From assembly GCF_900243075.1 (NCBI RefSeq), contig NZ_OEZH01000003.1:1-50689 (forward strand): a stretch of 50,689 bases of DNA, written 5' to 3'. A model generated the notes under the pieces. The model was not told the DNA's origin and made no database searches. It saw nothing but the letters and a program-made list of their open reading frames with translations. How positions within the stretch are numbered: position 1 is the stretch's first letter; each line of letters starts with the position of its first letter. The DNA comes from Clostridioides difficile (GTDB taxonomy: Bacteria; Bacillota; Clostridia; Peptostreptococcales; Peptostreptococcaceae). Shown one piece after another: positions 1 to 50,689 of the stretch. Made by a program: the position numbers and the translations under genes.

Positions 1-90
1 AGAACTATACCAAATCGTAGTAGCTTAGGCAAGGCGAGGTTCAATGAAGAAGGAAAAATCTCGATATGGATATATTTGACCATATTTTGA
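1..90 (+). CDS. 3' end of an unidentified protein (partial)
   Basis: An open frame runs from the first base to a TGA at 88-90 and gives 29 residues ending in WIYLTIF. It lies 16 nt upstream of the acetyltransferase start on the same strand, as expected for the tail of an upstream gene in one transcript. The fragment is too short to assign a family, and the open frame could be chance. Confidence 0.35.
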   Translation, partial: RTIPNRSSLGKARFNEEGKISIWIYLTIF

Positions 91-106
91 GTAGCAGGAT
101 ATATAC

Positions 107-892
107 TTGATTGTAAAAATAGATAATACTTTGGAAAAAGAATTTTGGCAATATGTATCACATGAAGAAAGTTTAAACTTATTCATAATTGGATATGTTG
201 AAAACTATGGATTTAGTTCTCACTCTCAAGATATATGGTCTCAAATGAAAGGAGGAAATATAACTTCTATAGTATTAAAGAATAAGTCAACACTTATAAT
301 TTATAGTCTAAAAAATGATTTTGATATAGAAGAACTGAAGAATCATATAAAAAGTTTGGATGTAGAAAGTATAAGTGGAAAAAAGTGTGTAATAGATAGG
401 CTGACAAGTAAATACAAAGATTTTTATGAAAAACTAGATAATAAATTTTGTATATTGAAAGAAATAAAAGAAATAGATTTCTCTAACATGAAGGAGTATA
501 AAATAGAAAATGCTAAGGAAAATGATATTGATGAAATAGGGAAGCTTTTAAATAGCTCAGACTATAAAGTAAGTCAAAATTACATAGAAGAAAGAAAAGA
601 GCATTTAAAAGAAGGAAATGCAAGAGCATATTTTATTAAAAATAATGATACTATGATTAGCACTGTGTCAACTGGTATGGAAACTAGTTTTTTGGCAATG
701 GTAGTATCTGTAAGTACAGATAAAAGATACAGGGGAAAAGGACTTGCAAGTTATATGGTTTACAATTTAAGTAAAGAATTGTTGTTGGAAGGAAAGGTTC
801 CATGTCTTTTTTATAACAATGATATAGCAGGTAAAATATATCACAATATAGGATATAAAAAGATAAATGAATGGACAATACTTTTTAAATAA
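107..892 (+). CDS. GNAT family N-acetyltransferase
   Basis: The protein has 261 residues. Its C-terminal part (about 130-261) has the GNAT fold signature: a beta strand VVSVSTDKRYRGKGLAS holding the R-x-x-G-x-G acetyl-CoA pyrophosphate loop, followed by the usual final segment with a Y-x-x-I-G-Y motif near the end. The N-terminal half is lysine and isoleucine rich and probably holds a second, degenerate GNAT-like lobe, as in the FR47/double-GNAT group. The frame is closed by TAG at 92-94, so the TTG at 107 is the first usable start; its ribosome binding site is weak. The acceptor substrate cannot be deduced. The gene ends just before a bidirectional hairpin terminator. Confidence 0.8.
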   Translation: MIVKIDNTLEKEFWQYVSHEESLNLFIIGYVENYGFSSHSQDIWSQMKGGNITSIVLKNKSTLIIYSLKNDFDIEELKNHIKSLDVESISGKKCVIDRLTSKYKDFYEKLDNKFCILKEIKEIDFSNMKEYKIENAKENDIDEIGKLLNSSDYKVSQNYIEERKEHLKEGNARAYFIKNNDTMISTVSTGMETSFLAMVVSVSTDKRYRGKGLASYMVYNLSKELLLEGKVPCLFYNNDIAGKIYHNIGYKKINEWTILFK

Positions 893-905
893 TTATAAAA
901 AATAA

Positions 906-973
906 AAAACTCCATTAAGAATTAAAGTATTTATAAATAACTGTATTTTTACTATAATTCATGATGGAGTTTT
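906..973. terminator. Bidirectional hairpin between convergent genes
   Basis: The arms AAAACTCCAT (906-915) and ATGGAGTTTT (964-973) are perfectly complementary. They sit between the convergent acetyltransferase and deacetylase genes, with A/T runs on each side that give a U tract in either direction. The loop is long (48 nt). Confidence 0.6.
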
Positions 974-988
974 ATTTAATTTATAATA

Positions 989-1813
989 TTATTTTTTATT
1001 ACTTAAATAATCAAGAGTTTTAAGTTTATAACCTTCCTTTTCCCAATGTGTAAGCACCTCATCCAATATTTCAGTATTTGTTGATGAATTTGGATGTAGT
1101 AGAACTATTGCACCAGGATGTGTTCTTGAATAAATTTTATCTTTGGCAAATTCATGAGTAGGTTGTTTCTTTTCATACCAATCTACATAAGCAAAACTCC
1201 AAAATATAGATTTATAACCTAAGTCTTTTGTATATTTCAAAGATTGTTCACTAAACTTACCCATTGGTGGTCTAAAATATTTAGGCATTTCTTTTCCAGT
1301 AACATCTTTGTATGCTTTTTCTACACTTGTAATTTCTTCTTTGAATTTTTCAAAATCTGTAATACCTGCCATTGATGGGTGGCTTTTTGAATGATTACAA
1401 ACTAAATGTCCTTCTTTTTCCATACGCTTTATTAAATCTGGATTACTTTTTATATAACTTTCAACTACGAAAAACTGTGCTTTAGCATTGTGTTTTTTAA
1501 GTGTATCTAATAATTTTGGAGTATTTCCGCTTTCGTATCCAGCATCAAATGATAGATATATAACTTTTTCATTAGGATTTCCTACATAATACCCATCATA
1601 TTTTTTGAAAAAATCTGCTTCTTTTATAGGAGATGGCTGTTTACCATCTTCTCTAGGGTTAAAATACCAATCATATTCATGTGTATCTAGTGTCGGGTTA
1701 GAAATCTGAGTTTTTGTTTTATCTAATGATTTAAAATTTATACTAGCAATTCCAAAAAGTATTAGAGCAAATGTTCCTATCATAATGTATTTTTTTAGGC
1801 TATCTTTTTTCAC
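989..1813 (-). CDS. pdaA: PdaA-type polysaccharide (N-acetylmuramic acid) deacetylase
   Basis: The protein has 274 residues: an N-terminal signal anchor (about 8-27) followed by a NodB domain. The domain has the PdaA form of motif 1, SFDAGYESG, instead of the usual TFDDG. It also shows the metal-binding pair in NHSKSH, the RPPMGKFSE motif, FWSFAYVDW, and HPGAIVLLH near the end. This matches Bacillus PdaA, which deacetylates muramic acid during muramic delta-lactam formation in the spore cortex. From memory, the C. difficile enzyme at this locus (PdaA1) is needed for cortex modification and made in the forespore. The start is GTG with GAGGTG just upstream. It is transcribed away from the dinG-like gene. 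Confidence 0.88.
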   Translation of the reverse strand: MKKDSLKKYIMIGTFALILFGIASINFKSLDKTKTQISNPTLDTHEYDWYFNPREDGKQPSPIKEADFFKKYDGYYVGNPNEKVIYLSFDAGYESGNTPKLLDTLKKHNAKAQFFVVESYIKSNPDLIKRMEKEGHLVCNHSKSHPSMAGITDFEKFKEEITSVEKAYKDVTGKEMPKYFRPPMGKFSEQSLKYTKDLGYKSIFWSFAYVDWYEKKQPTHEFAKDKIYSRTHPGAIVLLHPNSSTNTEILDEVLTHWEKEGYKLKTLDYLSNKK

Positions 1814-1857
1814 AATTTCACCTCTTATTTAAAATTTAAAGTGTATTTCTTACAATA

Positions 1858-1888
1858 TAGTTTGAATATTTATAGTTAAAAATATTCA
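1858..1888 (-). promoter_or_regulatory. Candidate sigma-G/sigma-F type promoter of pdaA
   Basis: On the minus strand TGAATA (1888-1883) is followed after 18 nt by CAAACTA (1864-1858). This resembles the forespore sigma consensus TGnATA-N17/18-CATACTA with one mismatch in the -10. It lies about 45 nt upstream of the pdaA start, which fits forespore expression. Found by eye only. Confidence 0.4.
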
Positions 1889-2035
1889 TATATACAAATA
1901 ATAAATTAAATAAGTTTATTGTAAGATGTATAAAATTAATATTAATTATCTTAAATAAAGTATATATAAATGATAAAATATAAAGAGCAATCATTGTAAA
2001 TAAGTTAGGCTAGTTTAACTTGAAGGGATATAAAA

Positions 2036-5000
2036 ATGGATAATATAATAAGTGTATTGAATAATGTTGTGTTTTTAGATATAGAAGTTAGTGGATTAGA
2101 TTATTTAAATTCAGAAATTTTAGAAGTTGGAGCTGTTAAGGTTAAAGATTGGAAAGTAGATACATATCAATCATTAATAAAAAATAAATCTGAGGTACCT
2201 ATAGAAGTATTCTCAATATGTAGAAATTTAGATAAAAATGATTTAGAAATAGCTAATGAAATAGAAAAAGTAGAAGATAGACTTATAAATTTTGTAGAAG
2301 ATAGCTTGATTATATGTCATGATTTAAGTTTGAAAAAAAAGTTTTTTGAATATCATATGCCAAAGTTAAAAAACAAATTTATTGATTCAATTGAATTAGC
2401 AGTTATTTTAGAACCATATCATAAAGATTATAGCTTAGAATACTTAAAAAATACTTTAACAAATTGTAATTCTAAAGTGAAAAATAGGGCTTTATCAGAT
2501 GCTATTGATATAATAAATGTTGTAAATTGCCTTCTAGTAAGATTTAATAGTTATGAAAAAACTACTTTAGAGCCATTAAGCTTTAAAATAAATTCATATC
2601 TTAAAAAATTTAATCTCCCAACATGGGAGTGGAGTAAATTTTTAGAGGAGGCAAATTATGATTTATCAAACAATATAAATGTTAAAAAAGAATACAAGAG
2701 ATTTAATTCAAAAGAAGAAAGTAAAAAAGAAAAAGAAACCTTAAAACTTTTAAATGAAGAAGAAAAAAATTATGAAGAATTATTAAAATATAAAACTATC
2801 TGGGAGAATAAAGAAGGATTTACATATGAGTATAGACCTGGTCAATATGAGCTTTCTAAAACAATAAGGGAGTTGTTTAGAAATAGTGAATATGAAGAAA
2901 AAATTGCGTGTATAGAAGCTCCAACTGGTATAGGTAAAAGTGTAGGATATTTATTGCCTGCTATATTAGAATCTAGAATTAATAAAAAAAGATTACTAAT
3001 TTCTACTGATACAAAGGAGTTGCAGATACAATTAATAAATAAAGATATTCCAAATGTATTAGATTCTTTGGGGCTAAATGGAAAAGTAAGTTATGGGTAT
3101 ATAAAAGGTAAAAATAATTATATTTGTATAGATAGACTGGAAACATATATAGCAGATTATGAATCTCAAAACCCCACTAAAGGAGAAATATTATCTTTAA
3201 TATTTTTAGAGAGGTTAGTTGAAGGTGGTAAATATGGAGATATAGAAGAGATAAATTATTGGGTGTTGGATAATTTTAAGGAAATAAGTATTCATTTAAG
3301 AAACATAAGTTGTGACCCAAATATGTGCAGACCTAAAAAATGTAAAAAGGATTGTTTATATAAAAATAGAATAGAAGAATTGAAAGATGAACATATAACA
3401 GTAGTAAATCACTCACTATTAGCTAAATGGCCATATAAAGATGAAAAACCTTTAGAAAATATAATAGTAGATGAAGCACATAATCTGACTGAAAAGGGAT
3501 ATGATTTTTTTTCAAGTATTGTAAATTCAAAGTCTTTAAGGTATTTATTACAAGAAATTTATCCTTACGAGTTTATTCAAAATAGTAGCTTCATATATAA
3601 AAAATACAGTAGAAATATGAGGAAAATAAAGGCTTTTGACAAATTTTATAACGTATTAAAAATTGAAAGAAAAGATAAACAAAAAATTGCAAGAAGTATA
3701 AATCTTATTCTTGAAGAGATAGATTCAATATTGAACTTTGGCAGTTGTAATGAATATAATAGTGTGAGTAATTATAATTTGAGATGGGAACTGAATTTGC
3801 AAATAGATGAAATTGCGGGAAAATTGAAGAAAGATGGTGTGGATACTGAAATAAGCTATAGAGTTTATAGTGAAAAGATAAAGTTAAGTTGTGAAAAAAT
3901 AATGAAAAATTTAGTTTCAATAATAATAACAATTTATAGGAACATTGATGATGACAGTATAGATAAAGAAGCAGATATATATAAATTTGGAAAGGCAAAG
4001 ACAAGAGATTTAGAGGATATAAAGATTATCTTTGAAATCTTTTTAGAATATGATGAAAAGGATGATTATGCAAGGATAGTTGAAATTGATAAGAATTATA
4101 ATGATTTTGAATTTCGAGTAGTACCATTAAAAATAGCGGATTTGTTTGAAGAAAATATTTTATCTCAATTAGAAAAAGGAATATTTTTGTCTGCGACTTT
4201 AAGTTTATCTGAAAATATGTCTTATTTTAAAAGTACATTAGGAATAAATAGGGTTAAGAATGTAGAAAAGATTATAGAACCAATTTTTGATTATAAAAAT
4301 AGGGTTTCTGTAGTTGCATTTTCTGACATCTGTGAGTACAGAAATTCTGAATTTCCAAATGAAATGAGTAAAATTATATCTAATATATCACAGATTACAG
4401 AAGGTCATACCTTGGCTCTTTTTAATAGTAAAGATAGACAAGAAAAGACTTATGAAATATTGAAAAAATATTTACATGGTTTTAACTTAGAAATTTATGC
4501 TGATAAAAAGGGTATTAGGCATCTTAATGATTTGAGTAGAAAATGTGTAGTACTTGGTTCAAAAGGATGTTTTGAGGGTGTAGATATTCCAGGAGATGGT
4601 TTGGTATGTGTAACTTTAGACAAGCTTCCAAATCTAAATCCTAAAGACCCTTTGTATTTTACTATAATGAAGAAGTATAATATAGATTACTATACTATGA
4701 ATTATCCTCAAATGACTATAAAGGTAAAGCAAGCTATGGGGAGAATTTTAAGAAGTAAATATGACTATGGATGTTTTGTGATTTTTGATGTAGGAACTAA
4801 TATAAGTGTGCTGAAGAGATTAGAGAAAGATTTACATGGTTGTAAAATTTCAAAGGTGAATAGCAATGAGTTTTATACTTATATAAAGCAACATTTCAAT
4901 AAATCTAGAAGTCTAATACTAAAATCTGTTATATTCGATACTGTAAAAGCGTTGAATGTTGATGCTAAAATAGATAACAATGATGTTGATAAGGATATTA

Positions 5001-5155
5001 TAAGAAAAGATATGAATGAAAATATAAGACAAAGAGCTGTAAAAGGAGAAGTGTATCATATAGATATTGTAAACAAAGATATGAAAGTAAAATATTTTGA
5101 TAGAAACTATCTAATAAATTTAGATATATTTATGAGAGAAGAACATAAAAACTAA
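2036..5155 (+). CDS. dinG: DinG-family Fe-S helicase with N-terminal DnaQ-like domain
   Basis: The protein has 1039 residues. Residues 1-165 form a DEDDh (DnaQ/epsilon) exonuclease-like domain with D15-x-E17 in FLDIEVSG. The XPD/DinG superfamily 2 helicase follows: Walker A APTGIGKS (295-302), a cysteine set C364, C431, C436 and C440 (C426 nearby) in the place of the DinG 4Fe-4S cluster, DEAH at 479-482, and a C-terminal motif VI region MGRILRSKYD. It is expected to unwind DNA or R-loops during repair. The exonuclease domain lacks two catalytic positions: K100 stands where the second Asp is expected and N150 where the His is expected, so it may be inactive. RNase HI follows 17 nt downstream, suggesting a joint role on RNA-DNA hybrids. 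Confidence 0.88.
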   Translation: MDNIISVLNNVVFLDIEVSGLDYLNSEILEVGAVKVKDWKVDTYQSLIKNKSEVPIEVFSICRNLDKNDLEIANEIEKVEDRLINFVEDSLIICHDLSLKKKFFEYHMPKLKNKFIDSIELAVILEPYHKDYSLEYLKNTLTNCNSKVKNRALSDAIDIINVVNCLLVRFNSYEKTTLEPLSFKINSYLKKFNLPTWEWSKFLEEANYDLSNNINVKKEYKRFNSKEESKKEKETLKLLNEEEKNYEELLKYKTIWENKEGFTYEYRPGQYELSKTIRELFRNSEYEEKIACIEAPTGIGKSVGYLLPAILESRINKKRLLISTDTKELQIQLINKDIPNVLDSLGLNGKVSYGYIKGKNNYICIDRLETYIADYESQNPTKGEILSLIFLERLVEGGKYGDIEEINYWVLDNFKEISIHLRNISCDPNMCRPKKCKKDCLYKNRIEELKDEHITVVNHSLLAKWPYKDEKPLENIIVDEAHNLTEKGYDFFSSIVNSKSLRYLLQEIYPYEFIQNSSFIYKKYSRNMRKIKAFDKFYNVLKIERKDKQKIARSINLILEEIDSILNFGSCNEYNSVSNYNLRWELNLQIDEIAGKLKKDGVDTEISYRVYSEKIKLSCEKIMKNLVSIIITIYRNIDDDSIDKEADIYKFGKAKTRDLEDIKIIFEIFLEYDEKDDYARIVEIDKNYNDFEFRVVPLKIADLFEENILSQLEKGIFLSATLSLSENMSYFKSTLGINRVKNVEKIIEPIFDYKNRVSVVAFSDICEYRNSEFPNEMSKIISNISQITEGHTLALFNSKDRQEKTYEILKKYLHGFNLEIYADKKGIRHLNDLSRKCVVLGSKGCFEGVDIPGDGLVCVTLDKLPNLNPKDPLYFTIMKKYNIDYYTMNYPQMTIKVKQAMGRILRSKYDYGCFVIFDVGTNISVLKRLEKDLHGCKISKVNSNEFYTYIKQHFNKSRSLILKSVIFDTVKALNVDAKIDNNDVDKDIIRKDMNENIRQRAVKGEVYHIDIVNKDMKVKYFDRNYLINLDIFMREEHKN

Positions 5156-5172
5156 GAGTGGGAGTGATATAT

Positions 5173-5772
5173 TTGGCAAAACAAAAGTTTTATGCCGTAA
5201 AAAAAGGTAAAAGTATAGGTGTATATAATACATGGGATGAGTGCAAAAAACAAGTAAATGGATTTTCAGGAGCTGAATATAAGAGTTTTTCTACTTTGCA
5301 AGAAGCAAAAGAATATATTTATGGGTCAGAAAAACTAAGCTTTAAAGAAGACGAGGAATTTATAGAAGCGTATGTAGATGGAAGTTATGAACATTCAATA
5401 AAGATGTATGGCTCAGGTGTTGTAATTTTAAAAAATAATGAAGTTATAAAAACCTATAGTGAAAAAGGAAAAGAGGAAACTCTAGTAGGAATGAGAAATG
5501 TAGCTGGGGAGATAGAAGCTTCTAAGATTGCAATGCAATATTGTATTGATAATAACATTCAAAACTTGATTTTATATTTTGACTATGAAGGTATTGAAAA
5601 GTGGTGTACTGGAGTTTGGAAAACAAATAAAGAAGGGACTATAGCATATAAAAATTTCTATGACAGTATTAAGAATAAGCTTAATGTAAAATTTACAAAG
5701 GTTAAAGCACACTCTGGAAATAAGTATAATGAAGAAGCTGATAAATTAGCTAAAAAAGCTATTGGTGTATAA
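5173..5772 (+). CDS. rnhA: Ribonuclease HI with N-terminal hybrid-binding domain
   Basis: The protein has 199 residues from TTG 5173, chosen because GGGAGTG (5160-5166) lies 6 nt upstream; an in-frame GTG at 5158 would place the start before that ribosome binding site. Residues 1-50 (KFYAVKKGKSIGVY...) form the small RNase H/viroplasmin-like hybrid-binding domain found in eukaryotic-type RNase H1. The catalytic domain has all four acids: D in AYVDGSYEHS, E in GEIEASK, D in YFDYEGIEKW, and D in EEADKLAKKA. It cleaves the RNA strand of RNA-DNA hybrids. It directly follows the DinG-like helicase and is probably co-transcribed with it. Confidence 0.9.
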   Translation: MAKQKFYAVKKGKSIGVYNTWDECKKQVNGFSGAEYKSFSTLQEAKEYIYGSEKLSFKEDEEFIEAYVDGSYEHSIKMYGSGVVILKNNEVIKTYSEKGKEETLVGMRNVAGEIEASKIAMQYCIDNNIQNLILYFDYEGIEKWCTGVWKTNKEGTIAYKNFYDSIKNKLNVKFTKVKAHSGNKYNEEADKLAKKAIGV

Positions 5773-5865
5773 TGAAAAGCTATTTATACATAGTAAGATG
5801 CTATAAGAGTATATTTAAACTCTTAACTTATAATTAAATAACTTATAATTAAATAAATTTTGATT

Positions 5866-5970
5866 AAAAAAGCAGATTGTATTATGAGAAAATAAGTATC
5901 TAATTTAGAAACAATTAATAGTAGTATTAATTAGATACAGCTTATTTAATATAATAAAATCTGCTTTTTT
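5866..5970. terminator. Long bidirectional hairpin terminator
   Basis: AAAAAAGCAGATT (5866-5878) pairs with AATCTGCTTTTTT (5958-5970). Nested inside, TATCTAATT pairs with AATTAGATA, and AATAAG pairs across a short offset with CTTATT. It separates convergent rnhA and cotE and has U tracts in both directions. Confidence 0.75.
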
Positions 5971-5999
5971 ATATAATTATAAAATTTTACTATATTCTA

Positions 6000-8129
6000 T
6001 TAGAATTGCCCATAAATACCTTCAAGTTCTTCTTTTAATACCTCAGGGTCATTTATACCAATAGACATGGTTCTAGCCAATATATTTGCCTGGTCGTAAG
6101 TTGATGTCCATGAGAATACACCACCTAGACAATTTCTAAGAACATATTGAGTTTTTAAGAATATTGATAAAGCATCATCATATGACATTGCAAAATCTCC
6201 GTCTTTAACTAAATATGGAACTTGAGCAGTATTATCAAATCTATATTCATATCCATTTTTATTTATATAATCCCTTCTAAGTTCATCATAAGTTCTTGTT
6301 ATAGTAGCACCTAATCTTCCATAAAATGGTATGCCAAGAAGAATTTTCTCAGAAGGCATTCCAGCATTTTCAAGATTTCTTACCATTGCATCAACACTAT
6401 ATCCTGGTAAAGATAAGTCAGAATCAAAAAGGTTTGCTTGATGTTTTCTACCATTTGCTCCTGTTTCACCTGCTGTAAAATCATAGCTCATAAGATTGAA
6501 ATAATCTATTATTGGAGCTATTTTATCTATTTCAGCACTTGAATTTATATATCCTCTATCTCCTGTTCCAGCTACACTAAGCCATTTGTCATCTCCTATA
6601 ACGTCTCTTATGGCAGTTAGTAAAAGTGTAAAGTTTTCTCTATCTTGAGGTCTTGATGTTATCCCAGATGCACTACTTCCAGGATATTCCCAGTCTATAT
6701 CCACTCCATCTAAAGCGTATTCATTTATCATCTGATTAACCTGTCTTGCAAAATTGTACCTAGATGTAGGAGTTAATGCTGCATCAGAGAAGCCTTCAGC
6801 TCCCCAACCTCCAATAGCTACAATTACTTGTAAACTAGGTTTTTCACCTTTAAGAGCAAGTAATTGATTTAAAAATCTAGGATAAGGAATAAACAAATTG
6901 CCAGACTGGTCTATCTCTGCAAAAGCAAAGATAACTGCATCCAATAATTGTGCATCTACATTAGTTGGGTTACCAAGAACATATTCCGCCACAATTGGAT
7001 TGATATCTGGACAGTTTACATTTTCAACTATTGGATTGTATGGGTCTGTTATTTGTGGTCTAACTAATTTTTTTGACTCTTTTAAAGTCTTCATAGCTAT
7101 TTTTTTAGTATTTTTTTCACTAGTATAATCGTAGTTTTTATAATTGTGCTTATAGAAATCTTCATAACTACTATCTTCTTTATCATAGCTAGAGCTTATT
7201 TTGTCACAAGATTTGTCTTTGTCGTAGTTATAATTTGTTTCATCACAAGATTTATCTTTAAACTTATCTTGCTTGAAGTTGTGAGCCTTGTTAGTATTTT
7301 TGTTGTGTTTTTTATCATGCTTACAATCATCTTTTATGTCAGTTTTGTGTTCTTGTTTACAGTCAAGAGCTTTGTTAGTGTAGTCATGCTGTTCATGTTC
7401 ACAATTACATTCGTTCTCAATGTTTTTAGTATGTTCTGTTTTCCAGCTATAAGTATTATCAATTTTCTTGTTCAATTCTTCATGATTATAATTATCTGGT
7501 ACAAAACATAAATACCAATCCATACAAGAATATTTCTTATTACAGCTGTTAACTCTATTTTTTAATTCTTTATAGTTTTTAGGATATGGCAAAATCACTG
7601 GCATTCCAGGGAACCAATTCGCAGGAGTAACTATATTATCTCTATCACTAGTTTGAAGTGCATCTACTATTCTAAGTATTTCTGGAATATTTCTTCCTGT
7701 AGTTAGTGGATAATAAAGAATTGTTCTTAAAATTTGATTATTATCTATAATAAATACAGAACGGACAGTTGATGTATCACTCATTGGTTTTGATATCATG
7801 CCATATAATTTGGCAATTCTCATATCTCTATCTTCTATAATAGGAAATGGAATTTCTACACCTGTAAGTAAAGAAATATTGTACATCCAAGCTAAATGTG
7901 AGCTATTGCTATCAACACTTAGACCAATTAGTTCTGTATTTCTTTTTTTAAATTCGTCATAATATTTAGCAAAACATAAAAATTCTGTAGTACAAACTGG
8001 TGTAAAATCACCAGGATGTGAAAATAAAACAATCCAATTACCTTTATAATCAGAGAGTCTAATAGAGCCGTTTGTTGTATTGGCTTTAAAATCAGGAGCC
8101 TTTGATCCTAAACTTGGCAAATTTGGCAT
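6000..8129 (-). CDS. cotE: CotE, bifunctional peroxiredoxin-chitinase spore coat protein
   Basis: The protein has 709 residues from ATG 8129, which has GAGGGGTGAT upstream; an in-frame GTG three codons earlier gives 712. The N-terminal AhpC/1-Cys peroxiredoxin domain (about 1-215) has the peroxidatic Cys46 in FTPVCTTEF. A low-complexity linker of about 130 residues follows, rich in Lys, Asp, His, Tyr and Cys. The C-terminal GH18 chitinase domain has the catalytic D-G-V-D-I-D-W-E motif and the IGGWG strand. This fusion is the known C. difficile CotE coat protein, linked in the literature to mucin and chitin degradation and colonisation. No signal peptide is seen, consistent with assembly on the spore from the mother cell. 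It is a single-gene transcript between a terminator and a divergent membrane protein gene. Confidence 0.95.
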   Translation of the reverse strand: MPNLPSLGSKAPDFKANTTNGSIRLSDYKGNWIVLFSHPGDFTPVCTTEFLCFAKYYDEFKKRNTELIGLSVDSNSSHLAWMYNISLLTGVEIPFPIIEDRDMRIAKLYGMISKPMSDTSTVRSVFIIDNNQILRTILYYPLTTGRNIPEILRIVDALQTSDRDNIVTPANWFPGMPVILPYPKNYKELKNRVNSCNKKYSCMDWYLCFVPDNYNHEELNKKIDNTYSWKTEHTKNIENECNCEHEQHDYTNKALDCKQEHKTDIKDDCKHDKKHNKNTNKAHNFKQDKFKDKSCDETNYNYDKDKSCDKISSSYDKEDSSYEDFYKHNYKNYDYTSEKNTKKIAMKTLKESKKLVRPQITDPYNPIVENVNCPDINPIVAEYVLGNPTNVDAQLLDAVIFAFAEIDQSGNLFIPYPRFLNQLLALKGEKPSLQVIVAIGGWGAEGFSDAALTPTSRYNFARQVNQMINEYALDGVDIDWEYPGSSASGITSRPQDRENFTLLLTAIRDVIGDDKWLSVAGTGDRGYINSSAEIDKIAPIIDYFNLMSYDFTAGETGANGRKHQANLFDSDLSLPGYSVDAMVRNLENAGMPSEKILLGIPFYGRLGATITRTYDELRRDYINKNGYEYRFDNTAQVPYLVKDGDFAMSYDDALSIFLKTQYVLRNCLGGVFSWTSTYDQANILARTMSIGINDPEVLKEELEGIYGQF

Positions 8130-8360
8130 GTAAATCACCCCTCAATAAATTATCATTTATTCTATTCTATTAATTAATACATATTAGTGTTACTACTTTA
8201 TTAAAAATTAAGGAATCCTTATGTCAAAAAAAGATATTTATTAAAAAGATTTAATATTTTCCTAATAAAGTGACAATAGTAATTGCTATTTTTTTACTAA
8301 TTTGGTATAGTAATGGATAAGGGGTAGTGTCAATATTAGCGATTATACGAGGTGATTGGA

Positions 8361-8642
8361 TTGAAAAAAATTCTAAGAATTTTAGTTATCTCCATGATGA
8401 TATGTTTTGCAATGACTTTTGCATTAGTATTAATAAATTCAGTTATGGGAGTACATATAGGATTGGATTATTACTTTTTGATGGGAAGCGTGCTTACAGT
8501 TTGTTTAACAATTGGAATTGTTTTATGCAATGCTAGAAAAATATTTGATAACAAAACTATACATAAAACAAGAATGAAAAATGTCAGTGCTAATAAAAAA
8601 CAAAATAGTCATTCTAGGGATATAAAAAGAAAGATATCATAA
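8361..8642 (+). CDS. Small two-span membrane protein, unknown
   Basis: The protein has 93 residues starting at TTG 8361, with GAGGTGAT (8349-8356) as ribosome binding site; a GTG at 8352 lies inside that site. Two hydrophobic segments are visible (about 4-24, ILRILVISMMICFAMTFALV, and about 33-55), followed by a basic polar tail rich in Lys, Asn and Arg, predicted to be cytoplasmic. No family is recognised. A strong terminator follows, so it is probably monocistronic. Confidence 0.65.
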   Translation: MKKILRILVISMMICFAMTFALVLINSVMGVHIGLDYYFLMGSVLTVCLTIGIVLCNARKIFDNKTIHKTRMKNVSANKKQNSHSRDIKRKIS

Positions 8643-8690
8643 TTTATGTAAAGGAAATATTTATGTATAAAATAATGATTGATAGGTAAA

Positions 8691-8727
8691 ATAAAAACAC
8701 GATTTAACTTGTGTTTTTATTTTTTTT
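8691..8727 (+). terminator. Rho-independent terminator
   Basis: ATAAAAACAC (8691-8700) and GTGTTTTTAT (8711-8720) form a perfect 10-bp stem with a 10-nt loop, followed by a run of seven T. Confidence 0.85.
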
Positions 8728-8807
8728 CAGGAATTATGATATAATAACCAATAAGAAATTTAGGTTACCATAAAATATAAATATTGCTAAATGGAGAGGG
8801 AACTATA

Positions 8808-10199
8808 ATGAACTTTAGAGATTTATTTGAGAAAGCTGTAGATTTTATTGATGAAAAAAGAAAATCTATAGTTGCAGTTTCATTATCGGCATTAGGTGTA
8901 ATTGTTTTAATAATAGTATTTTTCTTAAGTAGTAATGAGTTTAGTGTAGGAAATGAAGCTAATGAGTTATTAAAAATTATAGAGAAAAGACAGTATTCTA
9001 TAGCTGTTGATTACTATGCAAGTATAGAAAAAAAGTTTTCTGATTCAAAAATGGAAAGATTCAACAAGTCTGTTTCTAAAAAAATAAATAAATTGTTATT
9101 AAATAGTGGTGATAAATATTTAGATGGAGATATAAGTCAAGAAAGTTTTATTGGATTAATAAACACAGTAAAAGAACTAAACAAAATAAATGTATCTGTG
9201 GATGATTTATTAGCTCAAGCTGATAGAGTTAGAGAAATGTATAAAGAAGAAAATACGACTTATGATATTGCCATTAACTATATAAACACTATTTCAATAT
9301 TAAATGGCATGGTCAGTAACCTAGATGTATACAAACAAAATATAGAAACAATCAAAGAATCTAGAGATATTTATGATTCAGCAGTAAAAGACCAAAAAGT
9401 ATATAAGTATTATGAAGCTATTGAAAAGTATAATAAAGTGTTAAAAGAGGACGAAAAATACTATAATATGGCTCAAAATGGGAAAGAGCAATGTGTTGAG
9501 GAAATGTATGATTACTATATAAGTAAGGCTGAAGAGGCAAATACTTCTGGAGATTATGAAAGAGCATTACAGTATATAGAGTATCTAAAAGAAGATTATT
9601 CAGATGATGCAAAGGTACAAAGCTTAGAAAAAAAATATAAAAAGAATCTCTCATTGTATACTTTAACGTCTGATGATATTATAAATGTAATATCCAAAAA
9701 AAGTGGGAAAAATAAGGCAAATCTATCTATAAACTCACTTCCACAAATGATAAAAAATAATAAATATTATTATGCTGAAGTATATGAGTATGACAAATTA
9801 ATAAATGAGGTATTGGTAAGTGCAAAAACTAAAGATTTATATTCATATAAAGATGGTAAAAAAGATTACAAAGTAGATTATGGAGATGGGTACTTTAGAA
9901 TATTAGAAGATGGAAGTTATCAATTTGGTATTACAAAAGATAAAGCTAAATTTGTATTAACTAATACTCTTGATGAAAAAGAAAATAAGTATAAAAAGAT
10001 TGAGATATTAGATATAGAGAAAGCTGACAGATATGTAAAAAGTAAAAAGAGTTTAGAAGAATTGTTTGGGAAATATAAAAATATTTATTATTATGCTGTG
10101 GTAAATAAAGGATTATTTAGAGGAAAAGAGGTTTATGCTATTAATATTTACAATGAAAAAATATATGCCATATCAGAAAATGGACTAAATGAATATTAA
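8808..10199 (+). CDS. Membrane-anchored helical-repeat (TPR-like) protein, unknown
   Basis: The protein has 463 residues from ATG 8808, preceded by GGAGAGGGAAC (8793-8803). A short basic cytoplasmic segment is followed by one transmembrane helix (about 17-40, rich in V, I and L). A long, highly charged region rich in Lys, Tyr and Asp then follows, with repeated helix pairs such as YYEAIEKYNKVLKEDEKYYN and YISKAEEANTSGDYERALQY that look like TPR units (about 180-270). The C-terminal 150 residues, with alternating short strands, look like a PepSY/lipoprotein-type domain without a clear family. It is predicted to face the outside of the cell. A VanW-type protein follows 123 nt downstream on the same strand. 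Function unknown. Confidence 0.75.
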   Translation: MNFRDLFEKAVDFIDEKRKSIVAVSLSALGVIVLIIVFFLSSNEFSVGNEANELLKIIEKRQYSIAVDYYASIEKKFSDSKMERFNKSVSKKINKLLLNSGDKYLDGDISQESFIGLINTVKELNKINVSVDDLLAQADRVREMYKEENTTYDIAINYINTISILNGMVSNLDVYKQNIETIKESRDIYDSAVKDQKVYKYYEAIEKYNKVLKEDEKYYNMAQNGKEQCVEEMYDYYISKAEEANTSGDYERALQYIEYLKEDYSDDAKVQSLEKKYKKNLSLYTLTSDDIINVISKKSGKNKANLSINSLPQMIKNNKYYYAEVYEYDKLINEVLVSAKTKDLYSYKDGKKDYKVDYGDGYFRILEDGSYQFGITKDKAKFVLTNTLDEKENKYKKIEILDIEKADRYVKSKKSLEELFGKYKNIYYYAVVNKGLFRGKEVYAINIYNEKIYAISENGLNEY

Positions 10200-10322
10200 T
10201 TAATTATATTAATAATGTTAAATTAATATATAATTAAAAAATTTTTGGGTTTTTAAGGCGCATTATGTAGTAATATAATAGTAGGTATATATAAATAATT
10301 TTATTGTAAGGAGAAGTATGGG

Positions 10323-11792
10323 ATGAGCAATGTGAACAAAAAGCTAGTTATAGCTATTGGAGCTATAGTATTGGTAACAATAATTTTTGTAGGCATAATG
10401 TGTATGCAATTTAAAGGGGAGAAAATAGTAAAAAACACATATGTTAATGGAGTAAGTGTTGGAAAACTAACTAAATCTCAAGCAAAACAGGAGTTAGCTA
10501 AAAAATACAAGTTAGAGAGTGTTGAGTTTAACTACAATGATAGAAGTTGGAAAGTGAAAAGCAAAGATTTAAATTTATCTACTGACCTGGATAAAACAGT
10601 AGAAAATGCATATAATTTAAATAGAAAGAGTGGTTTCTTTGGGAATCTATCAAAAACTATTTCAGCAAATTTTGGAAAAAAGAGCAACTTAGTAGTAGTG
10701 ATAAATTATGACAAAAACAAGTTAAATGCAGAAATGGAAAAAATAGCAAAAGAAATAGATGTAGATGTAAAAGATGCAACGCTTGATATAAGTGGTGAAA
10801 AAGTAAAAGTTGTACCAGATTCTGATGGTCTTAAAATGGATGTTTCTAAGAGTATGGAGAGTTTTAATAATCAAACTAAAAAAGGCAATTATAAAAATAA
10901 GTTGGTAGTAAAATCTACTCCAGCAAAGATAAAAAAAGAACAACTTGCTAATATAGATACAAATTTAGGAAAATATTCAACAACATTTAAAACTTCTCAA
11001 GTAAATAGAAGCATAAACATAAAATTAGCAACAGATAATATAAGTAATATATTACTTATGCCAGGAGAAACTTTCTCATTTAACAATCATACAGGTAAAA
11101 GAAGTAAAGAAAATGGATATAAGAGTGCACCTGTAATAATGGAAGGTGAGATGGAAGAAGACTATGGTGGAGGCGTTTGTCAAGTTTCATCAACATTATA
11201 TAATTCTGTGTTATACGCAGGTCTAGAAATTGTTAATGTAAAAAATCATACAATACCATCAAGTTATGTTCCAAAGGGAAGAGATGCAACTGTTGCAGAT
11301 AGTGGAATAGATTTCTTATTTAAAAATAATCTAAAACATCCAGTTTACATAAAAAATTACGTTTCAGGGAATCAAGTTGTTTGCAACATATATGGAAGTG
11401 CAGAAGATAAACAAAACATAACAATATCAACAAAATTAGATGGTGTTTCACAAACTACCATGAAAAGGGTTAATGACTCTACAATGCCTAAAGGCAAAGA
11501 AAAAGTAGATAAGAGTGGAAGAAATGCATATTCTGTATCTACATATAGAACATTTAATGATGCAAATGGTAAGAAAATTAAAACTGAAAAAATAGCTAAT
11601 TCATATTATCCTAAGAAGGAAGGTATTATATTAGTTGGGACTATGGAACCAAAGCCAGAGGAAAAACCAAAGCCAAACGAAAATAAAAATAACCAAAACA
11701 TGAATAATCAAAATACTAATAATCAACAAAAACCAGAAACACCACCAACTGATAATAAGCCTAATGAGACACCACCACAACCGCAAGCTTAA
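10323..11792 (+). CDS. VanW-family protein with peptidoglycan-binding-like N-terminus
   Basis: The protein has 489 residues. AAGGAG (10308-10313) lies 9 nt before ATG 10323. An N-terminal signal anchor (about 7-27) is followed by a PG_binding_4-like region (about 40-200, with NGVSVGKLTKSQAKQEL). The VanW domain (about 215-345) has the conserved GGGVCQVSSTLYNSVLYAG and NHTIPSSYVPKGRDATV segments. The C-terminus is a low-complexity Pro/Asn/Gln/Lys tail. VanW is named from glycopeptide-resistance clusters but its biochemical role is not established; chromosomal copies like this are common in Clostridia and are not evidence of vancomycin resistance. It probably acts at the cell wall. Confidence 0.88.
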   Translation: MSNVNKKLVIAIGAIVLVTIIFVGIMCMQFKGEKIVKNTYVNGVSVGKLTKSQAKQELAKKYKLESVEFNYNDRSWKVKSKDLNLSTDLDKTVENAYNLNRKSGFFGNLSKTISANFGKKSNLVVVINYDKNKLNAEMEKIAKEIDVDVKDATLDISGEKVKVVPDSDGLKMDVSKSMESFNNQTKKGNYKNKLVVKSTPAKIKKEQLANIDTNLGKYSTTFKTSQVNRSINIKLATDNISNILLMPGETFSFNNHTGKRSKENGYKSAPVIMEGEMEEDYGGGVCQVSSTLYNSVLYAGLEIVNVKNHTIPSSYVPKGRDATVADSGIDFLFKNNLKHPVYIKNYVSGNQVVCNIYGSAEDKQNITISTKLDGVSQTTMKRVNDSTMPKGKEKVDKSGRNAYSVSTYRTFNDANGKKIKTEKIANSYYPKKEGIILVGTMEPKPEEKPKPNENKNNQNMNNQNTNNQQKPETPPTDNKPNETPPQPQA

Positions 11793-11856
11793 AGTTCTCA
11801 AGAATAGGATTTATGTAGAGTATTAAAAAATATAAATCTAAATAGGAGGGATTACT

Positions 11857-12450
11857 TTGAATTTAAATAATATAACGAATTACGTTCAAAGTATTTGCGA
11901 GAATATTTCTAATGTATTAGATGTAGATGTTACTTTAGTTACAAAAGATTTAACTAGGATAGCAGGTACAGGAATATTCAGAGGTAAAATAGGAGAAACA
12001 ATATCAGAGAAATCTGTATACTCTCTTGTTTTAAAAGATGGAAAATCCTATGTTATAAATAAGGAAATAGAAGAGAACTGTAATAAATGTGCAAATAGAG
12101 AAAATTGCAAAGAGTTAGCTGATATATGTACTCCTGTTAAAATGGGAGAGCATATACTTGGAATCTTGGGTATAGCTGCATTTAATGAAGAGCAAAAAGA
12201 AAAGATACTTTCAAAAGACAAGGAGTTAACTGCATTTGTAAGGAGTATGTCTGACTTAATATCTTTTAAACTAGATGAATTATATAAACAAGAAGTTAAG
12301 ACCATAGATGACCTTGAGAGGGAAGCTATAGAAAATGCTATAAAAAAGTATGGAAGTAACACAGAAGGAATGAAAAAAGTAGCTGAAGCCTTAAATATAG
12401 GCATAGCTACACTTTATAGAAAAGTAAAAAAATTCAACATTAAAAGTTAA
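11857..12450 (+). CDS. GAF-like sensor with four-Cys cluster and Fis-type HTH regulator
   Basis: The protein has 197 residues starting at TTG 11857, with AGGAGGG six nt upstream. Residues 1-140 resemble a GAF/PAS-like sensor (CdaR or sigma-54-activator type input domain) with the sequence CNKCANRENCKELADIC, giving C75, C78, C84 and C91. Residues 150-197 form a Fis-type helix-turn-helix (HTH_8: ENAIKKYGSN..., VAEALNIGIATLYRKVKKF). The AAA+ domain that normally links these parts in sigma-54 activators is absent, so it should act as a plain DNA-binding repressor or activator. The cysteines suggest metal, Fe-S or redox sensing, but this is inference. The target is unknown; the VanW gene upstream is a possible one. 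Confidence 0.75.
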   Translation: MNLNNITNYVQSICENISNVLDVDVTLVTKDLTRIAGTGIFRGKIGETISEKSVYSLVLKDGKSYVINKEIEENCNKCANRENCKELADICTPVKMGEHILGILGIAAFNEEQKEKILSKDKELTAFVRSMSDLISFKLDELYKQEVKTIDDLEREAIENAIKKYGSNTEGMKKVAEALNIGIATLYRKVKKFNIKS

Positions 12451-12458
12451 TAGTATTG

Positions 12459-12503
12459 AAAAAGAGGTAACCTTTTCACAAAAAGAAGAGGATTACCTTT
12501 TTT
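12459..12503 (+). terminator. Hairpin terminator after the GAF-HTH regulator
   Basis: AAAAAGAGGTAA (12459-12470) pairs with TTACCTTTTTT (12493-12503) with a one-base bulge, and T-rich sequence follows. Confidence 0.65.
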
Positions 12504-12540
12504 ATTATGAGGATAATGGCAAAATATGTATAGTTTTGAC

Positions 12541-12568
12541 TTGACATATTAAATATGTTATCTTAAAT
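12541..12568 (+). promoter_or_regulatory. Candidate sigma-A promoter
   Basis: A perfect TTGACA (12541-12546) is followed after 16 nt by TTAAAT (12563-12568). It lies just upstream of the TPR membrane protein gene and just downstream of a terminator. The -10 is imperfect (4 of 6). Confidence 0.4.
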
Positions 12569-12580
12569 ATATATTTTAGA

Positions 12581-13978
12581 GTGGAGGTGAGTATTATTTT
12601 AGTTAAAGATATAAAACAAGATATAGAAAACATGCCTAGAAAAATTTTAGATATATCTTTGATAGAAGATAACAAAAGTGATTTGACTTTTTTTAACATA
12701 GAAGAAGAAGATGGTGATGAAACATTAAAAACATTAAAACAGAGTTATGTGACTACAAATTATAAAGAAGAAACTTTATTAAACTTACAGGGAGCTTTAA
12801 ATTCAAAGTCAGACACAACATCAAAGGAGTTAAAGTTAGAATCATATAAAAGATATAATAATGCATTAGATTTAGCATATAAAAATTATGTAACTAGTGC
12901 CATTAATATGGTTAACAAAGCTTTAGAGATAAATCCTAAAGATATAGATATATTAAATCTTAGAGGTCTTTTGAAGTTATTAAAATGTGATTTTGCTAAG
13001 TCCTTTGAGAGTTTTTATACTGCTTTATGTTATGAAAATAATCATATATCTAGAAAATATGTAAATCTAATTTCATCTGAAGATTTTAAAACTTTTTTAG
13101 GAAGGTACAATCATTCTATAAGATTCATAAATGAAGAATTAAATTATGAGTCAATACATATTTTAGAGAATATAGTTGAAGAAGAACCTGAACTAATAGA
13201 GCCATATGTAATTTTATCTTTGCTGTATGATAAACTAGGGAATGTAAAAAAAAGAGAAGGATATTTAGATAGGCTTAAAGAGCTAGATAAAGATAATCCA
13301 ATATTTGAAAAAGATGAAGAAGAAAAAGAAGATACTAGTAAAAAGGAAGAGGTAAAAAAAGTAAAAAGAAAGAAAAACATTTTACCATATATTATAGTTA
13401 TTTTTGTTTTAATAGGTATGGGTGTATATCTGATTCAAAGCAAAAAGAGAATAGAAAATTTAAATAACCAAATAAGTAGTAAAGAGGAAAAATTAAATGA
13501 AACTGATAAAAAGCTAGGAGAAACGAGTAAAAAATTAGAAAAAACGAACAAGGAATTAAATGAGGTTAAAAATAAAGAACCAGAAAAAGAGATAACTGTA
13601 ACTGGTGAGAAAGATTTATATTATCAAGCTTTAGATTTAAAGAAAAATAAAGAATATGAAAAAGCTATAGATAATTTTAAAAGTATAGTATCTTCTGGAA
13701 AAACTAAAAAATATATTTCTGAATCAATATATCAATTAGCAATAACGAATAAGTTATTGGGAAATAAGGATGAAGCTATAAAATATTACAAAAAGTATAT
13801 AAATACTTACACTAAACATGACCAGTATTATGATGACTCATATTATGAACTTGGTATGCTTTATTATAATAATGGTGATTTAAAAAATGCACAACAAACT
13901 TTTTATAGTTTAAGAAGTGAAGTTCCAGACAGTATGTATAACAATTCAAAAATAAAAGAGATTTTAAGTGAAAAATAG
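12581..13978 (+). CDS. TPR protein with a central transmembrane helix and coiled coil
   Basis: The frame gives up to 465 residues. Residues about 75-240 contain TPR-like helix pairs (for example AINMVNKALEINPKDIDILN), followed by a Glu/Lys linker. One transmembrane helix lies at about 267-285 (ILPYIIVIFVLIGMGVYLI), then a heptad-like coiled coil (about 287-335). A second TPR block (about 345-460, EKAIDNFKSIV and DEAIKYYKKYI) resembles a BamD/YbgF tol-pal TPR. The topology predicts TPR domains on both sides of the membrane, suggesting an assembly scaffold. The start is unclear: GGAGGTGA (12583-12590) overlaps the in-frame GTGs, the first ATG is at 12632, and an ATT at 12596 has the best spacing. 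No specific function is recognised. Confidence 0.75.
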   Translation: MEVSIILVKDIKQDIENMPRKILDISLIEDNKSDLTFFNIEEEDGDETLKTLKQSYVTTNYKEETLLNLQGALNSKSDTTSKELKLESYKRYNNALDLAYKNYVTSAINMVNKALEINPKDIDILNLRGLLKLLKCDFAKSFESFYTALCYENNHISRKYVNLISSEDFKTFLGRYNHSIRFINEELNYESIHILENIVEEEPELIEPYVILSLLYDKLGNVKKREGYLDRLKELDKDNPIFEKDEEEKEDTSKKEEVKKVKRKKNILPYIIVIFVLIGMGVYLIQSKKRIENLNNQISSKEEKLNETDKKLGETSKKLEKTNKELNEVKNKEPEKEITVTGEKDLYYQALDLKKNKEYEKAIDNFKSIVSSGKTKKYISESIYQLAITNKLLGNKDEAIKYYKKYINTYTKHDQYYDDSYYELGMLYYNNGDLKNAQQTFYSLRSEVPDSMYNNSKIKEILSEK

Positions 13979-14048
13979 GTTTATATAGTTAAGTTTTTTG
14001 AAACAACCAAGTATGTATTTTATTAAATTAAAATAAAAATAAATTTAA

Positions 14049-14140
14049 AAAGAGATTGTATCAAATTAGAACTTTCTATTTAAAGAAAGATATTTGCTTG
14101 TTGATAAAACTACAAATATATGATTTGAAGCAATCTCTTT
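14049..14140 (+). promoter_or_regulatory. Branched RNA hairpin upstream of lrgA (terminator or leader)
   Basis: AAAGAGATTG (14049-14058) pairs with CAATCTCTTT (14131-14140), and after a 2x2 internal loop TCAAAT (14061-14066) pairs with ATTTGA (14123-14128). Inside are two further hairpins: CTTTCT/AGAAAG (14072-14077/14084-14089) and TATTTG/CAAATA (14091-14096/14113-14118). Together they form a three-way junction. AATTTTT follows, then the lrgA ribosome binding site. It could end the upstream transcript or regulate lrgAB. Confidence 0.5.
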
Positions 14141-14158
14141 AATTTTTGGAGGTGGAAG

Positions 14159-14530
14159 ATGAAAGTTTTCAATCAATTAGTAATAATTTTATCTATATGG
14201 GTAATAGGAGAGTACATAAGTTCCTTTATACAGGGAATTATACTTATTCCTGGGAGTATAGTTGGTATGCTATTATTATTTCTACTACTACAATTTAAAG
14301 TCTTAGATTTAAGTAGCATAGAAAATGTAAGTGGATTTTTCCTTGACAATATGGCTATATTTTTTATACCAGCAGGTGTATCACTTATAAAGTCATTAGA
14401 CCTAATAAGAGAAAATGTATTAGTGCTTTTACTTGTCATATGCTTAAGTACACTAATAGTAATGTATACGACTGGAATTATAGTTGAAAAGATGATAAAA
14501 AAGAAGGAAGAAGGACAAAAAAATGTATAA
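14159..14530 (+). CDS. lrgA: LrgA/CidA family holin-like membrane protein
   Basis: The protein has 123 residues with four hydrophobic segments and the family signature around IPGSIVGMLLLFLLL, then FFIPAGVSLI. The start ATG follows GGAGGTGG at 14149-14156. LrgA works with LrgB: in staphylococci the pair modulates murein hydrolase activity, and in Bacillus the orthologous PftAB pair transports pyruvate. It overlaps lrgB by 8 nt, so the two are translationally coupled. Bacillus and Staphylococcus copies are preceded by a LytSR-type regulator; none is seen next to this pair. Confidence 0.92.
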   Translation: MKVFNQLVIILSIWVIGEYISSFIQGIILIPGSIVGMLLLFLLLQFKVLDLSSIENVSGFFLDNMAIFFIPAGVSLIKSLDLIRENVLVLLLVICLSTLIVMYTTGIIVEKMIKKKEEGQKNV

Positions 14531-15212
14531 CGTATTACAGACGCCAGTATTTGGCATAATAGTAACAATAGTATTTTTTAATTTAGGGAGATATATTCAA
14601 AGAAAAACAAGTAATCCCCTGTGCAATCCATTATTAATTGCAATCATAGGGATAATATTATTTTTAAGTATATCTAAAATTCCCTATGAGAACTACAAGA
14701 TAGGAGCAGATAGTCTAAATTTCTTTTTAGGTCCTGTTACAGTAGTACTTGCAGTTCCACTTTATAAACAATTTGAATTATTTAAAAAGCATATGTTTGA
14801 GATTATTGCAGGAATAGGTTGTGGTATAGTTATTTCTTTTGTATCTGTATTGATAATTGGTAAAATAGCTAATTCAGATGTAAGTATAATAAATTCACTG
14901 ATTCCCAAATCTATAACAACACCAATGGGAATATCTTTAGCAAATTCTTTAAATGGTGTAGAATCAATAACAGTTGTGGCCATAATTTTTACAGGTATTT
15001 TTGGTGGTATGGTTGCTTCTACAGTATTCAAACTTGGAAATATAAATCATCCAGTTGCTAAAGGAATTGCCCTTGGAACGTCTGCACATGCTCTAGGAAC
15101 TACAAAAGCTTTTGAACTTGGAGAAGTAGAGGGAGCTATGAGTGGTGTTTCTATTGGGGTTTCTGGGACAATTACAGTAATATTAATACCTATTATAATG
15201 AATTTTATATAA
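14523..15212 (+). CDS. lrgB: LrgB/CidB family membrane protein
   Basis: The protein has 229 residues and several transmembrane segments. Family motifs seen are LGPVTVVLAVPLYKQ, SVTTPMG-like KSITTPMGISLA, GIFGGMVA and the conserved GTSAHALGTTKAFELGEVEGAMSG block near the C-terminus. It is the partner of LrgA and starts inside the lrgA 3' end. The pair forms a membrane channel or pyruvate carrier, depending on the species studied. The gene is full length and is followed by a gene-free stretch of about 520 nt. Confidence 0.93.
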   Translation: MYNVLQTPVFGIIVTIVFFNLGRYIQRKTSNPLCNPLLIAIIGIILFLSISKIPYENYKIGADSLNFFLGPVTVVLAVPLYKQFELFKKHMFEIIAGIGCGIVISFVSVLIIGKIANSDVSIINSLIPKSITTPMGISLANSLNGVESITVVAIIFTGIFGGMVASTVFKLGNINHPVAKGIALGTSAHALGTTKAFELGEVEGAMSGVSIGVSGTITVILIPIIMNFI

Positions 15213-15735
15213 AAATAAAATTAAAATCAGTACATTGAATACCTAAAACAAAATAAAATAAAAAAATTTTAAGATAAAACTGAATGAAAAAAATGCAAAT
15301 AATGAAATAAAAAAATCATGTACTGAAATTATAAAAACAAAAATTTCATTTAGGAATTAATTATGAACAGACAATTATTAAGTTGAAATTTGCTAAAATA
15401 AAATAAATTACTGTTAAAATGGATATTTAGAAAAAAATACTATAAATTTACTATATTGCAAGTTAAATAATAAGTAGTATCATATCGTGCTAGAAAAAGT
15501 TTCATTTAAAGCATAAATGAGATGATTTGAACGTTTTTAAAGATTAGAATATTAAAAATTGCACTAGACATATATGAAAAAGATACTATAATAGATGATG
15601 TAATAGATGACAGTTCAAGAAATTATATAAAAAAATTTATTTGAAATATTATCTATTACATCAGGAATAATATAATATATGTAAAAATAAGTTTTTAAAA
15701 TTCTAAAGATTTAAAAGGATTGAAGGGAGAAAGAA
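15213..15735. other. Gene-free AT-rich interval between lrgB and the YitT gene
   Basis: No convincing gene is present. It holds a 13-bp inverted repeat near its end (listed separately), a weaker 9-bp inverted repeat TCAGTACAT/ATGTACTGA (15227-15235 and 15318-15326), and a small hairpin TCATTTA/TAAATGA near 15503-15521. A 33-codon open stretch ending at about 15644 has no usable start. Confidence 0.5.
15596..15663 (+). repeat. 13-bp perfect inverted repeat, 72 nt before the YitT gene
   Basis: TGATGTAATAGAT (15596-15608) and ATCTATTACATCA (15651-15663) are perfectly complementary. The 42-nt loop itself can pair further (TTCAA/TTGAA). No U tract follows, so it is not a standard terminator. It may be a leader structure or operator. 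Confidence 0.55.
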
Positions 15736-16602
15736 ATGAGTGAAGTTAAGAATACCCTACAAAAACATCCAGTTTTAAGATATTCAACAATGTTATTTGG
15801 GATGTTGATGACATCTATAGGTATAAATGGGTTCTTAAGACCAGCACATCTACTTAGTGGAGGTGCTACAGGTATAGCAACATCTATAAACTATTTGACA
15901 AATATAAATGTGGGTCTATTAACATTTTTAATCAATATTCCAATATTTATCTTAGGGTTCATATACCTTGAAAAAGAGTTTTGTATTTCAAGTTTAGTAA
16001 ATATGATTGTATTTTCATTATTATTAGGTGCAACTCAGGAAATAAGTCAGATTATACCTATACATGATATATTGCTTCAAAGTGTATATGGCGGTATATT
16101 GTCTGGTTTAGGTGTTGGGGTTGTATTTAGAACTAGGTCTTCCCAAGGTGGTACAGATATAATAGCTGCTATACTAAAAATTAAGAAGAATATAGAAATG
16201 AAAGATACTGCTTTAGCAATAAATGGCTTGATAGTACTTACAGGAAGTTTTTTATTTGGGTTAGATTTAGCGTTATACACTCTTATAGGTCTATTTTTAA
16301 ATGCTTATTCAATGAGTTTTATTAAAGATGCAATGAATTATCAAAAATCTGTTATGGTAATGTCAAATGAAGTCGATTTAATAGCAGAAGATATAATGAA
16401 GAGTTTAGTTAGAGGTGTAACTTTTTTAGATGCAGAGGGTGCATACACTCATCAAAAAAAGAAGATTATATATACAATAGTGTCATCAAATGAGATACCA
16501 AAGATAAAAGATATAGCTTTGAAGTACGACAAAAAAGCTTTTATATCTGTAAATGATGTTACAGAGGTAAAAGGAAGAGGGTTTAAAGCAAAAGATTTAT
16601 AG
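15736..16602 (+). CDS. YitT family membrane protein (DUF161/DUF2179)
   Basis: The protein has 288 residues with five or six hydrophobic segments in the first 200. Typical YitT features are seen: GINGFLRPAHLLSGGATGIA, GGILSGLGVGVVFRTRSSQGGTDIIA, and a C-terminal soluble DUF2179 domain (about 210-280; VTFLDAEGAYTHQKKKIIYTI). The biochemical role of the family is unknown; it is a conserved integral membrane family of Firmicutes. The start ATG follows GAAGGGAGAAAG. It is flanked by a long leader region and a terminator, so probably monocistronic. Confidence 0.9.
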   Translation: MSEVKNTLQKHPVLRYSTMLFGMLMTSIGINGFLRPAHLLSGGATGIATSINYLTNINVGLLTFLINIPIFILGFIYLEKEFCISSLVNMIVFSLLLGATQEISQIIPIHDILLQSVYGGILSGLGVGVVFRTRSSQGGTDIIAAILKIKKNIEMKDTALAINGLIVLTGSFLFGLDLALYTLIGLFLNAYSMSFIKDAMNYQKSVMVMSNEVDLIAEDIMKSLVRGVTFLDAEGAYTHQKKKIIYTIVSSNEIPKIKDIALKYDKKAFISVNDVTEVKGRGFKAKDL

Positions 16603-16612
16603 AAAATTTTAC

Positions 16613-16659
16613 AAGCTGAGAGTCTATAATATGAATTTGTATATTATAACTCTCAGCTT
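16613..16659 (+). terminator. Hairpin after the YitT gene
   Basis: AAGCTGAGAGT (16613-16623) pairs perfectly with ACTCTCAGCTT (16649-16659), with a nested ATAATAT/ATATTAT-type pairing in the loop. The following tract ATTTAAATTT is only partly U-rich. Confidence 0.7.
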
Positions 16660-16843
16660 ATTTAAATTTAGTATATGAAAATAAAGGTTTTATTAATGAT
16701 TTGTGTATCACTTTAAAAGATATCATTTTAAAATTAAAATTGAAAAAATTACTTAATATGTAGAAAATATGACCACTATTAGGATATAATAAATTTAATA
16801 GATTTAGTAAAATATCTAGGAATAACGTTGGAGGAATGGCATT

Positions 16844-17653
16844 ATGAATTTATCTAAAGAATATGTTAATTTGTATGATAATTATTTGAAATATATAAAT
16901 GAAGTAAACAAAGAGATTAAAAGTATAAAGAACATGAAGAAGCGTGTTTTAAAAAAGGGCGATTTTGCTCCAGAAAATGAAGTATTAGAGTTAGAAGGAA
17001 AAACAATACGTGATATAGATGATGTTGATACAAAAAAGCCGAGAAATAAAATATATAAATTTTCAAATGGGGATGTGTATGTAGGCAAATTTTTAGAGGG
17101 AAAGATGGAAGGTCAAGGCTCATATACTTTTTTTGTTGATGAAGGAACAGTTATGGAGTACATCGGAGAATTCAAACAAGATAAGAAAAATGGAAAAGGA
17201 AACTTTGTATTTTCAAATGGAAATGAGTATGTAGGTAATTTTGAGGAAGATATGATGAATGGTGTTGGAAATATGTTGTATAATAGCAAAGACGAGTATA
17301 TTGGAACTTGGAAAAATGGGAAAAAAGATGGAAAAGGTATTTATAAGTGGAGTGACGGATGTATATATGCAGGTGAGTTTAAAGTTGGAAAGATGGAAGG
17401 GTATGGTATTTGCTACAATAGTGAAGGTGAAATACTTTATGAAGGAGAATGGAAGAATAATTTGATTCATGGTAAGGGAACTTATATATGGGAAAAAGGT
17501 AAAAAATATATAGGCGAATTTATGCATGGAAAAAAACATGGGCAAGGAACTTTTTATCTAAATAATGAATTGGTTTATGAAGGGACTTGGAAATTCGATA
17601 AGCCATCTATCTTTGATAGAACATTAGATGAAATATTTTCTTTAAGACTGTAG
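16844..17653 (+). CDS. MORN-repeat protein
   Basis: The protein has 269 residues. Residues 1-65 are a charged helical region, KEYVNLYDNYLKYINEVNKE, probably a coiled coil. From about 66 to the end there are about eight MORN repeats, each near 23 residues with the Y-x-G-x-F/W...G-x-G pattern (for example YVGKFLEGKMEGQGSY, YIGTWKNGKKDGKGIY and YIGEFMHGKKHGQGTF). No signal peptide or membrane span is seen, so it is likely cytoplasmic or membrane-peripheral; MORN repeats often bind lipids or act as scaffolds. There is no catalytic domain. The start ATG follows GGAGGAATGGC. Its partner is unknown. Confidence 0.88.
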   Translation: MNLSKEYVNLYDNYLKYINEVNKEIKSIKNMKKRVLKKGDFAPENEVLELEGKTIRDIDDVDTKKPRNKIYKFSNGDVYVGKFLEGKMEGQGSYTFFVDEGTVMEYIGEFKQDKKNGKGNFVFSNGNEYVGNFEEDMMNGVGNMLYNSKDEYIGTWKNGKKDGKGIYKWSDGCIYAGEFKVGKMEGYGICYNSEGEILYEGEWKNNLIHGKGTYIWEKGKKYIGEFMHGKKHGQGTFYLNNELVYEGTWKFDKPSIFDRTLDEIFSLRL

Positions 17654-17682
17654 CTTTATCTATTAGTAGGTAAAGCTTTTTT
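17652..17682 (+). terminator. Rho-independent terminator starting at the MORN stop codon
   Basis: AGCTTTA (17652-17658) pairs with TAAAGCT (17671-17677) and a T run follows. The stem begins inside the stop codon. Confidence 0.75.
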
Positions 17683-17794
17683 CTAATACTTACTGCAAAT
17701 AGGTATAAATGATATTGATTAGTATACATTATCAATATTAGTGTAATGAATATAATATTAAAATTTTTGATTTATTTTACAAAGGAGGGGTATA

Positions 17795-18859
17795 TTGAAG
17801 AAATTAATTGCTTTAGTGTTAGTGATACTTATTGTTTTATTTTATAGTCCTGAATTATTAGAAGAAGGATATGATTTAAAAGAAAAATTTTTTCAAAGTG
17901 AAATATGGAATGAATTTTTAGAAAAGATAAATATAAATGATAATTCTAAGAAAGAGAAAAAAGAAAAAAATCAAAATTTACAATCAAATAATGCTGAAGA
18001 GGAAAACTTAGGAGAATCAGATATAAAGAACTTTGAAAAAATAAGTTTAGGAGATAATTTAAGTCAAGTTTTATCAAGTATTGGCAAACCTGGTAGAATT
18101 GATACTAGTGAATATGGTTTTGATTGGTATATATATAATCAATATGGAAAAGAATTTGCAATGGTTGGGCTTGAAAATGATGAAGTAGTGGCACTTTACA
18201 GTAATTCTATGAATTCATGTGAAAATCAAGATATAAAAATAAATCAAGATAGACAGACAGTGAGAACTAAGATTACACCATTAAAATATAAGAGAAAAGG
18301 AAATACTAGATATATAATAAACTCAGAAAATCAATATGATATAATAAGTAAAGAAGGTAAGTATATTACAATTTTCTACGATATTCATGAAGAAAATAGA
18401 GTTTGTTCATATTTAATAATTGATAAAAGTACTGAAGATGAGTTTAAAAATTTATATCCAGATGATAGAGAAGAACTTAAAAAATGTTTTGAACTTGAAG
18501 TTATAGACCTTGTAAATAGTGTTAGAAATCAAAGAGGATTAAACTCGCTTAAATACAGTGAACAGGCAACTTTGAGTTCAAGAAAACATAGTGAAGATAT
18601 GAGAGATAATAATTTTTTTGACCATATAAATAAGAATAATGAAACTCCATTTGACAGAATGAAAAGAGAAGGGATAGTATATACTTCAGCTGGAGAAAAC
18701 ATAGCAGCAGGACAGATTAATGCAATATATGCACATGAAGCTTGGATGAATTCTGAAGGACATAGAAAAAATATTTTAGGGAATTATAATAATATTGGAG
18801 TTGGAGTAATATTTGGAGGAAGTTATAAAACATATTACACTCAAAACTTTTATAAATAA
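17795..18859 (+). CDS. CAP (SCP/PR-1, YkwD-like) domain secreted protein
   Basis: The protein has 354 residues from TTG 17795, with AAAGGAGGGG upstream. An N-terminal signal or anchor segment (about 4-18) is followed by a charged linker. A CAP-associated N-terminal domain (about 80-215) follows, with a conserved GD-x-L-x-x-V-L-S-S-I-G-K-P start. The C-terminal CAP domain (about 230-354) has the expected motifs: HSEDMRDNNFFDH, GENIAAG, AHEAWMNSEGHRKNIL and IGVGVIFGG. Bacterial CAP proteins of this kind are extracytoplasmic and of unsettled function. A deacetylase gene follows 27 nt downstream, so the two are probably co-transcribed, fitting a cell-wall role. Confidence 0.9.
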   Translation: MKKLIALVLVILIVLFYSPELLEEGYDLKEKFFQSEIWNEFLEKININDNSKKEKKEKNQNLQSNNAEEENLGESDIKNFEKISLGDNLSQVLSSIGKPGRIDTSEYGFDWYIYNQYGKEFAMVGLENDEVVALYSNSMNSCENQDIKINQDRQTVRTKITPLKYKRKGNTRYIINSENQYDIISKEGKYITIFYDIHEENRVCSYLIIDKSTEDEFKNLYPDDREELKKCFELEVIDLVNSVRNQRGLNSLKYSEQATLSSRKHSEDMRDNNFFDHINKNNETPFDRMKREGIVYTSAGENIAAGQINAIYAHEAWMNSEGHRKNILGNYNNIGVGVIFGGSYKTYYTQNFYK

Positions 18860-18886
18860 CTAAAATATTTGAAAGGAAGTTTAAAA

Positions 18887-19606
18887 ATGACATCATGGAA
18901 AAAAAAGACAGTATATAAGTGTTTAATAGCAGTAGTCTTGTTTTGTGGAATAATACTAATATCTAATTTTAGTAAAGTTTCTGCTTTGATGATGGATACT
19001 AATGGAAATGTTTTGATTAAGCATGGTTCAAGGGAAAAAAAATTAGTAGCAATTACCTTTGATGATGGTCCTCATCCTAAAGAAACTAGTCAAGTTTTAG
19101 ATGTATTAAAGAAATACAATGTAAAAGCTACCTTTTTTATAGCTGGAAAGCATGCAAAATGGTATAAAGAACCACTAGTAAGAGCAAGTAAAGAAGGACA
19201 TGAGATAGGAAATCATACTTTTAATCATCCTGATATAAGTAATTTAAGTTCTAGTCAGATAGAAGAGGAGATTATTAAGTGTGAAGATATTTTAAAGGAA
19301 GTAACTGGGAAAAAACCCACATTATTTAGACCACCATTTGGAAGTTATAGAGAAAAGGACCTAATAGAAATTGCAAAGAAGCATGACTATAAAGTTATTT
19401 TATGGACAGGTGTAGATGTGAAGGATTGGAAAAATCCAGGTGCTAATAGTATTGCAGATAAAATAATTAAAAAAGTACAAAATGGAGATATAATACTTTT
19501 ACATGATTATGCGACTAATGATACAGTTGAAGCTTTAGATATGTTTATCCCAAAAATGATTGAAAAAGGCTTTAAATTTGTAACAGTTTCTGAATTAATA
19601 AAATAG
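18887..19606 (+). CDS. Polysaccharide deacetylase (NodB domain), membrane-anchored
   Basis: The protein has 239 residues from ATG 18887, preceded by AAAGGAAG; an upstream in-frame TTG (18869) lies before that site. A signal anchor (about 10-30) is followed by a NodB domain with all classical motifs: TFDDGPHP (catalytic base and metal Asp), NHTFNH (metal His pair), RPPFGSYR, WTGVDVKDW and ILLHDY. It is expected to remove acetyl groups from peptidoglycan N-acetylglucosamine or a related wall glycan outside the membrane. It differs from the PdaA at 989-1813 in having the full TFDDG motif. It ends 23 nt before pabA, so some read-through into the folate operon is possible. Confidence 0.9.
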   Translation: MTSWKKKTVYKCLIAVVLFCGIILISNFSKVSALMMDTNGNVLIKHGSREKKLVAITFDDGPHPKETSQVLDVLKKYNVKATFFIAGKHAKWYKEPLVRASKEGHEIGNHTFNHPDISNLSSSQIEEEIIKCEDILKEVTGKKPTLFRPPFGSYREKDLIEIAKKHDYKVILWTGVDVKDWKNPGANSIADKIIKKVQNGDIILLHDYATNDTVEALDMFIPKMIEKGFKFVTVSELIK

Positions 19607-19629
19607 TTTTTAGGGGGGAGATTTATAGT

Positions 19630-20214
19630 ATGATTTTAATGATAGACAATTATGATTCTTTTGTATATAACCTAGTACAATATATAGAAGAATTAGGGGA
19701 AACAGTTGTAGTAAAAAGAAATAATGAAATCAAAATAAGGGATATTGAAGAACTAAATCCAGAGGTAATTGTATTATCTCCAGGACCATGTTCTCCAAAA
19801 GAAGCTGGTATTTGTATAGACATTGTTGAGTATTTTAAAGGGAAAAAGCCTATATTAGGAATTTGTTTGGGTCACCAAACTATTGGACATGTTTTTGGAG
19901 GAGATATTATAAAGGCACAACAGCCTGTACATGGAAAAGTATACAGTATAAACCATATTAATAAAGGAGTTTTCAGTGGACTTAAAAATCCTTTAAATGT
20001 CACTAGGTATCATTCACTAATAATTGATTCTAATACAGTTCCTAAAGAACTAGAAGTTACAGCAACTACTGATAAAGGTGAAATAATGGGAATTAGACAT
20101 AAGGACTACTTAATAGAAGGAGTGCAATTCCATCCAGAAGCTATTTTGTCAGAGTATGGTCATGAAATGCTGAAAAACTTTATAACAGAAGCTAGAGAAA
20201 GGATACATATGTAA
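19630..20214 (+). CDS. pabA: Aminodeoxychorismate/anthranilate synthase glutaminase subunit PabA
   Basis: The protein has 194 residues and is a class I glutamine amidotransferase. The start DNYDSFVYNLVQY, the oxyanion-loop SPGPCSPKEAG, the nucleophile Cys in GICLGHQTIG, and the His-Glu of the triad in QFHPEAILSEYG are all present. It releases ammonia from glutamine for PabB. The sequence alone cannot separate PabA from TrpG, but the next genes are pabB and pabC, so p-aminobenzoate synthesis is the clear role. It is the first gene of the pab-fol block; pabB starts one base after its stop. Confidence 0.92.
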   Translation: MILMIDNYDSFVYNLVQYIEELGETVVVKRNNEIKIRDIEELNPEVIVLSPGPCSPKEAGICIDIVEYFKGKKPILGICLGHQTIGHVFGGDIIKAQQPVHGKVYSINHINKGVFSGLKNPLNVTRYHSLIIDSNTVPKELEVTATTDKGEIMGIRHKDYLIEGVQFHPEAILSEYGHEMLKNFITEARERIHM

Positions 20215-20215
20215 T

Positions 20216-21565
20216 ATGATAAGAGAGATAAATACTAAACTGAATTCTTTTGAGATATTTACTATTTTTAGAAATGAACGTGACAGTTTTATATTAGATA
20301 GTGCTATGGATAAAGAAAAATTGGGAAGATATTCTTTTATAAGTAGCCAACCATTTAAGGTATTAAAATATAAAAATACTGATGAAAATCCTTTAGAAGT
20401 TTTAAAAGAGGAACTAGATAGATATAGGATTACAAATGACACTAACCTTCCATTTGTAGGAGGGGCTGTAGGATATTTATCTTATGATTTAGGTAATTAT
20501 ATAGAAAAATTACCTAGAACTGCTATAGATGATATTGGTATGCCTGACATGTATTTTGGATTTTATAATCATGTAATAGTTATAGACCATCTTATGGAAA
20601 AAACTTACATAGCTACTCCAAATATAGATATAAAATTAGAAGAAAAGATAATTGACTACATAGAACAAAAAATATTAAAAGAAGAGAAAAAAGGTATAGA
20701 TAGCATATGCTATCAAGAAAAAGAGGTAAAACCTATAAGGCTTAAATCTAACTTTACAAAAGAAGAATTTAAAAATGCAGTTCAAAGTGTTAGAGAGTAC
20801 ATAAGACAAGGAGATATATACCAAGCTAATTTAACACAAAGGTTTAGTGGAGAAACAGAACTTACAAGTTTTGAATTATATAGAGATTTAAGAAGATTTA
20901 GCCCAGCGCCATTTGGAGCATTTTTAAACTTTGAAGATGCACACATATTATCAAATTCTCCAGAAAGATTTATAAGATGTGTTAATAAGAAAATAGAAAC
21001 TAGACCAATAAAAGGTACTCGTCCAAGAGGTAAAAATAAAGAAGAGGATTTAAAACTTCAACAAGAACTTAAAAATAGTGAAAAAGATAGAGCCGAACTA
21101 CTTATGATAGTAGATTTAGAAAGAAATGATATTGGCAGAATATCTAAAACTGGAAGTGTAAAAGTTCCAGAATTGTTTGTAATTGAACCGTATGCAAATG
21201 TAAATCACTTAGTTTCAACAGTTGTAGGTGAGCTAAAAGATGATAAAGATGCTACTGATGTAATAAAAGCAACTTTTCCAGGGGGGTCTATAACAGGAGC
21301 ACCTAAGATTAGAGCGATGGAAATTATAGATGAATTAGAGCCAACACAAAGAAATGTGTATACTGGTTCAATAGGGTATATAGGTTTTAATGGTGATATG
21401 GATTTTAATATAGCGATTAGAACAATAATTAAAAATGATAAAAAAGTCTACTTTCAAGTTGGAGGAGGAATGACTTGGGATTCTGACCCAGATGAAGAAT
21501 ATCAAGAAACACTTGATAAAGCAAAATCTATAATGAAGGCTTTGAGGGGATATTATGAAGAATAG
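20216..21565 (+). CDS. pabB: Aminodeoxychorismate synthase component I PabB
   Basis: The protein has 449 residues. An N-terminal Anth_synt_I_N domain (about 1-140) is followed by the chorismate-binding domain (about 185-445). Conserved segments are YIRQGDIYQANLTQRF, SPERFI, the PIKGTRPRG motif with the active-site Lys typical of PabB, ELLMIVDLERNDIGR, and the C-terminal FPGGSITGAPKIRAMEIIDELE and GGGMTWDSDP. It converts chorismate and ammonia to 4-amino-4-deoxychorismate with PabA. The start overlaps the pabA stop region closely, so translation is coupled, and pabC overlaps its 3' end by 11 nt. Confidence 0.94.
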   Translation: MIREINTKLNSFEIFTIFRNERDSFILDSAMDKEKLGRYSFISSQPFKVLKYKNTDENPLEVLKEELDRYRITNDTNLPFVGGAVGYLSYDLGNYIEKLPRTAIDDIGMPDMYFGFYNHVIVIDHLMEKTYIATPNIDIKLEEKIIDYIEQKILKEEKKGIDSICYQEKEVKPIRLKSNFTKEEFKNAVQSVREYIRQGDIYQANLTQRFSGETELTSFELYRDLRRFSPAPFGAFLNFEDAHILSNSPERFIRCVNKKIETRPIKGTRPRGKNKEEDLKLQQELKNSEKDRAELLMIVDLERNDIGRISKTGSVKVPELFVIEPYANVNHLVSTVVGELKDDKDATDVIKATFPGGSITGAPKIRAMEIIDELEPTQRNVYTGSIGYIGFNGDMDFNIAIRTIIKNDKKVYFQVGGGMTWDSDPDEEYQETLDKAKSIMKALRGYYEE

Positions 21566-22298
21566 TGTAGGTTTTGATAGTAGTTTAAGTAAATTTGGAA
21601 TTGGTTTGTTTGAAACTATTAAAGTTAAAAATGGCATACCAATAGATTTAAATATCCATATAGAAAGAATGCTAAGTTCAATAAAATGCTTAGATTTAGA
21701 TATAAACTATAAAAAAGATTTATTGATAAATGAAATTGTTACATATATAAAAAAAGAAAATGTTATTAATAAAGCACTTAGAATTACCGTTTTTGATGAA
21801 GGTTATAATATATCTATTAGGGATATTCCATATAATCAAGAGACCTATGATAAGGGGTTTAGATTAACTATATCACCAATAGTTAGAGGGAATAGTTTAA
21901 TTCATAGACATAAGACTACTAATTATTTTGAAAATATATATACCAAAAATGTTGCAAATAAAGATGGTTATAATGATGGTATATTTGTAAACTCAGATGG
22001 TGTAATACTAGAATGTTCTATGAGCAATATATTTTTCATAAAAGGAGAAAGAGTGTACACTCCTAGTGGTAAATTACCAATATTAAATGGAATAATAAAA
22101 AAAAGGATTATAAAGATTTGTGACGAATTACATATAGAGTTGGTAGAAAATGAAATTAATACGTTAGAAATTAGTAGTTTTGATTTTGTTTTTGTCACAA
22201 ATAGTCTTATGGGCGCTATGAAGGTTACAGAAATTGACAAAATAAAATTTAATAAAGAAAATGTTATTTTTGATAAAATAGTAGAATTATTAGAATAA
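21555..22298 (+). CDS. pabC: Aminodeoxychorismate lyase PabC (class IV aminotransferase fold)
   Basis: The protein has 247 residues. The fold-type IV PLP enzyme pattern is seen: GIGLFETIKVKNGIPIDLNIHIERM near the start, the PLP lysine in RHKTTNYFENI, and LECSMSNIFFIKG followed by TPSGKLPILNGI. It splits aminodeoxychorismate into p-aminobenzoate and pyruvate. It overlaps pabB, completing the three-gene pABA set. A branched-chain or D-amino acid aminotransferase is the main alternative by fold, but the context argues strongly for PabC. Confidence 0.9.
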   Translation: MKNSVGFDSSLSKFGIGLFETIKVKNGIPIDLNIHIERMLSSIKCLDLDINYKKDLLINEIVTYIKKENVINKALRITVFDEGYNISIRDIPYNQETYDKGFRLTISPIVRGNSLIHRHKTTNYFENIYTKNVANKDGYNDGIFVNSDGVILECSMSNIFFIKGERVYTPSGKLPILNGIIKKRIIKICDELHIELVENEINTLEISSFDFVFVTNSLMGAMKVTEIDKIKFNKENVIFDKIVELLE

Positions 22299-22331
22299 AT
22301 TAAAATATTAACAATTTATTGGAGACAAAAA

Positions 22332-23033
22332 ATGATAGGTTGTATTTATGAAGTATATAATGAAGAGATAACTAAAATAATAGAAAACCAAAACACTTTA
22401 GCAGTGTATTTGGTGGGTTCTAGTAAATACGTAGATTTTACTCTTTATGATGTAGAAATAAACGATATTGATGTATTCGTTTTTGTAAAAGAAGGGGAAA
22501 AACAAGAGCGAGTGTTGTTTGAAAAAAAGGGAATAGAATTTGATATAAATTACTTTTCAAAAGATGGTGTAAAAAAATTATTATCAGATAGAGAGTACTT
22601 CTTTATTAAAGAGATGAAAGATGCTAAAGTACTATTTGATAATGGAAATATATCAAACGCTATAAAAGAGATAAGTAGAAATATTTACCTAAATGGTCCT
22701 AATAAAATGTCACTGGAAGAAAAGTCTTTTTTAAAACAAGATATTAAAGCAAAAATATCAAATTTAAAAAATAAAGAAAAATTTGATGTTTTTGAATATC
22801 ATTTTTTGACGAATTTATATTTAAAAGATATAATAATTGGGTACTTTAATATAAATGATAAATGGGTACCAAAAGATAAAAAATTACTAAAAGTTTTGAA
22901 GAAAGAAAACAATGAGCTTTTTGAACTAGTATCAAGAGTAAGTGAAAACTATGATTATCAAAAACTTTTAGATGTTTATAATTATATTTTTAAAGAAGTT
23001 GAGACAAAAGAGGTTATAAAACTAATCTTCTAG
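22332..23033 (+). CDS. Nucleotidyltransferase-superfamily protein of unknown role
   Basis: The protein has 233 residues. Its first 75 residues show the minimal nucleotidyltransferase pattern: G29-S30 after a hydrophobic strand (AVYLVGSS), the acid pair D45-I-D47 in NDIDVFVFV, and a third acid D71 in FDINYF. The remaining 150 residues are helical and charged, without a recognised domain. It lies between pabC (33 nt upstream) and folE (25 nt downstream) on the same strand, so it is part of the folate transcript. No such step is known in folate synthesis. It may be a passenger, a regulator, or act on a folate-related nucleotide; that is speculation. Confidence 0.65.
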   Translation: MIGCIYEVYNEEITKIIENQNTLAVYLVGSSKYVDFTLYDVEINDIDVFVFVKEGEKQERVLFEKKGIEFDINYFSKDGVKKLLSDREYFFIKEMKDAKVLFDNGNISNAIKEISRNIYLNGPNKMSLEEKSFLKQDIKAKISNLKNKEKFDVFEYHFLTNLYLKDIIIGYFNINDKWVPKDKKLLKVLKKENNELFELVSRVSENYDYQKLLDVYNYIFKEVETKEVIKLIF

Positions 23034-23058
23034 TCACAAATCAATGGGGGGAGTTTAA

Positions 23059-23631
23059 ATGAATAAAGTTGATAAAGAAAAGATACAACATGCAGTAAGA
23101 GAAATATTAGAGGCAATTGGAGAAGACCCAGATAGAGAAGGTCTAATCGAGACTCCAAATAGAGTTGCTAGAATGTATGAAGAGATATTCTCTGGTCTTA
23201 GTGAAGAACCAAGAGAACATTTAAAGGTTCTTTTTGCAGATGAAAAACATGAAGAATTAGTATTGGTAAAAGATATTCCATTTTATTCATGTTGTGAGCA
23301 TCATCTAGTTCCTTTCTTTGGAAAGGCACATATTGCTTATTTACCAAAAGGAGGAAGACTTACAGGTCTTTCTAAACTTGCTAGAGTAATAGATACATTG
23401 GCAAAAAGACCACAATTACAAGAAAGAATCACTAAAAATGCCGCAGATATAATAATGGAAGAATTGCAACCTTATGGTGTCTTAGTAGTAGTAGAAGCTG
23501 AACATATGTGCATGACAATGAGAGGTGTAAAAAAACCAGGTTCAAAAACTGTTACATCAGCAGTAAGAGGTATATTTGAAAAGGATATTGCATCTAGAGC
23601 TGAGGCTATGAGTTTGATTACTATGAAGTAG
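23059..23631 (+). CDS. folE: GTP cyclohydrolase I FolE
   Basis: The protein has 190 residues, the normal length. Motifs seen are [19 protein letters not shown], the zinc and substrate site [40 protein letters not shown], and [14 protein letters not shown] with the second zinc Cys. It converts GTP to 7,8-dihydroneopterin triphosphate, the first pterin step. GGGGGAG precedes the ATG. This is the classical zinc-dependent enzyme, not the FolE2 type. Confidence 0.97.
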
Positions 23632-23697
23632 CAATTTGTTTATAGATATAATCATTTATTTAGATATAAAATTTAATTTAAGGGAGTGTCATTAATT

Positions 23698-24489
23698 GTG
23701 TTTGATTATGGTAAAAGGACTTATATAATGGGAATATTAAATGTAACTCCAGATAGTTTTTCTGATGGAGGAGATTTTAATAACTTAGACATAGCAATAC
23801 AGCATGCAAAAGATATGGTTGACCAAGGTGCTGATATAATAGATTTAGGAGGAGAATCTACACGTCCAGGTCATAGCTATGTGGACTCAGAGGAAGAGCT
23901 AAGAAGAGTAATCCCTGTAATAAAAAAACTTAAACAAGAACTAGATATACCAATATCAATAGACACTTATAAGGCAGATGTCGCAGAAGAAGCCTTAAAA
24001 TTAGGTGTTACTATGGTAAATGATGTTTGGGGTCTTAGAAAAGATAAAAATATGGCTTCTGTAATAGGAAAATATGACGCAGAAGTGTGTATAATGCATA
24101 ATCAAGATGGGACAAACTATGACAAAGATATAATGGAGTCAATAAAATACTTTCTTAAGGAAAGCATAAAAATGGCAATAAACTGTGGAGTAAAAAAAGA
24201 AAAAATAGTACTTGACCCAGGAATAGGATTTGGCAAGGATTTTGAACAAAACATTGAAGTATTAAGAAGATTGAATGAATTAAAAGACTTAGGTTATCCC
24301 GTTTTACTTGGTACATCTAGAAAATCAGTAATAGGAAAAGTACTTCCAGTTGAACCTAAAAAAAGATTAGAAGGTACAATAGCTACCACTGTTCTTGGGA
24401 TAAGAGATGGTGTAGATATAGTTAGAGTGCATGATGTTTATGAAAACTTAATGGCAGCTAGAATGACTGATGCAATATACAGAAAGTAG
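23698..24489 (+). CDS. folP: Dihydropteroate synthase FolP
   Basis: The protein has 263 residues from GTG 23698. AAGGGAG (23680-23686) is the ribosome binding site, and the in-frame GTG at 23686 overlaps it, so the later start is preferred. The pterin-binding enzyme motifs are complete: MGILNVTPDSFSDGGDF, DLGGESTRPG, SIDTYKADVAEEAL, DPGIGFGKDFEQN, LGTSRKSVIG, and VRVHDV near the end. It joins pABA to dihydropterin pyrophosphate and is the sulfonamide target. It sits 66 nt after folE and 10 nt before folB. Confidence 0.95.
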   Translation: MFDYGKRTYIMGILNVTPDSFSDGGDFNNLDIAIQHAKDMVDQGADIIDLGGESTRPGHSYVDSEEELRRVIPVIKKLKQELDIPISIDTYKADVAEEALKLGVTMVNDVWGLRKDKNMASVIGKYDAEVCIMHNQDGTNYDKDIMESIKYFLKESIKMAINCGVKKEKIVLDPGIGFGKDFEQNIEVLRRLNELKDLGYPVLLGTSRKSVIGKVLPVEPKKRLEGTIATTVLGIRDGVDIVRVHDVYENLMAARMTDAIYRK

Positions 24490-24499
24490 GTATAATATA

Positions 24500-24865
24500 A
24501 TGGATAAAATATTACTTAGTAATCTGGGATTCTATGGATATCATGGTGTTCTTAAAGAAGAAAATTTTCTAGGTCAGAAATTCTTTGTTGACATGGAACT
24601 TTATGTTGACTCAAGAGAAGCAGGACTTAGTGACGATATAAATAAATCTGTAAGCTATGCTGAAGTTTACAGTGTTGTTAAGGATATTACTGAAAATAAA
24701 CAATTTAATCTTTTGGAAGCTTTGGCAGAAAATATTGCTGAAGAAGTCTTAAATAAATTTATACTTATAAATGGAGTTATGGTTAGAGTTAGAAAGCCTG
24801 AAGCTCCTGTAAATGGTATTTATGACTATTTTGGTGTTGAGATAAGGAGAACAAGAGATGAATAA
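24500..24865 (+). CDS. folB: Dihydroneopterin aldolase FolB
   Basis: The protein has 121 residues from ATG 24500; upstream in-frame codons lie inside folP and would give an unlikely N-terminal extension. Family features are LSNLGFYGYHGVLKEENFLGQKFFVDM, with the active-site Glu and Tyr region, then SVSYAEVY, NLLEALAENIA and VRVRKPEAPV with the catalytic Lys. It cleaves dihydroneopterin to hydroxymethyl-dihydropterin. It overlaps folK by 8 nt. Confidence 0.93.
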   Translation: MDKILLSNLGFYGYHGVLKEENFLGQKFFVDMELYVDSREAGLSDDINKSVSYAEVYSVVKDITENKQFNLLEALAENIAEEVLNKFILINGVMVRVRKPEAPVNGIYDYFGVEIRRTRDE

Positions 24866-25364
24866 GGCTTATTTGGGAATTGGTACTAATATGGGTAATA
24901 GATTTGATAATTTATCAAAAGCATTCGAACTTTTGATAAATAGTGATTCTATATATAAAGTGAAAGAATCAAAGTTATACGAAACAAAACCATGGGGATA
25001 TACAGAACAAGCAGATTTTCTAAATATGTGTGTAGAAATAGAAACAGAGTTTGAACCTTATGAGTTGTTAGAATATTGTCAAGAAATAGAGAAAGAGCTA
25101 CACAGAGAGAGAATAGTACATTGGGGACCAAGAACTATAGATGTAGATATACTATTTTTTAATGATGTAGTTTCTACTGATGAAAGATTAATAATACCTC
25201 ATCCAAGGATTCAAGACAGAGCTTTCGTTTTGATACCACTTATGGATTTAAATGAAGAACTTATAATAAATGAAAAATCAATAAAAGAACATTTAAACCT
25301 CCTATCTGCTGAAGAAAGAGAAGAAGTAAAGGAGCTTGTAGGTTATGAAAGAAAACCTATTTAA
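24858..25364 (+). CDS. folK: Hydroxymethyl-dihydropterin pyrophosphokinase FolK
   Basis: The protein has 168 residues. HPPK motifs seen are YLGIGTNMGNRFDNL, KPWGYTEQADFLNMCVEIET, the signature WGPRTIDVDILFF with the magnesium-binding Asp pair, and IPHPRIQDRAFVLIPLMDL. It transfers pyrophosphate from ATP to the pterin to make the FolP substrate. It overlaps both neighbours: folB by 8 nt and the DAHP synthase gene by 20 nt. Confidence 0.95.
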   Translation: MNKAYLGIGTNMGNRFDNLSKAFELLINSDSIYKVKESKLYETKPWGYTEQADFLNMCVEIETEFEPYELLEYCQEIEKELHRERIVHWGPRTIDVDILFFNDVVSTDERLIIPHPRIQDRAFVLIPLMDLNEELIINEKSIKEHLNLLSAEEREEVKELVGYERKPI

Positions 25365-26130
25365 TAATAATTCAAAGATAGAGATAAATACAAATAATAA
25401 AAAGATAGTTGTAAAAAAGGATAAACTTATAATAGCTGGACCATGTGCAATAGAGAGTTATGAGCAACTTTTAGAGACTGCTAAATTTGTAAAAAAACAT
25501 GGTGCAAATATTTTAAGAGGTGGAGCATATAAGCCAAGAACATCGCCAAGCTCATTTCAAGGATTAAAAAAAGAAGGTCTTGAAATATTAAAAGCTGTCA
25601 AAGAAGAAGTTGGTATAGCTGTTATTACAGAACTTATGGATATAAGGGATATGGATGAACTGTATAGTATAAGTGATATAATTCAAATTGGCTCAAGAAA
25701 TATGCAAAACTTTACTCTTTTAAGTGAAGTAGGAAAACAAGATAAACCTGTTATGTTAAAGAGAGGAATAGCATCAACAATTACTGAATGGATAGGTGCT
25801 TCTGAATATATAGCAATAGAAGGAAATAGTAATATTATAATGTGTGAGAGAGGTATAAGAACCTATAATGATTATACTAGAAACACATTAGATTTAGCTG
25901 CTGTACCAATTATTCAAAAGGAAACAGGTCTTCCTGTTGTGGTAGACCCAAGTCATGCTACTGGAGTCAGATACTTAGTAAAACCTATGTCAATGGCATC
26001 ATTTGCATGTGGAGCAGATGGAATAATGGTAGAAGTGCATCCTGACCCAGAAAATGCTTTATCAGATGGTGCTCAATCTCTTTGCTTTAATGAATTTGAA
26101 GATTTAATGAAATCAATTAATAATTATTAA
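25345..26130 (+). CDS. aroF: DAHP synthase (3-deoxy-7-phosphoheptulonate synthase), AroA/KDO8P-type
   Basis: The protein has 261 residues. It belongs to the class I-beta group related to KDO8P synthase: IIAGPCAIESYEQLLETA, ILRGGAYKPRTSPSSFQG, ITELMDIRDMDEL, IQIGSRNMQNF, PVMLKRGIASTI, VDPSHATGVR and MVEVHPDPENALSDGAQSL. It condenses phosphoenolpyruvate and erythrose 4-phosphate, the first shikimate step, so it feeds chorismate to PabAB encoded upstream. No ferredoxin-like or chorismate mutase regulatory domain is attached, so allosteric control by such a domain is not evident. It is the last gene before a strong terminator and overlaps folK by 20 nt. Confidence 0.93.
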   Translation: MKENLFNNNSKIEINTNNKKIVVKKDKLIIAGPCAIESYEQLLETAKFVKKHGANILRGGAYKPRTSPSSFQGLKKEGLEILKAVKEEVGIAVITELMDIRDMDELYSISDIIQIGSRNMQNFTLLSEVGKQDKPVMLKRGIASTITEWIGASEYIAIEGNSNIIMCERGIRTYNDYTRNTLDLAAVPIIQKETGLPVVVDPSHATGVRYLVKPMSMASFACGADGIMVEVHPDPENALSDGAQSLCFNEFEDLMKSINNY

Positions 26131-26152
26131 AAGAGGCAAAAGCCTCTTTTTT
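26129..26152 (+). terminator. Terminator of the pab-fol-aroF operon
   Basis: AAAAGAGGC (26129-26137) and GCCTCTTTT (26142-26150) form a perfect stem with a 4-nt loop and a T run. It begins at the aroF stop codon. Confidence 0.9.
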
Positions 26153-26318
26153 ATTCGTAATGCTTATTGAGATGAATTTATAAGTTATATAATTTAATAG
26201 TTAGACTATTTGATATAAATAAAGACTTAATATTGATAGAATTAATATAAAAAATAAAAATTTTTTGATTAATAAGAAGGATATCAATAAAAAAAGTCGA
26301 ATTCTGTATATTGAGTGA

Positions 26319-26346
26319 TTGACAAATTTAGAATATAGTGTAGAAT
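26319..26346 (+). promoter_or_regulatory. Sigma-A type promoter of dnaG-sigA
   Basis: TTGACA (26319-26324), a 16-nt spacer, and TAGAAT (26341-26346) match the consensus closely. Transcription would begin near 26353, downstream of the in-frame ATG at 26351, which supports ATG 26387 as the dnaG start. Confidence 0.7.
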
Positions 26347-26386
26347 AGAAATGTTAACACAAAAAATTACACCAGAAGGTGATAAT

Positions 26387-28177
26387 ATGAATGATATAAA
26401 AGACATTATTGAAGAAATAAAAGCTAGATGCGATATAGCAAGTGTAATATCTGAATATATGAATATAAAACAATCTGGAGTTAATTACAAAGGATTATGC
26501 CCATTTCATGGCGAAAAGACACCATCTTTTTATATAAATACATCAAAACAAATTTATAAGTGTTTTGGTTGTGGTGAAGGTGGAGATGTGATAAATTTTG
26601 TCATGAAAATGGAAAATTTAGATTTTATGGATGCTGTAAAAATTCTAGCAAATAAATGCGGTATAGAAATTAATACTAACATGAATGAAGAAACTAGAAT
26701 TAAAATAGAAAAATCTAAAAAATTTCAAGATATTCACACAGAAGCAGCTAGATTTTATCTTTCAAACTTGTTGGGAAGTAAAAATCTTGGGTATGAATAT
26801 TTAAGAATAAGAGGACTAGATGATAAAATTATTAAGAAATTTGGTTTAGGATTTTCTTTGGATTCATGGAATTCTCTTATGAACACTCTAATCAGTAAAG
26901 GATATAAAAAACAAGATTTATTGGAGTGTGGTCTAATTGCAAAAAATAGAGATGGAACTAATTGCTATGATAAATTTAGAAATAGAGTTATGTTTCCTAT
27001 ATTCGACTATAGAGGAAACATAATAGGATTTGGAGGAAGAGTATTGGATGATTCTTTGCCAAAATACTTAAATTCTCCAGATACATTAATTTTTAATAAA
27101 AAACAGAACTTATATGGATTAAATTTTGCTAGAAAAAATTTAGAGAGTAAAAGTATAGTTTTAGTTGAAGGGTATATGGATTTAATTTCGCTTTATCAGT
27201 ATGGTATAAGAAATGTAGTAGCAACCCTTGGAACAGCCTTGACTGAACAACAAGGCATTTTAATAAAGAGATATGCGGACACTGCTATTATATCTTATGA
27301 TTCTGATGAAGCAGGAATAAAAGCGACTTTAAGAGCTATAGATATACTTACTAAATTAGGTATCAATGTAAAAGTGTTGGATTTAAAAGATGCTAAAGAC
27401 CCAGATGAATTTGTAAGAAAATATGGACTTAGTGATTATAAAAAAGCTATGGATGTTTCTACTCACTACATAAAATATAAAATAGATCATCTTAAAAAAG
27501 AATTTAACATTCAAAAAGATGAAGAACGAGTGAAGTTCGCAAAAGAAGCTTCTAAAATTATAAAACAATTGACAAGTCCTGTTGAAATTGATTTTTATAC
27601 AAAGTATTTAAGCAATCAAATAGATATTAATGTCGAGTCTATAAAGAGAGAAATCTATGGTAAAAATTATAATAAGCTGTATAATAACAAAAATCAAAAA
27701 AAAGTAGAAGAAAAAGTAATTGAGAAAGTCGAAGTTAGACAAGACGGAAAACAATTAGTTGAAGAAACTCTAATAAAAATAATGTTAGAAGATAAAAAAA
27801 TTAGAGAAATAGCCTTACTTAAAGTAGAAGAAAGTGATTTTTTATTGAAAGAAAGTAAAGAAATTTTAAATTACATGATTAAAAATCAAGAATTGGACAA
27901 AATAACTATTGACAAATTGAAAAGTTTAAACATATCCGAAGAATACTTAAAAGAATTAAATTCAATTTCTTTGAATAGTATAAACTTAGAGAACACAAAG
28001 GAAATAGAAGGAATAATAACAAATATCAGAAAAAACTCATTAGAAGAGCGAATTAATAGCTTGTTGAAAGAACAACAAGAATTAGAAAATAATAATGATA
28101 TGAAAGAGGTAGATGGTAGAGTTATGGAAATTGCTTTAAAAATAGTTGAGATAAATAAAATTTTAAAGAGCTTGTAG
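26387..28177 (+). CDS. dnaG: DNA primase DnaG
   Basis: The protein has 596 residues from ATG 26387, with AGAAGGTGAT correctly spaced; an in-frame ATG at 26351 lies about at the predicted transcription start. An N-terminal CHC2 zinc-binding domain (about 25-65) has C-x2-H...C-x2-C in [12 protein letters not shown] and [11 protein letters not shown]. The catalytic core follows, with [22 protein letters not shown] and the TOPRIM acids E in [12 protein letters not shown] and D-x-D in ISYDSDEAG. The C-terminal part (about 430-596) is the poorly conserved DnaB-interacting helical domain. It lays down RNA primers for replication. It forms the conserved dnaG-sigA operon. Confidence 0.96.
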
Positions 28178-28194
28178 AGAAAGGAGGTTTGAGT

Positions 28195-29361
28195 GTGGAA
28201 AATAAATCGAATAAAAAAGAGTTAAAAAAGGTTACTGCTAAGACATTAATAGAAAAAGGAAAAAAGCAAGGTTCTCTTACACTTGCAGAGATAATGGAAG
28301 CTTTTTCGGAGACAGAACTTGATAAGGATCAAGTAGAAAATCTTTATGAGACTTTAGGGAATCTGGGAATAGAAATAACAGAAACAAAAAATTATAAAGC
28401 TGATATAGATTTTTCGGTTGCTGATGACGATTTAAGTATGAGTCACTTAGACGAAGATGCAGAAGCAATTTCACATGACGACTCTTCTGCAATAGAAATA
28501 GAAACTGTGGACTTATCTTTACCAAAAGGGATAAGTATAGATGACCCTGTCAGAATGTACTTAAAAGAAATAGGAAAAATTCCTCTACTTAAACCACATG
28601 AAGAAGTAGAATTTGCTAGAAGAATGCACGAAGGCGATGAGATAGCAAAACAAAGATTAGTTGAGGCAAACTTAAGACTAGTTGTAAGTATAGCAAAAAG
28701 ATATGTAGGAAGAGGTATGCTTTTTTTAGATTTAATACAAGAGGGAAATTTAGGTCTTATAAAAGCAGTCGAAAAATTTGACTATACAAAGGGATATAAG
28801 TTTAGTACTTACGCAACATGGTGGATAAGACAAGCTATAACACGTGCTATTGCAGACCAAGCTAGAACTATAAGAATACCAGTTCATATGGTAGAGACTA
28901 TAAATAAATTAATAAGAGTATCAAGACAACTACTTCAAGAACTTGGAAGAGATCCAAAACCAGAAGAAATTGCAAAAGAAATGGAAATGACAGAAGATAA
29001 AGTAAGAGAAATAATGAAAATAGCTCAAGACCCTGTATCTTTAGAAACTCCAATAGGAGAAGAAGAGGATAGCCATTTAGGTGATTTTATTCCAGATGAT
29101 GATGCTCCAGCCCCAGCAGAGGCAGCAGCATATTCTTTATTAAAAGAGCAAATAGAGGATGTACTTGGCTCATTAAATGATAGAGAGCAAAAAGTATTAA
29201 AACTTAGATTTGGTCTTGAGGATGGTAGAGCTAGAACTCTTGAAGAAGTTGGAAAAGAGTTCGATGTAACTAGGGAAAGAATAAGACAAATAGAAGCAAA
29301 AGCACTAAGAAAATTAAGACATCCAAGTAGATCAAAAAAACTTAGAGATTATTTAGATTAA
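28195..29361 (+). CDS. sigA: Primary sigma factor SigA (RpoD)
   Basis: The protein has 388 residues from GTG 28195, placed 7 nt after AAGGAGG (28181-28187). Region 1.1 lies at the N-terminus, followed by an acidic stretch (about 65-105) and [16 protein letters not shown] (region 1.2). Regions 2.1-2.4 contain [36 protein letters not shown] and [19 protein letters not shown]. Region 3 follows, then region 4 with [17 protein letters not shown] and the helix-turn-helix [20 protein letters not shown]. It directs RNA polymerase to housekeeping promoters. It follows dnaG after 17 nt. Confidence 0.98.
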
Positions 29362-29393
29362 AAAGATACATCATTAATGTTTTTGTGATAAAG

Positions 29394-29426
29394 GCCATGA
29401 GATAAGTGATATCTCATGGCTATTTT
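29394..29426 (+). terminator. Terminator after sigA
   Basis: GCCATGAGAT (29394-29403) and ATCTCATGGC (29411-29420) form a perfect 10-bp stem with a 7-nt loop, followed by TATTTT. Confidence 0.85.
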
Positions 29427-29525
29427 GTAGTAAAGATTTAATTTTATTTTTGTAGTTATTTTAGTTTAGTGCCTATAACTTGGACTAAATTCTATAAATA
29501 AAGGGAATTGAAAGGAGAATTATAT

Positions 29526-30215
29526 TTGAAATTAACAGATAGATTATTGAAAATAGCATCATTAGTGACAGATGGTAAAAAAATAGCTGACATAGGAACG
29601 GACCATGGATACATACCAGTATATTTGTTAAAAAAGGGCAGAGTACCATTTGCAGTGTTGGCGGATGTTAATAAAGGACCTCTTGACAATGCACGTAAAG
29701 AAGTCATACAGAACAATTTTTTAGATAAAGTTGATTTACGATTGGGTTCTGGTATAGAGATTCTTGAAATAGGAGAAGTAGAAGAAATAATAATTGCTGG
29801 TATGGGTGGAATCCTAATAAGTGAGCTTCTTGAAGCTAAAAAAGAAGTAGCACATAGTGTAGAAAAATTAATACTACAGCCTATGCAAGCACAAGAGGAA
29901 CTTAGACGTTACCTTTTAAACAACGGTTATGAAATTTTAGAAGAAGTTTTAGTGAGAGAAGATTTTAGAATATATGAAATAATAGTTGCCAAATATACAG
30001 GTAAAAATACTATAATAGAAGATGAGATATATTATGAAGTTGGAATAAAACTTTTAGAAGATAAAGACTCTCTTTTTAACGATTTTATAGAAAAAAAGAT
30101 AAGGACATATAGTTCTATAGTTAGTAAGCTAGAAGGAAAAAATGGGGAATCGATAGATAAGAAGAGAGAAGAAAGTGAAGTTGCAATAAAAAAACTTGAA
30201 AATTTAATAAAATAA
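29526..30215 (+). CDS. trmK: tRNA (adenine22-N1)-methyltransferase TrmK
   Basis: The protein has 229 residues from TTG 29526, with AAAGGAGA 7-15 nt upstream. The start LKLTDRLLKIASLV is followed by the SAM-binding motif KIADIGTDHGYIPVYL and by IIAGMGGILISELLE, EKLILQPMQAQEELRRYL and LVREDFRIYEII. These match the TrmK/YqfN family, which methylates N1 of A22 in tRNA. The C-terminal helical extension (about 160-229) is also a family feature. As in Bacillus, it lies next to sigA and is followed by the Nif3-like gene 13 nt downstream. Confidence 0.92.
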   Translation: MKLTDRLLKIASLVTDGKKIADIGTDHGYIPVYLLKKGRVPFAVLADVNKGPLDNARKEVIQNNFLDKVDLRLGSGIEILEIGEVEEIIIAGMGGILISELLEAKKEVAHSVEKLILQPMQAQEELRRYLLNNGYEILEEVLVREDFRIYEIIVAKYTGKNTIIEDEIYYEVGIKLLEDKDSLFNDFIEKKIRTYSSIVSKLEGKNGESIDKKREESEVAIKKLENLIK

Positions 30216-30228
30216 ATTGGAGGTATAT

Positions 30229-31326
30229 ATGCTATTAAAGAGTCTAACTAGAAAAATTGAAAAAAAGTATCCTCTAAACTTAGCTGAGGATTGGGACAAT
30301 GTAGGTCTTATAGTTGGAGATTTTGATATGGATGTAAAAAAGGTATTAGTGTCTTTGGAAGCTAATGAAGATGTTATTGATGAAGCTATATCCAAAAACA
30401 TAGATTTAATTGTGACACATCACCCTTTTATATTTGGAAAAATTAATAAGATTAATAGTGCAGACTTAAAAGGTAGGCTTATACAAAAACTTATTAAAAA
30501 TGATATATCACTTTATTCTATGCATACCAATTTTGATATAGCATTTGATGGTCTAAATGACTATTTTATGGAAATTATGGAATTTGGTAACTCAAAAGTT
30601 TTAGATGTAACTGAAAGCGAGAATTTATACAAACTAGCAGTGTATGTTCCATGCAACTATTCAGATGAACTTAGAAAGGTTTTAAGCAATTCAGGAGCAG
30701 GTCATATAGGAAATTATAGTGATTGTACGTTTTCAATAGAAGGTGAAGGACAATTTAAGCCATTAGAAGGCTCTAATCCGTTTCTTGGAAGCGTAAATGA
30801 TATAGAAATTGTAAATGAGGTTAAAATTGAAACTGTGGTACCACAGAAGCTTTTAGGCGGGGTAATAAGTTCTATGTTGGATGCACATCCTTATGAAGAA
30901 GTTGCGTATGATTTGTACAAACTAGAAAATAAAGGGAAGACATTTGGTCTAGGAAGAATAAGTAGACTTGATGAAAGTATGACATTAGAAAATCTTTCAA
31001 ATAAAATAAAAGAAAAATTAAATATGAAGCATATCAGAGTGGTGGGAAATCTCAATACAAATATAACAAAAGTCGCTGTCGTAACAGGAGCTGGTTCAGA
31101 GTTTGTAAAAAAAGCTAAAAGACAGGGAGCAGAAGTTTTAATAACTGGTGATGTAAAGTATCATGAAGCACAAGATGCACTTGATATTGGAATGTGTATA
31201 GTGGATTGTGGTCATTTTGATACAGAAGATATATTTAAGAATGTTATGAAGAGATTTTTGGATGAATTTAGTGAAATTGAAGTAATAAAAAGTGATATAT
31301 ATTTAAATCCATTTAGTATAATATAG
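30229..31326 (+). CDS. Nif3-like dinuclear metal center protein (YqfO type)
   Basis: The protein has 365 residues from ATG 30229, which has GGAGGT 7 nt upstream. The N-terminal Nif3 half starts SLTRKIEKKYPLNLAEDWDNVGLIVGD, with metal-binding residues in LIVTHHPFIF and YSMHTNFDIAFDGLND. A PII-like insert occupies about 125-225 (LYKLAVYVPCNYSDELRKVL). The second half ends with VVTGAGSEFVKKAK, LITGDVKYHEAQDAL and DCGHFDTE, which complete the metal site. The family is sometimes labelled GTP cyclohydrolase 1 type 2, but its substrate is unsettled. It is conserved downstream of trmK in Firmicutes. Confidence 0.92.
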   Translation: MLLKSLTRKIEKKYPLNLAEDWDNVGLIVGDFDMDVKKVLVSLEANEDVIDEAISKNIDLIVTHHPFIFGKINKINSADLKGRLIQKLIKNDISLYSMHTNFDIAFDGLNDYFMEIMEFGNSKVLDVTESENLYKLAVYVPCNYSDELRKVLSNSGAGHIGNYSDCTFSIEGEGQFKPLEGSNPFLGSVNDIEIVNEVKIETVVPQKLLGGVISSMLDAHPYEEVAYDLYKLENKGKTFGLGRISRLDESMTLENLSNKIKEKLNMKHIRVVGNLNTNITKVAVVTGAGSEFVKKAKRQGAEVLITGDVKYHEAQDALDIGMCIVDCGHFDTEDIFKNVMKRFLDEFSEIEVIKSDIYLNPFSII

Positions 31327-31353
31327 TAGTATTTGATTATAAAAATACTACTA
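31324..31353 (+). terminator. Hairpin overlapping the Nif3 stop codon
   Basis: TAGTAGTATTT (31324-31334) and AAATACTACTA (31343-31353) form a perfect 11-bp stem with an 8-nt loop. No T run follows, so it may be a stability or attenuation element rather than a full terminator. Confidence 0.5.
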
Positions 31354-31389
31354 TAAAAAATAAATTTGAATTTAATCAGGGGGATAAAG

Positions 31390-31962
31390 ATGAAAGCAGC
31401 AGTAATTTTTCATAGTGTTTGTGGGAGTACATATTTATTAGCGAGAGAGTATAAAAAAGTACTTGAAGAAATGAGTATAGATGTAGATATATTTAAAGTA
31501 AGTGATGAAGTTGCAAAAACACTTCCTCAATATTATTTAATAAATTCTAAAGAATATAAAGATGAGTTTGAAAGTATAAATGTAATTAAGTCTGGAAAAG
31601 AGCTACTAGATTATGATGCTATATTTATAGGGTCACCAACTTATTATGGAAATGTATCTGGGCAAATTAAGATGTTTATGGATAGTTTTTCTGATATTTG
31701 GGTAGGAGCTCCCTTAAGTGGGAAAATATTTGGTTGCTTTGCTACAGCAGGTTCACAACATGGAGGAGGAGAGCTAGCTTTACAAGCAATGAATATATTT
31801 GCCCAACATATGGGAATGACTCTTTTGTCAGTTCCATGTACAGTAAGAGGAGGTCATCCAGCCTATGGAATACTTCATATAGCAGGAGATAATTCTGATA
31901 TAAGACCAAGTGATGATGTTAAGTTGGGTATAAAAGATTACCTAAAAAGACTTAATATATAA
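31390..31962 (+). CDS. Flavodoxin/NAD(P)H-dependent FMN oxidoreductase (WrbA-like)
   Basis: The protein has 190 residues from ATG 31390, preceded by AGGGGGATAAAG. The flavodoxin-like fold signature is seen: AVIFHSVCGSTYLLA (phosphate loop), then FIGSPTYYGNVSGQIKMFMDS, and CFATAGSQHGGGELALQAM (flavin-contacting loops). The order matches the WrbA/FMN-reductase group, which carries electrons from NAD(P)H to quinones or other acceptors. It lies 63 nt after the Nif3 gene and ends before a perfect bidirectional terminator. The natural acceptor is unknown. Confidence 0.85.
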   Translation: MKAAVIFHSVCGSTYLLAREYKKVLEEMSIDVDIFKVSDEVAKTLPQYYLINSKEYKDEFESINVIKSGKELLDYDAIFIGSPTYYGNVSGQIKMFMDSFSDIWVGAPLSGKIFGCFATAGSQHGGGELALQAMNIFAQHMGMTLLSVPCTVRGGHPAYGILHIAGDNSDIRPSDDVKLGIKDYLKRLNI

Positions 31963-31974
31963 AAATATCAAATA

Positions 31975-32016
31975 AAAATACCTAAAAGTGGCTGTATAGA
32001 TACTTTTAGGTATTTT
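31975..32016. terminator. Bidirectional terminator between flavodoxin and nimB
   Basis: AAAATACCTAAAAGT (31975-31989) and ACTTTTAGGTATTTT (32002-32016) form a perfect 15-bp stem with a 12-nt loop, between convergent genes. Confidence 0.85.
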
Positions 32017-32025
32017 AGTATGTGA

Positions 32026-32493
32026 TTATAAACGTGAAGCTTTACCAGAAATATGGTCAATTTCTATTTTAACTACAGTTGTTAAATTCATATCTTTCTC
32101 TATGTATTTCATGCCTTCCTCAAAGAATCCTTTAGAATATTTTTTTATTATTTCTACAAGAGCATTTTTCTTTTCTTCATCTTCCACAGTAGAAGCTTTT
32201 CCAAATACTATAGCACTAGAATAAGTAGTACTAAATTTGTCAGGGATAACATTTTCATTAGCAACTACTAAAAAAGAAACTTTGTTGTTTTTTGATATAT
32301 TATCTAACTTATGACCATTTCTTGCACAGTGGAAGTAAATAGAATCATTAAAGTACACGTAGTTTACAGCAACTCCATAAGGATAGCCATTTTCAGATAT
32401 AGTGGAAAAAGTACCAAATTCACCATTTTTTAATACTTCTACAGTATTTTCTTTCGTCATTTCTCTCTTTTTCAATCTCATTTCTCTAAACAT
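32026..32493 (-). CDS. nimB: NimB-type nitroimidazole reductase (PNPOx-like flavin/heme protein)
   Basis: The protein has 155 residues with a split-barrel pyridoxamine-phosphate-oxidase-like fold: MRLKKREMTKENTVEVL, GTFSTISENGYPYGVAVNYVY, IYFHCARNGHKLDNI with conserved His residues, VSFLVVANE and SSAIVFGKAS. This is the Nim/5-nitroimidazole reductase group. From memory, the C. difficile gene at this position, next to the flavodoxin, is nimB, whose promoter mutation has been linked to heme-dependent metronidazole resistance. AAAGGATGAT precedes the ATG. It is divergent from the Trp T-box leader; the 147 bases between them must hold both promoters. Whether this strain carries the resistance allele cannot be decided here. 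Confidence 0.88.
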   Translation of the reverse strand: MFREMRLKKREMTKENTVEVLKNGEFGTFSTISENGYPYGVAVNYVYFNDSIYFHCARNGHKLDNISKNNKVSFLVVANENVIPDKFSTTYSSAIVFGKASTVEDEEKKNALVEIIKKYSKGFFEEGMKYIEKDMNLTTVVKIEIDHISGKASRL

Positions 32494-32595
32494 AATATCA
32501 TCCTTTCTAATTTTAATGTTTAAATTAAATTTTAGAACATTTATAAAGATTATGCTATGCTTTTTATAAATTTTATGGAAAATAAAAAATTAGAG

Positions 32596-32624
32596 TTGAC
32601 AATTATAAAAATTTAGAATATTAT
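32596..32624 (+). promoter_or_regulatory. Sigma-A promoter of the Trp T-box leader
   Basis: TTGACA (32596-32601), a 17-nt spacer, and TATTAT (32619-32624) form a near-consensus promoter ending about 25 nt before the first T-box stem. Confidence 0.7.
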
Positions 32625-32647
32625 AATATCAATAGCAAATTAAAAAT

Positions 32648-32926
32648 CCTATGACAAGGAAGAGTAATTATGTTTAGCTTCAACATAGAGAGCTGAGGAT
32701 GGTGGAATCTTAGCAAGAAGGAATATAGTGAATGGACCTTGGAGGAGTAAATTGAAATCATATTATTATGAGAGTAGACTTTATCGTCAGTCGCACGTTA
32801 CAGCGAATAGGGTATGTAAGTACCTGATAATGAGATATATAAGAATTGAACTTTAGGTTTATTTTTATATAATTTAGGTGGCAACGCGGATAATCTCCGT
32901 CCTATTAATTTAGGACGGAGTTTTTT
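32648..32926 (+). ncRNA. T-box riboswitch, tryptophan specific
   Basis: Stem I is closed by CAAGG/CCTTG (32655-32659 and 32737-32741). It contains the conserved AGAGAGCTGAGGATGGTGGAA-like region (near 32687-32707) and the specifier loop GAA-TGG-ACC, with specifier codon TGG at 32733-32735, which reads tRNA-Trp. The T-box bulge GGTGGCAACGCGG lies at 32877-32889. Its TGGC would pair with a GCCA tRNA end, that is discriminator G73, as bacterial tRNA-Trp has. The terminator CTCCGTCCTA/TAGGACGGAG (32895-32904, 32911-32920) is followed by TTTTTT. Uncharged tRNA-Trp should favour the antiterminator and switch on the transporter downstream. Confidence 0.95.
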
Positions 32927-33074
32927 ATTTTAAAAAATTTTAAAGAGAGAATATATAATTTGAGATAAAAGGTGGTGAAAGAGATGTTATGAACTCTAAA
33001 GAGTAAAGAGAATGATTTAAAGAATTGGCAAAAAAATAAAATGAATATTAAACAAATTAGGGGGAATTATTACA

Positions 33075-33626
33075 ATGAAAACAAATACAAAAAAATTAAC
33101 TTTAAATGCAATACTTTTAGCTATGGGTTTATTAATACATCAACTTACACCTGCTATAGGACTTCCAATGCAACCAGATATATCTCTAGCAATGATGTTT
33201 ATAATAATGATATTAAATAAAGATGATTATAAGATTTGTCTAGTAGCAGGAATTGTGACAGGAATATTTGCAGCACTAACAACTAAATTTCCAGGTGGTC
33301 AAGTTCCAAATATACTTGATAAAACGATTACAATAAATATAATGTTCATGGTAATGTATGTAATTTATAAATTACCATTTATGAAAAATTTGAGTAACAA
33401 AAAGCAAGATTTAATAGTAGCTACAATAATATTTCCAATAGGTACTATTGTTAGTGGAACTACATTTTTACTAGTTGCTGAGGCAATGGTAGGTCTTCCT
33501 GGAGGTTCATTTATAGCATTATTTATGGTTGCAGTAGCACCAGCAATACTAATAAATTTAATAGCTGGTTTACTGTTATTTAAGGTAGTAAGTATGTCTA
33601 TAAGAAGGGTAAGTTATCAAGGATAA
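33075..33626 (+). CDS. trpP: TrpP-like tryptophan transporter
   Basis: The protein has 183 residues with five or so membrane spans. The sequence KLTLNAILLAMGLLIHQLTP, LPMQPDISLAMMFIIMIL, GIFAALTTKFPGGQVPN and the end VAVAPAILINLIAGLLLF match the TrpP/YhaG tryptophan transporter family (ECF-S-like fold). The upstream T-box with a TGG specifier independently supports tryptophan as substrate. It takes up tryptophan when charged tRNA-Trp is scarce. The start ATG follows AGGGGGAATT. A hairpin terminator follows. Confidence 0.92.
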   Translation: MKTNTKKLTLNAILLAMGLLIHQLTPAIGLPMQPDISLAMMFIIMILNKDDYKICLVAGIVTGIFAALTTKFPGGQVPNILDKTITINIMFMVMYVIYKLPFMKNLSNKKQDLIVATIIFPIGTIVSGTTFLLVAEAMVGLPGGSFIALFMVAVAPAILINLIAGLLLFKVVSMSIRRVSYQG

Positions 33627-33688
33627 ATGTTATGATTTATAATTATATTATAATAAAATGATATTGTAAAAAATAAATAATAAAATAG

Positions 33689-33730
33689 TAAAGAGGTATC
33701 AAGTTGAATATAATACTTAATACCTCTTTA
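33689..33730. terminator. Hairpin between trpP and the HD-domain gene
   Basis: TAAAGAGGTA (33689-33698) and TACCTCTTTA (33721-33730) form a perfect 10-bp stem between convergent genes. Flanks are A/T rich but without long T runs. Confidence 0.6.
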
Positions 33731-33762
33731 AAATTAAATTATAAAGATGTTAAAGACCTATC

Positions 33763-34239
33763 TTATACATGATAAGGAGATAATAAAGAATGTATCTTTA
33801 AAGTCTCAACTAAACAGCAAAATTTATCCAACAAACAGACAATAAGTGCTTCTTTGTATTTAGGAGGCTTAACAGTAAGTGGCCACATATGCTTTAAAAT
33901 TATGTCCGTTTCTTTTTCATTTATTTGAAAAAATAAAGTTGCATTTTTTAGTGCTTCTTTAGGGTGGGTAAATCCATGTAATCCTTTCCTATCACCTTTG
34001 TAATGCCAATCGTAAAGAAAAAAGTCGTGTAGTAAAGCTCCTCTGATAACACTTTTAATATCAACATTTAGGTTTAATTTCTTACATAATAGATAACTAT
34101 AATATGCTACTGATAAACTATGTTCAAGACATGAAACATTGCCATGATGAGGAAATGTTCTCATAAGTTGTACTTTTTCAGAAGAAAGTATCTCAGAAGC
34201 ACATTCATTAAAGTATTTGATTTCAGCTTTTGACAACAT
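33763..34239 (-). CDS. HD-domain phosphohydrolase-like protein
   Basis: The protein has 158 residues from ATG 34239, with TGGAGAT as ribosome binding site; an upstream in-frame ATG (34254) overlaps that site. HD superfamily metal residues are visible: H in LEHSLSVAYYSYLL, the HD pair in GALLHDFFLYDWH, a further His in LKHMWPL, and the distal D in LLDKFC. It also contains GFTHPKEALKNA. Such small HD proteins hydrolyse phosphate esters or nucleotides; the substrate here is not predictable. It is a separate minus-strand gene between trpP and the GntR module. Confidence 0.82.
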   Translation of the reverse strand: MLSKAEIKYFNECASEILSSEKVQLMRTFPHHGNVSCLEHSLSVAYYSYLLCKKLNLNVDIKSVIRGALLHDFFLYDWHYKGDRKGLHGFTHPKEALKNATLFFQINEKETDIILKHMWPLTVKPPKYKEALIVCLLDKFCCLVETLKIHSLLSPYHV

Positions 34240-34355
34240 TATGCAAATCTCCATTTCTAGTAATATAAATACTATATTTCAACGATAATATGAAATATTT
34301 CTTATCCTACAAAATATAATACCCAATAATACAAGTAAGATACCTTTTATGGTAT

Positions 34356-35447
34356 TTAAAGTAAAAGAGATTTTATTAGGCTAAACAATGAAAAAATTAA
34401 AAGTAAAGCTATAGCAATATATAGTACTTTTCCAAGAGGATTTCCAAAATTTATAGTCCATCCAAGACCAAACCTTTTATCAACCATCAATGATGGGTCA
34501 TTTGGATTATTATATATGATGCCTGCTATCCAATACTTCTCATCTTCTTCTGGAGAATAAGAAGAGTTGGATTTTAAATTTGGAGACTTAATATATGTTG
34601 CTATCAAATAAAGTATAACTAAAAGCGTTGTAATATTCATAGCAGTTGATAACTTTGTTTTTATTGATAAAAGAGTGGTAAAAAATTGTATTGTCATTAT
34701 AATCATCAATATCAAAAACAAATAACCAATTTTATTTAAATATTTAATATTTTCAATTCTACTTTTTTCAATTCTGTTTGTATCTATCTTAACTCTTGAC
34801 TTTATGGAGCCAATAGAAGTTATATATAATAAAATCATTAAACAAAAGTCAGTGCCTATTAATTTAAATACATTAAGGAACGATTTTTCTACAAAAGCAT
34901 CAGGTGTTCCATTTATACTCCAATGAGTAGCAATTAAGTCTGGCAGTTGATTATAATTAAAGGCTATAAAAATACTCATTCCAAAAGTAAACAGTATTGG
35001 TATTAAGTACAGTATTTTAAATTTTTTTATCAGTTTATTTTTTTTATTTATAAAATCCATATCCACTATTAATTTTGAGTCTACATCTATATGACCTAAT
35101 GTAGAATAAATTTCTGATTTAAGCTTTTTAGCTTTTTTATGGGTATGAATATATAATATACTTTCATACAATAGCAATCCTATAATACCAACAAAATAGG
35201 AAAGCTCCAATTTATCAAGTGTAAAAACGAGGATAAAAACTAATATAAAGTCTATAACAAGACCTAAAGATAAACGTTTTTTAAACTCTTTATCCAGCAT
35301 TATAAAATCAGTATAGTTTTTATGTTCTTGGTCTATATAAACCCCATAAATATGCTTTTTACCTACAAAATAGGGCATAAAATAAAATGTAGCATACATC
35401 AAAATTAGAACTGGAAATATTGTAAATAAACATTCAATCTTACTCAT
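34356..35447 (-). CDS. DUF1648/DUF5808 multi-span membrane protein
   Basis: The protein has 363 residues with about eight hydrophobic segments. A DUF1648 motif LPDLIATHWSINGTPDAF lies near residue 170, and a C-terminal DUF5808 motif (KYWIAGIIYNNPNDPSL followed by RFGLGWTINFGNP) is visible. These domains mark a Firmicute membrane family usually encoded with a small GntR (YtrA-type) regulator, as here. The regulator gene lies upstream and overlaps by 8 nt, so the two are coupled. Function is unknown; it is related by domain to SdpI-like proteins that give immunity to antimicrobial peptides, so a similar role is possible but not shown. Confidence 0.85.
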   Translation of the reverse strand: MSKIECLFTIFPVLILMYATFYFMPYFVGKKHIYGVYIDQEHKNYTDFIMLDKEFKKRLSLGLVIDFILVFILVFTLDKLELSYFVGIIGLLLYESILYIHTHKKAKKLKSEIYSTLGHIDVDSKLIVDMDFINKKNKLIKKFKILYLIPILFTFGMSIFIAFNYNQLPDLIATHWSINGTPDAFVEKSFLNVFKLIGTDFCLMILLYITSIGSIKSRVKIDTNRIEKSRIENIKYLNKIGYLFLILMIIMTIQFFTTLLSIKTKLSTAMNITTLLVILYLIATYIKSPNLKSNSSYSPEEDEKYWIAGIIYNNPNDPSLMVDKRFGLGWTINFGNPLGKVLYIAIALLLIFSLFSLIKSLLL

Positions 35448-35829
35448 AATGTTTCACCTCATATTTGTCAAATAAATTTGCACTTAGTGACAAAAATTCT
35501 TCTTTACTAATACCTGATAAATAAGATTTTGCTACTAATAGTTCCAAGTCGAGCTTATTTTTTTGACGAGTTGTGTTGTCTACTTTCATTGGTAATTGAG
35601 CCACAATAGCGCCTTTTCTTCTATCAATATTTAAGAATCCCTCTTCTTTTAATTCATTGTAAGATTTGTTCACTGTATGTAAATTTACACCAATATTTTC
35701 AGCCATACTCCTTACAGATGGAAGTGATTCATTTATTTTTAATTCTCCTGAAGCTATAGCTTTAGTTATTTCTTCTTTAATTTGTACATAAATAGATTTA
35801 TCACTATTAAAATCTAAATTTAAAACCAT
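35440..35829 (-). CDS. GntR family (YtrA-type) transcriptional regulator
   Basis: The protein has 129 residues. An N-terminal winged helix (about 1-75) has SIYVQIKEEITKAIASGELKINESLPSVRSMAENIGVNLHTVNKSYNELKEEG-type spacing, with the recognition helix around NLHTVNKSY. A short C-terminal helical region (about 85-129) replaces the large effector domain, as in the YtrA subfamily. It probably represses its own operon with the DUF1648 membrane gene. A palindrome TGTTAT-N9-ATAACA lies about 36-56 nt upstream of its start and is the likely operator. Confidence 0.9.
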   Translation of the reverse strand: MVLNLDFNSDKSIYVQIKEEITKAIASGELKINESLPSVRSMAENIGVNLHTVNKSYNELKEEGFLNIDRRKGAIVAQLPMKVDNTTRQKNKLDLELLVAKSYLSGISKEEFLSLSANLFDKYEVKHYE

Positions 35830-35864
35830 AAAAAACCTCCATTATGCTTTATAAATGAAAACGA

Positions 35865-35885
35865 TTGTTATATATATAGTATAAC
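35865..35885 (-). promoter_or_regulatory. Candidate GntR operator overlapping the promoter
   Basis: TGTTAT (35865-35870) and ATAACA (35880-35885) form an inverted repeat with a 9-nt centre of alternating A/T that also contains TATACT-like -10 sequence on the minus strand. The position just upstream of the regulator gene fits autoregulation. Confidence 0.45.
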
Positions 35886-36020
35886 ATAAAAAGTAATATC
35901 GAACATAAAATATAAATTTATATTTTGTAAAAATTGTAATTTAAAAAATAACATAATTTTTATTAAAATAATACAGATACTATCTATAGATAGAAATAAA
36001 AATTAGAAAGGAGAAAAAAT

Positions 36021-36467
36021 ATGTTAACATATTTAATGAAAAGACAAATGCATAAAAAAGATGATGGAATGAGTAAACCAATGATGTTTACAGGAGCTAT
36101 ACTTACAGGAGTAGGTGCATATGCTGTATACAAAATGGTGAAAAATCGTAAATCCAATTCTCAAATGGTTGATACAAATTATTATGGAAATAGTGACTAT
36201 GATGATTATAAATATGACGAATTTGATTATGACTGTGACTGTAGAGACAAAAAACAGGATTATGAATATGAAGAATTAAAAAAAAAAGTAAAAGAATTTA
36301 ATTCAAGAAGAATAAACTGTGAAAATTGTCCACATGTTTCTCAAGAAGAAATGATGCAATATGTAAATAGTGTTAAAGATGTAAAGAATGATATTGATTT
36401 ACACGAAGATGCTAAAAAAGATAATATTTACAAAGAAGATGAATACAAAAAGTATGAAGAAGAATAA
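36021..36467 (+). CDS. Small single-span Tyr/Asp-rich protein, unknown
   Basis: The protein has 148 residues with a good ribosome binding site (AGAAAGGAG). Residues 1-19 are basic and Met-rich, and 20-40 form a hydrophobic segment with glycines (MMFTGAILTGVGAYAVYKMV). Residues 55-85 are very rich in Tyr and Asp (YGNSDYDDYKYDEFDYD) with Cys pairs CDC and later INCENCPH. The C-terminus is a charged helix. It resembles YtxH-like small membrane proteins in the N-terminal part only. No function is recognised; the Tyr/Asp/Cys composition recalls spore coat proteins, but that is only composition. Confidence 0.6.
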   Translation: MLTYLMKRQMHKKDDGMSKPMMFTGAILTGVGAYAVYKMVKNRKSNSQMVDTNYYGNSDYDDYKYDEFDYDCDCRDKKQDYEYEELKKKVKEFNSRRINCENCPHVSQEEMMQYVNSVKDVKNDIDLHEDAKKDNIYKEDEYKKYEEE

Positions 36468-36525
36468 GTAATACTCTGTATAATTAAACAAATAGTAATA
36501 CTAAATTATTTAATATCTAGTTTCT

Positions 36526-36600
36526 AATGTGTAAGTTGTAGCTTAACTTGAAAGAATTTGTATTATTCTTTAGAGAGTTAAGTAGCAACTTACATTTTTG
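36526..36600 (+). terminator. Long hairpin terminator
   Basis: TAAGTTG (36532-36538) pairs with CAACTTA (36586-36592), CTTAACT pairs with AGTTAAG, and AAAGAAT pairs with ATTCTTT at the tip. TTTTTGTTTTT follows. It separates the small protein gene from the two-component system. Confidence 0.75.
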
Positions 36601-36734
36601 TTTTTATAAATTTTAGTAGTTCTTTGTGACTATTTTGTAATTCTAGAGATATTTTAGTATCTAGGGTAATTGTGTATAATAAAACTTATATAGGTAGATA
36701 GTTTAAAATTAAAATGAAAAGAAAGGAAATGGTT

Positions 36735-37439
36735 ATGTTAAAGTTGTTGATAGTTGAAGATGATAGTACTATATCTTTTGGAATAAAGTATGCTTTAGAA
36801 CAAGAAGGATTTAGTATAGATATATCAAAGGATTTATTGAGTGGTAAAGAAATGATTTCTTCTAATGAATACAGTATGATACTATTGGATGTTACATTGC
36901 CAGATGGAACTGGTTATGAGCTTTGTCAATATATAAGAGGATTCTCTCAGGTTCCTATAATATTCTTGACTGCTTGTGATGAAGAAGTAAATATTGTAAT
37001 GGGTCTTGATATAGGTGGAGATGATTATATAACAAAACCTTTTAGAATTAGAGAATTAATATCGAGAATAAAAGCTGTTTTAAGAAGAAAAGGCAATACT
37101 TTAGAAGAAACTAAGAAAATACTTAAATTTGGAGATTTAAATATATACACACTAGAAGCTAGAGTATATAAAAATGACAAAGAAATATTTCTGACATCAG
37201 TTGAATATAAGCTTCTTTTAATTCTTATACAGAATAAAAATACAGTTTTAAGTAGAACCCAAATATTGGAAAAACTTTGGGATGTAACTTATGATTTTGT
37301 AAATGACAATACTCTAACAGTTTATATAAAGAGGCTTAGAGAAAAAATAGGTGATGATTTATGTGAACCAATCTACATAGAAACTGTAAGAGGTATTGGT
37401 TATAAATGGATAGGAAGTGAAAATAGTGTTTCTATATAA
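36735..37439 (+). CDS. OmpR-family response regulator
   Basis: The protein has 234 residues from ATG 36735, 7 nt after AAAGGA; upstream in-frame ATGs at 36714 and 36729 precede or overlap that site. The receiver domain (1-115) has the acidic pair in LLIVEDD, the phospho-acceptor D52 in MILLDVTLPDG, and the Lys in YITKPF. The C-terminal winged helix (about 125-230) contains TSVEYKLLLILIQNKNTVLS, LEKLWD, and NTLTVYIKRLREKIGD followed by ETVRGIGYKW. It should activate the downstream ABC transporter genes. It overlaps the histidine kinase gene. Confidence 0.95.
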   Translation: MLKLLIVEDDSTISFGIKYALEQEGFSIDISKDLLSGKEMISSNEYSMILLDVTLPDGTGYELCQYIRGFSQVPIIFLTACDEEVNIVMGLDIGGDDYITKPFRIRELISRIKAVLRRKGNTLEETKKILKFGDLNIYTLEARVYKNDKEIFLTSVEYKLLLILIQNKNTVLSRTQILEKLWDVTYDFVNDNTLTVYIKRLREKIGDDLCEPIYIETVRGIGYKWIGSENSVSI

Positions 37440-38676
37440 TCCAGAAGTGAAGAAGTTTTTAAGTAAGTATGTTATTTTGATGTTTGTTGTTATTATCATA
37501 TCTATTGGATTTAGCATAATCAATGTGTCTTTAACTAAAAATATGGTTGTAAGAAATAATCAAGCTATAATAGGGACTCTATCAAGTAAGTATCCAAACT
37601 TAGAAAGTGATATAGTAGATATAATAACTCAAGGCAAGTCTATGGAAAACATAGATTATGGTCAGAAAATATTAAGTAAGTATAATTATGATAAATCTAT
37701 TAAGATAAACTCTGAGCCTATTATTTCTAAATTAGTTTTAGAGACTACCAAAATAAATATAATATTAGTATGTATAATATTTATTTTGATATTTGTGTTG
37801 ATTGTTAGATACTTTAAGTCAATTTACAATGAGGTATCAGATATGACTAAGTATGTTTACTATAGTTCAGAGGGCAAAGCATTTGATATGAAAAATAAAA
37901 ATCAAGAAGGTCAGATAGGTCTTTTAAAAACTGAACTCTTAAAGATGACAACAATTCTTAACGAAAAGGTTGAACTTTTAAAAACAGAAAAGATATTTTT
38001 AAACAATACAATTTCCGATATATCACATCAATTAAAAACCCCTATGACTTCTTTAATAATGTTGAATGATTTATTATATAATGATGTACCATATGAAGTA
38101 AAAATCGATTTTTTAAATAAGATAAAAAATCAATTAAATAGAATGGACTGGTTGATTAAAAGTATGCTTAAATTATCAAAGGTAGAAGCAAAAGTGATAA
38201 ATTTTAAAAAGGATAAGGTAAAATTTAGTGAACTCATATATAGAGCAATGCAATCTATGAAAATACCTATGGAGATTAAAAATCAAAAATTGACTATAGA
38301 AGGAGATGATAATGTATCTTATATTGGTGACATTGATTGGTCTGTGGAAGCATTAGTGAATATAATTAAAAATTGTATAGAACATACTCCTGAATTTGGA
38401 AATATAATTATAACCTATAAAGAAAACCCATTATTTTCTGAACTAATAATAAAAGATGATGGTGAAGGTATAGATAAAAAAGATATATCACATGTATTTA
38501 AACGATTCTATAGAGGTAGAAGTAGTTCAAAAGAAGATAGTGTAGGGATAGGTCTTGCAATGTCAAAATCTATAATAGAAAGCCAAAATGGAGATATCTA
38601 TGTAAACAGTGAAAAGGGCAAGGGGACAGAGTTTCATATAATATTTCATAAAATGTATGATAGTGATAGTGACTAA
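37426..38676 (+). CDS. Sensor histidine kinase
   Basis: The protein has 416 residues from GTG 37426, 8 nt after AGGAAG; an alternative GTG at 37417 overlaps that site. Two transmembrane helices (about 13-32 and 110-128) flank an extracellular loop of about 75 residues. The dimerisation domain has H201 in DISHQLKTPMTSL. The ATPase domain has the N box NIIKNCIEHTP, the G1 box DDGEGIDKKD, FKRFYRG, and GIGLAMSKSIIESQNG. The short sensor loop is typical of kinases that sense envelope stress or work through a partner ABC transporter. It overlaps the regulator gene by 14 nt. Confidence 0.93.
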   Translation: MFLYNPEVKKFLSKYVILMFVVIIISIGFSIINVSLTKNMVVRNNQAIIGTLSSKYPNLESDIVDIITQGKSMENIDYGQKILSKYNYDKSIKINSEPIISKLVLETTKINIILVCIIFILIFVLIVRYFKSIYNEVSDMTKYVYYSSEGKAFDMKNKNQEGQIGLLKTELLKMTTILNEKVELLKTEKIFLNNTISDISHQLKTPMTSLIMLNDLLYNDVPYEVKIDFLNKIKNQLNRMDWLIKSMLKLSKVEAKVINFKKDKVKFSELIYRAMQSMKIPMEIKNQKLTIEGDDNVSYIGDIDWSVEALVNIIKNCIEHTPEFGNIIITYKENPLFSELIIKDDGEGIDKKDISHVFKRFYRGRSSSKEDSVGIGLAMSKSIIESQNGDIYVNSEKGKGTEFHIIFHKMYDSDSD

Positions 38677-38755
38677 TCTGTAATATTTAATTCACTTTAT
38701 AGTAATAGCTAAAGTCTAAGATATGAAGTATAGAATATAAATATTGGAGGTAGCC

Positions 38756-39433
38756 ATGGAAATTTTAAGAGTAGAAAATTTAACTAAAAGTTATGGTAAA
38801 AATGAAACAAAAGTTGATGCTATAAAAAATGTAAGTTTATCAGTTGAAAAAGGAACGTTTATAGCAATAACAGGTCCAAGTGGAAGTGGTAAAAGTACTT
38901 TATTACATTTATTAGGAGGGGTTGACAGACCAACTAGTGGTAAGGTTTATATAAATGATGTTGATATATATAATTTAAAGACTAAGGATTTGGCGATATT
39001 TAGAAGAAGAAATATAGGTCTTATATATCAATTTTACAACTTAATTCCAGTCTTAAATGTGAAGGAAAACATATTACTTCCAGCAGAGCTTGACAATAGA
39101 GATATTGATAGAGAATATTTTGACGATTTAATGAAAACCTTAGGTCTAAATGATAGAGAAAAGCACCTTCCAAACCAATTGTCAGGAGGTCAGCAACAGA
39201 GAACTTCCATAGGACGTGCTTTGATTAATAGACCTTCTATAATATTAGCAGATGAGCCAACAGGTAATTTAGATAGTAAAAATTCAAAAGAAATACTAGA
39301 ATTGTTAAAATTATCAGTAAAGAAATACAATCAGACACTAATAATGATAACTCATGATAAAAATATGGCGCTTCAAGCTGATAGAATTATAAGCATAGAA
39401 GATGGAATCATAAAAAGTGATGAGGTGATGTAG
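38756..39433 (+). CDS. ABC transporter ATP-binding protein (LolD/MacB type)
   Basis: The protein has 225 residues from ATG 38756 with GGAGGT upstream. Walker A is GPSGSGKST, the Q loop lies in LIYQFYNLIPVLNVKEN, the signature is LSGGQQQR, Walker B is IILADEPTGNLD, and the switch His is in IMITHD. It belongs to the group pairing with FtsX-like permeases, which move lipids, peptides or antibiotics or transmit force (MacB, LolCDE, BceAB, VexAB). The permease gene starts immediately after its stop codon. The two-component genes upstream probably control it. Confidence 0.95.
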   Translation: MEILRVENLTKSYGKNETKVDAIKNVSLSVEKGTFIAITGPSGSGKSTLLHLLGGVDRPTSGKVYINDVDIYNLKTKDLAIFRRRNIGLIYQFYNLIPVLNVKENILLPAELDNRDIDREYFDDLMKTLGLNDREKHLPNQLSGGQQQRTSIGRALINRPSIILADEPTGNLDSKNSKEILELLKLSVKKYNQTLIMITHDKNMALQADRIISIEDGIIKSDEVM

Positions 39434-41995
39434 ATGAATTTATATACATCCCTAACTATTAGATATTTAAAACAGAATAAAAGAAGAACTATTGTAACCA
39501 TAATCGGGATAATACTTTCGACAGCTTTAATTTGTGGTATAGGAAATATATTTGAAAGTTTTATGGATTATCAAGTGAGAGAAACTATAAAGAATGATGG
39601 AAGTTTCCATGTTACATTTTATGATGTAAATAGAAAGAATGTGGAATATGTAACGAAATCAGCTGAAGTAGAAAAACATGCATTTACCAAACAACTTGGA
39701 TATTCTAAATTAGAAAATAGTGAAAATGGCATATTAAGTATAAAGCAATATGATAAAAATGCAATAAACGGATATGAAATTTCTATAAAAGAAGGTAGAT
39801 TTCCAGCTAAGGAAGGCGAAATTGTTCTAAGTGAAAATATTATTAATTTTATAGATGATAACTTAAAAATAGGGGATAAGATAACTTTAAAAGTAGGAGA
39901 TATGTTTGATTCAAGTAAGAAGAAGATTGATAGTATGGTATTTCATGAGGGGGATTATATAGCAAATGAAAAGGATAGAACTTTTGAAGTTGTTGGTATA
40001 ATTAAAAAACCTGGATTTGAACGTTACAATGGAATTGCAACTGCTATAACTTATTTTAATCCTATGGATAATTACAATGATACAATTAATGTATCAGTAG
40101 CACTAAGAAATCCTAAAGATGTGTATGAAATAAGTAATAAAATAAGCAAAAATATATATTCAAATAAGGATAAAGAAGCAGTTTCTGATATGATAAAATA
40201 CAATGAACATTTATTGAGGTTACAAGGTGCTAGTAAGTATGCGAATATAAATAGCTCTATAAAGTCTATAATTATAGCAGTAACTATTTTAGTAATCATA
40301 TGTACAATTGCTACAGTGTATAATTCTTTTAGTATTTCTATAACTGAACGAAAAAAACAGTTTGGGATATTAAATTCTATAGGTGCTACATCTAGTCAAA
40401 TTAAAAGATTAGTTTTTATAGAAGGTATTATAATTAGTTTAATTGGTATACCAATAGGGATAATATCTGGAACAGTAGCCATAGACTTATTATTTAAAAT
40501 TATAAATAAGCATTTTACAGAATCGGTTGTTACTCAAATGAGTTTGAAGATAGTGTATAATCCAATAATAATTATTGTTAGTGTAATAATAGTTTTGTTT
40601 ACAATCTTTATATCAATTCTATTACCTGCAATATCGGCTTCTAATATTTCTCCACTTAATGTAATTAAAAATAATGGAGAGTATAAAGTGGGAAAGGTTA
40701 AAAGTTCAAGGCTTATTAAAATGATTTTTAAAACTGAAGGAGTACTTGCGTATAAAAATATAAGGAGAAATAGAAAAAAATTCATAGTAACTCTTTTTTC
40801 TTTAATGGTAAGTATAATAATATTTATATCTTTTAGCGGATTTACATTACTTTTATTAAAAGGTGAAGAAATAAAAAATTCTCAAAGAAACTATGATTTG
40901 TATTTAACTGCAAAGGGTACAGCTAAGTCTATAGATGATACTATAAGTAAATTAGAAGCTATTTCTGGAATAAAAAACTTTGAATTAGCAACAGGACAAT
41001 ATATGTCTATAAGAGTAAGTGAAAATAAAATAAATAAATCCAAGGAAGATTTAATCAGGAAATATTATCAAAAATATAAGATTGGAGATAGTTATGAATA
41101 TGATTTCAGTAATAATGAATTAATTTTTCCAGGAGATTTTGCAGTAAAAAACAAAACAAATAACTTAATACAGGGTTCTTTTAATAAGGAGAGAGCAATT
41201 GAAGAAAATGGTGTTATATTAGTTAGAAAAAGCTCATTTGAATCAAATGGGAAGAAAGGTATAGTAGAACTTACCAACTATAAAGTAGGAGATACAGTAA
41301 ATTGTGAATATCTTGATGAAAATGCCTTAAGTAAAAAAATAAAGGTCAAGATTCTTGCTATAACTGATGAAGAACGTCTAGGTCTTGGTTATCAAAATAT
41401 GGGATTACAATTTATAACTTATGATGAAGTTGCTGAAAATTTAAATTTAAAATTAAATAAAAGCCTTATATTTATTGATTCAGGAGGAAGTATTCAGACT
41501 AAGAAGGAAATAGAAGCTTTGGCAAATAAAAATAATTTTAATTTCTACGATGAAAGTTCAATTACTGAAAGTGAAAAACAAAATCTAAAAGTTGTCAAAA
41601 TATTTGTATATGGTTTTATAGCAGTGATATCTTTAGTAAGTGTTACAAATATTCTAAATACAGTAAGCACAAGTATAAATCTAAGAAAAAGAGAACTTGC
41701 AGTAATACAATCTATAGGGGTTACTCCTAAAGGATTTAGAAAAATGATATATTTAGAAAGTTTTATATATGGTATACTGTCATTGTTGTTTGGAATACCA
41801 ATTAGTATTGGTATAATTCTAATTATGAATAAACTTATTTCAGGTGTAATCGAGTTTTCTCCTGTTATACCATGGGTAGCAATAGCTATATGTATAGTAA
41901 GTGTTTTTATAATAACTTTTATAGCAGGATATATACCAATGAGTAAATTGAGTAAAGAAAACATAATAGATAATATAAGAAGAGAGAGTATATAA
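39434..41995 (+). CDS. FtsX-type ABC permease, large double-domain form
   Basis: The protein has 853 residues. A first transmembrane helix (about 19-38) is followed by a large extracytoplasmic region (about 45-270), then three helices with the first FtsX domain (about 275-400). A second single helix with an extracytoplasmic region follows (about 445-700), then three C-terminal helices in a second FtsX domain with RKRELAVIQSIGVTPKGFRKMIYLES. The first FtsX domain has the matching ITERKKQFGILNSIGATSSQIKRLVF. This doubled layout is that of MacB/Vex-like peptide exporters or BceB-like sensors. It abuts the ATPase gene directly and ends before a strong terminator. Confidence 0.92.
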   Translation: MNLYTSLTIRYLKQNKRRTIVTIIGIILSTALICGIGNIFESFMDYQVRETIKNDGSFHVTFYDVNRKNVEYVTKSAEVEKHAFTKQLGYSKLENSENGILSIKQYDKNAINGYEISIKEGRFPAKEGEIVLSENIINFIDDNLKIGDKITLKVGDMFDSSKKKIDSMVFHEGDYIANEKDRTFEVVGIIKKPGFERYNGIATAITYFNPMDNYNDTINVSVALRNPKDVYEISNKISKNIYSNKDKEAVSDMIKYNEHLLRLQGASKYANINSSIKSIIIAVTILVIICTIATVYNSFSISITERKKQFGILNSIGATSSQIKRLVFIEGIIISLIGIPIGIISGTVAIDLLFKIINKHFTESVVTQMSLKIVYNPIIIIVSVIIVLFTIFISILLPAISASNISPLNVIKNNGEYKVGKVKSSRLIKMIFKTEGVLAYKNIRRNRKKFIVTLFSLMVSIIIFISFSGFTLLLLKGEEIKNSQRNYDLYLTAKGTAKSIDDTISKLEAISGIKNFELATGQYMSIRVSENKINKSKEDLIRKYYQKYKIGDSYEYDFSNNELIFPGDFAVKNKTNNLIQGSFNKERAIEENGVILVRKSSFESNGKKGIVELTNYKVGDTVNCEYLDENALSKKIKVKILAITDEERLGLGYQNMGLQFITYDEVAENLNLKLNKSLIFIDSGGSIQTKKEIEALANKNNFNFYDESSITESEKQNLKVVKIFVYGFIAVISLVSVTNILNTVSTSINLRKRELAVIQSIGVTPKGFRKMIYLESFIYGILSLLFGIPISIGIILIMNKLISGVIEFSPVIPWVAIAICIVSVFIITFIAGYIPMSKLSKENIIDNIRRESI

Positions 41996-42025
41996 AAGTA
42001 ATTTTTAATTATATAAAACATTATT

Positions 42026-42076
42026 AAAATCGTTTAATTGGTATAAACTATTATTATATTAATTGAACGATTTTTT
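42026..42076 (+). terminator. Terminator after the ABC permease
   Basis: AAAATCGTTTAATT (42026-42039) pairs with AATTGAACGATTTT (42061-42074) over 14 bp including one G-U pair, then a T run follows. Confidence 0.85.
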
Positions 42077-42210
42077 ATTTATATAAGAAATCTAATAAAT
42101 AAATTACTAGATGTATTTAACTATTTAGAAAGAATTGGTATTATATAAAGTAGGATTCTATATAATAAGGGCAAATATTTAATCCTATCGGAAAACAAAA
42201 GAAAAAGAAG

Positions 42211-43485
42211 GTGATTACTATTTCTCATATAACTGCTAAGAATATGTATAAAAGTTTAGAGGAAAGAATAAACAGGTTTCCACAAGGTGCTCCACCATCA
42301 GATACATTATACAAGATACTAAATGTATTATATACTGAACAAGAGGCGAAATTAGTGGCTCAGCTTCCAATAAAGCCTTTTAGAGTAAAAACAGCAGCTA
42401 AAATTTGGAGTATAAGTGAAAGTGAAGCATATAGAATATTGGATAAACTTGCTAGTAAGGCTCTGATACTAGATATAGAAGATAATAAAGGGAAGAAATA
42501 TATAATGCCTCCTCCAATGGCTGGTTTTTTTGAGTTTGCCATGATGAGAACAAGACATGATATAGACCAAAAACTTTTAGCAGAACTCTACTATCAATAT
42601 ATGAATGTAGAAGAAGATTTTATCAAAGATTTATTTTATTCGACAGAAACAAAGCTTGGAAGAGTGTATGTTCAAGAGGAAGTTTTGACCAATGATAATG
42701 AAGTTAGTATTTTAGATTATGAAAGAGCTACTCATATAATTGATGAATCAACTCATATAGGTGTAAGTATGTGTTACTGTAGACATAGAATGCAACATGT
42801 TGGAAAAGCTTGTGATGCTCCTATGGATATATGTATGACATTTGACAATGTAGCAAATTCTTTAATAAATAATAAATTTGCAAGACGTGTAGATAAAATA
42901 GAATGTAAAGAACTACTTCACCAAGCATATGAGCATAACTTAGTTCAATGTGGAGAAAATGTTAGAAAAGGGGTTACGTTTATATGTAACTGCTGTGGAT
43001 GTTGTTGTGAGGCACTAGTAGCAGCCAAAAGATTTGGAAATCTTCATCCTGTACAGACAACTAGTTTTATACCGAATATAAACCATGAAAGTTGTGTAAA
43101 ATGTGGTAAATGTATAACTGCATGTCCAATAGACGCAATAAGTAAGGTCAAGGAAGGTGATAAAGAATATATAAAAATTGATGAGGATAGATGCCTAGGT
43201 TGTGGAGTTTGTGTTAGAAATTGCCATAAAAATAGTATTATGTTATTGAAGAGAGATGAAAAAATAATAACTCCAGCAAACTCAGTACATAGAGCAGTTC
43301 TTATGGCAATTGAAAAAGGGCAGTTACAAAATTTAATTTTTGATAATAATGCTCTAGCTAGTCATAGAGCTATGGGAGCTATACTATCAGCTATATTAAA
43401 GCTTGAACCAGCTAAAAAGATTTTAGCAAGTAAACAATTAAAGTCAGTATATTTAGATAAATTGTTAAGCATGAATGATAAATAG
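42211..43485 (+). CDS. Cys-rich 4Fe-4S ferredoxin-type protein with winged-helix-like N-terminus
   Basis: The frame gives 424 residues. Residues 45-110 look like a winged helix (KPFRVKTAAKIWSISESEAYRILDKLASKALI). A central region holds two unusual Cys sets, CYCRHRMQHVGKACDAP and CNCCGCCCEA. Residues about 290-350 are two classical 4Fe-4S motifs, CVKCGKCITACP and CLGCGVCVRNCH. The remaining C-terminus is helical. This is a clostridial family probably acting as an electron carrier or redox-linked regulator; no catalytic partner is adjacent. The start is uncertain: AGAAGGTGAT overlaps the GTG at 42211, and an ATT at 42220 has better spacing, while the first ATG is at 42244. Confidence 0.82.
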   Translation: MITISHITAKNMYKSLEERINRFPQGAPPSDTLYKILNVLYTEQEAKLVAQLPIKPFRVKTAAKIWSISESEAYRILDKLASKALILDIEDNKGKKYIMPPPMAGFFEFAMMRTRHDIDQKLLAELYYQYMNVEEDFIKDLFYSTETKLGRVYVQEEVLTNDNEVSILDYERATHIIDESTHIGVSMCYCRHRMQHVGKACDAPMDICMTFDNVANSLINNKFARRVDKIECKELLHQAYEHNLVQCGENVRKGVTFICNCCGCCCEALVAAKRFGNLHPVQTTSFIPNINHESCVKCGKCITACPIDAISKVKEGDKEYIKIDEDRCLGCGVCVRNCHKNSIMLLKRDEKIITPANSVHRAVLMAIEKGQLQNLIFDNNALASHRAMGAILSAILKLEPAKKILASKQLKSVYLDKLLSMNDK

Positions 43486-43495
43486 AAACTAAAAT

Positions 43496-43541
43496 AAAAA
43501 AGGGCTATATTCAATTAATATTACTTGAATATAGCCTTTTT
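43496..43541. terminator. Bidirectional terminator between the ferredoxin gene and cwp20
   Basis: AAAAAGGGCTATATTCAA (up to 43514) pairs with TTGAATATAGCCTTTTT (43525-43541). It sits between convergent genes with A and T runs at both ends. Confidence 0.85.
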
Positions 43542-43547
43542 AGTATG

Positions 43548-45559
43548 TTAAGCTATTTCTTTTATTTGTTTAAATGAGTTTTCATTTCCATTTCCACCAA
43601 TTTGTGTTACAGATTTAAATCTCATAGTTTTAAATAGTTCTTTTTGATTATAATCTAGTGAGTTTCCTACTAGTATTACAGGAGACTTAGTTTTTCCAGC
43701 CAAAACTCCAACAGATAATCCGTCTATTAAATCATCTTGTTTATTCATTCCATTTTTAGCAACATATAAGTTGTCTATCTTAGAATCCTTGTAAAATTCT
43801 TTTATTACTTTTGCATTAGTTTCATTTCTAGTGCTACCTGATATTCTCTGTGGATTTTGAAGTTTACTTTCTATATTTTTAGAAACTGTATATTCTCCAC
43901 CGATTACATAAGATTTATCAATCTTTTTGTTTTTAAATAAGTTATTTATTTCAGTTATATTACTATTTTCATTAGTAAGTATTATAGGCATATCATTTTG
44001 AGCTGATACAGCTCCAATGCTTACTGCATCGGCTAATCCTTTTTCACCATTAACTACTGAAATCTTTGATATATTACTAATATTATTCAATTCTTTAGCA
44101 ATATTCATAGATGTTTGATATCTATCACTTCCTGAAATTCTAGATACAGAGATATTGTTTGATTTTATAGTATCTAGAGATTTTTCATTTATAGAAGCCT
44201 CTCCACCAACTACATATACATTTTTAACTTTTAATCTCTTTAATTCAGCCAAAGTTTTTTCATTTATTTGAGAGCTTCCAGTCAATAATATAGGAGCATT
44301 TTTCTTGTATGCAAATGGTGTTGCAGCCAAAGCATCTGCAATTGCTGAGTCGTTTATTAAAACTGCATTTTCAGCACTTTCCCAACCTGCTTGACTTATC
44401 TTAATAGAAGTTTCATATCTATCAGTTCCTGTAAGTGCACTTGCATTTACTTCATCTTGATATGTAACTTCAAATCTAGCATTTGGACTTCCTGAGAAAA
44501 CAATTACGCCTCCTTTTGGCAATCTAACTCTATTGTTCTTTGTAACTAAAGAATAGTTTACAGGAACTCCTTTATCATCATAAACAGCAAAAGATGAATT
44601 TTGAGGAAGATTAACTTCTATTTTTTTATTTGCTATATCATCACCAATCTTATACCATTTTGCATAACCATTAGATGCTAGTTCGCAAGTAAAAGATTTT
44701 TCTGCTGGCAAATTAGTTATAGAATCTTCACTAACATAAGTTTGTGTGGCAAAAGATAAATACTCTGTACCATTTTCTTTATAAAGTTTAATATCGGATA
44801 AATCACGACCTATTACACCAGGTATTTCTATAAAAGCATTTGAGTTATTCTCATCTATTATCTTAGTGTTAACTATATAACCTGGAGTTTCATCAGAAAG
44901 ACCAAGAGTTGCCTTTACAGAACCAAACATATAGCTTTGAGAAGTATATTTTTCATCTACTAGATAGTAGCCTTTACCATTTCTTTTTTTCCACACTTCT
45001 TTTACACTATTTGATATATTGTTGTCATCTACCTTTTGAGCCACATAGTATAAACTTGCTGTCTGACCTAATCCAGGGACATCATCATAAGAGCTCATAT
45101 TTAGATATGTGATATTATTTTTTTCTTTTACAAATTTTAAACAACTATTACCTTTTTCAGATACAAATCTATCTTGACCTATGTATACGTATTTATCTTC
45201 AGGTCCATTTTCTATATAAGGAGAAGACACTATTAAAGTACCATTGTCATTAACCTCGACCTTTATCATATTTGAAGAAGCATAAAGACCACTGTTTTCT
45301 TTTAAATAGCTTGGCATTTTAACTTGTTGTGGTTTGCTAAACGTTTTATCAGGTTTTATTTCTTTAATTTTACCTTTTTCTTTTAATGCAGAGAGTAAGA
45401 TTTCTTGTCCAATTATTTCATCAAGTTGACTATTTCCACCAGAAGAAAGAACTGCAACTGCCATATTTTCATCTGGAAGAACTATAAGATTACTGTGGAA
45501 TAGTAAAGAGTCTCCACCTTTTGTAAGAGCTTTTAAGTTATACTGATTAAATGGATAAG
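43548..45559 (-). CDS. cwp20: cwp20 3' exon: rest of the serine hydrolase plus three CWB2 repeats
   Basis: This is the downstream exon of a gene split by the group II intron. Joined to 48907-49936 it gives 1013 codons plus a stop, in frame (1030 + 2012 = 3042 nt), with junction A|CT reading V-N-T-Y-P-F. The exon begins YPFNQYNLKALTKGGD, where K-G-G is the third active-site motif of the class C beta-lactamase/PBP fold. A middle region (about 400-730 of the joined protein) follows, then three CWB2 repeats (RYETSIKISQ, RISGSDRYQTS and RISGSTRNETN starts), which anchor C. difficile proteins to the wall polymer PSII. It has no start with a ribosome binding site of its own, so expression needs splicing. 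Confidence 0.9.
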
Positions 45560-45561
45560 AT

Positions 45562-45589
45562 AGCAATAGGTAAGAGTTTGATGCTATCT
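45562..45589 (-). ncRNA. Group II intron domain VI
   Basis: On the minus strand ATAGCA and TGCTAT form a short stem around an A-rich strand and loop (CAAACTCTTACCTA) ending at the intron 3' end. The branch-point A is expected in the 3' strand but cannot be fixed by eye. Confidence 0.55.
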
Positions 45590-45608
45590 CCGTCTTTTCC
45601 CCTGCTCC

Positions 45609-45642
45609 ACACCGTACGTGAGACTTTCACCTCATACGGCGT
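45609..45642 (-). ncRNA. Group II intron domain V (catalytic hairpin)
   Basis: The hairpin is exactly 34 nt, the canonical D5 length. The minus strand starts ACGCCGTATGAGG, has a GAAA tetraloop and closes with CACGTACGGTGT. The outer stem holds the catalytic CGC triad with a G-U pair, and the mid-stem bulge is in the usual place. It appears intact, so the ribozyme may be active. Confidence 0.9.
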
Positions 45643-45661
45643 TCCCCCAAGAATCTATCAA

Positions 45662-47503
45662 TCATATTATTTCATTTCCGATTTTCTTACGATATTTATT
45701 CAATTTCTTAATTTCTTGATTGTCTAAGTTTAGTTCCTTTATATAATATTGTATGTGTTCAATATTAGTTGCATGAATAAGTTTATGTATTTCTGGTATA
45801 ACTAAAATCAAATTCCTAAATTTATCATCACCTCCTTTGTTGACTGGTGTGATGTGGTGTGCTTCCATATTTTCTACTAATGGATAACCACTTATAATAC
45901 ATGTTCCTTTCTGTGCTGAATATTTTGATAACCTATTGTCATTATATTCTACACTTTTATTGAGTACAGGGTTATATGCTATATAGTTGAGTATATTATT
46001 ATCTATACAACCTAACCTTGTATGTATTATTTTCCGACCTTCTTTCGTATAATTTGATACCGTTTGATTAAATAAAAACGGTGGGGTCGTTTTGATTCCA
46101 GTTAGAGGATACATGATTTCATTTAGTATATATTGCTTCTTTAAGTTATATTTACTATATTTACTTTCATATTCATGCGTTAAATTTCCTGTAGAAGTTC
46201 TTAGATTTTTCAAGCGATTATATAAACTGAAAGAAAGATTATATTTAATGTTCTTAAAGTCTTGATATACATTCGCTACTACTTTATAATAGTTATGAGA
46301 ACCAGCAATAATTCTATTCAACATGTTGATATTCTTAGTTGTTGGAAAATGCTGTATAGCTATTAATTGTTCTTTTATATTGTGACTGACTTGCTCTTTA
46401 GCTTTGTCAGTCATTTTTGTATAAACAATATATTTATTTCGCTTTTTATAAGCTTTGATTTTGAAACCCAAAAATTCGGAGTTAGAGTATCTAACATCTG
46501 TGATTTTGGATTTTTCTTGACTTATTTCTAATCCTAATCTTTCTTTTAGCCATTTTTGTGTAGCTATAAAGACTCGATTAGCCTCGCTAACATTTTTACA
46601 CATAATTTTGAAATCATCAGCATATCTAACTATATACATTTCTTTTAAATTAGTTTGTCTCAATGCTCTGTACAAGTGGCTTGTATTAGAATATTGATAA
46701 TGAGTTTTATGTGTTTGCCATTGGTTGCTTATCCACCAGTCTAATTCGTTTAAAACTATATTTGATAGTAGGGGAGAAAGTATTCCACCCTGTGGGACTC
46801 CTTTGTTAGGAATCCCAACTTTGTCGATTTCAGCTTTTAACATTGAACTGATAATACTTAGGAGTTTCTTATCGTGTATACCGATTGACCAAAGTTGTTT
46901 TAATAATTTGCTATGCTTAACATTATCAAAGAAACTTTTAATGTCAATGTCTATAACAGTATACATATGTTCAAAGTTAATTTTCTTAACTACATATGCT
47001 AAAGCGTGTTCCGTACCACGATTAGGTCTAAAACCATAACTATGTGGATGAAATTTTGCTTCACATATTGGTTCTAGAACTTGCTTTATACATTGCTGAA
47101 TTATTCTATCTTCTATACAGGGTATTCCAAGAGGTCTCATTTTCCCATTAGGTTTTGGAATTTCAACTCGTCTAACTTTTTGAGGTTTGTAATTCATTAA
47201 CCTGTTTTGTATATACTGGACAAATATTTTAGTATCTTTCGTTTTCCAGTAATTTATATTGTGTCTATTTGTACCTGCTGTTTTACTTCCTGTATTAGTT
47301 TTAACGTTTCTATAAGCTAGTAATATATTTTCTTCACTAGATATTAAATTAAATAATTTGGTGAACTTACTTCCTTCAAGGCTTTGTTTATACAAATTGT
47401 CGAATGTATTTTGCAAGTTATAATATTCATTATATCTTAGTTTGTCTTTCTTTAATGGTTGTAAATCCTGTTTAATTATTGACTTCGTATCTGTATTATA
47501 CAT
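45662..47503 (-). CDS. ltrA: Group II intron reverse transcriptase/maturase with HNH endonuclease
   Basis: The protein has 613 residues, full length. Reverse transcriptase blocks are present in order: RPLGIPCIEDRIIQQCI, HSYGFRPNRGTEHAL, VIDIDIKSFFDN, GVPQGGILSPLLSNIVLNELD, the catalytic YADD in VRYADDFKIMC, and LGLEISQEKSKI then SEFLGF. A maturase (X) domain follows (about 380-500). The C-terminal HNH endonuclease (about 545-590) has CIISGYPLVENMEAHHITP and the distal KLIH. It stabilises intron RNA for splicing and copies it into new DNA sites. AAAGGAGATAAT lies upstream of the ATG. No frameshift is visible. Confidence 0.95.
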   Translation of the reverse strand: MYNTDTKSIIKQDLQPLKKDKLRYNEYYNLQNTFDNLYKQSLEGSKFTKLFNLISSEENILLAYRNVKTNTGSKTAGTNRHNINYWKTKDTKIFVQYIQNRLMNYKPQKVRRVEIPKPNGKMRPLGIPCIEDRIIQQCIKQVLEPICEAKFHPHSYGFRPNRGTEHALAYVVKKINFEHMYTVIDIDIKSFFDNVKHSKLLKQLWSIGIHDKKLLSIISSMLKAEIDKVGIPNKGVPQGGILSPLLSNIVLNELDWWISNQWQTHKTHYQYSNTSHLYRALRQTNLKEMYIVRYADDFKIMCKNVSEANRVFIATQKWLKERLGLEISQEKSKITDVRYSNSEFLGFKIKAYKKRNKYIVYTKMTDKAKEQVSHNIKEQLIAIQHFPTTKNINMLNRIIAGSHNYYKVVANVYQDFKNIKYNLSFSLYNRLKNLRTSTGNLTHEYESKYSKYNLKKQYILNEIMYPLTGIKTTPPFLFNQTVSNYTKEGRKIIHTRLGCIDNNILNYIAYNPVLNKSVEYNDNRLSKYSAQKGTCIISGYPLVENMEAHHITPVNKGGDDKFRNLILVIPEIHKLIHATNIEHIQYYIKELNLDNQEIKKLNKYRKKIGNEII

Positions 47504-47862
47504 CGTATAGGTCGATTATCTCCTTTGTATATATTTATAAGGAATATAATCTTTCTTAATCGTACTCGAACCCTAATGTAATTTGAAATAATAGATAATT
47601 TTTAGATTGTTGGCTAAAGCCCATCCCTCCACCACTTATTATCATGGCTTCAACGGTACTATGGCTTCGCTTTCCGGAGACATTAACAGAAGTTATATTA
47701 GATTTGTACATAGTTTGATGTTCCTAGGGGGATAGAATCCCCCTGAGGTTCGTGAGGTAGTTAGATTGTATACAACTTGTTTTACCATCTTATTATTAAA
47801 GATTATATATTTAAAGTTGTATTTATACATTTTGAGTTTTAAATTCATTGTATTTCTTTAGG
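47504..47862 (-). ncRNA. Structured intron segment between hairpin and maturase ORF
   Basis: There is no gene here. On the minus strand it contains a strong hairpin around GGGGGATTCTATCCCCC (47726-47742) preceded by CTACCTCACGAACC, and a GC-richer stretch TGTCTCCGGAAAGCGAAGCC. Both look like ribozyme secondary structure rather than a coding or leader region. I could not assign the domain numbers with confidence. Confidence 0.5.
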
Positions 47863-47907
47863 ATTAGGTATGAGAAAATAATTTAATTATTTTCTCATAT
47901 TCCTAAT
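47863..47907. repeat. 45-nt near-perfect hairpin inside the intron
   Basis: TATGAGAAAATAATT (47869-47883) pairs perfectly with AATTATTTTCTCATA (47885-47899), with a one-base loop. After a 2-nt bulge the outer ATTAGG (47863-47868) pairs with CCTAAT (47902-47907). It follows the small intron ORF. Confidence 0.8.
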
Positions 47908-47934
47908 AATTTTCTACAAAGTCTTTAACTATGA

Positions 47935-47960
47935 ATATAAAGAGTATTTACTCTTTATAT
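47935..47960. repeat. 26-nt perfect palindrome at the end of the small intron ORF
   Basis: ATATAAAGAGTA (47935-47946) and TACTCTTTATAT (47949-47960) flank a 2-nt centre. It spans the stop codon of the 80-codon ORF, so it could act as a 3' end stabiliser; no T run follows. Confidence 0.7.
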
Positions 47961-48190
47961 TTGGGGTTTTTAACAGGTTGGTTTGCTACCAACGGATTGG
48001 AGATGAATGGCACTTCATCTCCAACATTTTCTGTTAAATCCTTTACTGGACAGACATTCGATTGGTATGTACCAATTTCCTGTCTGAGCATTTCATTTGT
48101 TACTAATGAATCTATATATTCCAGTTTTTTACGTCTTTTTTCTTTGTAGTTTTCTATTATTCCTTTTGATATGAATTTATGTTTCCTCAT
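47948..48190 (-). CDS. Small accessory ORF within the group II intron, unknown
   Basis: The protein has 80 residues from ATG 48190, which has GAGGATGG upstream; earlier in-frame ATGs at 48208 and 48202 are possible. The N-terminal half is strongly basic and helical (MRKHKFISKGIIENYKEKRRKKLEYIDSL). The C-terminal half is polar with one Cys (TYQSNVCPVKDL) and ends in PVKNPKYKE. No domain is recognised. It lies on the same strand as the maturase gene but 445 nt upstream of it, inside the intron. The basic helix suggests nucleic acid binding, which is inference. Typical group II introns carry only the maturase ORF. Confidence 0.55.
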   Translation of the reverse strand: MRKHKFISKGIIENYKEKRRKKLEYIDSLVTNEMLRQEIGTYQSNVCPVKDLTENVGDEVPFISNPLVANQPVKNPKYKE

Positions 48191-48256
48191 TGTATATACC
48201 ATCCTCATTTTGAAATTTGCATAAAAAACCCATTAAAGCATTTTATACTTAAGGAT

Positions 48257-48285
48257 AGATTAACATATTTACCAAAATTTGTCAA
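48257..48285 (-). promoter_or_regulatory. Candidate promoter for the small intron ORF
   Basis: On the minus strand a perfect TTGACA (48285-48280) is followed after 17 nt by TAATCT (48262-48257), about 67 nt upstream of the small ORF start. The -10 match is weak (3 of 6). Confidence 0.35.
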
Positions 48286-48299
48286 TATATTACATCAAA

Positions 48300-48906
48300 A
48301 TATTCTAAATTTCCTTCTGAACGCTTCATTGACTTTGTATTAGGCTTATCTCAGCGTTGCTCCCTTCCCAAGTTCCAATACCTTTATCTTTTACCATATA
48401 GTTTTAGGTTTCTCCTCTGACCCTGACCTCTTGATAATGCCTTTAACATTATAAAGTATTTCATATCAACAAATTTTACTCTACTTCAAGGTCTACTGTT
48501 TAAGTCCCATTACATTTCTATAATGTTTGTGTTTAGAGCCGTACATTCGGAGATTCGTCAGTAGTTTTTACCTACTATTCTAACCATGACTATTTTATAG
48601 ACGCCCAGCCTATCATGTACTTGACTACCTCTAGCCCCATTTCCTGTTTTTCTATAGATTCTATAAGTAAGGTTCAGTCCAGTAGAACCTAGTCACACGA
48701 CATAGCGAATCATATAGAACCTTAGGGTACACTCTCAGCTGTCTTTATCGAGCTTATAACCTTCAATTCCCAATCAATTGAACGCTATTCGAAGTATCAG
48801 CGACTGCCTTTCAAGACGTTACTCTATCATTCGACAGTTCAAGGTATCAGTTCAATAATTAATAAATCATTATTGGCTAATCTTTTCAATTAGCAACTTG
48901 TCGCAC
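48300..48906 (-). ncRNA. Group II intron 5' ribozyme region (mainly domain I)
   Basis: There is no long ORF in about 600 nt; base composition is less AT-rich than the flanking genes. The minus strand starts GTGCGAC and contains many short complementary segments, including the candidate EBS1 UGUUGA (48471-48466) and, tentatively, EBS2 AAUCUC (48555-48550), which could pair with GGGAUU upstream in the exon. It resembles domain I in length and position. Confidence 0.7.
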
Positions 48907-49936
48907 TGTTGACACAATCCCACCCTAAACCATATCCAAGTATAGAGTCTTCTCCTTCAGGCCATAGACCATTCAAATATTCTTTGTTTTCCATAGCTTT
49001 TACTGAAGCAGGAGAAAGAATACCATTTGAGTTTTTCATAAATGTTTGTGCAAATGTACATAGATTTTCTGCACTTGAATATAAACCACCTGCACCTATA
49101 GCATTAAGGTTATCTTGTGGAACTGCATCTTCCCAATAAGGTACATATGCTTTTGCTAGTTTTGAACTATCAAAACTATTTTCTGTAGTTTTTGTATTTT
49201 GTAAGTTAAGTGGATTATTTATGTATTTATCAAGAAAATTAGTAAATGACATACCAGATACTCTTTCTACTAAAATTTCAGCTAAAGTAAATCCATCATT
49301 ACAATAAACAGAAAAAGCTCCTGGTTTAGCTTTTAATCTTTGTTTTTGTAATTCTTTTAAGAAATTATCATGACCATAAGAATCATTGTCTGCTAATAAA
49401 ATAGTGTTTTTAAAACTACTTCCCATCAACCCTGATGAATGATTTAATAGCATTCTTGGAGTGATTTCCTTGTATCTATCATCAGCCATTTTAAATTCAG
49501 GTATATAATTTACAACAGGAGTATCTAAATTTACTTTTCCATCATCAACCAACTTCATAACGGCTGTTGTAGTAAACATTTTACTGATAGATGCAATACT
49601 ATACATGTTATCCTTATTTAAGTTTTTGTTATCTTGCTTGCTATAAACTCCACCATTACCAGAAATCTCAATTTTGCCATTATCAATCAAGGCATATTGA
49701 GCACTTACAGCACCATACTTTGATAGCAAGGTTTGGATTTTCTCTTTGGCAAGAGCTTTAGTTTTTGGGTAAGATTCCGAGTTTTTACTATAATCATGTA
49801 ATTCTATATCAGAACTTTGATATTTTTCGGAATTATCTCTTGTACTATCAGCAAAAGTAATATTTGGAGCAGCAGTAAATAACATACTCAATACTAATGT
49901 ACTAGATAATAATTTAGAGAGCCTTTGCTTAAACAT
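48907..49936 (-). CDS. cwp20: cwp20 5' exon: signal peptide and serine beta-lactamase-like domain
   Basis: This is the upstream exon of cwp20. A signal peptide (1-29, cleavage near FADS) is followed by a class C beta-lactamase/PBP-like domain with S116-I-S-K119 (nucleophile and Lys) and Y211-C-N213, the second motif. It also contains PRMLLNHSSGL and YGLGWDCVN, typical of this family. The exon ends at the first base of codon 344. If unspliced, translation would add S-A-T-S-C from intron sequence and stop, giving 348 residues without the KGG motif or wall anchor. The start ATG follows GAGGTAAT. In reference strains I recall this gene as continuous; here it is interrupted. Confidence 0.9.
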
Positions 49937-50020
49937 ATTACATTACCTCTTTTCCTTTTTAATAATTTATAATTAGCATAACATTCTTAATTATTTTAAT
50001 CAACAGATTATTATCAATAA

Positions 50021-50047
50021 AAAAAGCTTTTATAAGTATAGCTTTTT
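50021..50047. repeat. Hairpin in the divergent cwp20-rhodanese interval
   Basis: AAAAAGCT (50021-50028) pairs with AGCTTTTT (50040-50047) around an 11-nt loop. It looks like a terminator but lies upstream of both flanking genes, so it might end a short unannotated transcript or act as a leader. Confidence 0.45.
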
Positions 50048-50080
50048 ATATAACTGAGAAAAATATAAAAATAATATTTG

Positions 50081-50108
50081 TTGTTGTATAAAGAATACAG
50101 GGTATAAG
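50081..50108 (+). promoter_or_regulatory. Candidate promoter of the rhodanese gene
   Basis: TTGTTG (50081-50086), a 16-nt spacer, and TATAAG (50103-50108) lie 35 nt before the gene. The -35 match is weak. Confidence 0.35.
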
Positions 50109-50142
50109 TAATATAAAAATAAAATGGAGGAATCTTAGACAT

Positions 50143-50442
50143 ATGTACAAGAATATAAATAAGAATCAACTTAAAGAAATGATGAAAAATGAAAAGGATA
50201 TTTTACTATTGGATGTAAGAACTAAAGATGAATTTAGGGAATATAAAATAGAAAATGCTATAAATATATCTTTACAAGAGTTAATCAATAACATAGATGA
50301 AATTTACGAGTATAAAGATAAGAAAGTAGTGGTTTATTGCAGAAGTGGTCATAGAAGTGTTACTGCATGTAATTTGTTGGATGAAGAAGGTTTTGAACAT
50401 TTATATAATTTAAACTCAGGAATAATTGATTACATGAATTAA
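50143..50442 (+). CDS. Single-domain rhodanese-like sulfurtransferase
   Basis: The protein has 99 residues with one rhodanese domain: LLLDVRTKDEFREYKIENAINISLQEL and the active-site loop YCRSGHRS with the catalytic Cys, followed by ACNLLDEEGF and LNSGIIDY. The CRSGHRS loop is that of small PspE/GlpE-like rhodaneses that carry persulfide sulfur. No signal peptide is seen, so it is cytoplasmic. GGAGG lies upstream of the ATG. It is divergent from cwp20 and appears to be alone on its transcript; its partner is unknown. Confidence 0.93.
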   Translation: MYKNINKNQLKEMMKNEKDILLLDVRTKDEFREYKIENAINISLQELINNIDEIYEYKDKKVVVYCRSGHRSVTACNLLDEEGFEHLYNLNSGIIDYMN

Positions 50443-50592
50443 ATAATGTAAGTTATATATTAAATACTATGTATATCCCTGTTTATTAAGCAGGAATATA
50501 TCTAAATATTTATAAGATAAATTTAGGAAAAAACGAATTTTTTGGCTTTTTTCTATGATATATTTTGTAGTAAATATTAGTTTTTAAGTTGG
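50443..50592. other. Intergenic region with weak hairpin
   Basis: There is no gene. An imperfect inverted repeat TATATCCCTG (50472-50481) and CAGGAATATA (50491-50500) with one mismatch follows the rhodanese gene; no T run follows. Confidence 0.4.
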
Positions 50593-50637
50593 AAAAAGGG
50601 GCTGTCGCACTAAAAAATAGTGCTACGCCCTTTTTTG
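50593..50637. terminator. Terminator-like hairpin
   Basis: AAAAAGGG with GCACTA (50607-50612) pairs with TAGTGC (50618-50623) and GCCCTTTTTT. Internal mismatches separate two stem segments. T and A runs flank it, so it could act in either direction. Confidence 0.65.
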
Positions 50638-50640
50638 TAT

Positions 50641-50678
50641 AAAAAAAATAAATCCCAAGTTCAAAAGAGCCTGGGATT
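50641..50678 (-). terminator. Minus-strand terminator of a gene beyond the window
   Basis: Read on the minus strand, AATCCCA pairs with TGGGATT and is followed by TATTTTTTTT. This predicts a minus-strand gene just outside the right edge. Confidence 0.65.
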
Positions 50679-50689
50679 CTTGTATAATA

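What the first reader, a model, noticed from the sequence alone, without database searches (positions are those of the whole stretch)
43548..49936. A full-length group II intron splits cwp20 between active-site motifs, and splicing at consensus boundaries restores the frame
Seen: the minus strand has GTGCG at 48906, a 34-nt D5, D6, and a 3' end in AT at 45560. Removing 45560-48906 joins 1030 and 2012 nt into one 1014-codon frame (V-N-T-Y-P-F at the junction). The intron falls after SxxK and YxN but before KGG, so an unspliced gene cannot encode a whole hydrolase or its three CWB2 anchors. Known: CWB2 proteins depend on the repeats for wall attachment. Inference: surface display of Cwp20 in this strain depends on splicing efficiency.
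Basis: partly seen in the sequence, partly recalled or inferred. Interest (0 to 1): 0.85.

Follow-up and report, generated by a model that had tools for sequence, protein, structure and literature searches.

The report
Self-splicing intron splits surface-protein gene
A complete mobile self-splicing intron sits inside the gene for the surface protein Cwp20 of a Clostridioides bacterium, and the bases flanking it match the uninterrupted gene of relatives, so this strain can probably make the whole protein only by splicing the intron out; it is a clear new example of a known kind of element.

Summary
A 3,347-nt group II intron (45560-48906, minus strand) splits cwp20. All nine cwp20-like alleles found in seven congener genomes are intron-free, and the window's two flanks map to abutting bases in them. 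The closest (G007) has exactly 1014 codons and reads V-N-T-Y-P-F at the site. Covariation across related introns recovers all three exon-recognition pairings: EBS1 and EBS2 with the 5' exon (65 introns) and EBS3 with the 3' exon (72 of 78). The window's own letters pair at every one. The reverse transcriptase/maturase frame is intact. Both exons show purifying selection against G007 (dN/dS 0.10 and 0.11). No spliced RNA was seen, so splicing and dependence of surface display on it remain inference.

It is a new member of a known kind: group II introns in a C. tetani S-layer gene and in C. difficile Tn5397 are published. Two extras are less ordinary: a domain I hairpin near-identical in two otherwise diverged introns of this genome, and a large loop insert with an orphan frame. 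All three full-length relatives of the intron protein found in this genome lie in introns inside protein genes, one of them dnaE.

The parts
48907..49936 (-). cwp20 5' exon (1030 nt; N-terminal region and most of the beta-lactamase-like domain)
45560..48906 (-). group II intron, 3347 nt
43548..45559 (-). cwp20 3' exon (2012 nt; end of the beta-lactamase-like domain, linker, three CWB2 stretches)
48902..48906 (-). 5' intron boundary motif GTGCG
48594..48855 (-). domain I core, Rfam RF02004
48650..48720 (-). extra 71-nt hairpin in domain I, near-identical to that of the intron in this genome's corrinoid-protein gene
48907..48912 (-). IBS1 (exon positions -1 to -6)
48913..48917 (-). IBS2 (exon positions -7 to -11)
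48527..48531 (-). EBS2
48466..48471 (-). EBS1
48417..48417 (-). EBS3 (G, pairs with C at 45559)
45559..45559 (-). IBS3, first base of the 3' exon
47671..48363 (-). enlarged stretch downstream of the EBS3 region, in or near domain III (693 nt; median of 86 introns 82 nt); domain assignment by position only, limits approximate
47948..48208 (-). orphan small ORF in that stretch (86 codons, or 80 from the second ATG); expression doubtful
45662..47503 (-). intron-encoded protein, 613 aa: reverse transcriptase (YADD intact), maturase, HNH-like end
45560..45644 (-). domains V and VI, Rfam RF00029

Best explanation
A mobile group II intron of the IIB type (class-B-like) inserted by retrohoming into a cwp20 site that matches its EBS1, EBS2 and EBS3. 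Shown: an intact ribozyme core at both ends, an intact maturase frame, and splice sites fixed to the base by intron-free alleles and by three covarying exon pairings. Inferred: the cwp20 pre-mRNA folds, the intron-encoded protein assists, the intron leaves and the exons join to give the normal 1013-aa wall-anchored protein with a beta-lactamase-like domain. Unspliced message would give only a 348-aa fragment ending a few codons into the intron, without the KGG motif and without CWB2 anchors, so the amount of surface Cwp20 is capped by splicing. No special regulation is needed to explain the locus.
For: Rfam domain I and D5-D6 matches. Nine of nine intron-free alleles in seven congeners, flanks abutting; G007 allele 1014 codons, VNTYPF. 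EBS1/IBS1 pairs 6 of 6 in 48 of 66 introns and at least 5 of 6 in 63 of 66, against 0.7% and 9% of mismatched pairs; 24 of 90 introns were dropped. Covariation finds EBS1, EBS2 and EBS3 columns and the window pairs at all of them. The native site has the best EBS1-plus-EBS2 score of 101,338 positions in the window (the EBS2 letters were chosen after looking at that site, and by EBS1 alone 75 positions score as well). TIGR04416 maturase above cutoff, RVT_1 E 3.7e-42. Exon dN/dS versus G007 0.097 and 0.11. Two other introns of this genome sit equally exactly in a corrinoid-protein gene (7 of 7 congeners empty) and in dnaE. A C. difficile group II intron (Tn5397) is reported to splice in vivo with need for its protein (PMC4430133, passages).
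Against: No RNA data. dN/dS covers the whole time since the G000/G007 split, so it does not show selection after insertion. The extra hairpin and the 693-nt stretch could weaken folding; domains II to IV were not modelled. HNH is just below Pfam's curated cutoff (20.5 against 21.4). cwp20 may be dispensable (not tested), so splicing could fail without visible cost.
Confidence: 0.85

Rival explanations
1. The intron is intact as DNA but splices poorly or not at all here, so cwp20 is in effect a disrupted gene and only the N-terminal fragment is made.
For: Two unusual insertions in the ribozyme; a recent insertion would leave exons intact whatever the splicing. PMC4424553 (passages) says the majority of bacterial copies are truncated or inactivated.
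Against: Domain I core, D5, D6, EBS1-3 and the protein frame are intact; a relative with the same extra hairpin and its own large insert sits equally precisely in a corrinoid-protein gene; another relative persists inside dnaE of this genome.
Confidence: 0.1
2. Alternative or shifted splicing makes several Cwp20 isoforms, as in the C. tetani S-layer locus.
For: Same broad gene class and intron type as C.te.I1 (PMC3919590; abstract, first part of Results and Discussion seen).
Against: Only one D5-D6 match in the window at gathering threshold; IBS1 and IBS2 lie directly before the boundary motif; canonical splicing already restores the frame, whereas C. tetani needs an 8-nt shift.
Confidence: 0.03
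3. Assembly artefact or chance motif.
For: Draft genome of 187 contigs.
Against: Whole intron and both exons lie inside one contig, with flanks base-identical to G007 near the site and covarying pairings.
Confidence: 0.01

Closest known systems
C.te.I1, group II intron in an S-layer gene of Clostridium tetani (PMC3919590; abstract, first part of Results and Discussion seen)
   Same: Group II intron with GUGCG boundary splitting a clostridial surface-protein gene; most similar to class B according to its authors
   Different: C.te.I1 has no intron-encoded protein, lacks EBS2, has four D5-D6 motifs and a shifted 5' site, giving five mRNAs; this one encodes its protein, keeps EBS1-EBS3, has one D5-D6 and a canonical junction
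Group II intron of Tn5397 orf14 in C. difficile (PMC4430133, passages)
   Same: Intron with its own protein in the same bacterial group; splicing in vivo and need for the protein reported
   Different: Carried in a conjugative-transposon gene; here a wall-protein gene, whose G007 counterpart lies on a 4.1-Mb contig. Mobile genes beside the window copy were not looked for and the two intron sequences were not compared
Ll.LtrB copy in a cell-surface-protein gene of L. lactis SK11 (PMC5072309, passages)
   Same: Mobile group II intron found in a surface-protein gene
   Different: Described there as a likely retrotransposition into an ectopic site; another intron class (recalled)
IStrons of C. difficile (PMC4430133, passages)
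   Same: Splicing mobile elements in this bacterium
   Different: Group I intron joined to an insertion sequence, not group II

Membership tests
Group II intron | 5' GUGYG and 3' AY boundaries | tested here: met
   GTGCG at 48906-48902, AT at 45561-45560; AT in 79 of 80 related introns with a mapped end, of 90
Group II intron | Conserved domain I core and D5-D6 | tested here: met
   RF02004 144.1 bits, RF00029 62 bits. Domains II-IV were not modelled
Group II intron | 5' exon recognised by EBS1-IBS1 and EBS2-IBS2 | tested here: met
   Covariation in 65 introns (of 78 aligned); window pairs at exon positions -1 to -11
Group II intron, IIB type | 3' exon recognised by EBS3-IBS3 | tested here: met
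   One column complementary in 72 of 78 introns, 26.7 expected; window G-C. IIC introns use it too (PMC4424553, passages), so this alone does not tell IIB from IIC
Mobile group II intron | Encoded reverse transcriptase/maturase with endonuclease domain | tested here: met
   TIGR04416 349.2 bits against cutoff 300; RVT_1; YADD intact; HNH-like end scores just under Pfam's cutoff
Mobile group II intron | Empty-site alleles in relatives | tested here: met
   9 of 9 cwp20-like alleles in 7 congeners
Bacterial class B intron | Protein falls in clade B of a reference tree | not tested
   No labelled references at hand. EBS3 use and an HNH-like end fit. PMC4424553 passages: class B is IIB and found only in Firmicutes; of 80 listed relatives three carry other titles, all metagenome-derived or uncultured (L101, L121, L127), and one says only bacterium (L111)
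Group II intron | Splices in vivo or in vitro | not testable with these tools
   needs RNA
Alternatively spliced intron of the C.te.I1 kind | Several D5-D6 copies and altered EBS1/no EBS2 | tested here: not met
   one D5-D6 at gathering threshold; EBS1 and EBS2 at the usual places

The most novel reading that the evidence does not exclude
The extra 71-nt hairpin in domain I is a sensor or protein-binding domain that makes splicing conditional. Between two introns of this genome whose other parts have diverged it is as conserved as the catalytic D5-D6. That would make this a regulated group II intron controlling a surface protein (Cwp20) and a corrinoid protein together, and the large inserts in the same introns would be accessory cargo genes.
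Probability: 0.06. Interest if true: 0.88.

Novelty: new member of a known kind. Interest (0 to 1): 0.42.

Why it matters
Two papers state that most bacterial group II introns lie outside housekeeping genes (PMC4424553 and PMC5072309, passages). Here the three full-length relatives of the intron protein found in one genome all belong to introns placed precisely inside protein genes (cwp20, a corrinoid-protein gene, dnaE), so the organism must tolerate or rely on splicing. The locus gives a clean natural test, with empty-site relatives, of how far a wall protein depends on ribozyme splicing. An annotation that ignores the intron could take cwp20 here for a pseudogene.

Tried and rejected
Known RNA family in the extra hairpin: only the intron model itself came up. 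Other copies: among 100 genomes, this one included, 19 had matches at E 0.1 or better, but only the two introns of this genome matched over most of the query; the rest were 16-27-nt stretches at one end of it. A covariance model found only those two in 71 genomes of the family, own genome included, with stricter filters, and one further weak hit (L055, E 0.45) in 21 sources. An exact 27-base pattern found none in viral contigs. Two sequences cannot separate function from recent gene conversion between the copies.

Small ORF 47948-48208 as a known protein: no Pfam or NCBIfam match, PHROGs only at E 0.26; none in phages or plasmids; none in 40 relatives. The consensus scan was near background (9 promoter-like sites, 7.3 expected), listed none just upstream, and put its one terminator-like repeat on the other strand inside the ORF. 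By eye there is a TTGACA near 48285 with a poor second hexamer. It may not be a gene. A cargo idea is kept only as a lead: 7 of 86 introns have this stretch over 130 nt, and 4 of the 7 (window, L019, L053, L054) hold frames of 40 codons or more on the intron strand, with no likeness seen by eye. Against it, the opposite strand of three of these inserts (window, L053, L054) holds frames of 44 to 72 codons. In these inserts the script flagged a Shine-Dalgarno on the intron strand only for L053; those of L054 and L019 were read by eye.

EBS2 inside the extra hairpin was considered from the raw pairing list and dropped when covariation placed it at 48527-48531. First anchor patterns lost many introns and were replaced by profile searches. 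A search of 391 Clostridia genomes gave 8, own genome included, with relatives at E 1e-180 or better, none outside this genome above 53% identity.

Literature (open-licence library; listings capped): nothing on a native intron in cwp20 was noticed (25 of 182 listed; 25 of 128; 5 of 5; 10 of 10). In the three papers that hold both terms, the passages shown concern the Tn5397 intron or ClosTron tools. One of them calls cwp20 a known virulence factor (PMC3408451). Searches looked for introns in housekeeping genes and for extra ORFs; nothing on loop cargo was noticed in the listings.

Full report
OBSERVATION. The minus strand carries GTGCG at 48906, a domain I core at 48855-48594 and D5-D6 at 45644-45560 ending in AT. 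The 3,347 nt between hold a 613-codon frame with reverse transcriptase and maturase matches and a sub-cutoff HNH match. Exon 1 (1030 nt) gives Pfam Beta-lactamase; exon 2 (2012 nt) gives three CWB2 stretches. A published table lists C. difficile cwp20 at 1013 aa (PMC10128037, one passage), the length of the intact G007 allele.

EMPTY SITES. Seven congener genomes hold nine cwp20-like alleles, all with open frames of 1015-1017 aa. Mapped apart, the window's flanks end and begin on neighbouring bases in them (9 of 9 displayed). In two alleles (L009, L012) the blastn match of the 5' flank stops two bases short, at a mismatch at exon position -2. G007 is identical for 30 nt before and 20 nt after. 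Its protein reads V-N-T-Y-P-F at the site, with SISK at 116, YCN at 211 and KGG at 357, inside a beta-lactamase-family domain of residues 65-387. So the intron divides the catalytic domain and separates most of it from the anchors. The EBS1 match is 6 of 6 in 7 of the 9 empty alleles and 5 of 6 in the other two; EBS2 is 6 of 6 in 7, with 5 of 6 in L011 and 3 of 6 in L012.

SPLICE SITES BY COVARIATION. Ninety related introns were assembled: 80 from genome contigs (129 relatives found, best 80 kept), 5 from viral contigs, and 5 from this genome and a congener, the window included. EBS1, taken as the six bases before TATGAAA, paired with the six bases before the boundary motif at 6 of 6 in 48 of 66 introns and at least 5 of 6 in 63 of 66. 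Mismatched pairs gave 0.7% and 9%; 24 introns were dropped for missing anchors, motif, boundary or contig edge. In an alignment of 78 introns with mapped 3' ends, one column was Watson-Crick complementary to the first base of the 3' exon in 72 of 78, 26.7 expected; the next best column exceeded expectation by 14. Scanning exon positions -14 to -1 against the columns in 65 introns gave EBS1 for -1 to -6 and EBS2 for -7 to -11 as contiguous antiparallel runs. Signal was weakest at -8 (45 of 65 paired) and -2 (55 of 65), and nothing comparable appeared at -12 to -14. The window's letters form Watson-Crick pairs at each of these. Some rows are close relatives, so counts are not independent events. 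EBS3-IBS3 is the 3' exon recognition of IIB and IIC introns (PMC4424553, passages).

SELECTION. Against G007, exon 1 has dN/dS 0.097 and exon 2 0.11. Three other alleles, of nine, were compared in exon 1 and gave 0.115 to 0.146 (own Nei-Gojobori script). Exon 2 is of no use without splicing, but the comparison spans time before insertion as well.

SETTING. This genome has two more full-length relatives of the protein and one partial, broken match. The first, 69% identical, is in a corrinoid-protein gene (B12-binding domains), a site empty in 7 of 7 congeners. The second, 48% identical, is in dnaE. G004 has another intron at a different dnaE site; each genome is the other's empty site, flanks abutting. 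An intron near or at the groEL stop is also reported for Azotobacter (PMC4465626, passages), so that position recurs.

EXTRAS IN THIS INTRON. First, between the window intron and the corrinoid-gene intron a 76-nt stretch in domain I is 74/76 identical, including a 68-nt exact run, the longest in the intron. The stretches of domain I on either side are 86/128 and 130/175, the protein frame 1344/1842, and D5-D6 82/85. It folds as a branched hairpin (z -2.38; 2 of 200 shuffles as stable), matches no Rfam family at E 5 or better apart from the intron itself, and was found in none of the other 70 genomes of the family. Strong function or recent gene conversion would both explain it. Second, the stretch after the EBS3 region is 693 nt against a median of 82 in 86 introns, the longest of the set, with an orphan small frame whose expression is doubtful.

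VERDICT. The most likely mechanism is ordinary: retrohoming into a matching site, followed by maturase-assisted splicing that restores Cwp20. Splicing itself was not observed. Published precedents make this a new member of a known kind; the conserved extra hairpin is the part worth an experiment.

Noticed in passing
L020 5221-7904 (G000) and L024 reverse strand 4735-7503 (G004): Group II introns at two different sites of dnaE in two Clostridioides genomes; each genome is the other's empty site. L098 and L099 from other Clostridia have a 5' exon end similar to that of L024.
   Followed up: partly
   Followed up: partly
L019 6049-9325 (reverse strand): Intron whose protein is 69% identical to the window's, in a corrinoid-protein gene, with the same extra domain I hairpin but a different insert further on.
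   Followed up: yes
L053 and L054 inserts; L056 domain I base: Small frames in loops of related Clostridium introns: possible cargo besides the intron protein. The L053 one weakly resembles Paratox (E 0.0017, below cutoff).
   Followed up: partly
L023 and L024 (G004): The same intron (protein 620/620 identical; first 620 nt identical by eye) in two places of one genome with different flanks: a recent transposition. The L023 host frame has only a sub-cutoff PRD match.
   Followed up: partly
G001 (L008, L015) and G005 (L007, L014): Two cwp20-like genes in each of these two genomes.
   Followed up: no
L055, L073, L074, L077, L087, L092 5' exons: Several introns insert at near-identical sequence, perhaps the DEYQD motif of a UvrD-type helicase gene (motif recalled, not tested).
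   Followed up: no
window 32642-32907 (+) and 1-55 (+): T-box leader, and a RAGATH-18 RNA cut by the window edge.
   Followed up: no
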